IMG/VR virus record: IMGVR_UViG_3300012206_000002
Location: 1 to 44,341 of that record
Source of the DNA: a virus
Strand: one strand, 5' to 3'
Length of the DNA stretch: 44,341 nucleotides
Below are positions 1 to 44,341 of this stretch, piece after piece (the first letter of the stretch is position 1; every line of letters starts with the position of its first letter). Below the pieces are notes generated by a model, which was given only the letters and a program-made list of their open reading frames with translations, was not told the origin of the DNA and did no database searches. The translations under genes were made by a program, and so were the position numbers.

Positions 1-123
1 AACGAGCGCCGAGACATACAATCGCAGCCTGTGGCGAGCGGAAGAGTACTTGGCAAGCCGAGGACTTTCTCTAGAGTTCGCGGATGGTGAACTCCTTGGC
101 TACGTCGAGGATCCCATTCCCGG
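1..123. repeat. Direct terminal repeat, left copy
   Basis: These 123 bases are identical to 44219-44341. The repeat lies inside the overlapping primase genes and adds nothing if the two ends are merged, so the contig closes into a circle of 44,218 bp. A k-mer-length overlap left by an assembler on a circular or circularly permuted genome explains this best. A genuine short terminal repeat is possible but would have to split a gene. Confidence 0.95.
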
Positions 124-580
124 CCAAGAGCAGTTCCGAGGAAGGCTTAGTATCCCGTATGTCACCAGAGCTGGTGTCGTTAATCTTAAATTCCGCTCAA
201 TCGGAGCGGACTCCGGACCGAAGTACCTCAATCTCTCCGGATTCGAGACGAATCTCTATCATGTCGAGAGCTTTTTCCAAGCTGCGGACTACATTTGCGT
301 CACGGAGGGCGAGATCGACGCGCTTTCTCTTGTCCAGGCGAACATACCGGCTGTCGGTGTTCCTGGTGTTAAAGCGTGGAAGTCTTTCTATAGGCATTGC
401 TTCGAGGACTTCCCCGTCATTTACGGACTTTGCGATGGTGACGAGCCGGGCCGTGACTTCGGTGTCTTTCTCTCGCGGGAAATCAAAGCTCGGCCGATTC
501 ACATGCCGCCGGGTGAAGATGTGAATTCAATCTTGATAAAAGAAGGCCCAGACTACCTCAGGAAGAAGCTAGGGATATGA
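2..580 (+). CDS. DNA primase, TOPRIM subunit (3' part, continues from 44184)
   Basis: This is the main part of a primase catalytic subunit whose start lies at the other end of the contig (ATG 44184). It would make RNA primers at the replication fork. The frame is open from base 2, well upstream of the internal ATG at 50, and the residues before that ATG (AEEYLASRGLS) match the usual helical lead-in of phage primases. TOPRIM motifs are visible: EGEIDAL near residue 114 of the joined protein and DGDEPGR about 40 residues later, giving the metal-binding Glu and DxD. The zinc-binding domain is a separate gene in another frame (43979). The stop overlaps the next start as ATGA. Confidence 0.9.
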   Translation, partial: TSAETYNRSLWRAEEYLASRGLSLEFADGELLGYVEDPIPGQEQFRGRLSIPYVTRAGVVNLKFRSIGADSGPKYLNLSGFETNLYHVESFFQAADYICVTEGEIDALSLVQANIPAVGVPGVKAWKSFYRHCFEDFPVIYGLCDGDEPGRDFGVFLSREIKARPIHMPPGEDVNSILIKEGPDYLRKKLGI

Positions 581-990
581 CGCTCAAGCTCGCAAGGGTA
601 CGAGGCAAGGCCGATCAGTACGTGTTCACTTACGACAACGGTACGAAGGTGGTGGCCTGGCAGGTGGACGGCAACGACGTTGATACGGAGATCCTGACGG
701 ATGTGGTGGACACGGTTCACCCGGGCTTTCCCGCGTACAACCTCGCCCACCTGGGGCACAACGACATCCGAGATGCCATCGCCCGAGTGGCGGCCACTGT
801 GCAGCCGTTTCAGCCGACCCTTCCGGGTCTGGAGAACTATGGTGCCGAGGCAGCTGACAAGGCTGCCCGCGAGGAAGAGCAGCGGCTGCTGAACATGGGT
901 GCCGCTCTGCGCACCGGTATCAACATGGGTCCGGAAGACATTCCGGTGTTCGACAATGGCGAGCTGCCGGATGTCAACTGGGGGGCGTGA
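577..990 (+). CDS. Hypothetical protein in the replication operon
   Basis: A 137-residue protein that I do not recognise. Its ATG overlaps the primase stop (ATGA), so it is probably translationally coupled to it. The first half looks like a compact beta-rich domain (VFTYDNGTKVVAWQVDG). The middle has a short helical segment, and the C-terminus is acidic and aromatic (PEDIPVFDNGELPDVNWGA). An acidic tail ending in aromatic residues is common in single-strand DNA-binding proteins and replication adaptors, but no OB-fold signature is clear, so this is only a suggestion. It sits between primase and phosphoesterase genes. Confidence 0.8.
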   Translation: MTLKLARVRGKADQYVFTYDNGTKVVAWQVDGNDVDTEILTDVVDTVHPGFPAYNLAHLGHNDIRDAIARVAATVQPFQPTLPGLENYGAEAADKAAREEEQRLLNMGAALRTGINMGPEDIPVFDNGELPDVNWGA

Positions 991-994
991 GGCC

Positions 995-1729
995 GTGAAG
1001 ACGACTCTGATCCTGCCGGATCTACAGGTGCCTTACCACGATCCCAAGTTCATTCGGGTGATGGAGAAGTTCATCAAGGCTTTCCGCCCCCACGAGGTCG
1101 GCCAGATCGGTGACCTGATGGACCAGCCGCAGCCATCACGATGGAACAAGGGGATGGCGGGCGAGTACGCCCGCACCTTGCAGAAGGATGTGGACGACAC
1201 CCGCAAGATCCTTGTTCGCCTTCGGGTGAACTGGGTCAAGCTGGGCAACCATGACGAACGTGTCGAGACGTACGTGGACCGGTACGCTCCGGCTCTCGCC
1301 AGCCTGGCGTCTCTGCGGTTCGAGGAGATGCTAGGTCTTGACGAACTGGGTGTCACATACCACCGCAAGCCGTTCGCCATCGCGCCCGGCTGGATCGCCG
1401 CTCACGGCCACGAGGGGGGCCTCTCATCCGTGGCAGGGCGGACAGCCTTCGGGCTGGCCAAGAAGTTCGATCGGTCCGTGGTGTGTGGTCACACGCACCG
1501 TGCTGGGATTGTCAGCGAGACGGTTGGTCTGGGTGCCTCTCGACGGCAGATCTCCGGCTTGGAGGTTGGCCACGGCATGGATCTACGCCAGGCCACCTAC
1601 ATCAAGTCGGGGGTTGCCAACTGGCAACAGGCCTTCGGCCTGATCCATGTGGAAGGCAGCATCGTGCAGGCTGAGCTGATCCCTGTTCAGAACGGACGGT
1701 TCATCTACCGAGGCAAGGTGTACGCCTGA
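995..1729 (+). CDS. Calcineurin-like metallophosphoesterase
   Basis: A 244-residue predicted metal-dependent phosphoesterase. The order of motifs fits the family: PDLQVPYHD near residue 8 (first metal site), GDLMD near 38, GNHDE near 85, a His in HGHEGG near 137 and CGHTH near 165. The first motif has D-L-Q rather than the usual DxH, with a His six residues on. The GTG start at 995 is chosen because the conserved MKTTLILPDLQ strand begins there; the longer open frame upstream runs through the previous gene. The substrate is unknown. Phage members are variously thought to be nucleases, phosphodiesterases or protein phosphatases. It lies in the replication operon. Confidence 0.88.
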   Translation: MKTTLILPDLQVPYHDPKFIRVMEKFIKAFRPHEVGQIGDLMDQPQPSRWNKGMAGEYARTLQKDVDDTRKILVRLRVNWVKLGNHDERVETYVDRYAPALASLASLRFEEMLGLDELGVTYHRKPFAIAPGWIAAHGHEGGLSSVAGRTAFGLAKKFDRSVVCGHTHRAGIVSETVGLGASRRQISGLEVGHGMDLRQATYIKSGVANWQQAFGLIHVEGSIVQAELIPVQNGRFIYRGKVYA

Positions 1730-1992
1730 TGCGAGAGATATTCATCGACGTGGAGTATCCACTGACCTCCGAAGACAAGGACTCAACCTCTGAGGAATTG
1801 CGGCGAATGGCCGCAAAGGAGATTGAGAAGTGGCGAGGGTTGAACGAAGAGGTTAACCAGATGATCCAGGACCAAAACAAGGAGCACCGCAAGTTGCAAG
1901 ATCTGGGTAGGCGAACTCAGCGCCTTGTATCTTCCGCAGAGATCTTCCTGGAAATGCTCATGAATCTGGCGGAAGAGCTCGAAGATGAGTGA
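1729..1992 (+). CDS. Small coiled-coil protein
   Basis: An 87-residue, highly charged and probably fully helical protein. From about residue 16 on it is rich in Glu, Lys, Arg and Leu with heptad-like spacing and ends in an acidic tail (LAEELEDE), so a coiled coil is likely. The start overlaps the previous stop as TGATG, and the end overlaps the next gene by 8 bases. No family is recognised. Its place directly before a sigma-like gene would allow a partner or modulator role, but that rests on position only. Confidence 0.8.
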   Translation: MREIFIDVEYPLTSEDKDSTSEELRRMAAKEIEKWRGLNEEVNQMIQDQNKEHRKLQDLGRRTQRLVSSAEIFLEMLMNLAEELEDE

Positions 1993-2587
1993 GGTTGAGG
2001 GCATCGATATCGCCGCCAATGCGGCGCACATAGCCTCATACCTTCGTCGCTCGTACCAGATGGTTGAGCGAGAGGACATCCTACAAACCATCTGGGTTTG
2101 GGTGTACTCACATGAGGAGAAGATAGCGGAATACCAGGACGGCACAGAGCATGGCCGAAACAAGCTCCTGAAGTCCATGCGGATGGCCGGTATCAAGTTC
2201 TGTCAGGAAGAGAAGGCCCGTATTCTGGGCTACAAGATCGAAGACCTGTACTACTACGATCTCACTCTCATCCGGGACACACTGACGAAGATCTGGGATG
2301 AGGAAGCGTGGACCAGTCCGCCTCAGCCAGATGAGCAGGCCCGCGTCAAGCGCAGGGCACCAAACGAAGGCGGAGAATATGTCACCACCTTGGCCGACGT
2401 CTCTCGCGTCGTTGCGCTCCTCAGTCTTGAGGACCAGCGACTCCTCAGAGACCATTACCACCTGGGCATCAGCTCGACAGAACTCGGAAATCGGCTTGGC
2501 ATTACAGGCGGAGCCGTGGACGGAAGACTCGGACGGCTCACCCGTAAGGTCCAAAGGCTACTCGGAGGCGAGCGCCCCCAAATCTGA
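1985..2587 (+). CDS. Sigma-70-like RNA polymerase sigma factor (second copy)
   Basis: A 200-residue protein with an ECF-like two-part layout. An N-terminal region-2-like helix pair (EREDILQTIWVWVY near residue 28) recalls the core-binding part of sigma factors. The C-terminal region-4-like helix-turn-helix is at about 150-195: LSLEDQRLLRDHYHLG, then SSTELGNRLGITGGAVDGRLGRLTRKV. It would bind host RNA polymerase and redirect it. It is the penultimate gene of the replication operon, a natural place for a factor that turns on later genes such as the operon at 7.8 kb. That regulatory role is inferred. It is diverged, so a sigma-like regulator that does not direct initiation is an alternative. Confidence 0.75.
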   Translation: MSEVEGIDIAANAAHIASYLRRSYQMVEREDILQTIWVWVYSHEEKIAEYQDGTEHGRNKLLKSMRMAGIKFCQEEKARILGYKIEDLYYYDLTLIRDTLTKIWDEEAWTSPPQPDEQARVKRRAPNEGGEYVTTLADVSRVVALLSLEDQRLLRDHYHLGISSTELGNRLGITGGAVDGRLGRLTRKVQRLLGGERPQI

Positions 2588-2600
2588 GCTGGAGGCTCGG

Positions 2601-2750
2601 GTGTGCGAGTGTACGCACACCCACTACATGCACGGTGACCGTGCAGTGGCCCTCTGCGGGGGCATGGAACCGGGCACAGAGGACTTCCCAGGAGTGAAGT
2701 GGGCTATCGGTAGGCAGTGCACCTGCAAGGGCTTCACACAGGCTCTCTGA
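2601..2750 (+). CDS. Small Cys/His-rich protein
   Basis: A 49-residue protein starting at GTG 2601, five bases after a GGAGG ribosome binding site (2591-2595). It carries CECTHTHYMHG at the N-terminus and CGG plus CTCKG later, with spacing suited to one zinc site. It is the last gene of the + strand operon, 16 bases before the terminator. The function is unknown; similar tiny zinc-finger-like proteins are common at the ends of phage early operons. Confidence 0.7.
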   Translation: MCECTHTHYMHGDRAVALCGGMEPGTEDFPGVKWAIGRQCTCKGFTQAL

Positions 2751-2766
2751 GCCTGGGAACAAAGAA

Positions 2767-2791
2767 AGCCCCCGGCCATTGGCCAGGGGCT
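2767..2791. terminator. Bidirectional rho-independent terminator
   Basis: An inverted repeat with arms AGCCCC and GGCC on the left and GGCC and GGGGCT on the right around an ATT loop. It lies between the convergent ends of the + strand operon (stop 2750) and the - strand operon (stop 2801). On the minus strand it is followed by a T-rich tract (CTTTCTTTG), giving a good terminator in that direction; the plus-strand tail is less T-rich. Confidence 0.85.
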
Positions 2792-2800
2792 ACTCTGTGT

Positions 2801-2890
2801 CTACTTATTCCTCCTCGCAACCCTGCCTATGAGCAGGGAGGTCACGACACTAGCCACTAGGTACGCGATGAACACCAACACCCAGAACAT
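2801..2890 (-). CDS. 29-residue single-span membrane peptide
   Basis: A tiny protein (MFWVLVFIAYLVASVVTSL then LIGRVARRNK) that is one hydrophobic helix followed by a positively charged tail, implying N-out, C-in insertion in the cytoplasmic membrane. Its ATG overlaps the stop of the upstream gene (ATGA), which supports coupled translation and makes the small frame credible. It is the last gene of the minus-strand operon. A role in membrane modification, superinfection exclusion or lysis control is possible but not shown. Confidence 0.65.
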   Translation of the reverse strand: MFWVLVFIAYLVASVVTSLLIGRVARRNK

Positions 2891-3021
2891 CAGCTCTTCT
2901 TCCTCTTGTCGAGCCACTTGGTAAGCTGCCTCTCGGCCAGGTAGAGAAGGCCCACAAGGGCGTACCCACCCCCGAACATGATCAGCCATGTCTCACAGTA
3001 GAACCACACTACGGCGCCCAT
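2890..3021 (-). CDS. 43-residue membrane peptide
   Basis: Starts at the ATG overlapping the upstream stop (TGATG). It is mostly hydrophobic over residues 2-31 (MGAVVWFYCETWLIMFGG, then YALVGLLYLAE) and ends in a basic stretch (RQLTKWLDKRKKS). One long or two short membrane spans are likely. With the 29-residue peptide it forms a tightly coupled pair of membrane proteins at the end of the operon. The function is unknown. Confidence 0.7.
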   Translation of the reverse strand: MGAVVWFYCETWLIMFGGGYALVGLLYLAERQLTKWLDKRKKS

Positions 3022-3353
3022 CAGGAACCGTACCCAGTGTAGTTGTCCAACTCGTCCCGCTCCCAGGCAGGGAAGTCTGGCCACGGGTCATATGCCGCGT
3101 CGAAGAAGTCCAACTCGTCGTTCAGATGCTCAAAGCACAGTCCCAGGTCTTCCACCGCCAGCTCGCAGTCACGATACTCGCAGTGAGGATCCGACATCTT
3201 GCGGAACTCGATACGACCGGAGGCGTTGGGATCCTGATCCAACAGCGTGCGGGGTCCGTAGAACACCACACCTTCTGTGACCTCGGTCCACGGAGACCAC
3301 TCCGTGCCGTCCGGCTTGGGTCCGTAATACTTGCGGTACTGCCAGTCACTCAT
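3021..3353 (-). CDS. Hypothetical acidic protein with Cys/His pair
   Basis: A 110-residue protein rich in Asp, Glu, Trp and Tyr. The centre has CEYRDCELAVEDLGLCFEH: three Cys and a His spaced for a small metal site (residues about 58-75). The C-terminus is strongly acidic and aromatic (DELDFFDAAYDPWPDF). Such acidic accessory proteins in phage early operons often bind host basic proteins or mimic DNA, but nothing specific is recognised. A ribosome-binding AGAAAGGA precedes the start, and a 9-bp hairpin lies between this gene and the pentapeptide gene. Confidence 0.75.
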   Translation of the reverse strand: MSDWQYRKYYGPKPDGTEWSPWTEVTEGVVFYGPRTLLDQDPNASGRIEFRKMSDPHCEYRDCELAVEDLGLCFEHLNDELDFFDAAYDPWPDFPAWERDELDNYTGYGS

Positions 3354-3381
3354 AGCTTAGTCCTTTCTAAAGGGAGAGCAA

Positions 3382-3404
3382 GCCGGAGGGACAAGCCCTC
3401 CGGC
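3382..3404 (-). ncRNA. Intercistronic hairpin
   Basis: A perfect 9-bp GC-rich stem (GCCGGAGGG with CCCTCCGGC) with a 5-base loop, in the gap between the pentapeptide-repeat gene and the next gene of the minus-strand operon. No T-run follows on the minus strand, so it looks more like an mRNA stability or processing element than a terminator. Confidence 0.6.
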
Positions 3405-3415
3405 AAACTCCTCAT

Positions 3416-4099
3416 TCAGGAAGTAGGATACACAAAACCGGAAGGTAGGATAACTCCTTGAGGCTTCAAGCGAGGGAGGTCGGCGGAGCTGAGGTTGGCG
3501 GAGCTGAGGTTGGCGGAGCTGAGGTTGGCGGAGCGGAGGTTGGCGGAGCGGAGGTCGGCGAAGCTGAGGTCGGCGAAGCTGAGGTTGGCGGAGCTGAGGT
3601 TGGCGGAGCGGAGGTCGGCGAAGCTGAGGTTGGCGGAGCGGAGGTCGGCGAAGCTGAGGTCGGCGGAGCTGAGGTCGGCGAAGCTGAGGTCGGCGGAGCT
3701 GAGGTTGGCCCTCTCCCCGAAGGCACTGACTAGTCGGATACCGTCAACCAAGTCAATGACCTTGGCGGCCTTCACGCGGAGCTTGCCGTAGTCGGACGCA
3801 CCGAGCAAATCGATATTCCGGTACGCCACAAGAAGCAGTGTGCTCGCAGGCACACCTCCGGAGGCCATTCCTTCCCAAGTGGTCGCTACGCAAATTCCGT
3901 CTCCCTGCTGGGAGGGGCAAGATCCATTATGATCCAAGAACGGACCTTGGGCGCGAGCAACCCTGCCCGGGAACGGCCACACGAAATCGTGCTTCGTACG
4001 GAAGTCCGCGCGGACCGTCTTGATGGCCCAGTGATCGTAACCCTTGGGCAGCTCCCGACCTTCGGTGAGCTTGTCCAAGAGGTTGATGTATTCAGCCAT
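3416..4099 (-). CDS. Pentapeptide-repeat protein
   Basis: A 227-residue protein with an N-terminal globular part (about 1-130) and a run of about 16 pentapeptide repeats of the A(D/N)LSx type at about 131-213, e.g. SFADL, RSANL and SSADL, then a short non-repeat tail. Such repeats fold as a right-handed quadrilateral beta-helix. Relatives such as Qnr and MfpA mimic DNA and bind DNA gyrase; others have unknown roles. The repeat block here is almost pure at the DNA level (15- and 30-base units), suggesting recent expansion. The N-terminal domain carries a Trp-rich stretch and two Cys (HNGSCPSQQGDGICV) and resembles uncharacterised phage domains fused to pentapeptides. It overlaps the upstream gene by 8 bases. 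Confidence 0.88.
   Translation of the reverse strand: MAEYINLLDKLTEGRELPKGYDHWAIKTVRADFRTKHDFVWPFPGRVARAQGPFLDHNGSCPSQQGDGICVATTWEGMASGGVPASTLLLVAYRNIDLLGASDYGKLRVKAAKVIDLVDGIRLVSAFGERANLSSADLSFADLSSADLSFADLRSANLSFADLRSANLSSANLSFADLSFADLRSANLRSANLSSANLSSANLSSADLPRLKPQGVILPSGFVYPTS
3478..3712. repeat. Tandem 15-base repeats encoding the pentapeptides
   Basis: The + strand reads as alternating 15-base units, variants of GGCGGAGCTGAGGTT and GGCGAAGCTGAGGTC. They are the reverse complement of the pentapeptide codons. Most differences between units are one or two bases, so the array is young or kept uniform by recombination. Repeat number could vary between isolates. Confidence 0.85.
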
Positions 4100-4298
4100 T
4101 GTTGCTCTCCTTTACGATAGTGACGTACTCAGAGTCCGTCAGAGCGGATGTACCGAGCGTCTGTACGTCCCAGTCTACAGACAGCTTCACAGGCTGTCCC
4201 GCGCCCTGCTGGTAGGCACGGAGGACCGTGCCGTACTCTGTGGTGCCGTTGCGGTTGACCCGCTTGCCTACCCACTTCTCATGACCGTATTCGGGCAT
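4092..4298 (-). CDS. Hypothetical protein, SH3/KOW-like
   Basis: A 68-residue protein. The ATG at 4298 is preferred because GAGAAAGG precedes it at good spacing and the longer frame upstream reads through a GC-rich hairpin. The sequence (GHEKWVGKRVNRNGTTEYG, then VKLSVDWD) alternates short beta strands with conserved Gly, as in small SH3-like barrels that phages use as RNA polymerase or ribosome modulators. This fold guess is weak. It overlaps the pentapeptide gene start by 8 bases. Confidence 0.7.
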   Translation of the reverse strand: MPEYGHEKWVGKRVNRNGTTEYGTVLRAYQQGAGQPVKLSVDWDVQTLGTSALTDSEYVTIVKESNNG

Positions 4299-4338
4299 GA
4301 TGCCTTTCTCCAAATGGCTGATCGCCAGTTTGGGCACA

Positions 4339-4359
4339 GAGCCGGGCACGCCCCGGCTC
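4339..4359 (-). ncRNA. Intercistronic hairpin
   Basis: An 8-bp GC-rich perfect stem (GAGCCGGG with CCCGGCTC) with loop CACGC (+ strand) in the 77-base gap between the genes ending at 4376 and starting at 4298. It has no T-tract and no hammerhead core. Confidence 0.55.
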
Positions 4360-4375
4360 CATACTCACTCCGTGA

Positions 4376-4651
4376 TCAGTCCTCATCCTCTTCGTCGGAA
4401 CCTTCGTACAGCTCCCAGTCGTCGCCCTTGATGTCCGACTCCACTTCGGCCCAGTCCACCAGGCCCAGCAGGTCCACGAACATGTCACGGGCCATGCTGT
4501 CGGCGGGCATGGTGTCTACGAAGTAGTCGTAGAACGTGTCTTCGGCCGTTCCACCGTGGCGGAACGAGTCGCGGAACATCTCGTAAATGCCCTGGTCATT
4601 GGTCAGCCACAGGCTGATCTTCCACGTGGCGCTACCGTACTCACTGGCCAT
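4376..4651 (-). CDS. Hypothetical acidic protein downstream of a ribozyme
   Basis: A 91-residue acidic protein (C-terminus WELYEGSDEEDED) with aromatic residues throughout (ATWKISLWLTND, DTFYDYFVD). No family name is certain; similar short acidic ORFs are frequent in actinophage early regions. The ribosome binding site AGGGAG lies between the hammerhead ribozyme (4663-4714) and the ATG. After ribozyme cleavage, the mRNA for this gene would start with the ribozyme's stem I hairpin. Confidence 0.75.
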   Translation of the reverse strand: MASEYGSATWKISLWLTNDQGIYEMFRDSFRHGGTAEDTFYDYFVDTMPADSMARDMFVDLLGLVDWAEVESDIKGDDWELYEGSDEEDED

Positions 4652-4662
4652 GCTTACTCCCT

Positions 4663-4714
4663 GGTCTCATCAGGCGTGGAATGACCACGCGACCGGCCGT
4701 AGCCGGTTTCGACC
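4663..4714 (-). ncRNA. Type II hammerhead ribozyme (HHR2)
   Basis: Minus-strand order, 5' to 3': GGTC (stem II), GAAA core, stem III CCGGC with loop TACG and GCCGG, the cleavage-site bases TC (4692-4691), stem I GCGTGG with loop TCATT and CCACGC, the core CTGATGA, and GACC closing stem II. Every invariant core base of the hammerhead is present, including the A15.1-U16.1 pair and C17, and all three stems pair perfectly. Stem II is the open stem, so this is the type II permutation. Cleavage is predicted between 4691 and 4690. The element starts at the base after the TAA of the upstream gene and ends just before the next ribosome binding site. Confidence 0.9.
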
Positions 4715-4936
4715 TTATCCCGCGTTGTAACTGCCGAGAATGATCTCATCCTCTCCGGTGGGCTCGATCTTGGTCACCTCGACATTGCTTCCGTCTGTAC
4801 GCCACCCGGAATACCGAGAGCCGTAGTTAGCCAGGACGTGTACGAGCGCGTCCTTACTGCTCTTGGCACGTACGACAAACGAATCGTACTCATCGTATCC
4901 GATTCGGTCCGTGCGCTCCACCAAATACAGAGCCAT
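4715..4936 (-). CDS. Hypothetical protein upstream of a ribozyme
   Basis: A 73-residue protein starting MALYLVERTDRIGYDEYDSF with an alpha/beta pattern (strand, helix AKSSKDALVHVLANYG, strand). The pattern recalls small phage proteins found as tandem paralogues, such as the 49- and 54-residue genes at 5381-5696, which also begin with an aromatic-rich strand followed by a helix. No function is recognised. The TAA stop is immediately followed by the first base of hammerhead HHR2. Confidence 0.75.
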   Translation of the reverse strand: MALYLVERTDRIGYDEYDSFVVRAKSSKDALVHVLANYGSRYSGWRTDGSNVEVTKIEPTGEDEIILGSYNAG

Positions 4937-4938
4937 GA

Positions 4939-5313
4939 TCAGTTACCTTCCTCGGTCCGGACTTCCTCGGCGCTGGCCACGTCCCACACGGCCAGTTCAC
5001 CACGAGCACTCGCGAGAGCCAAGGCGGTGTACAGGTCCGCCACGTTCCGCTCGATGGACACGTAGACCGTGTCCGCCTTGTTGCCCATCCGGACGGTTGC
5101 GTAATAGTCCTCATTGCTGCTGAGGAACGACCAGTGGTGACCCAAGAACAGGTCCGTACTCTTGTACGGCATGGGGTGTTCCGGTGCGAGCACTAGGTTA
5201 CCCACCTCTCCGCCCACCATGTACCCATCCGTGGGGGCATCCCCACGGTGGTTGATGCTGAAACCGGTCTCGGCGTGCTCCATGAGCACGTCAGTGATGT
5301 TGTGCGGACGCAT
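4939..5313 (-). CDS. Hypothetical protein downstream of a ribozyme
   Basis: A 124-residue protein (MRPHNITDVLMEHAETGF) with mixed alpha/beta character and no recognised family. The ATG is preceded by GAAGGAG at good spacing. That site lies directly after the 3' end of hammerhead HHR1, so self-cleavage would put this gene at the 5' end of a processed mRNA with a 5'-hydroxyl. Its stop lies 2 bases from the next start. Confidence 0.75.
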   Translation of the reverse strand: MRPHNITDVLMEHAETGFSINHRGDAPTDGYMVGGEVGNLVLAPEHPMPYKSTDLFLGHHWSFLSSNEDYYATVRMGNKADTVYVSIERNVADLYTALALASARGELAVWDVASAEEVRTEEGN

Positions 5314-5327
5314 AAGGCGTCTCCTTC

Positions 5328-5381
5328 GGACTCGTCAGCGCGACCCTCAGTCGCGGACCAGGCAAGAGCCTGGTTTCGTCC
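5328..5381 (-). ncRNA. Type II hammerhead ribozyme (HHR1)
   Basis: Minus-strand order: GGAC (stem II, 5381-5378), GAAA core, stem III CCAGGC with loop TCTT and GCCTGG, cleavage-site TC (5357-5356), stem I CGCGAC with loop TGAGG and GTCGCG, the core CTGACGA, and GTCC (stem II). All conserved nucleotides are there and the stems of 4, 6 and 6 bp pair without mismatch. The open stem is stem II. Predicted cleavage is between 5356 and 5355. The first G is the last base of the upstream TAG stop. Layout matches HHR2, but stem and loop sequences differ, with covarying pairs in all three stems. Confidence 0.92.
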
Positions 5382-5545
5382 TAGTCTTTCTCTACCCAAG
5401 CTGTAGTCACGACATCACCGAAATCATCCAAAAGCTGGTCTGTGATGTGTGCGGCGAGTGTGGCACTGGGTACGCCACTCACGAAGATGTACACCTGCGG
5501 CTCTCGGGAAGAGCCATCGCCTTTGGTGTAGTAGATAGTGTACAC
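5381..5545 (-). CDS. Small protein, strand-helix type
   Basis: A 54-residue protein from GTG 5545, with AGAGGGA just upstream. It begins MYTIYYTKGDGS and continues with a second strand (PQVYIFVSGV) and a helix (SATLAAHITDQLLDDFG). The longer frame with an ATG at 5584 would run inside the previous gene and is less likely. Its TAG stop overlaps the 5' end of HHR1. The function is unknown. Confidence 0.7.
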   Translation of the reverse strand: MYTIYYTKGDGSSREPQVYIFVSGVPSATLAAHITDQLLDDFGDVVTTAWVEKD

Positions 5546-5546
5546 G

Positions 5547-5696
5547 TCAGTCCCTCTCTGCCCAGGCCAGGAAGACCTGGCCATCCTCGTTGAGATCGTC
5601 TGCGATACCTTCCGCCACCTGACGGTGAGAGGTGCGTGCGACGACTTCGGCGTCTAGATCAGCCTCAGCGTCGAACACCACGTAGACACTGTACAT
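5547..5696 (-). CDS. Small protein, strand-helix type
   Basis: A 49-residue protein (MYSVYVVFDAEADLDAEVVA) with an N-terminal hydrophobic strand and a helix, resembling its downstream neighbour in length and layout, so the two may be old duplicates. The start follows AGAAAGGATCATC, a good ribosome binding site. One base separates its stop from the next start. The function is unknown. Confidence 0.7.
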   Translation of the reverse strand: MYSVYVVFDAEADLDAEVVARTSHRQVAEGIADDLNEDGQVFLAWAERD

Positions 5697-5720
5697 GATG
5701 ATCCTTTCTAGTAGACGAGT

Positions 5721-5764
5721 GCTCCGCTCGCACTGCGAGTGCGTAGGGCTGAACCCTGCGGAGC
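5721..5764 (-). ncRNA. Three-way-junction RNA element
   Basis: On the + strand, an outer stem (GCTCCG 5721-5726 with CGGAGC 5759-5764) encloses hairpin CTCGC-ACT-GCGAG (5727-5739) directly abutting it, a 5-base linker and hairpin AGGG-CTGAA-CCCT (5745-5757). It fills the gap between two small genes. It lacks the hammerhead core, so its function is unknown; an mRNA processing or stability role is plausible given the ribozymes in the same operon. Confidence 0.55.
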
Positions 5765-5770
5765 TGTGTG

Positions 5771-5929
5771 TTAGCGGGTCGTGACGTAGTTGAGCCTGTC
5801 CGCTTCGTGGTCAGCCTCATGACGATCTGCGTATGTGCCTACGTACTCACCCGTCCTGCGGTCATACACGCGGTATTCCTCAACGCGAGTGAACCGGAAG
5901 AACACGGTCACAGTGAAACGGCCCTTCAT
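5771..5929 (-). CDS. Small basic-acidic protein
   Basis: A 52-residue protein (MKGRFTVTVFFRFTRVEEYR) with two predicted strands and a C-terminal helix rich in Asp, His and Arg (YADRHEADHEADRL). The phrase VYDRRTGEYVGTY echoes the TRKRDVRTGEYVSD of the 41-residue gene at 6569, suggesting a shared small motif. It begins one base after the previous stop. The function is not known. Confidence 0.65.
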   Translation of the reverse strand: MKGRFTVTVFFRFTRVEEYRVYDRRTGEYVGTYADRHEADHEADRLNYVTTR

Positions 5930-6088
5930 CTAGTCATCCTCCCTGCACTTGAACACGTCCACGATCTGAATGAATTCCTCGTGGCCATCCAATACCATGT
6001 GCGCTGCGCTGTCACTGCTTGGCGCAGTCACCTTGCGCAGCGTAGAGTACTCGTGATCTTTGTAGATCACTACCCAAGTCATGGTCAT
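5930..6088 (-). CDS. Small hypothetical protein
   Basis: A 52-residue protein (MTMTWVVIYKDHEYSTLRKV) with a strand, strand, helix pattern (SDSAAHMVLDGHEEFIQIV) like other small genes of this operon. The ATG at 6082 in the same frame would remove two residues. A GAGGA site 4 or 10 bases upstream fits either, so the exact start is undecided. It is adjacent to the next gene without overlap. The function is unknown. Confidence 0.65.
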   Translation of the reverse strand: MTMTWVVIYKDHEYSTLRKVTAPSSDSAAHMVLDGHEEFIQIVDVFKCREDD

Positions 6089-6115
6089 CACTTCCTCGTA
6101 ATAGACTTGGTGAGT

Positions 6116-6160
6116 GCCCCCGCCAGAGACTCGACTCCGGCTGTATGCCGTTCCGGGGGC
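6116..6160 (-). ncRNA. Structured intercistronic element
   Basis: An outer 7-bp GC-rich stem (GCCCCCG 6116-6122 with CGGGGGC 6154-6160, + strand) encloses hairpin CGGC-TGTAT-GCCG (6138-6150) and a weaker GAG/CTC hairpin. It lies between the genes ending at 6168 and starting at 6088, in the same kind of position as the ribozymes. No known ribozyme core is visible. Confidence 0.5.
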
Positions 6161-6167
6161 CGTGCTA

Positions 6168-6572
6168 CTACCGCTTCGGGAAGACCAAGGCGTGAATCTC
6201 CTTGGCCTCTTCCACCGACCAGTCGCCCACGAGGTGGGCTGACTTGTGGGTCACCGCACCCGTGTACGGGTGCTTGTAGTCCTCTTCGTACCAGTCGTTA
6301 GGCCCGACTTCAGCCGGGCTGGACGAACAGGACTCGGCCCAGAATTGAGCACTGGACCCGCTCAGCAGGTGGAACACCACGACAACGTCACTGGCGTTGA
6401 TCCACTGCGTGCCCTCATCGTTCCACTCGCCGAAATCCTCTGCGTAGTCACTGACCAGGTACAGGATTCCGGCCCCGGAGTTGTCCTCCGGGGAGTCGCC
6501 GTTCTCAATCGCTTCCGCGTACTCGTCTACGGTCCACTCATTGGTGTAGATCCGAATGCCCTTGTTGCTCAT
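6168..6572 (-). CDS. Hypothetical acidic protein
   Basis: A 134-residue acidic protein (MSNKGIRIYTNEWTVDEYAEAIENG) rich in Asp, Glu, Trp and Ser, with no recognised motif. The centre has a hydrophobic strand (ASDVVVVFHLL). The C-terminal helix (SVEEAKEIHALVF) could be an interaction surface. Its ATG overlaps the upstream stop (ATGA). It is the second gene of the left minus-strand operon, where phages often keep host-takeover proteins, but no host target can be named. Confidence 0.75.
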   Translation of the reverse strand: MSNKGIRIYTNEWTVDEYAEAIENGDSPEDNSGAGILYLVSDYAEDFGEWNDEGTQWINASDVVVVFHLLSGSSAQFWAESCSSSPAEVGPNDWYEEDYKHPYTGAVTHKSAHLVGDWSVEEAKEIHALVFPKR

Positions 6573-6694
6573 GACGACTCCTTGTCTGACACGTACTCGC
6601 CGGTACGGACATCACGCTTACGCGTGTCCACCACAACGATCTCTTGCGTCTTGCGCAGGTTCTCCTGGCTGATCAGCCAAACAGGCTTGCTCAT
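6569..6694 (-). CDS. 41-residue protein, first gene of the left operon
   Basis: MSKPVWLISQENLRKTQEIV followed by VVDTRKRDVRTGEYVSDKESS. The start has an AGGAGAG site at good spacing, and the TGA overlaps the next ATG, so the frame is credible in spite of its size. It would be the first product of the minus-strand operon, about 420 bases downstream of the best promoter candidate (7112-7140). The function is unknown. Confidence 0.7.
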   Translation of the reverse strand: MSKPVWLISQENLRKTQEIVVVDTRKRDVRTGEYVSDKESS

Positions 6695-6902
6695 GTTGAT
6701 CTCTCCTACTCGTAACGCATGATTCTCCAATCAGCACACCCTGTGGTGTGCTCAGTGCCAGCCCAAGGTTTGGCCCTTGGACTGGCTCGCTGGCCCCACG
6801 TACGCCTACGGCTGTTGGATCGTGCACATCTATCAACTTCGCACGCCTACCCCACTCAGCCACAACTCACCGTGTGCCAGCTCCGCAGTGATACTGCGGT
6901 TC

Positions 6903-6971
6903 GATGACCCCTTTCGGCCGCAAACGCCTGTAAGGCGTTCGTGTCAGAGACACATAGTGTCTCCGGTCATC
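6903..6971. ncRNA. tRNA-sized cloverleaf-like fold, not a normal tRNA
   Basis: A 7-bp outer stem (GATGACC 6903-6909 with GGTCATC 6965-6971) encloses two perfect hairpins (6923-6939 and 6947-6963) in 69 bases. The size and layout recall a tRNA. The T-loop consensus TTCGAAT and a D-arm are missing, and an extra base separates the second hairpin from the outer stem. It may be a decayed tRNA or an unrelated structured RNA; the strand is undecided. Confidence 0.4.
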
Positions 6972-7011
6972 CTTCCCGGTTGACATGGCTTCCGGTGACC
7001 ACGCGGTGCGG

Positions 7012-7073
7012 CTCGCATGCGGCCTGTCGCACAAGTGCGATGGTTCCTACGTCCTGCGAGCGGTGACCCGCTC
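7012..7073. ncRNA. Nested hairpin element
   Basis: CTCGCA (7012-7017) pairs with TGCGAG (7055-7060) around the hairpin TCGCA with loop CAAG and TGCGA (7027-7040). It is followed by an overlapping alternative hairpin GAGCGG, loop TGAC, CCGCTC (7058-7073), which shares bases with the outer stem. The two folds exclude each other, as in a simple switch. Function and strand are unknown. Confidence 0.35.
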
Positions 7074-7111
7074 TGCCTGGCTTCCCGTTCCCGGTTGGCC
7101 TGACAACGAGA

Positions 7112-7140
7112 ACTATCCTCCCCTGGCTGTCGGCTGTCAA
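7112..7140 (-). promoter_or_regulatory. Candidate promoter for the left minus-strand operon
   Basis: Minus strand TTGACA (7140-7135), a 17-base spacer and GATAGT (7117-7112). The -35 hexamer and spacing are perfect; the -10 matches the consensus at four or five positions. It points toward the first gene of the left operon (ATG 6694), leaving a leader of about 410 bases. Confidence 0.45.
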
Positions 7141-7547
7141 GCCCACGGGCAAACTATCTTCTTTGGCCTGGTGAGAGGCATGATCAGGCTGCCCAAGGCA
7201 GCCATGGGCAGATGATCCAATGAGTGCACGTGTATAGTATGCATTCAACAATGCATTGTGGTGCACCACTACGTGGTGCCTCACCTGCATTACCACTGCC
7301 ATGTGATGTGTGTATGTGTGAGCGCCACGTGTTGAGTAGTTATACACCAATAAATACTCACAATTATTGACCAATTGTCCACGCATTCGGATCATTCTGG
7401 TCCCTGCGCATAGGTCTGACCGGCCCATGTTAATCACGCGAGCCCGGCGAGTGTGTATATCTCATCAAAACTCGCGGATAAAGTACAATCCATAGGCGTT
7501 TACGGAGGGTCAGAACCGTACAGGTTCTGGCTACGTAGAGTAGTACT

Positions 7548-7566
7548 AGGTAAAGCTTAGGTAAAG
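7548..7566. promoter_or_regulatory. Direct repeat AGGTAAAG, possible regulator half-sites
   Basis: AGGTAAAG occurs at 7548-7555 and again at 7559-7566, 11 bases apart, one turn of the helix. The same octamer forms each arm of the perfect 20-base palindrome at 40131-40150 beside the other divergent promoter. Both copies lie just upstream of the late promoter candidate, so a common phage regulator is plausible. Confidence 0.45.
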
Positions 7567-7585
7567 ATCTAGAGGAAGTTGGCAG

Positions 7586-7613
7586 TTTCCAAGCATCCGT
7601 TGCTATCTATACT
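7586..7613 (+). promoter_or_regulatory. Candidate late-operon promoter
   Basis: TTTCCA (7586-7591), a 16-base spacer and TATACT (7608-7613). It is the best + strand promoter-like sequence before the late operon and has AT-rich sequence around the -10. The -35 is weak (four of six), as expected if an activator at the AGGTAAAG repeats or a phage sigma factor is needed. TTGGCA at 7579 is an alternative -35. Confidence 0.35.
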
Positions 7614-7629
7614 TTATAGAGGGTTTAGA

Positions 7630-7734
7630 GGGGACCGCCTCAGGGGTCCCCGAGACGCCGGATCAAATCCGGCGGGTAGAATACAATAGGCGCCCTTCTT
7701 GGGCGCCAATATGGGAGCCCCTAAGGTGGCTCCC
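7630..7734 (+). ncRNA. Four tandem hairpins in the late leader
   Basis: Four perfect GC-rich stems follow one another: GGGGACC/GGTCCCC (7630-7651), CGCCGGAT/ATCCGGCG with loop CAA (7656-7674), GGCGCCC/GGGCGCC with loop TTCTT (7689-7707) and GGGAGCC/GGCTCCC (7713-7734). None has a T-run behind it, so they are not ordinary terminators. They sit between the candidate late promoter and the first late gene. Leader-encoded antitermination, RNA protection or a packaging-initiation site are candidate roles. Confidence 0.6.
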
Positions 7735-7742
7735 TACTAGGA

Positions 7743-7815
7743 TCCTATCTCGAATGAACAGAGGGCGTTCGGCTTGGCCGAACGTAAGTGCACCCGGCGA
7801 GAATGAGGGATAGGA
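7743..7815 (+). promoter_or_regulatory. Leader fold able to occlude a ribosome binding site
   Basis: TCCTATC (7743-7749) can pair with GATAGGA (7809-7815), and TCTCG with CGAGA (7798-7802), around the perfect hairpin CGTTCGGC, loop TTG, GCCGAACG (7766-7784). GATAGGA overlaps the ribosome binding site (AGGAAAGGA) of the gene at 7829, so the closed form would reduce its translation. Confidence 0.4.
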
Positions 7816-7828
7816 AAGGATAACCATT

Positions 7829-8107
7829 ATGACGAGAAGCCCGATCCGCACGAACAACCGGCCTGGTGCATTCTTCGATAACATCGAAGAGAATGACGGT
7901 TGTTGGAATTGGACAGGTTCCGTGGCCAAGGGCCACGGGGTAATCAACTTCCTAGGTAGCTCGTACTTCGCCCACCGCATCTCGTACCAGGGCTACGTCG
8001 GCCGACTGTACAGGGACCAGGTTGTCTTGCAGACTTGTGGGAACCCCCTGTGTGTTCAGCCAGGACACCTGGCCTTGCGAGAAGCGTCTGTCTCTGAGGA
8101 GTGGTAG
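7829..8107 (+). CDS. Degenerate HNH endonuclease next to terminase
   Basis: A 92-residue protein with the layout of short HNH_3-type phage endonucleases: N-terminal GCWNWTGSVAKGHGVI, central FAHRISYQ, and C-terminal TCGNPLCVQPGHL. In active relatives, including the one at 41855 in this genome (IDHLCRNRKCVNPDHL), the residue before the first Cys pair is the catalytic His. Here it is Gln (VLQTC), so nuclease activity is probably lost. HNH genes beside terminase genes assist packaging in several HK97-like phages, so a structural role could keep it. A strong AGGAAAGGA precedes the ATG, and its TAG overlaps the terminase GTG. Confidence 0.8.
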   Translation: MTRSPIRTNNRPGAFFDNIEENDGCWNWTGSVAKGHGVINFLGSSYFAHRISYQGYVGRLYRDQVVLQTCGNPLCVQPGHLALREASVSEEW

Positions 8108-10053
8108 TGTCAGAGCGGACGCTGCCTGCGGCGGCCAAGAAGGCGAAGGTCATTGAACTCTTCGCCCAAGGCAAGACCATCAAGGACATCTGCTCCGAGA
8201 TCCAGTGCTCGCCGAAGTCCTATGAGTACTGGCGCCGGACCGATCAAGAGTTCCGCGAGCGGATGGACTACATCCGCGAGTTCAGGAATACCGGAGTAGT
8301 TGCTCAGGCCCGCAAGGCGGTCCCTCGCTTCGAGGAGTTCTCCGAGAAGTATCTTGGTGCCAAGGTCTTCTGGCACCAGCAGCAGTGGGTGGATGTGCTG
8401 GAGGGCCGAGAGCCCTCCGCTGTCAACGAGAACCAGAGGTACGAAAAGGGCAACAGCCCTCAGCACCTCATCATCAACACTCCTCCTGGCCACGGTAAGT
8501 CCACCTGTGTCACGACGAACTACGTCGTGTGGCGTATCGTACAAGACCCCGACATCAAAATACTCATCGTGTCTTCGAACGCCACCAACGCCAACAAGTT
8601 CCTCTACGGCATCAAGATGAGGTTGGATTCCACCCGCGCCTTCGCCGAGTTGAAGAAGTCCTTCGCGCCCGTGGAGGGCTTCGATGGTGGCAACGCCATC
8701 TGGCGCAACGACATGATCTACGTCAACAGCACCACCGAGGAAGAGACCACTGGAGAGCGTGACCCCACGGTCCAAGCTCTGGGCATGGGCAAGAAGATCT
8801 ACGGTGCCCGTGCCGACCTCATCATCCTGGACGACGTGGTGGACCATTCCAACGCCCACGACTTCGAGAACCAGATTGACTGGATCCAGAACATCCTCCA
8901 GTCTCGCATTGACGCGGGTGACGGCAAGATCCTGGTCATCGGAACTCGACTGGCCACGCAGGACTTGTACGGAGAGCTTGTCAAGCCGCAGTACTACGAT
9001 GGGGAAGAAGTCCCTTGGACCTACCTGAGTCAGCCTGCCGTATTGGAGATGCCCGATGTTGACCCTTCCACCTGGGTTACTCTCTGGCCGAGGAGCAACC
9101 AGCGTCCTCGCGGTAAGAGTTTTGAGAACCTGGAACCTGACGGAGATGGACTCTTTCCCAAATGGGGCGGAGCTCAGTTGTCACGTAAGCGCGGTGGCAT
9201 GTCTCCTCGGAACTGGTCTATGGTCTACCAGCAGGAGCAGGTAGCCGGTGACGCGATCTTTACGCCTGCCGCTGTCAACGGCTGCTCAGGAACTCGAAGG
9301 CCGGGGCCTCTGGCCGCAAGTCCTCTACGTCCTGCGGGAATGCACGGGCTCACCGTTGTATGTGGCCTTGATCCGGCTGCCGCTGGAAATACTGCTGCTG
9401 TGGCACTCGGACTGGACCGCCAGTCAGGTAAGCGATTCCTCCTCGACGTCTTCAACCAAGCTTCCCTGAACTACAACCAGATCATCAACACCATCAAGGA
9501 CTGGACCCTAGTCTACGGAGTCCAGGAGTGGCGGATCGAGAAGAACAACGTTCAGGCATGGCTCACCCAGGATGAAGGACTCCTTGACTTCCTCAGAGCT
9601 CGTGGCGTCATTGTACAGCCGCACTTTACTCACGGCAACAAGTGGGACGCAGACTTTGGCGTGGCATCCATGGCCGCCTTGTTCGACAACCACGAAGAGG
9701 GCCGGAACCTCATCGATCTGCCTTCCTCTCGTAACCATGCTGGAGTTCAGGCCCTGAGGGAACAGCTCATCACCTGGCACCCTGAGACCAAGGGCAAGAC
9801 GGACATCGTCATGGCCCTCTGGTTCGCAGAGATCCGCTGTCGTGAGTTGATGAACGAGAACCAGCTCATCACCCACTGGGGGATGGACAAGTACCGCAGT
9901 GCCATCCAAGAAGAGCGTATGTGGACGGTGGATATCGATGACTTCATGAGCAGGAACCTTGTTCCCTCTGTCGGCTCTATCGAGCCGGACTGGTCGATCT
10001 ATGGTAATAACCGAACGCCGAGTGACCACCAGAAGGCGGACAGCGGATGGTGA
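8107..10053 (+). CDS. terL: Terminase large subunit with N-terminal HTH
   Basis: A 648-residue DNA-packaging motor. Residues about 10-50 form a helix-turn-helix (AKVIELFAQGKTIKDICSEI then QCSPKSYEYWRR) of the kind normally found in the small terminase subunit, and no separate terS was found. The ATPase follows with Walker A TPPGHGKST near 127 and Walker B ADLIILDD near 237. The C-terminal RNase H-like nuclease starts at VVCGLDPAAAGNTAAVALG (about 417), with a later acidic site near MALWFAEIRC. GTG 8107 is preferred over GTG 8101 because GAGGAG ends 6 bases before it. It is the first major late gene. Confidence 0.93.
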   Translation: MSERTLPAAAKKAKVIELFAQGKTIKDICSEIQCSPKSYEYWRRTDQEFRERMDYIREFRNTGVVAQARKAVPRFEEFSEKYLGAKVFWHQQQWVDVLEGREPSAVNENQRYEKGNSPQHLIINTPPGHGKSTCVTTNYVVWRIVQDPDIKILIVSSNATNANKFLYGIKMRLDSTRAFAELKKSFAPVEGFDGGNAIWRNDMIYVNSTTEEETTGERDPTVQALGMGKKIYGARADLIILDDVVDHSNAHDFENQIDWIQNILQSRIDAGDGKILVIGTRLATQDLYGELVKPQYYDGEEVPWTYLSQPAVLEMPDVDPSTWVTLWPRSNQRPRGKSFENLEPDGDGLFPKWGGAQLSRKRGGMSPRNWSMVYQQEQVAGDAIFTPAAVNGCSGTRRPGPLAASPLRPAGMHGLTVVCGLDPAAAGNTAAVALGLDRQSGKRFLLDVFNQASLNYNQIINTIKDWTLVYGVQEWRIEKNNVQAWLTQDEGLLDFLRARGVIVQPHFTHGNKWDADFGVASMAALFDNHEEGRNLIDLPSSRNHAGVQALREQLITWHPETKGKTDIVMALWFAEIRCRELMNENQLITHWGMDKYRSAIQEERMWTVDIDDFMSRNLVPSVGSIEPDWSIYGNNRTPSDHQKADSGW

Positions 10054-10268
10054 CCCAGGATGACAAGTACCCAGAGTTCCCCAAGCTGGAGTGCTCCGCT
10101 TGCCAGGAGCGCTTCGAAATACCCCGTAAGTGGGTGACAACGCAGTCCTTCGGTGAGCAGATCTTCATCGACTGGGTCAGCGGGGAAGTCCTGATGAAGG
10201 CCCACTATCAGGCGCACTACGATGAACTAGCCCAGGGAGTAGAGGGATACCTTGCTTCGCAAGCCTGA
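10047..10268 (+). CDS. Small zinc-finger-like protein
   Basis: A 73-residue protein with LECSACQERFEIP near residue 15 and HYQAHYDE near 52, a C2H2-like set that could hold one zinc. It overlaps the terminase stop by 7 bases and precedes the portal, so it is part of the packaging cluster. Its function is unknown; a DNA- or portal-binding adaptor is one possibility. Confidence 0.75.
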   Translation: MVTQDDKYPEFPKLECSACQERFEIPRKWVTTQSFGEQIFIDWVSGEVLMKAHYQAHYDELAQGVEGYLASQA

Positions 10269-10301
10269 CGCCACTACGATGCAGGGAGGGGGTGATGCAT
10301 A

Positions 10302-12110
10302 GTGTTGAGCCCAGATGATGTGAGTAAGAAAGTCGAACAACTACGTCGGCTGAATGCCGACAGGGACAATAGAGCAAAAAACGTTCAGCAGGTCCGGAAC
10401 GGGGACGTTCGTACGATCCTGCCTGGGTTCTTCCCGGACTACTGGCCCCAACCCATCATCGCCAACCACATCGACATCGTAGTCCGTGACCTCTCCGAGC
10501 AGATCGGCAAGATGCCGACCCTCACCTGTACTGCTGCTGTGAACGTCTCGAACCGCCAGAAGTCGTTCAGCATGAAGCGTACGAAGATCGCCCACAAGTA
10601 CGCGGATGTCTCCAACCTCCGCATCAAGCTGGTGGAGGCAGCCGACTGGCTGATCTCCTACGGCTTCGTGCCGTGTGTCGTCGAGCCGGACTTCAAGCAC
10701 AACACCCCGCGTGTGCGCTTCGAGAACCCCATGAATGCCTATCCCGAGTTCGACATCATGGGACACTGCGTCTCGTACGCCAAGGTCCACCAGGACCCGG
10801 CTTCGGTGCTGGCTGCCAAGTACCCGCAGTTCGCCAACCAGTTGTACGGGTCCACCGACCCTCGTGACCACGCTCGCATGGGCGAGCAGGTGCTCTCCCT
10901 GGTACGGTACGTGGACGCTGACCAGATGCTCGTGTACGTGCCCGAGCGGGCCAACCTGGTTATCCACCAGGCGCCCAACCCGTTGGGCAAGTGCCCTGTC
11001 GTGGTGGCCCAGAGAGCCAAGTACGATGAGCAGACTCGCGGCGCCATGGACGATGTGATGTGGGTACAGCTCGCCAAGGCTCGCATGGCACTGTTCAACA
11101 TGGAGGCTGTAGAGAAGGCCATTCAGGCCCCTCTGGCGATCCCGAAGGACGTGCGCAAACTCTCCTTCGGACCGGACGCTGTTATCCAGACAGACAGCCC
11201 TCAGGGGGTTCGCAGGGTAGGCATGGAGTATCCGCCTCAGGTTGAGGCGATGATGCAGAACTACGAGCAAGACTTGATGCTCGGTTCTCGGTACCCAGGC
11301 ACTCGTGCTGGCGCCTCTCCTGGTTCTGTGGTGACCGGACAGGGAGTGGACGCCCTTGAAGGTGGGTTCGACAGCCAGACCATGAACTACCAGTCTCTGC
11401 TGGGCTTCACGCTGAAGAAGGCTCTGAGCCTCTGCTTCCGGATGGACGAGATCCTTTGGAAGAGCGCGAAGAAGGAACTTCGGGTCATGGTCAACGGGTC
11501 TCTCTTCGAAGAGACCTACCAGCCCTCGAAGGACATCGCAGGGATTCACGAGGTGGAAGTCACCTACGGCTTCGCCGCAGGGATGGACCCGAACCGAGCA
11601 CTGGTCTTCCTCTTGCAGATGATGAGCGCCAACCTGGTAGACAGGGACTTCGTACTCCAGCAGATGCCCTTCGATCTGGACACTCTCCAGACTCTCCAGA
11701 GGGTAGATGTCGAGAAGTTGGAGGATGCGCTCAAGCAGGGCATCTTCTCCATGCTCACCTCCATGGGTGTCATGGTCCAGCAGGGCCAGGATCCCACTCA
11801 GCTCCTCGCAGGCGTTGCCAAGATTATCGAGCAGCGCGAGAAGGGCAAGACCCTCACCGAAGCCGTCATGGCTTCCTTCAAGCAGCCCGCCGCTCAAGCA
11901 GGCCCCCAGACTGATGAGGCTGGTAACGAGCTACCGAGCGGCCCTGGTGGCGGGCAACCTGGTCAGCCACAGGGCGGCCCCGGAGGGCCGCCTCAGGCGC
12001 CTAGTGGTGCTGGCCCTGGCGGGTTGATGCAGATGTTGGCCGGTCTGTCCGGTGGAGGTAATCCGAACATGCAGGCAAACATCAAGCAGACCCAACCGAT
12101 TGGACCCTAG
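10302..12110 (+). CDS. Portal protein
   Basis: A 602-residue protein in the standard position after terminase. It begins with helices and the phrase PGFFPDYWPQPIIANHIDIVVRDLSEQIG, typical of the portal clip and wing region in podovirus-like and siphovirus portals. The core (about 60-470) alternates helices and strands, and the C-terminus is a flexible Gly/Pro/Gln-rich tail (GPGGGQPGQPQGG near 550). It would form the dodecameric DNA gateway at one capsid vertex. The GTG at 10302 lies about 11 bases after GGAGGGGG; a TTG one codon on is possible. Confidence 0.88.
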   Translation: MLSPDDVSKKVEQLRRLNADRDNRAKNVQQVRNGDVRTILPGFFPDYWPQPIIANHIDIVVRDLSEQIGKMPTLTCTAAVNVSNRQKSFSMKRTKIAHKYADVSNLRIKLVEAADWLISYGFVPCVVEPDFKHNTPRVRFENPMNAYPEFDIMGHCVSYAKVHQDPASVLAAKYPQFANQLYGSTDPRDHARMGEQVLSLVRYVDADQMLVYVPERANLVIHQAPNPLGKCPVVVAQRAKYDEQTRGAMDDVMWVQLAKARMALFNMEAVEKAIQAPLAIPKDVRKLSFGPDAVIQTDSPQGVRRVGMEYPPQVEAMMQNYEQDLMLGSRYPGTRAGASPGSVVTGQGVDALEGGFDSQTMNYQSLLGFTLKKALSLCFRMDEILWKSAKKELRVMVNGSLFEETYQPSKDIAGIHEVEVTYGFAAGMDPNRALVFLLQMMSANLVDRDFVLQQMPFDLDTLQTLQRVDVEKLEDALKQGIFSMLTSMGVMVQQGQDPTQLLAGVAKIIEQREKGKTLTEAVMASFKQPAAQAGPQTDEAGNELPSGPGGGQPGQPQGGPGGPPQAPSGAGPGGLMQMLAGLSGGGNPNMQANIKQTQPIGP

Positions 12111-12113
12111 CCC

Positions 12114-12269
12114 ATGACCGCTTGCAAGAAATGTGGCCACGATGAGGACAAGAACAAGTGTCCTTACTGCGGTGCCCCCAACAGCCAGACTCTCGGCAAC
12201 TACGGTGGTAAGCTCCTTACCATATGTTGTCGGAAGGATCCCACCAAGACCACGAAGGGGGGTAAGTGA
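12114..12269 (+). CDS. 51-residue zinc-ribbon protein
   Basis: Starts at ATG 12114, three bases after the portal stop. Two CxxC pairs (ACKKCGHDEDKNKCPYCG) form a clear zinc-ribbon knuckle, and a later ICC adds two Cys. It is short, basic at the C-terminus (DPTKTTKGGK) and its TGA overlaps the next ATG. It may bind nucleic acid or a structural partner; the function is unknown. Confidence 0.75.
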   Translation: MTACKKCGHDEDKNKCPYCGAPNSQTLGNYGGKLLTICCRKDPTKTTKGGK

Positions 12270-12535
12270 TGGGTGCATTCCTCGGCAACATTGACTTCGG
12301 TCAGGCAGAGCCGCCGACCCCCGAGAACCAGGGCAGCTATGGTCCGCGATTCGTCCAGCAGCCGATGGGCTCTGACGCTCCGATGACCGGTTTCATCGAG
12401 GCGCCGGATGAGGTGCCGGATCTGCGGATCCGTGGTTACCGCGAGGCTCCGATCGGCGGCAGTGCCGCTCCGGGCGTTCCGAACAGCGATGGCAATTCGA
12501 CTCAGAAGTCCCAGGCTTCTGGTCCGACTTTCTAG
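12269..12535 (+). CDS. Hypothetical structural-region protein
   Basis: An 88-residue, low-complexity protein rich in Gly, Pro, Ser and Ala (MGAFLGNIDFGQAEPPTPEN) without predicted secondary structure in its second half. It overlaps the previous stop (TGATG). Disordered proteins of this sort in the head operon are often virion accessory or linker proteins. No family is recognised. Confidence 0.75.
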   Translation: MGAFLGNIDFGQAEPPTPENQGSYGPRFVQQPMGSDAPMTGFIEAPDEVPDLRIRGYREAPIGGSAAPGVPNSDGNSTQKSQASGPTF

Positions 12536-12540
12536 GAGAC

Positions 12541-12798
12541 ATGATGATGGCTGACGACGGTACTGAGCACGAGTTGGTTATGTTGGCCATCACTCCTCGT
12601 AAGTTCCGCAAGTGGGACCTCCTGGCAGTGGGTGTCCAGTCTATCGGCCTAGCGGCCGGAGTAGTGGCTGACGCCTTCACTGACATCTCCTGCCTCATCC
12701 TCCGGCACAGCGAGTATGAGCAAATGCGGCTGGAGTTCCACGAAGATGCCGCAAGTGAGTTGGAGACCTTGATCGCCGACGTGGAAGGGCGAGACTGA
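12541..12798 (+). CDS. Hypothetical protein with hydrophobic centre
   Basis: An 85-residue protein. Three in-frame ATGs occur at 12541, 12544 and 12547; AGGAGAC lies immediately before the first, so a later one may be used. Residues about 27-50 (WDLLAVGVQSIGLAAGVVAD) form a hydrophobic helix that could insert in a membrane, with an acidic helix following (MRLEFHEDAASELETLIADV). In the ejection-protein cluster, such a helix fits a virion protein released into the host envelope, but this is inference. Confidence 0.75.
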   Translation: MMMADDGTEHELVMLAITPRKFRKWDLLAVGVQSIGLAAGVVADAFTDISCLILRHSEYEQMRLEFHEDAASELETLIADVEGRD

Positions 12799-13400
12799 TG
12801 GCTCTTCCCACTGAAGCCTCCGGCCCTATGGGTGCCAGTTCGAGCGGTCGTGGTGGTTACCAGGCCCCGAATAACCCGGCACCTGTTTCCGGCCCGGGTG
12901 CCATGTCCCAGCGGACAGACGGGGGTCCTGGTCAGGCTATCCAGCAGCTCAGCAACGCCAAGTACGGAGAGCAGAAGGCTTTCCACGATATTCAACAGGG
13001 TGCGCCCATGGCTGCTGGGGGCAGTCCTGGTGGAGGTCCGCCTCCCAGCGCGTTCAGCCAAGCCATTCAGGCTGGCGGCCCTGGTGGTGCTGTAACGCCC
13101 TTTGGGGCACCCACACAGCGCCCAGGGGAACCTGTCACTGCCGGAGCACCGCGAGGTGCCGGGCCAGGGCCAGAGGCCCTGAATACGGCTCCCTCAGTCA
13201 ATCAGCAGGATTTCACGGCTCTGCGCCCCGCCCTGCCGATGCTCCAGTTCCTGGCCAATCTCCCGGGGGCGCACCCGGGTAGCCAGCAGTTCGTCAGGTT
13301 CCTCCAGTCGGGTGGTCTGGCTCCGCAGCCACAGGGCCAGGCCCCCGACAACGTGACCAACCCTCAACTATTCGGAGGCCCCGGTGGGACTGGCCAATGA
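12798..13400 (+). CDS. Gly/Pro-rich disordered virion protein
   Basis: A 200-residue protein dominated by Gly, Pro, Gln and Ala (GGSPGGGPPPSAFSQAIQAG), with one folded-looking stretch near 145-175 (FTALRPALPMLQFLANLP). It overlaps the next gene by 17 bases. Such long disordered proteins before large internal virion proteins suggest a packaged, flexible ejection or scaffolding component. The function is not established. Confidence 0.75.
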   Translation: MALPTEASGPMGASSSGRGGYQAPNNPAPVSGPGAMSQRTDGGPGQAIQQLSNAKYGEQKAFHDIQQGAPMAAGGSPGGGPPPSAFSQAIQAGGPGGAVTPFGAPTQRPGEPVTAGAPRGAGPGPEALNTAPSVNQQDFTALRPALPMLQFLANLPGAHPGSQQFVRFLQSGGLAPQPQGQAPDNVTNPQLFGGPGGTGQ

Positions 13401-13632
13401 TATCGGGAAGGCCCTTTACGCCTTCTCTGGCGCCGTAGCGGCGCAGTCCAGTCAACAGGAAGTGCCCAAGGGCACAACCCCGGTCACCCAGTCCAACCTT
13501 GTCAATGAGGGTCTTCTTGGTCTAGCGTACGATGTGGGCACAGCCCCTGTCTCCTACGCCAAGGGTCCCACGAAGATTGCTACCACGCAGGCTTTGAACT
13601 CTTTCCGAAACGAACCTGAACAGGCGGCATAG
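13384..13632 (+). CDS. Hypothetical small virion protein
   Basis: An 82-residue protein from GTG 13384 (MGLANDIGKALYAFSGAVAA) with a short amphipathic N-terminal helix. The next gene begins in a similar way (MGLGTFLSHAVNDASQWAGD), so both may carry related N-terminal helices for membrane contact or virion incorporation. Its TAG overlaps the GTG start of the giant gene. The function is unknown. Confidence 0.7.
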   Translation: MGLANDIGKALYAFSGAVAAQSSQQEVPKGTTPVTQSNLVNEGLLGLAYDVGTAPVSYAKGPTKIATTQALNSFRNEPEQAA

Positions 13633-16600
13633 TGGGACTCGGCACCTTCCTCAGCCACGCGGTCAATGATGCCAGCCAGTGGGCTGGCGACGCGGGCACC
13701 TTCGGCAAGCGTGTTGCCGGAGACGTGGTTGGTGGTGCCGAAAAGGTTCCAGTGCTAGGTGCCGCAGTCCACGACACAGGCCACGTTCTGACGAACCTGG
13801 CTAACTGGGACAGGGACGCCTATTCGGGGGCTTCCCGAGTCGTCTCCACCTTCGGTCTTGAAGGTGCGAACATGAACAGTTGGGGAGATGTCCTCAAGGG
13901 CAGCTCCTGGTCAAAGGCTTGGGACGAGTCCGCCTACGTCTCTCCTGGCCAGTCGTTGGCCGCCAACATCGACGAAACGTTCGGTGGTTGGACCGGGATC
14001 AACCCGGCCACGAAGAACATGGACGAAGCCCATGTTCAGGCGTACTACCAGAACCTCTTCGAAGACCCCGCCAAGGTAGAGGGTGCTTTCAAGCACGGAT
14101 CCCTACAGGCTAAGATCTTGTCCGGCTCTTACGATGCGGGTCTCTCCTGGTACTCTGACCCCGGGGCTCTTGGCGGTCATGCCATAAGTGGTGCTCGCGC
14201 GGCTGCGCACTCCACCACTGGTATCAAGACTTCTGAGGACGCCACCAAGGCCTTGCAAGGCAAGTCGGTCCAGAAGGTTCTGAATGCCACTGAGAACATG
14301 ACCCCCTACCAGGCGAAGAAGCTTCCCTTCATCGCCAAATCCGACAACCCGGATATGCTGGCAGGTGTGTTCAACCACACCATCAGTCGGGGTATCCAGG
14401 AGAACGCGTACAAGTACATCGCGTCCAACGGGCAGGACGCCATCTCCAAGCAGGCCCTTACGGACATCGCCAACTCTGCCTTGAAGAAGGCGGATGATGG
14501 ACTCGGCACTTCGGACAAAGGCTGGGGTTCCGAGTCGGACCAGGCCGCCTCCACTCTGGAGAGTGTGGCCAACTCCCAGCAGTCCACTAACAAGTGGGTT
14601 CAGACCTCTATCGCCGAGAGCACTGGCGACTGGGACACCATCTCCCAGGCCAGGCACGCCGCAGCTGATGAGGCGCAGGCCAAAATCAATATGCCGGGTA
14701 CTCAGCAGCGCATGATCCAGGATGTCCTGAACATGAAGGGTCACATCACCTGGCAGCCGGGACGGTTCGATGTCCCGATCTCCGCCATGCGGGCGGCCTT
14801 CAAGGGTGCGGACAAGTTCGGCGATGCCAGCAAGATCGCCCAGCACCTGCCCGGCGGGACTACGATTCCTGGGCAGTTTGTCACGCAGGTTCTTTACAAG
14901 GGTCTGTACCAGACCCCGCTGAAGGTCTTGAGGGCCTTCGGGGACTCCTGGCCGGACGGGTGGATCGACTTCACCAACAACAAGGCTGGTGACACGCTGG
15001 AGGCCTTCCTAGGCCGTGCCCGAGGCATGCAGCCGCAGGTCCGACAGAACTTCATGAACCAGTTCTACGAGGCCGGTAGCGACGTTGGCAAGCGCCAGCA
15101 GATTGTGCAGCAGGCGGAGCACGCCGCTGCCACCTCCACCCTGATGGCCCGAGGAGCCTCTGCGGAGGACGCTGAGGCCATTCTCAACGGCACCTACACC
15201 CGTCGTACCCAAGAGCTTGCGTTCGGCACTCAGCGTGCCGCTAAGCGGCCCACGGACCAGTCCTTCTCCGCTGCTCCGCAGCAGGGAGTCACGGACGCCG
15301 AAGGCAACCCTGTATCCGCCGACCTGGTGACTCATGGCATCGACGATGACGGGGTGGCCTACCACTCTCCGATCCTTGAGACCATGAAGAGGCAGGGTGC
15401 GCCCCTGCTTCACTTGGACAAACTGGACAAGTGGGCCGGAGACAACCTGGGCAAGTTCCAGACTCTCAAGAAGGCTCATGGCAGTGCTACTGCTGTAGTG
15501 GCCAACTCGGCTGATCTGTTCAACAGCATCTGGAAGAATGGTGTCATCCTTCGACTGGGCTTCACCCCCCGTGTGCTGACGGACATGGGTCTGCGTACCT
15601 TCGCCACCATGGGGTTCACTCGGACACTGGGTTTGGAGAAGGAAGCGTTCCGCAATGTTTCCCACAACCTGGGAGTCACTGGATACGACTTCGCCAACCG
15701 GATGCTGAAGAATCGGCTATTCAGCTCGGACACCATCAAGTCCCTCAACGATACCGCAGGTGTCCTGACTACCGTCAGGGACAACGCCCGAGTGGACTAC
15801 CTCCACGCGGTCACCCAGAAGGCTGCTGATGACTCTGCTGTCAGCAAGGGCATGTTCAGCCTTCCCGGCACTCCCGATGCTGCTGCCATCGACAAGCTCA
15901 AGGGCCAGTTGGATGCTGCCCAGGAGAAGCTGGACTTCGCCAAGCAGCAGGCCACCTCGATCCAGAAGACTCGGTTCGGTGACGGCAATCTGAAGATCAA
16001 GGGTGCCACTCTCACTGACCTGTATGGAAGCGAGAACGCCTCCTGGCTGTCTGCCCAGATGTCGTCCAGTCACATGGTGGGCAAGTACTTCCAGAAGAAC
16101 GCAGACATGGAAGCCGGTCTCTCCGGCTCTGGCTCGTGGACCAACATCCGCTCTGACAGTCAGAACGAGCTTGAGGCGGCCAGCCACCTGAAGGGGTGGC
16201 GGCACGCCATCAACAACCAGATCATGGGTGACAGCCTGGCTTCCCAGGTGGTCCGCAAGAATTGGAATGCCGACGACATCGTGAGTTGGCTCAAGACAGC
16301 CCCTGGCCGGGCCTACATGAAGAACATCCCTGGCAACTTTCAGCAGGACTGGGAGGACTACGCGAATCGGGTAGCGTCTCATGTGCACTACACGGTACCT
16401 GCTCCTGTCCGGCAGGAGCTAGCTAAGACCGGCGCGTCTGGTATCAGCGCCAAAAGGCTTCAGGAGCTTGTCCCTGTAGTTGGTGACCGACCCGATGTCA
16501 ACGGCCAGTTGCTTAACCTGAACCAGGGCCACGTTCCTGGCATCACCGCTGCTGTGCAGCACTACCAGCACTTCATGCACAAGTGGTTGGGGTCGATGCC

Positions 16601-18491
16601 GATCGACACCTTCGTCCAGCACCCCACTGCGGCGGGGTTCTACCGGGCGCATCTTCAGGATGCAGTGGACAAGTACATCTCGTTCAATGGCCTGGAAGAC
16701 GCCAAGTCGCTGGAGATGAAGCCGGAGCTGGTCCATCAGTTCGAGCAGGGTGCGGTGTCACAGGCCAAGAACGACCTGTGGTCCATCATGTATGACATGT
16801 CCAAGCAGTCCACCGCCGCTCACCAGTTGCGGTTCATCTTCCCCTTCATGAATGCCCAGCAGGAGATCCTGAACCACTGGTTCAACATCGCCGCGGACCA
16901 TCCGTACATCGTGCAGCGCCAGCAGCAGATCTGGAACAGCCCGGCCAAGGCCGGTATGGTGTACGACTCCACCACGGGTGAGCCCGCTGACCAGAACACT
17001 CCGTTGGACAACCAGGTCATCCGGTTCCAGATCCCCCATGGGATCGCTAGTCTTCCTGGTCTGGGTTCGCTGGCCGACATGGGCCAGATGCAGATCTCCA
17101 AGGGCTCCATCAACCCGATCCTTCAGGGCCAGCACTGGTACGTCCCTGGTGCTGGTCCCATGGCCCAAGTCAGTGTGCAGGCCTTGTCCAAGCTCAACCC
17201 TGGGCTGATGAACAACAACGTGCTCAAGTTGGTCATGCCGTACGGTCCTGGCGACAACATCTCCAGCGCCATCCTGCCAACGTTCGCCAAGAGGCTGGAG
17301 ACCGGCTTCTCGGTCAACAACCCCCAGTACGCCAGTACCTTCGCTAAGGTCTACCAGGCAGAGACCGTGCGGTACAACGAAGGGCTCAGGACATCCGCTC
17401 CGACCATCGGAGAGGTCCAGTCAAGGGTCCAGCAGCTACTCATCTTGCAGGCCCTGGGATCGGCTGTACTGCCCTTCTCAGCCAAGTTCAACGCAGGTAC
17501 CCAGACGGGTGTTCAGAAGCCGCGAGCGAACGTCACCAGTGGCCTTGAGCAGGCCTCTGTGCCTGACCTGTCCAAGGTGCCGATCCAGGCTCTTGTGGAC
17601 CAGTACAAGAAGTTGGAGTCTGTGGATCCCGCGAATGCGGCCACGAGCTTCTACAACAAGTACGGGCAGGCCCTGTTCGCCCTGACGATGGCCACCACGA
17701 AGTCCAATGCCTCCGTGCCCGCCACCGCAGCAGGGCTGGCCGCCATCCAAGACCCGGACATCCGTGCGATGATCCAGGCGGACCCCAGTGTCGCTTACGC
17801 GATCGTAGGGCCTGCGGCTACGCAGGGTCCGTTCGACATGGCCGCATACAACGTGGAGATGAACACCCAGATTGGTGGAGGAAACTCCCAGCCGTTCCGT
17901 GGTGTCCTGGATCCGATGGACATGATCAAAGAGAACCAGGCGCAGTTGGGATGGCAGCAGTACGACCAGCTCATGTCTGTCATCAACGCCAAGATGGCGG
18001 AGCGAGGAATCACCTCGCTCAATAACAAGGGCGCTACCGACCTGCGGACCATCAAGAGCCAGTTCCTGACGAACATGAATGACCCCTCCAACCCGGAGTA
18101 CAACTCGGCCTGGTACGAGCAGTACACGGGCGCCAAGACGGACTGGAACGCCAGAATCGTATCTCTTGAGAACCTGGTGTCAGACCCGAATCTGGTGAGC
18201 AACCCGGGTCGTACCGACCTCAAGCTTCTGGGTCAGTACCTCGAAGGCAGGCAGCAGATCAACGCAGCACTGGCCCAGCGGCCGACCACTACCGGGTCGC
18301 CCTCTACTTTGGCCAGTTCGAAGAACGCAGACCTGGCAGGTCAATGGGACGCCTTCGTGTCCCAGTTGGTGATGAGCAACACCAACTTCGCCCTCATCTA
18401 TCAGCACCTGCTTGGAGGAGACCCGGTGAACTCGAACCTGAAGAGCAACCAGACGTTCCAGCAGTCTCTTAGCGGAGTGGTGGGTCAGTAA
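13632..18491 (+). CDS. Giant internal virion (ejection) protein, 1,619 residues
   Basis: The largest gene in the genome. It begins with a Gly/Ala-rich amphipathic region, then long helical stretches (about 150-500) and a coiled coil near 745-785 (DAAAIDKLKGQLDAAQEKLD). The C-terminal half is mixed. No transmembrane coil pattern or tape-measure-like hydrophobic repeats are obvious, and no tail-assembly chaperone pair precedes it. Its place between portal and scaffold, with lysozyme-like and NlpC-like virion proteins after it, fits an inner-core protein ejected with the DNA, in the manner of T7 gp16. No enzymatic motif was recognised. A tape-measure-like role cannot be excluded from sequence alone. 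Confidence 0.8.
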   Translation: MGLGTFLSHAVNDASQWAGDAGTFGKRVAGDVVGGAEKVPVLGAAVHDTGHVLTNLANWDRDAYSGASRVVSTFGLEGANMNSWGDVLKGSSWSKAWDESAYVSPGQSLAANIDETFGGWTGINPATKNMDEAHVQAYYQNLFEDPAKVEGAFKHGSLQAKILSGSYDAGLSWYSDPGALGGHAISGARAAAHSTTGIKTSEDATKALQGKSVQKVLNATENMTPYQAKKLPFIAKSDNPDMLAGVFNHTISRGIQENAYKYIASNGQDAISKQALTDIANSALKKADDGLGTSDKGWGSESDQAASTLESVANSQQSTNKWVQTSIAESTGDWDTISQARHAAADEAQAKINMPGTQQRMIQDVLNMKGHITWQPGRFDVPISAMRAAFKGADKFGDASKIAQHLPGGTTIPGQFVTQVLYKGLYQTPLKVLRAFGDSWPDGWIDFTNNKAGDTLEAFLGRARGMQPQVRQNFMNQFYEAGSDVGKRQQIVQQAEHAAATSTLMARGASAEDAEAILNGTYTRRTQELAFGTQRAAKRPTDQSFSAAPQQGVTDAEGNPVSADLVTHGIDDDGVAYHSPILETMKRQGAPLLHLDKLDKWAGDNLGKFQTLKKAHGSATAVVANSADLFNSIWKNGVILRLGFTPRVLTDMGLRTFATMGFTRTLGLEKEAFRNVSHNLGVTGYDFANRMLKNRLFSSDTIKSLNDTAGVLTTVRDNARVDYLHAVTQKAADDSAVSKGMFSLPGTPDAAAIDKLKGQLDAAQEKLDFAKQQATSIQKTRFGDGNLKIKGATLTDLYGSENASWLSAQMSSSHMVGKYFQKNADMEAGLSGSGSWTNIRSDSQNELEAASHLKGWRHAINNQIMGDSLASQVVRKNWNADDIVSWLKTAPGRAYMKNIPGNFQQDWEDYANRVASHVHYTVPAPVRQELAKTGASGISAKRLQELVPVVGDRPDVNGQLLNLNQGHVPGITAAVQHYQHFMHKWLGSMPIDTFVQHPTAAGFYRAHLQDAVDKYISFNGLEDAKSLEMKPELVHQFEQGAVSQAKNDLWSIMYDMSKQSTAAHQLRFIFPFMNAQQEILNHWFNIAADHPYIVQRQQQIWNSPAKAGMVYDSTTGEPADQNTPLDNQVIRFQIPHGIASLPGLGSLADMGQMQISKGSINPILQGQHWYVPGAGPMAQVSVQALSKLNPGLMNNNVLKLVMPYGPGDNISSAILPTFAKRLETGFSVNNPQYASTFAKVYQAETVRYNEGLRTSAPTIGEVQSRVQQLLILQALGSAVLPFSAKFNAGTQTGVQKPRANVTSGLEQASVPDLSKVPIQALVDQYKKLESVDPANAATSFYNKYGQALFALTMATTKSNASVPATAAGLAAIQDPDIRAMIQADPSVAYAIVGPAATQGPFDMAAYNVEMNTQIGGGNSQPFRGVLDPMDMIKENQAQLGWQQYDQLMSVINAKMAERGITSLNNKGATDLRTIKSQFLTNMNDPSNPEYNSAWYEQYTGAKTDWNARIVSLENLVSDPNLVSNPGRTDLKLLGQYLEGRQQINAALAQRPTTTGSPSTLASSKNADLAGQWDAFVSQLVMSNTNFALIYQHLLGGDPVNSNLKSNQTFQQSLSGVVGQ

Positions 18492-19624
18492 TGGCAAATC
18501 CCGCCGACACGAGTAACGCCAACGCTATCGCGCAGGCACAGGCTGCGGCTGGCACCAGCACTGGCAGTACCACGCTCGCCCCGGTCAACGACATCTCGCA
18601 GATCCCTACCGGGGCGCAGATGTACCTGAGTGGGGATGTTGCCACTCCGAGCCAGGGTCGAGGCAAGCCCTCCGCAGGGGAGGGTCCCGGCTACAGTGGT
18701 ACCGGCCCTTCCGGGAAGACTCCTCAGGGCTACACGTCCAATCCGGATGTGAACACCTACAAGCAGCAGCAGACGGTTGAGCAGTGGCTCAACACCTTCT
18801 ACACCACGGTGTCTGCCGACCCCAACCTGCTGCGGCAGTTCTCCACTGAGGCTCAGTTGGCCGGTCTTACCGGCCCCAATGCCAACGTGGCGCAGTTGTA
18901 CTCCGCCTGGCAGAAGCTCATCGTGCAGGCCTACAACCACGACATCAACGGACAAGACATCACCCCCTGGGATGTTCTGGCCAACTCCATCCCTGGTGTG
19001 AACCAAGGCACGTACAAGTCCAACACGGGCTACCAGGCAATGACCAGCATGACCTCACAGCAGGCTGCGGACATTGCGGCCAAGGCCGCGTCCAAGAACA
19101 AGGACGTGACCACTCAGTCCACCACAACGGACATCAACTACACCGACCCGGACACTGCCCGGTTCGTGTTGAACCAAGCCTCGCAGACTCTTCTCGGCCG
19201 ACAGGCTACCAATGCGGAAGTCTCCTCGTTCACCAAGCAGTTGAACAGCAACGAGGCCTTGTTCCCGAAGATGACTCAGGATACCAAGTCCACTCAGACG
19301 GGAACGGACACCACCACGACTCCGGGGACTGGTACTTCGGATCTGGGTACGCAGGGCCAGACTGTTGTTGGATACGACTCGTCAGGCAACCCGATCATGG
19401 GTCCGACCGGATCTACCACCAACACTTCCACGTCTGGCAACAGCACGGACACGGTGGTCTCGTTGGGTGAGGCAGACTACACTCGATACGGTCGTGAGCA
19501 ACTGGCTCAGGACGCCGCTAAGGCTGCTCCAGACTATGGTGCTTACCAAGCGGCAGGGCCGCTCTTCCAGGCCTTCCTGGGCTCTCTCAAGGGCGCTGTG
19601 CAGGGCGTGGGAAGCAATGGCTGA
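18491..19624 (+). CDS. Internal virion protein, Thr/Ser-rich C-terminus
   Basis: A 377-residue protein. The centre (about 85-250) has helices (VEQWLNTFYTTVSADPNLLR) and a domain similar in feel to the paralogous domains of the next two large genes: short helices with YSAWQKLIVQAYNHD and RFVLNQASQTLLGRQATNAE. The C-terminal third is a Thr/Gly/Ser linker (TDTTTTPGTGTSDLGTQG) before a final folded segment. It starts at the ATG overlapping the previous stop (TAATG) and ends 8 bases inside the next gene. Probably a component of the ejected core; the function is inferred from context. Confidence 0.78.
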   Translation: MANPADTSNANAIAQAQAAAGTSTGSTTLAPVNDISQIPTGAQMYLSGDVATPSQGRGKPSAGEGPGYSGTGPSGKTPQGYTSNPDVNTYKQQQTVEQWLNTFYTTVSADPNLLRQFSTEAQLAGLTGPNANVAQLYSAWQKLIVQAYNHDINGQDITPWDVLANSIPGVNQGTYKSNTGYQAMTSMTSQQAADIAAKAASKNKDVTTQSTTTDINYTDPDTARFVLNQASQTLLGRQATNAEVSSFTKQLNSNEALFPKMTQDTKSTQTGTDTTTTPGTGTSDLGTQGQTVVGYDSSGNPIMGPTGSTTNTSTSGNSTDTVVSLGEADYTRYGREQLAQDAAKAAPDYGAYQAAGPLFQAFLGSLKGAVQGVGSNG

Positions 19625-20258
19625 GACTCCTGCCGAGCCCACCACAGAGGGCGACGTTCCGGAGCCCACTCCCACCAACCCTGACCCGGAGCAACTGCGC
19701 CAGGCGCAGATCCAGTTGCACAACCAGAAGTGGGAGAAGGTCAACTGGACTCCTCAGCAGCAGGTGAACGGCCACCACATTCTCAGTGACGCCATCGAAC
19801 AGATCGGACAGCCTCACAAGTGGGGCGGTAGTCAGCCTGGTGGATTCGATAGCCAGGGTCTTGCCAAGTATGCCTATCAGCAGAACGGCATCCCGATGAG
19901 CCACATGATTCACAACCAGATGCAGCACGGTGAGCCTGTGGACGTGGGTCAGCTTCAGCCTGGTGACCTGGTGTTCGTCGCCACGGGCGATCCCCAGAAC
20001 CCTGATCGTACCGGCGTCTACGCCGGAGATGGTGTGATGGTCCACTCCGCACCTGGTGCGGGTGTCGTGGCCAGTAGGATTTCCCACATCGGCAAGATCG
20101 TGGGCACCGCTCACCTGGGCTCTGTGGTCCGTACCCCCACCAAGAAGCCTGAGCCTGTGCCGAAGGGTCTCTACGAGACCGATGAGGTTATGCCGCACAA
20201 CCGGCTGTCCTCGTACCTGAAGCCGTCTATCACCAACGTGTCGGGGGTGCATGTCTGA
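19617..20258 (+). CDS. NlpC/P60-fold virion protein without catalytic residues
   Basis: A 213-residue protein; the ATG at 19617 is chosen because the long upstream frame is a shadow of the previous gene. Residues about 58-165 follow the NlpC/P60 peptidase plan: an approach helix (ILSDAIEQIGQPHKWGG), FDSQGLAKYAYQQNGI, LQPGDLVFVATG and TGVYAGDGVMVHSAPGAG. Active enzymes have DCSGL and HVGIY; here Cys is replaced by Ser (FDSQGL) and the His by Arg (RTGVY). The fold seems kept while peptidase activity is lost, so a structural or cell-wall-binding role in the virion is more likely. N- and C-terminal extensions are Pro/Glu-rich. Confidence 0.82.
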   Translation: MAETPAEPTTEGDVPEPTPTNPDPEQLRQAQIQLHNQKWEKVNWTPQQQVNGHHILSDAIEQIGQPHKWGGSQPGGFDSQGLAKYAYQQNGIPMSHMIHNQMQHGEPVDVGQLQPGDLVFVATGDPQNPDRTGVYAGDGVMVHSAPGAGVVASRISHIGKIVGTAHLGSVVRTPTKKPEPVPKGLYETDEVMPHNRLSSYLKPSITNVSGVHV

Positions 20259-21166
20259 TGGCGATCAACCTGGATCAGCCGTACAGCGCCACCAACAATG
20301 GCCAGCCGACCATCAACCCCCAGCAGTTGGCTGAGCAGTACGGCTGGGCCTACAGCTTCCTCTCTTCGGTACCTGAACTGAACACCCTGTTCAAGCAGGC
20401 TGTGGCCCAGTCCTGGGATGCCACCCGGTTCCAGGCCGCTATCACAGCCAGCAAGTGGTTCCAGTCCAACTCCGAGTCCATGCGCAACGCGCAGACACAG
20501 AAGGTCATCGACCCCGCCACCTACTCACAGCAAGTGGCTTCGGAGAAGGCCAACATACTGGCGACCGCTTCCGGCATGGGTGCCAGCATCTCAGACTCTC
20601 TGGCTTCCACGATCGCCACTCAGCAGGTCACCTACGGGTGGAATGCCGATCAGACGAACCAGGCCCTGTCCAAGTACATCAAGCTGAATGGTAGTGGCGC
20701 CTTCGGTGGCCAGGCTGGCCAGAACGCCATGGCCTTGAATGAGTTGGCCTATAATAACGGCGTTTCTATCCCGCCCTCCACGATGCAGAACCTGTTGCAG
20801 AGTGTGGCAGGGAACAAGACCTCCATGGAAGACCTTCAGGGATACGTCCGCAACATGGCGGCCAGCAAGTTCCCGGCTTTGGCCAAGCAGATCGCCGCAG
20901 GCGAGAACGTGTCGTCTCTGGCAGCTCCTTACACCAACGCCATGCAGAACACCTTGGAGGTTGGTCCTGGTCAGGCCAACCTGACTGACCCGCTTATCCA
21001 GAGGGCGCTCAACGGCCTCGACAGTACTGGCCAGCCGAACGGCATGAACGTCGAAGACTTCCAGAAGCTCTTGCGGGCACAGCCCGCTTGGGCGAAGACC
21101 CAGAACGCTCAATCGTCCACGATGGCAGCAGCCCATCAGATCCTCTCTGCGTTTGGATTTAGCTGA
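20258..21166 (+). CDS. Internal virion protein, paralogue of the C-terminus of the next gene
   Basis: A 302-residue helical protein. Its whole length from INPQQLAEQYGWAYSFLSSV to the end aligns with the C-terminal two thirds of the 454-residue gene at 21166: both share QLA(E/Q)QYG(W/Y)AYS, LFxQAV, the EVGPGQxNL motif and a closing MAAAHQIL/MGVGRQIL with QxFGFS. This is a gene duplication in which the downstream copy also gained, or this copy lost, a lysozyme-like domain. The role is unknown, probably a core or ejection protein. Confidence 0.8.
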   Translation: MAINLDQPYSATNNGQPTINPQQLAEQYGWAYSFLSSVPELNTLFKQAVAQSWDATRFQAAITASKWFQSNSESMRNAQTQKVIDPATYSQQVASEKANILATASGMGASISDSLASTIATQQVTYGWNADQTNQALSKYIKLNGSGAFGGQAGQNAMALNELAYNNGVSIPPSTMQNLLQSVAGNKTSMEDLQGYVRNMAASKFPALAKQIAAGENVSSLAAPYTNAMQNTLEVGPGQANLTDPLIQRALNGLDSTGQPNGMNVEDFQKLLRAQPAWAKTQNAQSSTMAAAHQILSAFGFS

Positions 21167-22530
21167 TGGCATGGTCTATCTTCTCTGACGGTGGTGGCGA
21201 TGGTGCCGCTCTTACGTGGGCTAAGCAGTTCTTGCAGTCGCTTGGTGTGCCTGAATCCGCCACGAACATTGAGTTCGTGTACCAGTGGGAGAAGTCCGAA
21301 GGTGGTGGAGGTAAGTACAATCCACTGAACCAAGGTCCAGTCCCCGGCAACAGCTCGCTGACCTCTACAGGTCAGCAGTATGGAGGAGGCGCCGCCGACT
21401 TCGTCTCCTGGCAGGCCGGTATCCAGGGCGCGGTGGACTACCTCCACATGTCCAACTACACGAAGGTGTACGCAGCCCTCAAGGCTGGTGATGGCAACGC
21501 CGCCAAGCAGGCTCTGTGGGCCTCTCCGTGGGCCGCCTCACACTATGGGTATGGATCCTCTTGGTCGGGCGCCTCTGCCCCCTCTGGGGGCGACGCACTA
21601 CTGGGTGTGTCTCTGGCGGCCACGCAAGGGCAGTTGACCCCGTACGACCCCACCCAGAACGTTACGGCCACCATCAGCCCTCAGGAGCTGGCACAGCAGT
21701 ACGGTTACGCCTACTCCATGCTGAACGCCATCCCTGAACTGAAGACTCTCTTCAACCAGGCTGTGGCTGGACAGTGGGATGCCAGCAGGTTCCAAGCGTC
21801 CCTGCTCAACACCAAGTGGTACCAGCAGCACAGTGCAGCCCAGCGGGCGTGGATCGCTGAAGGCTATACCGATCCTTCGACCCAGAGAGCCCAGTGGACA
21901 GCCCAGCAGGCTGCCGTGCAGGCAGCAGCAGCCAAGATGGGTGCTAGCCTCTCACAGGGCACCATAGGGGTTCTGGCCAGCGAGTACCTGATGAACGGCT
22001 GGAACACGGATCAACTCAACAAGGCCATGGCGAAATACATTCAGTTCGACAAGAATGGTGCCATGGGTGGCCAGGCTGGTGATGAGGAGATGACCCTCCG
22101 GTCGTTGGCCAACAACAATGGTGTGAACATCTCGAACAACTGGCTGTTGACAATGGCTCGGCATATCGCCGACTCCTCCACCACGTTGGAGGATGCCTCC
22201 GGGTATGTCCGCCAGCAGGCAGAGAAGCTGTTCCCGAACTACGCCAAGCAGATCTCTGCTGGACAGAACATGTCCGATCTGGCCGCGCCTTACGCGGCTG
22301 ACTACCAGAAGATCCTTGAAGTGGGGCCGGGCCAGACCAACCTCTTCGACCCGAACATGGTGAAGGCCTTGCAATACAAGGACCCGACAGGGCAGAACAC
22401 CACGATGCCGATCTGGCAGTTCGACCAGACTTTGCGTAACGATCCCCGGTGGATGAAGACGCAGAATGCACAGGACACCACGATGGGTGTTGGCAGGCAG
22501 ATTCTACAGGATTTCGGGTTTTCCTTTTAG
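21166..22530 (+). CDS. Virion lysozyme-like protein with duplicated core domain
   Basis: A 454-residue protein. Residues about 1-140 resemble phage-associated lysozyme or transglycosylase domains: WEKSEGGGGKYNPLNQGPV supplies a Glu followed by the Gly-rich NPLN turn, then a long helix region (WQAGIQGAVDYLHMSNYTKV). It could open the cell wall during DNA entry. Residues about 165-454 are the domain shared with the upstream 302-residue gene. A linker rich in Gly/Ser separates the two. The catalytic assignment of the Glu in WEKSEGG is inferred from motif shape. Confidence 0.8.
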   Translation: MAWSIFSDGGGDGAALTWAKQFLQSLGVPESATNIEFVYQWEKSEGGGGKYNPLNQGPVPGNSSLTSTGQQYGGGAADFVSWQAGIQGAVDYLHMSNYTKVYAALKAGDGNAAKQALWASPWAASHYGYGSSWSGASAPSGGDALLGVSLAATQGQLTPYDPTQNVTATISPQELAQQYGYAYSMLNAIPELKTLFNQAVAGQWDASRFQASLLNTKWYQQHSAAQRAWIAEGYTDPSTQRAQWTAQQAAVQAAAAKMGASLSQGTIGVLASEYLMNGWNTDQLNKAMAKYIQFDKNGAMGGQAGDEEMTLRSLANNNGVNISNNWLLTMARHIADSSTTLEDASGYVRQQAEKLFPNYAKQISAGQNMSDLAAPYAADYQKILEVGPGQTNLFDPNMVKALQYKDPTGQNTTMPIWQFDQTLRNDPRWMKTQNAQDTTMGVGRQILQDFGFSF

Positions 22531-22542
22531 AGAGGGTAGGTC

Positions 22543-23583
22543 ATGGCAGATTCAACTAGTGCCTCTGGCACGATCAATCCTCCGGGGGGAACTCCCGCAG
22601 GCGGTGGCAACCCACCGACTGGGAAGCCCACTCCTCAGAAGAACCCTCCGCCTCTTCAAGGCGGTAACCCGCCTCGTGGCGGTCCGGGTGTGAACACAGG
22701 CGGACCTGGTGTGTATACTCCGCCCCCGTCTCCGCTACAGGGTATGATCAACTCCCTGTCTGGATCCAACCGTGACGCCTTCGTGGCGTTGGAGACCTTG
22801 TTCACCCAGTACGGCCTTGGCTCTCTGGTGAACAACATCTTCAACTTCATCAAGCAGGGCTACAGCCAGGACACCATCACTCTGCTCTTGCAGGACACCC
22901 CTGAGTACAAGCAGCGGTTCGCAGGCAACGCCATTCGTCAGAAGAACGGTCTGGCCATCCTCTCGCCCGCTGACTACCTGGCCACTGAGGCCAGCTACTA
23001 CCAGGTGGTGAAGGCAGCAGGATTGCCCGCCAACTTCTACAACAGCACCTCTGACTGGGTGAACTGGATCGGCAACGACGTGTCCCCCACTGAGGTGCAG
23101 TCACGAGTGCAGATGGCTCAGACCGCCACAGAGACGGCTCCCCCGGATCTGGTTCAGGCCCTTGGTCAGATGGGTGTGCCGAAGCAGTCCCTCGTGGCCT
23201 ACTTCTTGGACGACACCAAGGCCCTGCCTATCCTACAGCAGCAGTTCAATGCTGCGCAGATCGGCGCTTCCGCTCTGCGGAACAACCTGGTCATGGATCC
23301 CACCCGGGCCAAGACGTTCGCCAACATGGGCATCACAGTGGACCAGGCCAACTCCGCCTATCAGCAGATCGGCCAGACCTTGCCGACACTGGAAGAGCTG
23401 GGCCGTGTCTACAACCAGAACTACACCCAGCAGACGGCAGAGAACAACCTGCTGCTCGGCCAGGGCCAAGCTGCTCTCCAGACTCAGCAGTTGGAGTCCA
23501 AGGAGCGAGCCGCGTTCAGCGGTAACGCAGGTGCTGCTGGTCAGGGCGCGCTGGCGACTGCCAAGCCGGTCGGACAGTTCTGA
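22543..23583 (+). CDS. Internal virion protein with Pro/Gly-rich N-terminus
   Basis: A 346-residue protein after a good AGAGGGTAGG site. Residues 1-65 are a disordered Pro/Gly segment (NPPPLQGGNPPRGGPG). The rest is helical, with a central LLQDTPEYKQRFAGNAIRQK and a C-terminal QQTAENNLLLGQGQAALQTQ. The QRF...G motif and the helical set occur in minor structural proteins of other actinophages. It is the last gene of the ejection cluster before the scaffold. The role is inferred from position. Confidence 0.78.
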   Translation: MADSTSASGTINPPGGTPAGGGNPPTGKPTPQKNPPPLQGGNPPRGGPGVNTGGPGVYTPPPSPLQGMINSLSGSNRDAFVALETLFTQYGLGSLVNNIFNFIKQGYSQDTITLLLQDTPEYKQRFAGNAIRQKNGLAILSPADYLATEASYYQVVKAAGLPANFYNSTSDWVNWIGNDVSPTEVQSRVQMAQTATETAPPDLVQALGQMGVPKQSLVAYFLDDTKALPILQQQFNAAQIGASALRNNLVMDPTRAKTFANMGITVDQANSAYQQIGQTLPTLEELGRVYNQNYTQQTAENNLLLGQGQAALQTQQLESKERAAFSGNAGAAGQGALATAKPVGQF

Positions 23584-23720
23584 CGCAATAAGGGTCCGTG
23601 ACGATATCATGGCGTCACGCACAATCTCTCTCGGAAGCATCCGGTCTCCGAGCAGTACCTAAATCCGGTTTTCATCTGCTGACTTCCCCGGTCGGCGGGT
23701 TGTATCCAATGGGAGTAAGA
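23584..23720 (+). other. Intergenic region before the scaffold gene
   Basis: A 137-base gap in the otherwise tightly packed late operon. It holds a hairpin GTGACG/CGTCAC (about 23597-23617) and a second CTCGG/CCGAG hairpin near 23630-23653. The last bases are a ribosome binding site (GGGAGTAAG). It may carry a processing site or a promoter boosting scaffold and capsid expression; no consensus promoter is convincing. Confidence 0.45.
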
Positions 23721-24233
23721 ATGAGCAACGCATGGGACGAGATGAACGAAGAGATCCCCGCCGAGGTTGAAGGCGCTGAGGGCATCGCCAATCTCCGGAA
23801 GGCCTACGAGCGAAAGTCGAAGGCCGAGAAGGAGCTACGCGAGAAGCTGTCTGCACTTGAGTCTCGGGAGCGAGAGCGGACTCTGAGTGAAACTCTCTCT
23901 GCAAAGGGTGTGAACCCGAAGCTGGCCAGTCTTTACCCGGCCAGTAGGGAGAGCACTCCGGAGAAGGTGGATGAGTGGCTGACTGAGTACGCGGATGCCT
24001 TTGGCCAGGCTCCCGCACGACAGACTCCCGCTCCGCCGCAGGTCTCCCCGGAACTGCTCGACGCATACGCGCAGTTCCAGCAGCCCGGGTTTAACGCCTC
24101 ACAGCAGTCCGAAGTAGACGCCATCAAGAACTACCAGTTCGGCGACTCGGGCGATGTTGAGGTGGAGTTCCGCAAGCTCCAGTCTTTCCTGCGGAACAAC
24201 CCCAACGCTGTACAGAACCCGGGCGCATACTGA
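23721..24233 (+). CDS. Capsid scaffolding protein
   Basis: A 170-residue acidic, helical protein just upstream of the capsid gene (MSNAWDEMNEEIPAEVEGAE). Residues about 20-60 form a strong coiled coil (LRKAYERKSKAEKELREKL), followed by a Pro-rich linker (ARQTPAPPQVSPELL) and a short C-terminal helix rich in charged residues. This is the classic layout of phage scaffold proteins, which direct procapsid assembly and then leave. ATG 23721 has GGGAGTAAG before it; the longer frame from 23598 lacks a ribosome binding site. Confidence 0.85.
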   Translation: MSNAWDEMNEEIPAEVEGAEGIANLRKAYERKSKAEKELREKLSALESRERERTLSETLSAKGVNPKLASLYPASRESTPEKVDEWLTEYADAFGQAPARQTPAPPQVSPELLDAYAQFQQPGFNASQQSEVDAIKNYQFGDSGDVEVEFRKLQSFLRNNPNAVQNPGAY

Positions 24234-24272
24234 CGCTCACTCACTCTCTAACACTGAAGGAGTTGTTTCCAA

Positions 24273-24731
24273 GTGGCTAACGCCTCCGAGTCAACTCCTA
24301 CGTACAACTCTTCTGAAGAAGGTGAAACCGCCCTAGAGAAGAAGTGCACTCGTTGCGGACAACTGAAGTCTGTGGAAAGCTTCTACCGTAACAACCAGGC
24401 TGTTGATGGTTTGCAGAGTTGGTGCAAAGAGTGCCAGAAGTCAAAGAGATCTGCCGGTGACAAATGGAACCGGGACTACAGCTCTTGGGAGTCTGGTATC
24501 TGGAAGAACTTTAGGATGACTCCTGATGAGTACTTCCAGCTCCTCGAATCACAAAACGGAGTCTGTGCTATCTGTGAACAGGACGACGGAGACCGGCGTC
24601 TAGCAGTTGACCATGACCATGCGAATGGTGAAATCCGTGGCCTGCTGTGCCGGAACTGTAATGTTTGTCTCGGGCTTTTCAAGGACGAGACATCACGCCT
24701 GAAGAGAGCTATTTCGTACCTCGAAGGCTAG
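24273..24731 (+). CDS. Endonuclease VII-type HNH homing endonuclease inserted at the capsid start
   Basis: A 152-residue nuclease with the endonuclease VII zinc-HNH plan: CTRCG near residue 25, WCKECQ near 50, CAICEQDDGDRR near 95, the catalytic LAVDHDHANGEIRGLLC, and CRNCNVCLG. It lies between scaffold and major capsid genes. Its GTG start and GAAGGAG site are those expected for the capsid gene: it begins MANA, and the capsid protein's N-terminus (ANAYTGTAAV) restarts after its stop with the same ten bases GCTAACGCCT (24276-24285 and 24739-24748). The endonuclease has therefore taken over the capsid's initiation signals. Confidence 0.85.
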   Translation: MANASESTPTYNSSEEGETALEKKCTRCGQLKSVESFYRNNQAVDGLQSWCKECQKSKRSAGDKWNRDYSSWESGIWKNFRMTPDEYFQLLESQNGVCAICEQDDGDRRLAVDHDHANGEIRGLLCRNCNVCLGLFKDETSRLKRAISYLEG

Positions 24732-24735
24732 GATC

Positions 24736-25701
24736 ATAGCTAACGCCTATACTGGAACTGCTGCTGTCAGCAATGTGGTGCAGACCGCCTATGACCGGAT
24801 GGTTGAGTTTGCGCTGCGTTCGCAGCCGCTCTTCCGCCAGGTTGCTGACAAGAAGCCCGCTGAGCAGGCCATGCCTGGCTCGTCTGTGGTCCTGGAAGTC
24901 TACCAGGATCTTGCCCAGGTCACTTCGACCCTCACTGAGACTGTGGACCCCGACGCTGTTGCGATCGGCAACCCCACCACGGTTTCCATCACCCTGAACG
25001 AGTACGGCAACACGGTCCTCCAGACCCGTCTGCTGAACCTCTTCAGCTTCACTGACGTGGCTCCGGCCATCACCAACCAGGTCGCCTACAACATGGCGAA
25101 CTCCATCGACCTCGTGGTCCAGAACGTCCTGCGTGCTGGCATTACGAACATCATCATGGAGGCTGCGGGTGCGCTGGTTCCCTCTGGCGGTACCATCACG
25201 AACATCGTCGGCACTGACGTGCTGAAGTCCCGTGATGTGCGTGCGGCCGTGGCCCAGCTTCGCAACAACCAGGCTGTGCCGAAGAAGAATTCCCTGTACT
25301 ACACCGCCGTCCACCCGCTGGTCTCTTACGACCTTCGGTCGGAGACCGGTGACACTGGATGGCGTCAGCCGCACGACTACTCTGCTCCTGGCTCGATCTG
25401 GGCTGGAGAGATCGGCGAGTACGAGGGTGCCTTCTTCGTGGAGACCCCGCGTGCCTTCTCGGCTCAGGCCGGTTCCGGTGCGGGTGCTTCGCAGATCCGG
25501 GTGTTCAACACCTACGTGCTCGGCCAGCAGGCCCTCGCGGAAGCCCTCTCCGAGGAGTTCCACGTGGTCTTCGGTCCGGTCGTGGACAAGCTCATGCGCT
25601 TCCGGCCGGTCGGCTGGTACGGCGTTGCGGGTTGGTCCATCTACCGTACCGCTGCCAGCCAGATGATCCAGACTGCCGCCACGCTGCGCCAGACTGTCTA
25701 A
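24736..25701 (+). CDS. Major capsid protein, N4-gp56-like, with displaced start
   Basis: A protein of about 321 residues with the N4-gp56-type capsid pattern: an N-terminal helix (QTAYDRMVEFALRSQPLFRQ), GTxGxTxxxPxxT-like features, HPLVSYDLRSE and YEGAFFVETPRAF. It forms the HK97-fold shell. The frame is open upstream of the first GTG (24775), and the conserved residues ANAYTGTAAVSN lie there, preceded only by ATC (24733) and ATA (24736), with GAAGG at suitable distance. I use 24736 as the nominal start. Initiation at ATA or ATC, at GTG 24775, through +1 frameshifting from the HNH gene or after RNA removal of the insert are all possible. Confidence 0.85.
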   Translation: MANAYTGTAAVSNVVQTAYDRMVEFALRSQPLFRQVADKKPAEQAMPGSSVVLEVYQDLAQVTSTLTETVDPDAVAIGNPTTVSITLNEYGNTVLQTRLLNLFSFTDVAPAITNQVAYNMANSIDLVVQNVLRAGITNIIMEAAGALVPSGGTITNIVGTDVLKSRDVRAAVAQLRNNQAVPKKNSLYYTAVHPLVSYDLRSETGDTGWRQPHDYSAPGSIWAGEIGEYEGAFFVETPRAFSAQAGSGAGASQIRVFNTYVLGQQALAEALSEEFHVVFGPVVDKLMRFRPVGWYGVAGWSIYRTAASQMIQTAATLRQTV

Positions 25702-25716
25702 CTATGGGAGCCCGCC

Positions 25717-26751
25717 TTGCCCACCATCAAAGCCTTTACTACCACCAGTGGTACTTCCACCAATGCAACTTTCACGCTAGCAAGTAACCCCGTGGTAGGG
25801 GACCTGATGGTGGCATGGCTGGCCACCGACACCCCGCTGTCCATCCACCAGCCGCTGATCAGCACCACCAACATTCAGGATCAGTGGGTGCCTCTCTTCG
25901 GTGCGCAGGATGCGCAGCAGCATGATGTGGACGGAGAAGGTGGCCTTCGGCTGTACTGCTTCATGAAGACAGCCAACGCCACTGACGCCACCACCAATGT
26001 CTTCACCTTCACCTTCCTGCCATACACGGATAACTCCGGGCAGAAGGGTGTGCCTCAGTGGCCCACGACAGACTTTGTGGGCATCCTGGCGACCTACTTG
26101 ACCAGCAGCACGGGCTTCGCTGGCCTGGATACAGCAGCACCCCAGGTCCAGCAACCGAACACCAACAGTATGGTGTTCGCACTCCCTTCGGTGGACACCA
26201 ACGGAGGCAGTGACGTGTTCTGGTCTGCGATCGCCGGGCTGAGGATGGGTGTTCCCACGAGCACAGATCCTGCGGCCACAGTGGTCACCTCGGTGACCCT
26301 GGCTGCGCCTACGTACGCTACCACACCACTGTCGCTGTACCTCTTCGGAAGCCCGTACAGCGCCTCTGAGTATCCCTTCCGGTTCCAGACCTCCCAAGTG
26401 CCAACCGCTGTCCTGACGGGTCTCACAGGCCTTCAGGACGCCTCTAACTGGTACTACAACGGCCCCTTCGTCCGTGAGGGATATCCGTATGAGGGTCCGG
26501 ACCAGATGCTCCTGCTCAGGTATCCGTACCACTGGGCCTACACGGTCCTCAAGACCGCAGGCATCCTGACCATCGGGCAGTTCTTCTCACAGGACCAGCT
26601 CAACGCAGCGGACGTTGTGTACTACCAGAACCAGTTGATCCCAGAGGCTGACCGGGATGCAATCCTGGCAGCCGGTATCGGCGGAGACTTCCGCCCCTCC
26701 ATCCAAGTGCCAGGGCAGTACGTGAATCCCTGGAAGTACGTTCCGATCTAA
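25717..26751 (+). CDS. Structural protein, possibly capsid-associated
   Basis: A 344-residue protein starting at TTG 25717 after GGGAG; an upstream ATG (25704) is in another frame. It is rich in Thr, Ser and beta-prone residues, with a repeated TxxxSxT pattern (KAFTTTSGTSTNATFTLAS), like phage decoration or fibre domains. The C-terminal 60 residues contain helices (LNAADVVYYQNQLIPEADRD), recalling a helix-hairpin-helix-like end. It could decorate the capsid or form a spike; the family is uncertain. Confidence 0.78.
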   Translation: MPTIKAFTTTSGTSTNATFTLASNPVVGDLMVAWLATDTPLSIHQPLISTTNIQDQWVPLFGAQDAQQHDVDGEGGLRLYCFMKTANATDATTNVFTFTFLPYTDNSGQKGVPQWPTTDFVGILATYLTSSTGFAGLDTAAPQVQQPNTNSMVFALPSVDTNGGSDVFWSAIAGLRMGVPTSTDPAATVVTSVTLAAPTYATTPLSLYLFGSPYSASEYPFRFQTSQVPTAVLTGLTGLQDASNWYYNGPFVREGYPYEGPDQMLLLRYPYHWAYTVLKTAGILTIGQFFSQDQLNAADVVYYQNQLIPEADRDAILAAGIGGDFRPSIQVPGQYVNPWKYVPI

Positions 26752-26760
26752 GGAGATCGA

Positions 26761-26949
26761 ATGGCTGCCAAACCGAATAAGAAGGCTCCTCTGGGTCAGG
26801 GTGGCCGCTTCGCGGCCGTAGCCAAGGCTGCGGGTGGAGGCAAGAAGGGCGCAGCCATTGCGGCTGCGGCTGGTCGTAAGAAGTACGGCGCGGAGGGTAT
26901 GGCCAAGCTTTCCGCGAAGGGCAAGAGAGATGCTAAGCGCGGGAAGTAG
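26761..26949 (+). CDS. Short basic Ala/Lys/Gly-rich protein
   Basis: A 62-residue protein with about one third Lys and Arg and no acidic clusters (MAAKPNKKAPLGQGGRFAAV, then GKKGAAIAAAAGRKKYGAEG). Composition recalls histone H1 tails or other DNA-condensing proteins. In a virion operon it may bind packaged DNA or capsid interior surfaces; similar short basic proteins occur near capsid genes of other actinophages. It starts 9 bases after the previous stop with AAGGAGAT upstream. Confidence 0.7.
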   Translation: MAAKPNKKAPLGQGGRFAAVAKAAGGGKKGAAIAAAAGRKKYGAEGMAKLSAKGKRDAKRGK

Positions 26950-27256
26950 CGTGCCTCAAAGATTGGCCACAGCTAGAAGAACAGCACCTAGTTTTAGGGT
27001 AGCCCAACCTCCGCTGGTATAGCTTCCCGCACCACTCACATGTACGATCCTCGTAGGTAACCGGGCGGGGTTCCTTGGGAAGATTTTCCCAGCACTTGTG
27101 CTCTATCTGATGACAACGCTTGCAGAGTGTCTCCAGATTACTAGGGTCGTCATTAGTAAAATTCTCATCCATGTGGTGCACTACGAGGAAGCGGTTACTG
27201 CCGCATCGGGCACAAGCACCTTGTAGGTGCTGCCGGTACTCCTTGAAATTACGCAT
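26933..27256 (-). CDS. HNH endonuclease with C-terminal zinc ribbon, antisense in late operon
   Basis: A 107-residue protein on the opposite strand to the late genes. It has the classical HNH plan: CARCGSNRFLVVHHMDENF with the HH pair, DDPSNLETLC and CKRCHQIEH; then a C-terminal zinc knuckle (CEWCGKLYQRR and CCSSSCG). It overlaps the end of the basic gene by 17 bases. Its ATG follows a possible leaderless promoter on the minus strand (TAGCAT six bases upstream, TTGGTT 19 bases further). It looks like an independent mobile nuclease gene with its own promoter. Confidence 0.8.
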   Translation of the reverse strand: MRNFKEYRQHLQGACARCGSNRFLVVHHMDENFTNDDPSNLETLCKRCHQIEHKCWENLPKEPRPVTYEDRTCEWCGKLYQRRLGYPKTRCCSSSCGQSLRHATSRA

Positions 27257-27307
27257 ACCTTTATGCTACCACAGTAAACGACGGCTAAACCAAGATAGGA
27301 TGATAAG

Positions 27308-27535
27308 ATGTCAGCAGAAGCGAAGGTTGACCGTGGCGAGGGTCGCGGATATGTCGGCACTGTCCACGGTGCCGATGGTGACCGAGGCGGTTCCGGCAAG
27401 CATCATGTGCTCCCGGAGGCTCCGCCGAAGGACGGGGCCAACACCTCTGAGGGTTTCGAGCAGGGCTCGCACAAGCTCCAGTCCCACGCCAAGCCGACCG
27501 GTGAGGCCAGTGGCCACCACCAGAAGTTCGACTAA
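27308..27535 (+). CDS. Small hydrophilic protein
   Basis: A 75-residue protein rich in Gly, His, Lys and Ser (MSAEAKVDRGEGRGYVGTVH), apparently unstructured. It overlaps the next gene by 26 bases. A tail-completion or virion linker role is possible, but nothing supports one strongly. The downstream gene has similar composition. Confidence 0.7.
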   Translation: MSAEAKVDRGEGRGYVGTVHGADGDRGGSGKHHVLPEAPPKDGANTSEGFEQGSHKLQSHAKPTGEASGHHQKFD

Positions 27536-27707
27536 GAGGGCTGCGCCCGATCTCACGGGCGACAACTTCGATGCCGGAGCTATTCGGCACTCTGAGCGTA
27601 GGCCCCAAACCTACGGTGGTGGTAGCAAGTACACCTCTGTGGAAGGTGACAACCACGAGGAACCCACCACAGGCTCACATATGATCTCATACCCGGCTCA
27701 CGGTTAG
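27510..27707 (+). CDS. Small hydrophilic protein
   Basis: A 65-residue protein from GTG 27510 (GTG 27501 is an alternative) to the TAG at 27707. It reads MATTRSSTKRAAPDLTGDNF and ends HEEPTTGSHMISYPAHG. It is polar and probably disordered. The longer open frame upstream crosses the antisense HNH gene and is not used. The function is unknown. Confidence 0.6.
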   Translation: MATTRSSTKRAAPDLTGDNFDAGAIRHSERRPQTYGGGSKYTSVEGDNHEEPTTGSHMISYPAHG

Positions 27708-27715
27708 GACAGACA

Positions 27716-28096
27716 ATGGCACGAGACAACTACGGCAGCTATGAGGCCAAGGGTGTTCCCCTCGTGCCCATGGAGCCGGAATGGGGCAACCCGGACGAAG
27801 GCAGCGCCAAGCTTCGCCAGGTGCTCGACAACTACTACGTGGACAAGACTCACCCGGACACCTGGAAGTCTGACTCGGACCCGTCCAACCCGAACCGCCG
27901 TATCCCGAAGGGATACACCCCCGAGCTCAACCAGTACGACCCGTACTGCAACTACGACGGGTACGAGGGTGGTAACAAGACTCTCGTCAACTGGGACGAG
28001 TACAAGATTGCCGAGAGTTCGGTACTGGCTGTACCGGTCGTGTACGCGGAAGATTGCCAGACCATCGACGGACAGAACGGTAAGGAGCGCATCTGA
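27716..28096 (+). CDS. Hypothetical virion-region protein
   Basis: A 126-residue protein starting MARDNYGSYEAKGVPLVPME, with many Asn, Asp, Tyr and Pro (YDPYCNYDGYEGGNK). No family is recognised. It overlaps the following gene by one base (TGATG). Located between capsid and neck genes, it may be a head-completion or decoration protein; that is inferred from position. Confidence 0.75.
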   Translation: MARDNYGSYEAKGVPLVPMEPEWGNPDEGSAKLRQVLDNYYVDKTHPDTWKSDSDPSNPNRRIPKGYTPELNQYDPYCNYDGYEGGNKTLVNWDEYKIAESSVLAVPVVYAEDCQTIDGQNGKERI

Positions 28097-28452
28097 TGGC
28101 GACCGGAAGTACAGTAGTTAACCAGTTGAGCGCAACCTCGGCCCCCACTTCGGGCAATGGTGCGATCTGTGCAATCAGTTTTGGAGGCACAGCGGTTTTG
28201 CAAGCTTGCAAAACCTTCTACATTGAAGTAGATCTACTGGATCCCGCCAATACAGATACTCCCGCCAGTTTTGAAGTACAACTAGTTGGAGGTATCAACG
28301 CGATTTCCGTAAATATCGGCGCCGCGATCACCATGCCGGGGGTGTACACGATCATCGCAGACTCCCCCGTCACCTATTGGTCCGCCGACCTTGTGTCACT
28401 TTCGGGTGGCGTAAGCCCTCGTGTTGTAGTAAACGGTTTGGCGGGTGAATGA
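28096..28452 (+). CDS. Beta-rich protein with AT-richer codon use
   Basis: A 118-residue protein, beta-rich (FYIEVDLLDPANTDTPASFE, then GGINAISVNIGAAITMPGVY). Its codons use more A and T in third positions than the neighbouring genes (for example GTAAATATC and CAACTAGTTGG), suggesting acquisition from another phage or lighter expression constraints. A decoration or receptor-binding fold is possible. The end overlaps the next gene by 4 bases. Confidence 0.72.
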   Translation: MATGSTVVNQLSATSAPTSGNGAICAISFGGTAVLQACKTFYIEVDLLDPANTDTPASFEVQLVGGINAISVNIGAAITMPGVYTIIADSPVTYWSADLVSLSGGVSPRVVVNGLAGE

Positions 28453-28757
28453 GTATGGCTCGCAAGCGCAAGGGTGTGAACTGCTCTTCGACATGTCTCA
28501 CCCGGTCTCACCTGACTTTCGGCGAGTGCCTGAAGGACAAGGGCATCACTGCCATCGGGTATAAGATCAGCCGGGGTCGGGACGACCTGAACAAGACCGA
28601 CCGTGAACTCAGCGCCTTTCGTGACGCTGTGAACCAAGGCGTCATGCCCGATGGCACCACCAAGCAGAAGGTGGAAGACGCCATGATCCTGTCCAACGAG
28701 GTTGGCGCCGCATACGGTGAAGACTTCATGAAGGCTACCCCGATGGGAGATATCTAA
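28449..28757 (+). CDS. Hypothetical protein, Arg/Lys-rich N-terminus
   Basis: A 102-residue protein beginning MSMARKRKGVNCSSTCLTRS with two Cys close together, then a helical part (LSAFRDAVNQGVMPDGTTKQ) and an acidic C-terminus. A similar NxGxxPxGTT motif appears in small actinophage proteins of unknown role. It overlaps both neighbours by 1-4 bases. Confidence 0.72.
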   Translation: MSMARKRKGVNCSSTCLTRSHLTFGECLKDKGITAIGYKISRGRDDLNKTDRELSAFRDAVNQGVMPDGTTKQKVEDAMILSNEVGAAYGEDFMKATPMGDI

Positions 28758-29131
28758 TGGCCTATGGTCAGGTCGCCACTCAGCCGGTTACTCCGGCGCC
28801 TACTAGTATTATAGGTGCTTCTCTTACCGTGGCCACTGCCACGACCCTCATCACCATCCCTGCGGGTAGAACCTGGTATGGTTCCGTGGCGGCGGAATGC
28901 TCGGCCACTGCCACTTCCGCGAGTGCATACATCTCAACCGCAGGAGCCACCGCAGTACCTACGGCCGGAAACCTTCTTGGTGTAGACGCGGTTGGAGCTA
29001 CTGGAGGCTTAGGTGATAGCAACGCCAATAGCCTGTCAGGCATCTATGTTTCCGCAGGATCTTCTTCGGCAACTCTCATCGCCACTATTGTGGGCACTGG
29101 TTCCGTTTCAGCGAACGGAATCCTTCTGTAA
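28757..29131 (+). CDS. Beta-rich decoration-like protein
   Basis: A 124-residue protein made almost only of Ala, Thr, Ser, Gly, Val and Ile (MAYGQVATQPVTPAPTSIIG, then AGSSSATLIATIVGTGSVSA). This is a beta-sandwich-like composition shared by capsid decoration proteins and fibre tips. It shares the AT-richer codon use of the gene at 28096, so the two may have arrived together. The stop overlaps the next ATG. Confidence 0.7.
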   Translation: MAYGQVATQPVTPAPTSIIGASLTVATATTLITIPAGRTWYGSVAAECSATATSASAYISTAGATAVPTAGNLLGVDAVGATGGLGDSNANSLSGIYVSAGSSSATLIATIVGTGSVSANGILL

Positions 29132-30036
29132 TGACTCTCATCGCATCGACATTTCTTGACCTTCAGAACAGGGTCAAGCAGCTACTGTATGGCATCACCT
29201 GGAACCAGGAGCAGTTCACCTACCTGACCAACAGTATCGGTGCGGGAGACTTAACCTTTTCAGTCAACGATGCCACTGCGATCAGCCGTGGGCTGATCGA
29301 GGTTGATTCTGAGCTGATGAACGTGCAGACGTTCAACCTTCAGACGAACACCATCACGGTATTTCCCTTCGGGCGAGGGTTCTACGGGTCTGTGGCCGCC
29401 ACTCACGCGGCCAACGCGTCGGTCATCAACAACGCCAAGTTCCCGAAGGTGCGAGTCCAAGAGTCCATCAACGATATCATCAATGAGGTGTACCCCACCT
29501 TGTTCGCGGTGCTCAGCACCAACCTCACCAAGAACGCGGTGCAGTACGGCTATCCGCTCCCGGCAACTGCTGATGAAATCCTCAATGTCAACTACGCAGT
29601 TATCGGCCCGTCTCAGATCGCCCCGAGCATGCGCCGTTGGCGCTTCGATCCCAATGCGGATCCTGCCGTGTTCCCCACTGGCAAGTCCGTCAACCTGCTG
29701 GAGGAAGTCACTCCTGGTCGTACTATGAGGGTGACTTACATTGGCCAGCCTTCCAATTTGGTGAACGACACGGACGGTTTCGCCGCCGTGTCCGGCCTGC
29801 CGGAGACTGCCAAGGACGCCATCGTGTACGGTGCCGCTGCCAAGCTCATGGTGGCCTACGATGCGGCCCGTCTCCAGATGGACAGCGTGGAAGCCACTGA
29901 GCGTGCTGCGGTGACGCAGCCTACCAGCGCTTCGAACACCAGCAAGTACTTCATGGCCATCTATCAGAATCGGCTGGAGCTTGAAGGCAAGAAACTCCGT
30001 GACCGCTACCCGACGTACGGAACTCAGCTTAGCTAA
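29131..30036 (+). CDS. Neck / head-to-tail adaptor protein
   Basis: A 301-residue protein (MTLIASTFLDLQNRVKQLLY). An N-terminal helical segment precedes a beta part (QFTYLTNSIGAGDLTFSVND, then GLIEVDSELMNV) similar to structural domains that recognise or join repeat-type fibre proteins. The C-terminal part has helices (AKLMVAYDAARLQMDSVEA) and resembles podovirus tail-adaptor (gp11-like) proteins in size and order, between capsid and nozzle genes. The segment SAEELMLVTNVSG in the next gene echoes its VDSELMNVQT. Adaptor function is inferred. Confidence 0.7.
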   Translation: MTLIASTFLDLQNRVKQLLYGITWNQEQFTYLTNSIGAGDLTFSVNDATAISRGLIEVDSELMNVQTFNLQTNTITVFPFGRGFYGSVAATHAANASVINNAKFPKVRVQESINDIINEVYPTLFAVLSTNLTKNAVQYGYPLPATADEILNVNYAVIGPSQIAPSMRRWRFDPNADPAVFPTGKSVNLLEEVTPGRTMRVTYIGQPSNLVNDTDGFAAVSGLPETAKDAIVYGAAAKLMVAYDAARLQMDSVEATERAAVTQPTSASNTSKYFMAIYQNRLELEGKKLRDRYPTYGTQLS

Positions 30037-30045
30037 GGAGCTAAC

Positions 30046-31470
30046 ATGGCCGGTCCTGGGCAAGCCAGGTTCTACAGCAGCACCTTTGTTCAGACCTCTC
30101 TGGCGTCTGGCATCTCCTCTGGTGCCACCACGTTCAACGTCGGCACCACGACCGGTGCTTCTGGCACGCCGTTCGTTGTGTCTGTGGACCAGAACTCCGC
30201 ATCAGAAGAGCTGATGCTGGTCACCAACGTGTCCGGTCTCACCTACACGGTAACTCGTGGCATTGGTGGAACCTCTGCGCAGTCTCACAACAACGGCGCC
30301 TCTGTGGTGCACGTCATGTACGCGCAGGACTTGACTGACGCCTCCGCCCACATCGGCGCCTTCGACGCTGTACACGGCCTCTCTAGCGGCTCCCTGGTGG
30401 TCGGTACGACCGACACCCAGACCCTCACGAACAAGTCGCTCACAAGCCCTACCCTGACGACGCCGAACATCACTACTCCGACCATCACTGGTACTACCAC
30501 TGCGGGTACCATCAACAGTGCGGCACTGACTTCTTCGGCTCTGGTCACAGCCGTGGACTTCTTCCCCACAGGCTTGACTGGAGCCGGGTCGAACACCCGG
30601 TACGTAGGTGGTACATTCAATGCCGCCCCCACCTCAGGCACCTTCTCCACGGGAGACTGGGTGGTGGACAGGGCCGGACTGATCTGGATCTGCACGGCGG
30701 CAGGTACGCCGGGTACGTGGGTCTCTCTGGTCAACACGTCTGCCACGCAGACGCTCTCCAACAAGACTATCGCAGCTGGTGTTTTCACTGGCAGTGGTTC
30801 TGGCACAGGCAACATCGCCCTGGGTGGATACTTCCAAGGCCTTGAGTTCATCACGGCGGGGCTCACCGGAGCCACGGCCTCCGCCGCATTCGTGGGTGGC
30901 ACTACGGGTGGCCCTCCCGTCAGCGGCACCTTCGCCTTGGGCAACTTCATCGTCGACCAGCAGGGCAACATCTGGGTGTGCATCAGTGCGGGCACCCCCG
31001 GCTCGTGGGCTCCTGTGGGAGGTGCGCAGAACATTGCTGCGGCCCCTATCTCCACAGGTACCGCCAGCACTGCGTCCTCCGGCACTACTGACACGATTGA
31101 CGCGGTGCTAGGTAACTATCAGTTCTCTGCAACAGCAGGGCGCAGGTACCGGGTTGTCGCGGCCAACATGTTCGGCAACGGTAGCGTCGCTGCGGACACC
31201 TTTGCAGTTCGGGTCAGAGACTCAGCGAGCGCATCCACCCCCACCACCGCAAGCACCGCTGTTATCGACAGCGGTTGGACTTGTAACACGACCGGATCTT
31301 CTGGCCGTTCGATCATCACCATGGAAGACACTTTCGTGGCAGGTGTCAGCGGCACCCACACCTTGGCGCTGTTCACGCAACGTATTTCTGGAACAGGTGT
31401 GTTGACCGTTGTCGCCCCGCCTGGTACAGGCCTCCGCAAGCTTTGGGCTGAAGACCTCGGCATCGGATAA
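30046..31470 (+). CDS. Tail fibre / receptor-binding protein with duplicated modules
   Basis: A 474-residue beta-rich protein. The linker DTQTLTNKSLTSPTLTTP near residue 125 is a hallmark of phage fibre shafts. Two tandem modules follow: GTFSTGDWVVDRAGLIWICT (about 200-222) and GTFALGNFIVDQQGNIWVCI (about 298-320), each ending AGTPG(T/S)W, a repeat common in actinophage fibres. The C-terminal 130 residues (RYRVVAANMFGNGSVAADTF) form another beta domain of a type found at fibre tips. It likely determines host recognition. Confidence 0.82.
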   Translation: MAGPGQARFYSSTFVQTSLASGISSGATTFNVGTTTGASGTPFVVSVDQNSASEELMLVTNVSGLTYTVTRGIGGTSAQSHNNGASVVHVMYAQDLTDASAHIGAFDAVHGLSSGSLVVGTTDTQTLTNKSLTSPTLTTPNITTPTITGTTTAGTINSAALTSSALVTAVDFFPTGLTGAGSNTRYVGGTFNAAPTSGTFSTGDWVVDRAGLIWICTAAGTPGTWVSLVNTSATQTLSNKTIAAGVFTGSGSGTGNIALGGYFQGLEFITAGLTGATASAAFVGGTTGGPPVSGTFALGNFIVDQQGNIWVCISAGTPGSWAPVGGAQNIAAAPISTGTASTASSGTTDTIDAVLGNYQFSATAGRRYRVVAANMFGNGSVAADTFAVRVRDSASASTPTTASTAVIDSGWTCNTTGSSGRSIITMEDTFVAGVSGTHTLALFTQRISGTGVLTVVAPPGTGLRKLWAEDLGIG

Positions 31471-31479
31471 GGACGCCTG

Positions 31480-33459
31480 ATGGCAAACATTCCCGGACCA
31501 ATGGTCGTAAACCCGCTGTCTGGCGGGACGTTCAATGGGCCTCCCCGTCTTGGTGGGGAGACCAGCTCTGCCACGTCCGCATATGTCAAGTCCACAGTGG
31601 CCTATGACTACGCCCTGGCGGGCATTCCGTTCCTGTCTGGTGTGTCCAACCGGAACAGCTACTTCCGCCGTCGTTACACTCGTGACCTCCAGCAGATCAC
31701 GAAGGCTCAGTTCGACAACGGCCAGTTCGTAGGCGAGCAGTCCTTCACTGGCTGGTGGCTGCGAAGTGGCATGTCCTTCCATGGCGGAGCTGGTATCCTA
31801 TACAGCGACACTGGTCAGGACACCTCTCTGGCCATCAGGTACTACGACAGCTACGGGATCAACCCGTGGACCGTCAACCAGATGAAGCTGCTCAACACCA
31901 CCAACCAGGCGCTGGCCTCAGCCAACACCAACCTCTTCATCCGAGGGATCAACGTCGGCGGAACCGACTACCTTCTGTGCGCGGATGGCACCAACCTGAA
32001 GAGGCTCACGGGCACTGCCACCAGCCTGACGTACACCGTCACTGGTATGACCGGCACGATCTCGTCCATCACAGACGATGGCACCAACTACTACGTGGCC
32101 ACCACGAGTGGTGTGTACTCTGGTCCGCTGACCAACGGTGTGGCGGGTACTCTGTACTACACCACCAACGGATCCGCCAACATCACCTTGGCCTACGTCA
32201 AGGGTCGCCTCGTGGCGACACAGGACAACTACGTGTTCATTGGTCTCCCGATAAGTTCTACTCTTGCCCCGAGCGGAGGCGGAGCGAACAGCAACTTCCA
32301 TCACCTCAATGCCTCGTGGGTGTGGAACTCCATCGATGATGGCCCTACAGCCATCTACTACGCCGGATCTGCCGGGGCTTTATCCCAGATCTGGTACACC
32401 TCAGTGGACAACACAGGTGCGGTACCTGCCATTACTGCTGGTGTCATCGCGGCTGAGATGCCGCGAGGCGAGATCATCAACCAGATCTACGGCTACCTAC
32501 AGACGTTCGTCGGCATCGCCACGAACAAGGGCTTCCGGGTGGGTACGTACACCACCAACGGACTGATCTACGGCCAGCTCCTATGGAGCTCGGACCCCAA
32601 CCTGCCCGGTTCCAGTACAGGCATCACCGCCTTCGACCGGTTCATGTTTACCGGAACCAATGCCAACATCAACGGGCAGTCTGGTCTGGTCCGTATCGAC
32701 CTCGGTACCACGACCACCGGCTCCGCTCCGAACTCCAGCTATGCCTACGCCAAAGACATCTCCGCCCACGTATCAGGCAACGTGACCTCAGCAGCCACGC
32801 TGGGGAACTCACAGCTTGTGGCCGTATCCATCCTAGGCCAGGGCGTGTATGTGCAGAGCCCCACTCTGCTGGAGACCTCAGGTGCATTCGTCACTTCCCG
32901 TATCAGATACAATACCACAGAGCCGAAGTTGTTCAAGTTCCTTTCTCTGAGGTGCCCTAACGCTTTCTCTGGGTCAATTGGAATTGCTGTGTCCGACCCT
33001 ACGGGGGCCACGAATACGGTGACCACCATTGACCAGAATACATTCTCCCTGAGCAATATAGGGCTACGAAACCCCACCTCTGCTCAGGAATGGATTTCCC
33101 TCACGTTCACCCTCAACCAGGGAACTACCACTGCCGGACCTACTCTCAACACCTGGCAGGTAAAGGGGTATCCGGGAACCACCCGGCAACGGCTTATCAC
33201 CGTGCCATTCTTGATGTTCGACTTCGAGAAGGACAAGTTCGGACAGACGCAAGGCCAGCGGGGGGCTGCTTGGCCGATCCTTCAGCAGTTCGAGGCGTTT
33301 GCCACCGCAGGAGACATCGTGTTGTTCCAGGATCTGAATACCGGGGAGAACCTTCTGGTCATCATCAACGATGCAGAGTTCGAAATGCTTGCACCCCCCC
33401 AGCCTCAAGAGGAAGGTATTGGGGGATACCTGACCGTGTCGCTGCTAACGGTCCCATAA
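31480..33459 (+). CDS. Tail nozzle / beta-propeller-like tail protein
   Basis: A 659-residue, beta-rich protein. The N-terminus (GPPRLGGETSSATSAYVKST) leads into many repeated blade-like segments (SSITDDGTNYYVATTSGVYS, ATQDNYVFIGLPISS), suggesting a propeller as found in podovirus tail nozzle proteins (T7 gp12-like) and similar hubs. It is positioned after fibre and adaptor genes and before lysis genes. No enzymatic motif is visible. The nozzle role is inferred from size, fold type and place. Confidence 0.7.
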   Translation: MANIPGPMVVNPLSGGTFNGPPRLGGETSSATSAYVKSTVAYDYALAGIPFLSGVSNRNSYFRRRYTRDLQQITKAQFDNGQFVGEQSFTGWWLRSGMSFHGGAGILYSDTGQDTSLAIRYYDSYGINPWTVNQMKLLNTTNQALASANTNLFIRGINVGGTDYLLCADGTNLKRLTGTATSLTYTVTGMTGTISSITDDGTNYYVATTSGVYSGPLTNGVAGTLYYTTNGSANITLAYVKGRLVATQDNYVFIGLPISSTLAPSGGGANSNFHHLNASWVWNSIDDGPTAIYYAGSAGALSQIWYTSVDNTGAVPAITAGVIAAEMPRGEIINQIYGYLQTFVGIATNKGFRVGTYTTNGLIYGQLLWSSDPNLPGSSTGITAFDRFMFTGTNANINGQSGLVRIDLGTTTTGSAPNSSYAYAKDISAHVSGNVTSAATLGNSQLVAVSILGQGVYVQSPTLLETSGAFVTSRIRYNTTEPKLFKFLSLRCPNAFSGSIGIAVSDPTGATNTVTTIDQNTFSLSNIGLRNPTSAQEWISLTFTLNQGTTTAGPTLNTWQVKGYPGTTRQRLITVPFLMFDFEKDKFGQTQGQRGAAWPILQQFEAFATAGDIVLFQDLNTGENLLVIINDAEFEMLAPPQPQEEGIGGYLTVSLLTVP

Positions 33460-33472
33460 ACTAGGGGAACTA

Positions 33473-33784
33473 GTGAATTCATCTGCTCTAGCCGAGTGGG
33501 CCTTGTTTGGTTTCGGGGCCATCGTCACCCTCTTGGGTGTCGTCGCCGCCAAACAAGTCCCGAAGCTGTTCAAAGGCAAATCCATTCAGAACGTGGTGGA
33601 CAGTGCCAACGCCATTATCGAGATGTACGAGAAGCACGTCAGTGCTCTCGAACTCAAAGTAGATTCTCTGGAGAAAGAAGTCTCGGCTCTTACCGCCAAG
33701 CTGGACGAGACCTTGAAAGCCAACAGCGTTCTTCAGCGGATGCTAGCGGCCAGTCCGGCCATCAATCTGCCGGAGGTGAAATGA
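33473..33784 (+). CDS. Membrane-anchored coiled-coil protein
   Basis: A 103-residue protein from GTG 33473. Residues about 5-26 (ALAEWALFGFGAIVTLLGVV) form one transmembrane helix, followed by a basic segment and a coiled coil (residues 50-90, LELKVDSLEKEVSALTAKLD). This N-terminal anchor plus coiled coil recalls holin or i-spanin-like proteins, and it lies just before the endolysin. It might assist lysis or attach to the tail. Confidence 0.7.
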   Translation: MNSSALAEWALFGFGAIVTLLGVVAAKQVPKLFKGKSIQNVVDSANAIIEMYEKHVSALELKVDSLEKEVSALTAKLDETLKANSVLQRMLAASPAINLPEVK

Positions 33785-34044
33785 GCAGGTTCCGTTCTGA
33801 GTCTCGGTTCATGGACCCCCATGATCCTGCCAAGAGCCAGGTCCGACCTATCCTCCCGTTCTTCGTGGTGAACAGCACGGTGGATGGATCCTTGGCGGAA
33901 GCCAAGGGCCACGGGTTCTACTTCTCCTTGGACCACGAGGAAGCACTCCTCGGCCACACCAACATATCCCGACTCGGAGCTTACCGCCGTGGCTTCCGAA
34001 AGAGCGGGCCGGAAATCGGCGAAGGAAAGAATGTGAACGGATGA
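33781..34044 (+). CDS. Small hypothetical protein before the endolysin
   Basis: An 87-residue, basic, polar protein (MSRFRSESRFMDPHDPAKSQ) with a central strand (ILPFFVVNSTVDG) and a His-rich loop (SLDHEEALLGH). It starts at ATG 33781, overlapping the previous TGA, and ends 4 bases inside the endolysin gene. The function is unknown. Confidence 0.7.
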   Translation: MSRFRSESRFMDPHDPAKSQVRPILPFFVVNSTVDGSLAEAKGHGFYFSLDHEEALLGHTNISRLGAYRRGFRKSGPEIGEGKNVNG

Positions 34045-34958
34045 GTCCTATCATCTTTCCCGATGTGTCCAACTATCAGCGAGGGCTGGTTATCCAGCCA
34101 GGTACCGTCTTCGTCTGGGCCAAGGCCACGGAAGGCACCACCTACAGAGACGACACGTACCCGGGCTTCAAGGTCCAGGCTGCCAAGGTGGGTGCCGAGT
34201 TCGGAGCCTACCACTTCCTCCACTCCGGGAACGGGTCCGCTCAGGCGGACTTCGCCTTCTCGGTTGTGGGCAAGGGTGTCCCACTGACGCTGGACGTTGA
34301 GCCCACCGGAACGAGCTACCCGACCGTCGCAGACGTGAAAGCCTTCACAGCCCGCTACAGGGCCTTGGGAGGCACCTGTGAGGTAATGTACTACCCCAAG
34401 TGGTACTGGGCCTCCCAGGGCTCTCCTAGCCTGTCTGGGCTAGGTCTTAAGCTCGTATCGTCCGGCTACCCTGCCGGGTACACAGACAACTCTGGCAACT
34501 GGGACCCGTACGGTGGGCTCACGCCCTTCCAGTGGCAGTTCTCCGACAGCTACGAGTACGGCGGCATGAGGGTGGACTTCAACGCCTTCAAGGGCACTCT
34601 CGATCAGTACCTTGTCGCCATCGGCGCCAAGACTGTGGCGCCTCCGCCTCCCGTCACACCCCCGACTACGTCCTTGGAGGACGACGACATGCAGCAGGTT
34701 GAATCCCTCAGCGTCCACCCGGACAGCTACGTCTACACTACCATGAACAAGAGCCACTTCAGGCTGGCCATCGACGGCTTCGGCAAGAACGCCACTGTGC
34801 GTGTCGTTGTGTTCGACGGCCCGTCCGCCCTGGTCTATGACGACCTGATTCTGGTCAAGGGTTTCCACGACATCGCCATCGATTCTGCCCACACCTCGCA
34901 CGTCACTGTGCAGCGCATCGACTCGGGTGAGTTCCCGATCGGTGTCGGTGCCTACTAG
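34041..34958 (+). CDS. Endolysin, GH25 muramidase with C-terminal domain
   Basis: A 305-residue lysin. Residues about 1-195 are a glycoside hydrolase 25 domain: FPDVSNYQ near the N-terminus (Asp), VFVWAKATEGTTYRD, AYHFLHSG and TLDVEPTG, where the Asp and Glu pair is catalytic. It cleaves the beta-1,4 bond between N-acetylmuramic acid and N-acetylglucosamine. A Pro-rich linker (VAPPPPVTPPTTS) joins a C-terminal beta domain (about 220-305) that probably binds the cell wall. The same arrangement is common in Streptomyces phage lysins. No signal peptide is seen, so a holin is needed. Confidence 0.92.
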   Translation: MSPIIFPDVSNYQRGLVIQPGTVFVWAKATEGTTYRDDTYPGFKVQAAKVGAEFGAYHFLHSGNGSAQADFAFSVVGKGVPLTLDVEPTGTSYPTVADVKAFTARYRALGGTCEVMYYPKWYWASQGSPSLSGLGLKLVSSGYPAGYTDNSGNWDPYGGLTPFQWQFSDSYEYGGMRVDFNAFKGTLDQYLVAIGAKTVAPPPPVTPPTTSLEDDDMQQVESLSVHPDSYVYTTMNKSHFRLAIDGFGKNATVRVVVFDGPSALVYDDLILVKGFHDIAIDSAHTSHVTVQRIDSGEFPIGVGAY

Positions 34959-34966
34959 GAGACACT

Positions 34967-35281
34967 ATGCTGGATCGGTTTGCCAAATGGTTCGCCAGTG
35001 CTGCGGGTGTCTGGCAGACCGTATTCATCTGCCTCTCCTGGGTCGGCGTGGAGAAGGTCTTCCCGAGCTCAGACCCCGACGGGCTGGTGCTATTGTACGT
35101 GCTGACCATCTACTCGGCTGTCACTCAGCCGATATTGGCCTACTCCAACAGGCTCGACACTGAGCAAGGAGCTGCCATCCTCAAGCACCTCGGGGATGTC
35201 TTAGATCGCGTAGCCGCCATGGAAGCAGCGATCCTAGAAGACACCGAGGCGATTCAAAACACCCCTTCGAAGGAGAACTAA
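34967..35281 (+). CDS. Putative holin
   Basis: A 104-residue protein with two hydrophobic helices (WQTVFICLSWVGVEKVF and GLVLLYVLTIYSAVTQPILA) in the first 60 residues and a charged helical C-terminus (GDVLDRVAAMEAAILEDTE). It follows the endolysin after 8 bases, the usual holin position in actinophages. It would permeabilise the membrane to release the endolysin. No test beyond topology and position is possible here. Confidence 0.75.
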   Translation: MLDRFAKWFASAAGVWQTVFICLSWVGVEKVFPSSDPDGLVLLYVLTIYSAVTQPILAYSNRLDTEQGAAILKHLGDVLDRVAAMEAAILEDTEAIQNTPSKEN

Positions 35282-35617
35282 ATGTCTGGTACCGACGATA
35301 TCAACCTCACTACCACGGCTGTACTCACGGCGGCCTACACGATCACCGCACAGGACTACGTGATCTTCTACGACCCGACCAACGCGTACGTCATCACTCT
35401 TCCGGCTGCCTCGGCAGCTCTTAAGGGGCGCAACTATGTGTTCATTCAGACCGTCAGCAACGCTGGTCAGGTGACTCTCAAGTCAGCGGGTGGCACTGTC
35501 AACGGTGCCGCTGCTGGTACCGGCCAGATCGTCACGGCCTCGAAGATCGGCACGTTCGACATGTACTGTGACGGAACCAACTGGTGGGGTGGCAACAGCC
35601 CGACCACGCTTCTCTAG
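35282..35617 (+). CDS. Beta-structured fibre-tip-like protein
   Basis: A 111-residue protein (MSGTDDINLTTTAVLTAAYT) with the phrase YVITLPAASAALKGRNYVFI and a C-terminal KIGTFDMYCDGTNWWGG. This short beta module is found as the last domain or a separate chain in tail fibres of many phages. It is the last gene of the late operon, adjacent to the holin. It may be a fibre accessory protein. Confidence 0.75.
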   Translation: MSGTDDINLTTTAVLTAAYTITAQDYVIFYDPTNAYVITLPAASAALKGRNYVFIQTVSNAGQVTLKSAGGTVNGAAAGTGQIVTASKIGTFDMYCDGTNWWGGNSPTTLL

Positions 35618-35629
35618 ACAAAAGCAAGA

Positions 35630-35657
35630 AGACCCCCTCCCTTTCGGGAGGGGGTCT
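35630..35657. terminator. Bidirectional terminator between late and polymerase operons
   Basis: A 12-bp perfect stem (GACCCCCTCCC with GGGAGGGGGTC plus an A-T pair) and a TTTC loop, between convergent stops at 35617 (+) and 35669 (-). A-rich sequence lies on the left side (AAAAGCAAGA), which gives a T-rich tail on the minus strand; the right side is shorter in T on the plus strand. Confidence 0.9.
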
Positions 35658-35668
35658 ATTGTGCGTTG

Positions 35669-35824
35669 TCAGCTCTTACGGGGCTTCGGGTCTACGGGAG
35701 CCGGGTCCTTCGTGGCCTTGTCATACGGAGTGTTCTCTGGCTGGTGGGTCGGAAGGTTCCGGATGACTTCCTTCTCTTCCTTGGAGAAGGGCTGGTCCTT
35801 GTCCTTGTCCTTGTCCTTGCTCAC
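35669..35824 (-). CDS. Lys/Asp-rich small protein (third of a set)
   Basis: A 51-residue protein from a GTG overlapping the previous TGA (GTGA). It begins MSKDKDKDKDQPFSKEEKEV and ends PAPVDPKPRKS. The DKDKDK run is probably disordered. It is the last gene before the terminator and was shorter than the usual ORF cut-off. It shares its start style with the two upstream genes. Confidence 0.7.
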   Translation of the reverse strand: MSKDKDKDKDQPFSKEEKEVIRNLPTHQPENTPYDKATKDPAPVDPKPRKS

Positions 35825-35982
35825 TTCTTCCCCTTCTCAACCTTCGGAATCTGCTGGGTCTCAGCAGTGGCGTTCGAGTACTTGGCCCAGTCCTCGCCAT
35901 CCCAACCACCGGAGTGCCTGGCCTCGTAGCCAGAAGAACCGCTCGTCTTGCTGTCCTTGTTCTCGTCCTTGTGCTTCGCCAT
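35821..35982 (-). CDS. Lys/Asp-rich small protein (second of a set)
   Basis: A 53-residue protein reading MAKHKDENKDSKTSGSSGYE then ARHSGGWDGEDWAKYSNATA, with the TGA overlapping the next gene's GTG. The N-terminus is a disordered Lys/Asp/Glu patch and the centre has aromatic residues. Found by reading the frame directly; good coupling with its neighbours supports it. The function is unknown. Confidence 0.7.
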   Translation of the reverse strand: MAKHKDENKDSKTSGSSGYEARHSGGWDGEDWAKYSNATAETQQIPKVEKGKK

Positions 35983-35984
35983 CT

Positions 35985-36116
35985 CTACTTCTCCTTCGGC
36001 TTCTTGTGCTGCGGCTGGTGGCGAACATACTCGTGGTCGAGCCTCGATCGCAGGTACTCCAGAGGAGTCTGGATCTTCGGCTCATCCGTAGCGGGCTTGT
36101 CCTTGTCCTTAGCCAT
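35985..36116 (-). CDS. Lys/Asp-rich small protein (first of a set)
   Basis: A 43-residue protein starting 8 bases inside the polymerase 3' end: MAKDKDKPATDEPKIQTPLE, then a helix (YLRSRLDHEYVRH) and a basic tail (KKPKEK). Directly downstream of the DNA polymerase in the same operon, it could be a polymerase- or nucleic-acid-binding accessory. The function is not shown. Confidence 0.7.
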   Translation of the reverse strand: MAKDKDKPATDEPKIQTPLEYLRSRLDHEYVRHQPQHKKPKEK

Positions 36117-37917
36117 GATACTCCTTCATGTAGTCAGCCAGCGACATGCCCTTCCCACCCCAGCAGGTAGGGAAGATCTCAATATCCGTCGGAGTTGGGA
36201 TGCCAGCATACCCACTCTCCATCACGCCACGTACAAAAGTAACAACCTCTTGGAGCTCCGTCACAGGTACGTCTAATAGAATCTCGTCGTGGAACGTCAT
36301 CAACAACATCTCGTCGTACCTCTCCGAGATCTTGATCAGTCGTTCCATTAGCACGTCCCGTGCCGTCCCTTGACACACACTGTTGATGGCTTTGTACAGC
36401 CGCTCCGGGTCCTGAGGGACGTACCTTCCAGATCCCAGCCGCACAATCGGCAAATGCTGCAAGTACTTGCTGTAGGCTTCGATCGCCGGAGCTGCCTTCT
36501 TCCATTGATCTCTCACCTCCGATACGGTCTTCGGGTTGGCATCAAGCCAGCCATCCTGGTACCTGGCTTGTCGAACCAGAGTGGTCACGCCCGCTGCGTA
36601 CAGCGTGCCCAGGATGATCCGCTTCATCTTCTTCCGCTGCGCGGGAGTATAGTCAGGGCCGAAGGCAACCGCCGATGCGGCGGAGTACACATCATACCCA
36701 CCCAGCAGATCAGGAATCAGGTTCCTCTCCTCTGCGAGGCCTACGGCCACGCGAGGCTCAATCTGGCCAAGGTCTGCGGACACGAGCACGTGTCCGGGAC
36801 GGGGGACGAACACGGACCTAGCGGGGTTGCTGCTACTCACAGTCTGTACTGCGGGCTCCGTCACTGACCAGCGGCCGGTAACCGTACCTAGAGTAGAAAC
36901 AGATGGGTGTACGACGTTCGAGCCGTCTACGAACCCAGTCAGGGTCGTCAGAAAGGTGGCCACGTTGTAGTTCTCGGCCACCGTCATCAGCAGCTTCAGC
37001 GGCTCGTTGTCCGGGTGGTCCTCTGCCAACTCCTCCAGAATCTTCCCTGTCAGCGACCACTGTCCTTCAGGATGCCTTTCGCTTGGCTTGGTCCTCTTGG
37101 TGAGTTTCACTCCACTCTCGATTAAGACACTGGCCCTTAGGGGAGAGCCTGCAACACAGCCATACCGGTCCAGCCATGTACTTCGAGCAGTCTCTAGGCG
37201 ACCGCCCCACTCCTCCATAAGCTCCACCAACCGAGGAGATGACACCTTCATCCCTCGCATCCTCATGCGGGTGGCTATCGCCCTGATCTTGCACTCGTTC
37301 GGCCATGCCGTATGCACACCTTTCTCGTACATCATCGGCTCCAAGACCATGAACAGCTTGCGCACGTCCCGTGCATCTGCGCCAGCGTAGGCCACGAACA
37401 CCGGATCGTACACGTCGATGATGCGGAAACCCTCACCGATCTGCTTCTTGGTCAGCTTGCCATCCGGCCGCTTCCCCAGAAGCTCCCTGAAACGGGCGTA
37501 GAGGGCCTTCTCAGCCTCTTCCAACCCCGGACCCACATAGAGGGATACCAGCTCCTTCAGACCGTGCGGTACGGTCTCTCCGGGCCACAGCAGCTGGGCC
37601 AGGACTTTGGTGTCCAGATTCTTGTCCGTGATGTCGATGCCGAAGTGCTGGTGGATGGAGATGCAGTCGGCCTGGTCATGGCTGATGAACTGGTTGGCTT
37701 GCTCTAAAACCTGCCCAACCACGGCAGACTGAGCAGGATCCTGTACATCAAACACGTAGGTGTGATGGCCTGTGTCCAACTGGACGGTGCGAAGACGCCA
37801 GTCTTCGTCCCAGTAGTTGAGGCTGGTGAACTCCGTGTCGAGGCCGAGAACATCGGCATTCTCAAGAAGGATCTTGAGGTAGGAATCCAGGGGGTACTCG
37901 AAGTCAGGTCCGAACAT
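36109..37917 (-). CDS. Family A DNA polymerase with 3'-5' exonuclease
   Basis: A 602-residue replicative polymerase. Exonuclease motifs: Exo I LGLDTEF (residues 25-30), Exo II NQFISHDQAD and Exo III YAGADARD. Polymerase motifs: A VSADLGQIEPR near 378, B RKKMKRIILGTLYAAG near 430, and C FHDE near 543. No 5' nuclease domain is present. In motif B the residue equivalent to Phe762 of E. coli Pol I is Leu (KRIILG), a variant common in environmental phage polymerases and linked to altered processivity or fidelity. The stop lies 8 bases inside the next gene. With the primase and helicase of the other operon it makes up the replisome. Confidence 0.95.
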   Translation of the reverse strand: MFGPDFEYPLDSYLKILLENADVLGLDTEFTSLNYWDEDWRLRTVQLDTGHHTYVFDVQDPAQSAVVGQVLEQANQFISHDQADCISIHQHFGIDITDKNLDTKVLAQLLWPGETVPHGLKELVSLYVGPGLEEAEKALYARFRELLGKRPDGKLTKKQIGEGFRIIDVYDPVFVAYAGADARDVRKLFMVLEPMMYEKGVHTAWPNECKIRAIATRMRMRGMKVSSPRLVELMEEWGGRLETARSTWLDRYGCVAGSPLRASVLIESGVKLTKRTKPSERHPEGQWSLTGKILEELAEDHPDNEPLKLLMTVAENYNVATFLTTLTGFVDGSNVVHPSVSTLGTVTGRWSVTEPAVQTVSSSNPARSVFVPRPGHVLVSADLGQIEPRVAVGLAEERNLIPDLLGGYDVYSAASAVAFGPDYTPAQRKKMKRIILGTLYAAGVTTLVRQARYQDGWLDANPKTVSEVRDQWKKAAPAIEAYSKYLQHLPIVRLGSGRYVPQDPERLYKAINSVCQGTARDVLMERLIKISERYDEMLLMTFHDEILLDVPVTELQEVVTFVRGVMESGYAGIPTPTDIEIFPTCWGGKGMSLADYMKEYHG

Positions 37918-38154
37918 TTACCGCTCCGAAGGGAAGAGGTGAGGGTAGCCCCAAGGCTCCTGGGTTTCCACAAGCACAGCACCTCCACCGATACGGTGGA
38001 AGTCCGGGCTGTGCTCCATGTCGTACGGACCTATTGTACGATGGTACTCGACCTGCCCATCTCGTACGTAAGGAACGAAATCCGGGATCTCCCACTCCTC
38101 TTCGGTGTAGTATTTACCTGATGGCTTGAACAGGATCACGGTTGCTTTGGCCAT
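37918..38154 (-). CDS. Hypothetical protein upstream of the polymerase
   Basis: A 78-residue protein (MAKATVILFKPSGKYYTEEE) with an N-terminal strand, a Tyr/Glu turn and a C-terminal aromatic segment (VLVETQEPWGYPHLFPSER). This pattern is seen in many small actinophage proteins of unknown function. It ends one base before the polymerase ATG. A GAAAGGAGAT site precedes the start, next to the tRNA gene. Confidence 0.78.
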   Translation of the reverse strand: MAKATVILFKPSGKYYTEEEWEIPDFVPYVRDGQVEYHRTIGPYDMEHSPDFHRIGGGAVLVETQEPWGYPHLFPSER

Positions 38155-38169
38155 GACATCTCCTTTCGT

Positions 38170-38244
38170 AGCGGTGATCGGATTCGAACCGATGATCTCT
38201 GCGTTATGAGCGCAGCGGGGACGACCGAACTCCCCTACACCGCG
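38170..38244 (-). tRNA. tRNA with CAU anticodon
   Basis: A complete cloverleaf on the minus strand: GGGG/CCCC D-stem, anticodon stem CTGCG/CGCAG with loop CTCATAA (anticodon CAT), variable loop AGATC, and T-arm ATCGG-TTCGAAT-CCGAT. Acceptor CGCGGTG pairs with CACCGCT except for the first position (C opposite U). The 3' CCA is not encoded. It lacks the GGG/CCC anticodon stem pairs of an initiator, so it is an elongator tRNA-Met or, if modified, tRNA-Ile2. It lies in the minus-strand operon just before the gene at 38154. Confidence 0.88.
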
Positions 38245-38327
38245 TTGCGGGCACCGTGCGCTCTAGGCTTGCGCCGTGCCCTCTACCTCCCTGTTCAGCC
38301 TACGTCGGAGGGTCGGCAGGAGATCCG
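38245..38327 (-). ncRNA. Structured spacer upstream of the tRNA
   Basis: The 83-base gap between the gene ending at 38328 and the tRNA can form a long imperfect hairpin with outer arms GGGCAC and GTGCCC and inner GCGC arms (about 38248-38280), plus a CCCTCC/GGGAGG stem. It may guide 5' end processing of the tRNA precursor. Confidence 0.4.
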
Positions 38328-38630
38328 CTAGAACGTACGGTCGTGCACGTCCACCCGGACCCAGCCTTCGAGGTGCCTACTATTGTCTTGCCACTTCACC
38401 ATACGGGGTCCGCAGCCTACCCGAAGCTCATCTGACAGGGACATGTCGATGAAGTACCCCGGCTCGAACTTGGGGGCCAGTTCGGTGATGGTAGCAGTGT
38501 CCGGGATGAACAGAGCACCGTACTCAGAGGAGCTGGCTACGAGATTGTTGTCTTCGCTAAAGATACCCCTGTCCGGCTCGAAAGGTCGGTCCAATTCCAC
38601 TGTGAAGGTTACTTCGTATTCCTTGGTCAT
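38328..38630 (-). CDS. Hypothetical protein, paralogue of the gene at 39299
   Basis: A 100-residue protein, MTKEYEVTFTVELDRPFEPD. Its first half matches the start of the gene at 39299 (VTKYHVEFDVEMD): both have a strand of the type TK(E)YxVxFxVE(L/M)D and then ADAVITEVAP / DTATITELAP. The C-terminal halves differ. The shared strand-turn-strand domain is of unknown function. The ATG overlaps the upstream stop by 4 bases. Confidence 0.75.
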   Translation of the reverse strand: MTKEYEVTFTVELDRPFEPDRGIFSEDNNLVASSSEYGALFIPDTATITELAPKFEPGYFIDMSLSDELRVGCGPRMVKWQDNSRHLEGWVRVDVHDRTF

Positions 38631-38836
38631 AGCAGCTCCAGTTCATCTTCAGTGCACGTCCAGAAGTCGTCCTCAGGCAGGCCTGACTCCTCGGGGGCGA
38701 TACGAACCTCGTATAGCGGGTGGATACCGGGCTCAGGTACGTCAATGATATCCCCAGCAACACCTCGCGGATAACCTGGGATAGACGAGTTCCCGTACTT
38801 CACAATGCAGACGCTGTCGCCGATTCGGAACGCCAT
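38627..38836 (-). CDS. Small SH3/KOW-like protein
   Basis: A 69-residue protein starting at the ATG overlapping the previous TGA (38836). MAFRIGDSVCIVKYGNSSIP, with GDIIDV and LYEVRIAPEE later, is the pattern of a small beta-barrel of the KOW/SH3 class (a G-D-x-V start, Gly turn, strand). Such domains bind RNA polymerase, ribosome or nucleic acid. The longer frame to 38983 lacks a start signal. The fold call is tentative. Confidence 0.72.
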   Translation of the reverse strand: MAFRIGDSVCIVKYGNSSIPGYPRGVAGDIIDVPEPGIHPLYEVRIAPEESGLPEDDFWTCTEDELELL

Positions 38837-39039
38837 CAGTAAGTCCTCTCTTCGATGCCGAAAGGCCAGGTATCTGGACTGGCCTCCACCAGAGCCACCG
38901 CAAAGGCGACGGCCCAAGTGGTGTACGCAGCCACCAAGCCCCACACTTCGTGATCTCCGACCACTACCAACTGCTGCACACACCAGGAGTCCATGAGCTT
39001 GCGGACTCGTACAGTCGGCTTGCTAGCCAAGGCTATCAT
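38836..39039 (-). CDS. Small protein with hydrophobic helix
   Basis: A 67-residue protein; the ATG at 39039 overlaps the stop of the membrane protein gene upstream (ATGA). Residues about 33-53 (VWGLVAAYTTWAVAFAVALV) could span the membrane or form a buried helix. It ends PDTWPFGIEERTY. Since it directly follows a two-span membrane protein, a joint membrane function is possible. An internal ATG at 38994 is a less likely start. Confidence 0.65.
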   Translation of the reverse strand: MIALASKPTVRVRKLMDSWCVQQLVVVGDHEVWGLVAAYTTWAVAFAVALVEASPDTWPFGIEERTY

Positions 39040-39302
39040 GCCCAAATCGCAAACGCAAAGTGGCCGGTCAACCACACCATCGTGAGTACGAACAGGCCGA
39101 TGAAGAACAGGTGGAAGAAGGACCACTGGGTGATCGGCTGGCCCTTGACCACACTGAGCATGTGCCACACGGCGGCTGACAGGGTGTTCTGGGGACGGCC
39201 TGCGGCCAACTGCCACAGCTCGTAGGTGAGGAAGGTGGTGAACCAGATGATGAACCATGCGGCCCAGAACGTCAGGGAGAAATGGCTGGGGTGATAGTTC
39301 AC
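39036..39302 (-). CDS. Two-span membrane protein
   Basis: An 88-residue protein with two strong transmembrane helices: about 8-32 (LTFWAAWFIIWFTTFLTYEL) and about 62-86 (FHLFFIGLFVLTMVWLTGHF), separated by a polar loop. Topology resembles small holin-like or superinfection-exclusion membrane proteins. It is in the early operon with the polymerase rather than with the endolysin, which speaks against a main holin role. The start overlaps the previous stop by 4 bases. Confidence 0.78.
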   Translation of the reverse strand: MNYHPSHFSLTFWAAWFIIWFTTFLTYELWQLAAGRPQNTLSAAVWHMLSVVKGQPITQWSFFHLFFIGLFVLTMVWLTGHFAFAIWA

Positions 39303-39766
39303 GGCGCCTCGATCCCGAGGTACTGGATCGGGTGGTCCTCTTCGATGGTGTCATCATTGCACGATGATGAGTCCCATAAGTTCCAGCTGGGTAAGAAGAT
39401 CTCCCACACACCGGCCTGTCGGCGGTACAGGTCGCCATACTCCATCCGGTAGTACCCGTCCTTGTACTTCTCGTCGGTAGTCTCCTCCGCCCAAGGCTCC
39501 GGATCCTTCATGCGGGTGTAGTTCTGGTAGAACTGATCAGCCGGGTACTCCTCGATTTCCTCGGCAGTCCAGTGGAACACATCCTTCTGGTCATCGGCAT
39601 CCCGGCGGTACCAACCAGTCACAGCAGCGGGGGCAACCTCCGTGATCACCGCATCGGCAGGAAGGTTAAGAGCTTCCCCATTACTAGCCCTTCCCCACTG
39701 GGAGACGGCACTCCTGTGCCAAAGGCTGTCCATCTCAACATCAAACTCCACGTGGTACTTTGTCAC
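39299..39766 (-). CDS. Hypothetical protein, paralogue of the gene at 38328
   Basis: A 155-residue protein. The GTG at 39766 is preferred over the upstream ATG because it matches the start of its paralogue (TKYHVEFDVEMD versus TKEYEVTFTVELD) and overlaps the previous TGA. After the shared domain it has an acidic Tyr/Trp-rich region (EEIEEYPADQFYQNYTRMKD, GYYRMEYGDLYRRQ). The function is unknown. Confidence 0.75.
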   Translation of the reverse strand: MTKYHVEFDVEMDSLWHRSAVSQWGRASNGEALNLPADAVITEVAPAAVTGWYRRDADDQKDVFHWTAEEIEEYPADQFYQNYTRMKDPEPWAEETTDEKYKDGYYRMEYGDLYRRQAGVWEIFLPSWNLWDSSSCNDDTIEEDHPIQYLGIEAP

Positions 39767-39891
39767 AGGGACACATCCCAACCCAGTAGGCGGTACTCTT
39801 CAAGGATCTGGGTGATCCGTGCCTTCGGCACGGCCACAGTGTACACCCGGCTCGGGAGCCGGGTGACCCGAACGAACGTAATCAAGTCCAT
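39763..39891 (-). CDS. 42-residue protein translated from a leaderless start
   Basis: MDLITFVRVTRLPSRVYTVA followed by VPKARITQILEEYRLLGWDV and SL. It is the first gene of the leftward early operon. Its ATG lies six bases after the -10 hexamer TATGGT, so the mRNA probably starts at or next to the A of ATG. The protein is basic, with a strand and a helix, as expected for a small regulator, but no DNA-binding motif is clear. The stop overlaps the next GTG. Confidence 0.75.
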   Translation of the reverse strand: MDLITFVRVTRLPSRVYTVAVPKARITQILEEYRLLGWDVSL

Positions 39892-39897
39892 ACCTCC

Positions 39898-39926
39898 ACC
39901 ATATGGCACTGGGGGTGCCCTGTCAA
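39898..39926 (-). promoter_or_regulatory. Leaderless early promoter PL
   Basis: Minus strand: TTGACA (39926-39921), a 17-base spacer, TATGGT (39903-39898), then six bases and ATG at 39891. Hexamers, spacing and distance to ATG are the same as in the divergent promoter at 40159-40187. Actinobacterial ribosomes start well on leaderless mRNAs, which fits the absence of a normal leader. Confidence 0.88.
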
Positions 39927-40158
39927 GTACTTCAAGGAAGATTGTTCTCTGCGCCTTGCGGCGCAGTAGTAGGTGGTCCAGAAGAGAAATGCCCCCCTAC
40001 CCCCCATGAGGTTTCATGGGAAGGTAGGAGGGAACTTCTCCCGGACCGCTTGTCCAGATGGAGTTCCTGCCCCACAGGTCACCCTGCATAGAGATAGATT
40101 CCACGGATCTGTCGAATCATGCACGTCCCTAGGTAAAGAATTCTTTACCTTACCCACC
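39927..40158. other. Divergent early control region
   Basis: 232 bases between the two early promoters. It holds a hairpin CTGCGCC/GGCGCAG (about 39949-39966), a long imperfect hairpin about 39975-40055 (outer GGTCC/GGACC, inner AGAAG/CTTCT and CCCAT/ATGGG around a Pyr-rich arm), and the 20-base palindrome at 40131-40150. No gene is seen. Operator or origin functions are plausible. Confidence 0.55.
40131..40150. promoter_or_regulatory. Perfect 20-base palindrome, probable operator
   Basis: AGGTAAAGAATTCTTTACCT reads the same on both strands. It ends eight bases before the -35 hexamer of the rightward early promoter, a typical place for an activator or a repressor of the first replication gene. 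Its half-site AGGTAAAG is repeated twice in direct orientation near the late promoter (7548-7566). Confidence 0.75.
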
Positions 40159-40187
40159 TTGACAGACCCACGGTCCGTAGGTATGGT
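40159..40187 (+). promoter_or_regulatory. Leaderless early promoter PR
   Basis: TTGACA (40159-40164), a 17-base spacer and TATGGT (40182-40187), then TGTGGC and the ATG at 40194. This is a near-consensus sigma-A promoter whose start site coincides with the ATG, so the mRNA would be leaderless. It drives the replication operon. Confidence 0.88.
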
Positions 40188-40193
40188 TGTGGC

Positions 40194-40775
40194 ATGGAAG
40201 AACTCATCCGGAAGCACATGGCCCGTGCGAAGCGGGTCGTACACGCCGAGTCGTTCAAGTGGTACATACCTGAGTGCGACCAGGAGGACATCCTCCAGAG
40301 CACGATCACCAACGTCATCCAGTACTGGAAGCCCCCGGCCATCAAAGATCCAGAGGCGTACTACCTCAGTTGCCTGCACATGCAGGCCCGGTCTGTGGTC
40401 ATGCGTTTGAAGGGCTACCACAACGGGAAGAAACGACCTCAGCAGCTCAAGGCGGCCGGGGAAGAGGCTACCTCAACGGTCGGGTTGTACCAGCCGACTA
40501 CCGAAGGAGATACCTTGCTCTTGGACGAGAGGATCTTGCCGACCATGCCGTCAGCTGAAGATGTCTACCTGGCCACCGTCCCCAGCAAGCGTGAGACGGC
40601 CCTCAGGGAGGCCGTAGACAGCCTGCCAGATCGTCAGCGGGTGGTTCTGACCCACCAGTTCTACGAAGAGCTCAGCGTGGCTGAGAGCGCTTCGGCTCTG
40701 GGACTCACCATCTCCGAGGTATCCTCCCTGCGGAGCAACGCCCTTCGGGCTCTGAAGAGGAAGCTCAATGCCTAA
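40194..40775 (+). CDS. Sigma-70-like factor, first gene of the replication operon
   Basis: A 193-residue protein with ECF sigma layout. Region-2-like: ECDQEDILQSTITNVIQYW near residue 30, followed by YYLSCLHMQARSVVMRLKG. Region-4-like helix-turn-helix near 140-190: LREAVDSLPDRQRVVLTHQF, EELSVAESASALGLTISEV and SSLRSNALRALKRKL. The matching of SLPDRQRVVLxHxFxE with sigma region 4 is good. It starts at the leaderless ATG of PR. As the first early product it could steer host RNA polymerase to phage middle genes; an anti-host role is an alternative. Confidence 0.85.
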   Translation: MEELIRKHMARAKRVVHAESFKWYIPECDQEDILQSTITNVIQYWKPPAIKDPEAYYLSCLHMQARSVVMRLKGYHNGKKRPQQLKAAGEEATSTVGLYQPTTEGDTLLLDERILPTMPSAEDVYLATVPSKRETALREAVDSLPDRQRVVLTHQFYEELSVAESASALGLTISEVSSLRSNALRALKRKLNA

Positions 40776-40953
40776 GGCTAAGAAGTTGGAGCGGTTGAGT
40801 ATCAACCACGACAAGAACAAGCAGAACGTGTACGTGTTTTGGATCGACGGAGTGACCTCAGGCACCATCTCCCTGACCCCTGAAGAGGCGATCGCCATTG
40901 GCGAGGTCGGTCAGATGGCCAAGGTCTACCGAGAGGAGACGAAAGGTGCCTAA
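40768..40953 (+). CDS. 61-residue hypothetical protein
   Basis: A 61-residue protein, MPKAKKLERLSINHDKNKQN, with a strand (VYVFWIDGVTSGTISL) and a helix (PEEAIAIGEVGQMAKVYR). It overlaps both neighbours by 8 bases, so it is tightly coupled. No domain is recognised. Its basic start suggests a nucleic-acid contact, but this is a guess. Confidence 0.75.
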   Translation: MPKAKKLERLSINHDKNKQNVYVFWIDGVTSGTISLTPEEAIAIGEVGQMAKVYREETKGA

Positions 40954-41824
40954 GGACTTCGTGCCACCTCATTTTTCGTACTCCTCCATGTCGAGCTGGA
41001 TGCAGTGCGGCCAGCAGTACTATCTCCAGAAGATGGCCCACGTTCCGGAGCTGCCCTCCTGGTGGCTGGTGGGAGGCAGCGCGGTTCACGCGGTGACCGA
41101 GCAGTACGACCTGGAAAATTTTCCAGAAAATGGTATAGACCAATTATGGCAGGACACCTTCAACGCTGGCGTTGAGGAGCAGAAGACCCGCTTCCCCGAT
41201 GTATCCAAGTGGCGCACGGCGGGGCGCAAGTCCAAGGCCAAGCCTGATGGTGAAGACTACCTGGCCTGGATGGACCTTGGTCCGCAGTTCGTGCGGAACT
41301 ACATCGAGTGGCGCAAGCTGACCCAGTTCAAGATCTGGGATGAAGCTGTAGTCGGCTTCGACCAGGATACCGGCGAGGTCGAGACGACCTCTGGTGTTGA
41401 GCTCTCGCTGGAGTTCGAGATCGGTGGTTGGATGTGCCGAGGGTCCATCGACCGAGTGTTCTACGTGCCGAACTCGACGGACCTGATCGTAGTGGATATA
41501 AAGACCGGCTCTCGGATGCCGGATAATGACCTTCAGCTTGGCATGTACGCCGTGGGCATGGAGGTGCAGTACGGTGAGCGCCCCAAGTACGGGGCGTTCT
41601 ACAACCCCCGCTTGAACAAGATGAGTGATCTCTTCGATATGTCGCCCTACACGGTTGACAGCCTGGCCCAGATGGGTGTACAGTTCAAGAGCGCGATCAA
41701 GAACAAGATCTTCCTTCCTCACAAGTCCGTCCTATGCGGCTACTGTAGCGTATCTGCTGGTTGCGCCGCAGTGGGCGGCAAGGATGCCCATCTTTACACT
41801 ATCGAGAAGGTGTTGAATGCCTGA
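40946..41824 (+). CDS. Cas4-family / RecB-like exonuclease
   Basis: A 292-residue PD-(D/E)xK nuclease. It starts at GTG 40946, overlapping the previous stop; the frame upstream is a shadow. The four-Cys iron-sulphur pattern of Cas4/AddB-type nucleases is present: one Cys near residue 21 (SSWMQCGQQYYLQK) and CGYCSVSAGC near 263. The catalytic core includes LVGGSAVHAVTE (His), SIDRVFYV (Asp) and LIVVDIKTG (Asp and Lys) near 185. Phage Cas4-like nucleases process DNA ends in recombination or replication; there is no CRISPR array here. The next gene remnant starts inside its end. Confidence 0.88.
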   Translation: MPKDFVPPHFSYSSMSSWMQCGQQYYLQKMAHVPELPSWWLVGGSAVHAVTEQYDLENFPENGIDQLWQDTFNAGVEEQKTRFPDVSKWRTAGRKSKAKPDGEDYLAWMDLGPQFVRNYIEWRKLTQFKIWDEAVVGFDQDTGEVETTSGVELSLEFEIGGWMCRGSIDRVFYVPNSTDLIVVDIKTGSRMPDNDLQLGMYAVGMEVQYGERPKYGAFYNPRLNKMSDLFDMSPYTVDSLAQMGVQFKSAIKNKIFLPHKSVLCGYCSVSAGCAAVGGKDAHLYTIEKVLNA

Positions 41825-41858
41825 GATTACCTTTCGTCTGCCTGGCCGTGAGCAGTGA
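41817..41858 (+). pseudogene. 13-codon 5' remnant of the gene at 42259
   Basis: ATG 41817 to TGA 41858 encodes MPEITFRLPGREQ. The intact gene at 42259 begins MPDLTFRLPGNAQ. The short ORF is thus the original 5' end of that gene, cut off by insertion of the HNH gene (41855-42259), while the downstream copy has a second, slightly diverged 5' end. Its TGA overlaps the GTG of the HNH gene, so it now serves as a leader ORF giving coupled translation of the nuclease. Confidence 0.85.
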
Positions 41859-42259
41859 TCCCTGAGTGGGACAGGTTCTGGGCAAAAGTTTCGGCCGAGG
41901 GTGACTGTTGGATCTGGACTGCCCAGATCACGGCTAACGGGTACGGGGCTTTTCGTTCCAAGGGTCGAGGCGCTTACGCGCATCGGGTCTCGTATGAGTT
42001 TATGGTGGCCGAGATTCCGGAGGGGCTGCATATTGATCATCTATGCAGGAACCGGAAGTGCGTCAACCCAGACCACCTAGATCCTGTGACAAAGCGAGAA
42101 AATGACCGGCGCAGGCCCCCGAAGACCCATTGCCCCAAGATGCATATGTATGACGAACAGAACACGTATTTCGATAAACTTGGCGTGAAGGTCTGTAGGG
42201 CCTGTGGCCGAGATCGTGCGCGTAAAAAGTACCGGACCCTCCACGGATTGGAAGTTTGA
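41855..42259 (+). CDS. HNH homing endonuclease inserted at the start of the gene at 42259
   Basis: A 134-residue nuclease of the HNH_3 class: GDCWIWTAQITANGYGAF, AHRVSYEFMVAEIPEG, then the active-site motif IDHLCRNRKCVNPDHL with all catalytic residues, and a C-terminal zinc knuckle (THCPKMH and VCRACGRDRARKK). The GTG start lies inside the TGA of a 13-codon ORF and has no ribosome binding site of its own. The TGA overlaps the ATG of the next gene. AT-richer codons than the neighbours support recent arrival. Confidence 0.88.
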   Translation: MIPEWDRFWAKVSAEGDCWIWTAQITANGYGAFRSKGRGAYAHRVSYEFMVAEIPEGLHIDHLCRNRKCVNPDHLDPVTKRENDRRRPPKTHCPKMHMYDEQNTYFDKLGVKVCRACGRDRARKKYRTLHGLEV

Positions 42260-42648
42260 TGCCAGACCTTACTTTTCGACTTCCTGGCAACGCTCAATAT
42301 TCGTATGCAGAAGTGACGTTCTCCGCCAATGAGTTCCTGACGCTGAATCCCGGAGAGATCCGCGCGTCCCTTGAGGGAGCTCTTGCCGACCTTAACTCCG
42401 CCTTCCCGAGGAGTGCGGCGGCCCAGCCCACCCAGCTGCCACAAGCCGCCCCTGTGGCCCAGCAGCAGCCTCAGCAGGCCGCTCCGGCTCCCGCCGGACA
42501 GAACTGCGTCCACGGTCCGCGCAAGCACTCCAAGGGCACCAGTGCCCGTGGCGAGTGGCAGGCCCTGTTCTGCGCTCAGCCCAAGGGGCAGGGCCAGTGC
42601 CCCGCTGTGTGGCTGAAGGCTGGCGAGCCTAGGTGGGTCTGGGGATAG
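42259..42648 (+). CDS. Hypothetical replication protein, target of the HNH insertion
   Basis: A 129-residue protein: an N-terminal beta domain (MPDLTFRLPGNAQYSYAEVT, then NEFLTLNPGEIRASLEGALA), a Gln/Pro/Ala linker and a C-terminal Cys-containing segment (NCVHGPRKHSKGTSARGEWQ, LFCAQPKGQGQCPAVW) that looks like a zinc ribbon with Cys and His. Between the nuclease and helicase genes it is probably part of the replisome, for instance a DNA-binding accessory. The start is the ATG overlapping the HNH stop. Confidence 0.78.
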   Translation: MPDLTFRLPGNAQYSYAEVTFSANEFLTLNPGEIRASLEGALADLNSAFPRSAAAQPTQLPQAAPVAQQQPQQAAPAPAGQNCVHGPRKHSKGTSARGEWQALFCAQPKGQGQCPAVWLKAGEPRWVWG

Positions 42649-43427
42649 TGCTCTCTCTCGCCAAGACGTTACGCCAGGAAGGAAACCGAGGAGAGGCCCT
42701 TCCTGACCTGTTCAAGAGCTTCACGGTGAACGGTGTTCGTTTTCGGCGAGGTGGACTGCATTTGATCGCGGGCCAGCCTGGGTCCTACAAGACTCAGCTG
42801 GCCCTCGCTCTGGCAGATGCGTGGAAGTTGCCGACACTGTACTTCTCCAATGACAGTGATGAAACCACGGTGGCTTCCCGCATGATTGCCCGCAGAATGC
42901 GGGTCAACACAGAGCGAATCGAAGAGCGTATGCACCGGGAGCCCAAGTGGGCGAGTTCCCAACTGACTGACCTTGACCACATCAAATGGAACTTCAGCCC
43001 GAATCCCACCCTACCAGAGGTTGAAGAAGAGCTTCAGGCTTTCAACGAAGTCTTCGGGACCCCCCCGGTCTTGGTGGTCGTGGACGTTCTCATGAAGATG
43101 AACTACGTTGAGGACAGCGAGCACACTACCGCCATTCGAATCACAGACTACCTGGCGGGTATTGCTCGGGACTACTCCGCTTGTGTGCTCCTGGTGCATC
43201 ACGCCTCCGAGGGGGTGCCGGGAAATCCGGTGCCTCCTCGTTCGGCGGTTTTGCAGAAAGTCTCGCAGTTCCCCTCGCTGATCCTGAATGTGGCCCCTAT
43301 GCCGTGGACTGGGGATCTGGCTATCTGCGCCGTTAAGAACCGGCACGGAAAGCAGGACCCCTCCGGCAAAGACCACTTCATCTTGAAAGCTTATCCGGCT
43401 CAATGTACCTTTGAGGACATGCCCTGA
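42648..43427 (+). CDS. DnaB-like replicative helicase (RecA-type ATPase)
   Basis: A 259-residue ATPase. Walker A GQPGSYKT near residue 42 and Walker B VLVVVDV near 142 mark a RecA fold; HRE, Asp and Gln residues of the later motifs (VLLVHHASEG, CAVKNRHGKQDP) follow. It lacks the N-terminal DnaB domain and is short, as in other actinophage DnaB-like helicases. It would unwind DNA for the polymerase. GTG 42648 overlapping the previous TAG is preferred to GTG 42633. Confidence 0.85.
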   Translation: MLSLAKTLRQEGNRGEALPDLFKSFTVNGVRFRRGGLHLIAGQPGSYKTQLALALADAWKLPTLYFSNDSDETTVASRMIARRMRVNTERIEERMHREPKWASSQLTDLDHIKWNFSPNPTLPEVEEELQAFNEVFGTPPVLVVVDVLMKMNYVEDSEHTTAIRITDYLAGIARDYSACVLLVHHASEGVPGNPVPPRSAVLQKVSQFPSLILNVAPMPWTGDLAICAVKNRHGKQDPSGKDHFILKAYPAQCTFEDMP

Positions 43428-43600
43428 TGGCCAAATACGTGATTTCCGTGGGTGGCGCACCGCGCCGGAAGAGCAAGTACCTGCACGTGCAGGAAGGCAC
43501 GAAGGTTCGGGCCGTGGCTCGATTCCTCTCTAGGGAGGATGCCGAGTACTTCAAGTCAATATTGCTTGGCGTTCTCCCGATTGAGAGGGAGGATGACTAA
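43427..43600 (+). CDS. 57-residue basic protein
   Basis: MAKYVISVGGAPRRKSKYLH followed by VQEGTKVRAVARFLSREDAE and a hydrophobic helix (YFKSILLGVLPIER). It is basic with a strand, turn, strand, helix pattern. It starts at the ATG overlapping the helicase TGA and ends 8 bases into the next gene. A nucleic-acid-binding adaptor is possible. It was not recognised from a family. Confidence 0.72.
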   Translation: MAKYVISVGGAPRRKSKYLHVQEGTKVRAVARFLSREDAEYFKSILLGVLPIEREDD

Positions 43601-43982
43601 CACAGCTAGCGCAAACCGTCGCTTTGGCTTCAACGCCGAGGCAGAGCTACTACAGTACCTTCGTGACTCAGGCCGCCCGACAGAGCGTCTGTATCTGGCT
43701 GGTACCGAAGATGAGGGGGACCTCATCACGTACGACCCTGATCTCCGGTCAACCATCATCCAACTGAAGACCTACTCAGCTCGTACCGCGAAGGGCGCAG
43801 AGCGCCCTCTGCCGGTCTCAAAGGTCCGGGGTTGGTGGAGGGACCTGGCGGCCCAGCGAGAGGCTTACAGAGCCCACAGAGGCCTCTCTGAGGCCCCCGG
43901 AGGTATCCTGGTCGTGAAGGTAAAGGGCCAGCCCTGGGACGACGCCATGATTATTCAACGGTTGGGAGACTGGGCAACATGA
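43593..43982 (+). CDS. Holliday-junction resolvase-like nuclease
   Basis: A 129-residue protein. RRFGFNAEAELLQYLRDSGR gives an N-terminal helix with a Glu, then YLAGTEDEGDLITYDPDLRS has the Asp of a PD-(D/E)xK core, followed by TIIQLKTYS with the Lys. This layout matches small phage resolvases that cut branched DNA before packaging. ATG 43593 begins the conserved domain; the longer frame from 43452 is not supported. The usual Glu in ExK is Gln here, so catalysis is not certain. Confidence 0.75.
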   Translation: MTNTASANRRFGFNAEAELLQYLRDSGRPTERLYLAGTEDEGDLITYDPDLRSTIIQLKTYSARTAKGAERPLPVSKVRGWWRDLAAQREAYRAHRGLSEAPGGILVVKVKGQPWDDAMIIQRLGDWAT

Positions 43983-44308
43983 TCCGAGGAGTACTCAGCC
44001 ACTACGGCGTGACGGTCTCCGACCGGCCTGTGTGGCAGCGGGTGAGCTGTCCTGTCCATGATGACGCGCACGCCAGTGCCAGTGTGATGACCTTCGGCCC
44101 CTCGCCCCGGCTGGTGTGCCATGTGTGCGGGAAGACATGGGGTCCGATAGAGCTCGTTATGGAGATGGAGGGACTGGCCCGAGATGCTGCTGAGCAGCGA
44201 GCAACGGAACTTGCTCCAAACGAGCGCCGAGACATACAATCGCAGCCTGTGGCGAGCGGAAGAGTACTTGGCAAGCCGAGGACTTTCTCTAGAGTTCGCG
44301 GATGGTGA
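43979..44308 (+). CDS. DNA primase, zinc-binding subunit (CHC2-like)
   Basis: A 109-residue protein with a CHC2-type zinc site: SCPVHDDAHASASV (Cys24 and His27) and VCHVCGK (Cys47 and Cys50). It would recognise the template and dock with the TOPRIM subunit encoded in an overlapping frame from ATG 44184. The two frames overlap by 125 bases, with the second in +1 relative frame. Its stop (44306-44308) lies inside the terminal repeat. It starts at the ATG overlapping the previous stop. Confidence 0.88.
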   Translation: MIRGVLSHYGVTVSDRPVWQRVSCPVHDDAHASASVMTFGPSPRLVCHVCGKTWGPIELVMEMEGLARDAAEQRATELAPNERRDIQSQPVASGRVLGKPRTFSRVRGW

Positions 44309-44341
44309 ACTCCTTGGCTACGTCGAGGATCCCATTCCCGG
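44184..44341 (+). CDS. DNA primase, TOPRIM subunit (5' part, continues at base 2)
   Basis: The 5' end of the TOPRIM gene: ATG 44184, preceded by GGAGGGA about 10 bases upstream. MLLSSEQRNLLQTSAETYNR leads into LWRAEEYLASRGLSLEF, the typical lead-in helix of primases. The gene continues without change of frame at base 2 of the window (44220 equals 2 on the circle). It overlaps the zinc subunit gene in a different frame, so the two are either coupled genes or joined by a +1 frameshift. Confidence 0.85.
   Translation, partial: MLLSSEQRNLLQTSAETYNRSLWRAEEYLASRGLSLEFADGELLGYVEDPIP
44219..44341. repeat. Direct terminal repeat, right copy
   Basis: The last 123 bases repeat bases 1-123 exactly and show that the contig is circular. 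The overlap sits within both primase genes. Confidence 0.95.

Follow-up and report, generated by a model that had tools for sequence, protein, structure and literature searches.

A compact type II hammerhead ribozyme, predicted to self-cleave, between two early-operon genes of a phage

The window, i.e., the whole stretch of DNA analysed here, is 44,341 nt in length and corresponds to IMG/VR virus record IMGVR_UViG_3300012206_000002. Its terminase is about 48% identical to those of Streptomyces phages and it also carries portal, primase and sigma-like genes, a gene content indicating that the host of this phage is probably Streptomyces or a relative. Between approximately 7 and 2.8 kb lies a block of small genes on the minus strand, in which two hammerhead sequences, HHR1 and HHR2, frame a pair of genes. 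The features of this region, following the minus strand, are:

5381-5584, minus strand: ORF67, which lies upstream of HHR1 and whose TAG stop codon shares the first G of HHR1
5328-5381, minus strand: HHR1, a second compact type II hammerhead with the core CUGACGA (from the descriptor scan, the covariance model and the part map)
4939-5313, minus strand: ORF124, first gene of the ORF124 and ORF73 block framed by HHR1 and HHR2
4715-4936, minus strand: ORF73, phrog_5444 (E=2.2e-12), function unknown, directly upstream of HHR2
4715-4717, minus strand: TAA stop codon of ORF73, abutting HHR2, its last A being the A that precedes stem II
4714-4663, minus strand: HHR2, a complete type II hammerhead ribozyme of 52 bases
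4376-4651, minus strand: ORF91, DUF7249, directly downstream of HHR2, with a Shine-Dalgarno-like AGGGAG just before its ATG
2767-2791, minus strand: terminator-like hairpin with 11 pairs and a T-rich tail at the end of the gene block (consensus match only)

The ATG of ORF91 (4651) is 11 nt downstream of HHR2, so the placement of the ribozyme directly after a TAA and ahead of a ribosome binding site, as given in a preliminary description of this DNA, is confirmed. The same description had the coordinates of HHR2 right and left its strand, which is minus, unstated. The gene block also includes a pentapeptide-repeat protein gene (3416-4099, minus strand; Pfam E=3.8e-20), whose repeats form a DNA tandem array near 3490-3720.

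Read along the minus strand, HHR2 consists of GGUC, GAAA, CCGGC-UACG-GCCGG, U and C before the predicted cleavage site, and GCGUGG-UCAUU-CCACGC, CUGAUGA and GACC after it. The part map is as follows:

4714-4711 and 4666-4663, minus strand: stem II, GGUC paired with GACC
4710-4707, minus strand: GAAA
4706-4702 and 4697-4693, minus strand: stem III, CCGGC paired with GCCGG, with a UACG loop
4692, minus strand: U16.1
4691, minus strand: C17
4690-4685 and 4679-4674, minus strand: stem I, GCGUGG paired with CCACGC, with the loop UCAUU
4673-4667, minus strand: CUGAUGA core

The core is complete, with CUGANGA, GAAA and a UH at the cleavage site, and with both the G10.1-C11.1 and A15.1-U16.1 pairs present. 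Loops close stems I and III and stem II is open, which is the type II layout. The predicted cut falls between 4691 (C17) and 4690, the same position as proposed from the sequence beforehand. The minimum-energy fold of the 52-mer is exactly the hammerhead (z -3.2), and the same holds for a 69-nt stretch (z -2.3). When 141 nt including the start of the next gene are folded, the minimum-energy structure is a different one, so the downstream coding sequence may compete with HHR2 unless the RNA folds co-transcriptionally.

Scanning both strands with descriptors of each of the three hammerhead types gave only HHR2 and HHR1 in the window, in agreement with the earlier proposal of more than one ribozyme in the operon. 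Cleavage of HHR1 is predicted between 5356 and 5355. HHR1 shares with HHR2 an A 5′ of a 4-bp stem II, and it has the loop I sequence UGAGG, a TAG overlapping it by 1 nt (where HHR2 has UCAUU and an abutting TAA) and an ATG 14 nt downstream. The preliminary description had given its core as CTGATGA; the actual core is CUGACGA, a harmless slip since core position 7 is variable. Two other candidates were rejected: a simple CTGANGA..GAAA search of the window gave one match, at 21988, in type I/III order and below chance expectation, and a permissive Rfam search of 5.5 kb gave a RAGATH-1 match over part of HHR1 (23.4 bits, cut-off 56.3), judged to be a partial overlap through the shared core. At gathering thresholds, the only Rfam match in the whole window is a tRNA, with no hammerhead.

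Homologues were sought in viral contigs and cellular genomes with a pattern that fixes GAAACC, the GGTC before the cut and CTGANGAGNCC, and leaves the pairing free. Among the matches listed, 107 of 120 viral loci (one of them, L002, a protein-derived locus) held 170 paired type II hammerheads, and 6 of 117 cellular loci held 10, with three ribozymes of one actinobacterial genome counted twice via overlapping loci; these figures are fractions of the matches listed rather than densities. We built a covariance model on 49 of the viral (phage) hammerheads and on none from the window; it gave HHR2 65.6 bits (E=1.1e-17) and HHR1 57.5 bits, and the third-best match in the window reached only 11 bits. 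Across the 49, both partners have changed in 13 of 16 pairs, and covariation scores 0.719, compared with 0.135 for shuffles and at most 0.106 for slid controls. The proportion of cells that are paired (99.9%) is partly built in, since the 49 were chosen for correct pairing, but the diversity of pair types is not. Covariation had been noted earlier between the two copies in the window, and compensatory changes are indeed present there (6/6 stem I pairs and 1/4 stem II pairs), but two copies are thin evidence and the 49 outside homologues provide the real test. The type II architecture, the invariant core and the independent stems are confirmed.

We group the homologues, with HHR1 and HHR2, as a compact class with an A 5′ of a 4-bp stem II, a U-N-A-N-G loop I and a start at or close to a stop codon. 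GAAA and CUGANGA are invariant, an invariance partly imposed by the fixed letters of the pattern, and the cleavage-site base is C17 in 167 of 170, with TA in three (among the matches listed). Two features not imposed by the search are the base 5′ of stem II, an A in all 157 viral ribozymes with a 4-bp stem II, and loop I, of type UNANN and mostly U-N-A-N-G (U in 138, A in 115 and G in 119 of 139), both among the matches listed. The HHR2 loop ends in U rather than G, as it does in 11 of the 139 viral homologues. A loop-loop U/A contact is known in hammerheads (legend to figure S5, PMC3088659); the U of loop I and the invariant A are reminiscent of it, and may form such a contact here.

Both the published consensus and the Rfam model of type II hammerheads combine a short stem II with a pseudoknot between loop I and the 3′ tail, whereas HHR2 has a 4-bp stem II and a 5-nt loop I, and no pseudoknot was found, the longest pairing being 3 bp within 12 nt. 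Against RF02276 (Hammerhead_II), HHR2 scores 22.4 bits (E=0.0072 in a 101-base search), below the gathering cut-off of 37, and six viral loci, each rich in compact ribozymes, likewise gave no Rfam match at gathering. In the compact class as a whole, loop I gains nothing in pairing from having its own tail instead of a swapped one (mean longest run, 2.30 versus 2.29). More distant tail pairings, UGAGG/CCUUA for HHR1 and UCAUU/AGUGA for HHR2, lie 10-20 nt away and were rejected as no commoner than with swapped tails.

Cultured Streptomyces phages of the Arquatrovirinae served as a positive control. Tefunt, Omar, phiScoe1, Marav, Daudau and Salutena (records MF766048, MG593802, OQ672741, OQ995441, MF766045 and MT708548; loci L288-L291) carry 7-12 type II hammerheads each as covariance-model matches, and no ribozyme is annotated in the four Arquatrovirinae feature tables displayed. 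All 30 of 30 control hammerheads can form a loop I/tail pseudoknot of at least 4 bp, with pairing exceeding that of swapped tails (5.13 versus 4.65, 0/300), and 15 hammerheads in three of the four fetched loci pass the RF02276 cut-off. These arrays are like the window in being type II, with many members between small genes on one strand, but they differ in that a pseudoknot is possible and in belonging to a different sequence class.

Type II hammerheads of phages and prophages (PMC3088659; RF02276) resemble HHR2 in their permuted architecture, open stem II and identical core, and there too clustered copies frame single genes or short blocks. Tandem phage and prophage examples cut themselves in vitro, and one set also did so in E. 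coli; 4 of 18 consensus-fitting candidates in that 2011 study failed to cleave (PMC3088659). The HHphage of haloviruses HF1 and HF2 is, like HHR2, a phage hammerhead before a start codon (13 nt) in an early transcript, and a halovirus transcript 5′ end has been mapped within 3 nt of the hammerhead cleavage site (PMC3088659). Unlike HHR2, HHphage has a variant core and, from the mapped 5′ end, support in vivo.

Comparison with related phages, as proposed in the preliminary description, showed that kindred phages found by their terminases carry seven (G009), two (G005) or one (L248) of these ribozymes at gene boundaries of the early region, mostly at stop codons. The single copy of L248 sits right after its ORF124 homologue, and the boundaries occupied differ among relatives within the corresponding region. 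Ribozymes were absent from L240, L242, L243, L244 and L246 (several of the relatives' loci are fragments), and from six isolates of the Beephvirinae, whose terminases are the nearest. In the closest relative, whose TerL is 96% identical, ORF124 and ORF91 both have homologues but neither ribozyme is present, showing that the ribozymes are dispensable; they appear and disappear at gene boundaries, whereas the genes persist. No related viral contigs were retrieved with the ORF124 and ORF73 proteins as queries, and searching phages with the DNA of this region yielded no match.

Other structured RNAs occur between genes in this phage group. An intercistronic three-way junction with a 7-8 bp outer stem and two hairpins is present in the window (5773-5694, minus strand), with two copies in L240 (minus strand), one of them between the ORF124 and ORF91 homologues where the window has ORF73 and HHR2, and related forms in L242 and L243; it had no Rfam match in L002, and no match to its exact pattern was found outside this phage group. 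Lookalikes of a tRNA acceptor stem plus T-arm (GGUCGAGUCC), with the other arms absent, lie in L279 (G005) at 3597-3682 and 2841-2937 and in L248 at 1433-1287 (minus strand), and a weaker tRNA-like element in the window at 6170-6086 (minus strand). ARAGORN called no tRNA at these elements, which are possibly RNase P or end-protection signals. A recurrent hairpin with GGAGUUU ... CUUGCUCUCC directly follows stop codons in the window (3418-3351, minus strand) and in L279 (4665-4728 and 5020-5085). Another has a conserved internal loop (GCUGA ... UGAACC) and stems that change but stay paired; its two L248 copies had no Rfam match. Copies of the latter are:

L240 1559-1491, minus strand: internal-loop hairpin
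L242 1129-1061, minus strand: internal-loop hairpin
L248 2907-2835 and 2486-2414, minus strand: internal-loop hairpins
L279 2262-2323: internal-loop hairpin

HHR2 is very probably a cis-acting, self-cleaving type II hammerhead that divides the mRNA of a phage early operon at the boundary of two genes. This reading builds on its sequence, structure, covariation and position, on its multiplicity, and on its recurrence across phages. The 52 nt would fold into the three-way core as RNA polymerase passes, and the RNA would be cut after C17. Stems I and III are closed hairpins, so nothing but the 4-bp stem II would join the products, which should come apart. Upstream, the ORF124-ORF73 piece would keep its stop codon and gain a 3′ hairpin with a 2′,3′-cyclic phosphate, and the downstream piece (ORF91 onward) would keep its own ribosome binding site and gain a 5′-OH hairpin leader, leaving both neighbouring reading frames intact. 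HHR1 and HHR2 together would cut the operon into units, each translated and degraded on its own. Cleavage in the cell, release of the products, their independent fates and any improvement in the stability or translation of the mRNA are steps that we infer. RiboJ is also a hammerhead, and is similar in that it leaves a defined leader ahead of a ribosome binding site, as HHR2 would, but it is engineered and stands after a promoter, not between genes. As a self-cleaving leader and insulator it raises transcript (about twofold) and protein levels (PMC6206723), making a stabilising effect of HHR2 cleavage plausible by analogy. The processing system that the preliminary description had suggested from the two ribozymes is likewise something we infer; among the published hypotheses on phage type II hammerheads, processing of mRNA is the leading one, and it was proposed for prophages in 2011 (PMC3088659).

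The most serious alternative, in our judgement rather unlikely, is that HHR2 is catalytic but regulated by translation: a ribosome terminating on ORF73 would cover its 5′ half and block folding, so that cleavage would be confined to times of low translation of the upstream gene. The stop codon touches or overlaps the ribozyme far above chance, 95 of 140 ribozymes with a long upstream ORF starting -6 to +1 nt from its stop codon, and in 26 of the 27 that start at +1 the stop codon is TAG, its G shared with stem II (both among the matches listed). The competing long-range fold described above also fits such control. However, a compact genome would equally pack a ribozyme tightly between stop codon and ribosome binding site (the median distance from the ribozyme to the first plausible start codon downstream is 16 nt, an approximate figure since some ATGs inside the CUGAUGA core were counted), and several homologues lie 10-70 nt away from the stop codon.

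It is improbable that HHR2 is an inactive relic or a structured spacer, protecting mRNA ends or blocking translational coupling without cleavage. That non-hammerhead hairpins and junctions are found at similar gene boundaries in relatives suggests that structure alone may matter, but a spacer has no need of the unpaired core letters that are invariant here (an invariance partly imposed by the pattern), or of the A before stem II (157/157 among the matches listed) and the UNANG loop, which the pattern did not impose. Still less probable is a selfish or circularising element, in which HHR1 and HHR2 would release an RNA with a 5′-OH and a 2′,3′-cyclic phosphate to be ligated into a circle. One two-gene block is framed by two ribozymes and their presence varies among close relatives, as this would predict, but copies in one genome differ in nearly all stem letters and so did not arise by recent copying of one mobile unit, ribozymes often occur singly, and Perreault et al. 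sought circular or spliced products and found none (PMC3088659). Chance resemblance, conceivable for a short motif in GC-rich DNA, is already refuted, as the preliminary description had held, by the absence of type II matches in a descriptor scan of 300 random windows of equal size and dinucleotide make-up and by the 65.6 bits of HHR2 compared with 11 for the best match in the window other than HHR1.

Clustered, gene-framing type II hammerheads have been known in phages since 2011, and HHR2 adds a member. No description of the compact, pseudoknot-free, stop-codon-abutting form was found in the literature searched, and the form is not claimed as a new variant. As it escapes the Rfam cut-off, its abundance is likely underestimated. 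A broader and more tentative proposal is that compact, pseudoknot-free type II hammerheads with their 5′ edge built into the upstream stop codon could be widespread, largely unannotated operon dividers, and that in this phage group they could be one of several interchangeable intercistronic RNA modules that may cut or protect mRNA at nearly every gene junction. If so, hammerheads, three-way junctions, tRNA-like minihelices and internal-loop hairpins would serve one end. Relatives with one to seven copies or none, together with cultured Streptomyces phages with 7-12, provide a natural comparison that includes tractable isolates, in which it could be asked if phages divide their own mRNAs into pieces of one gene each.
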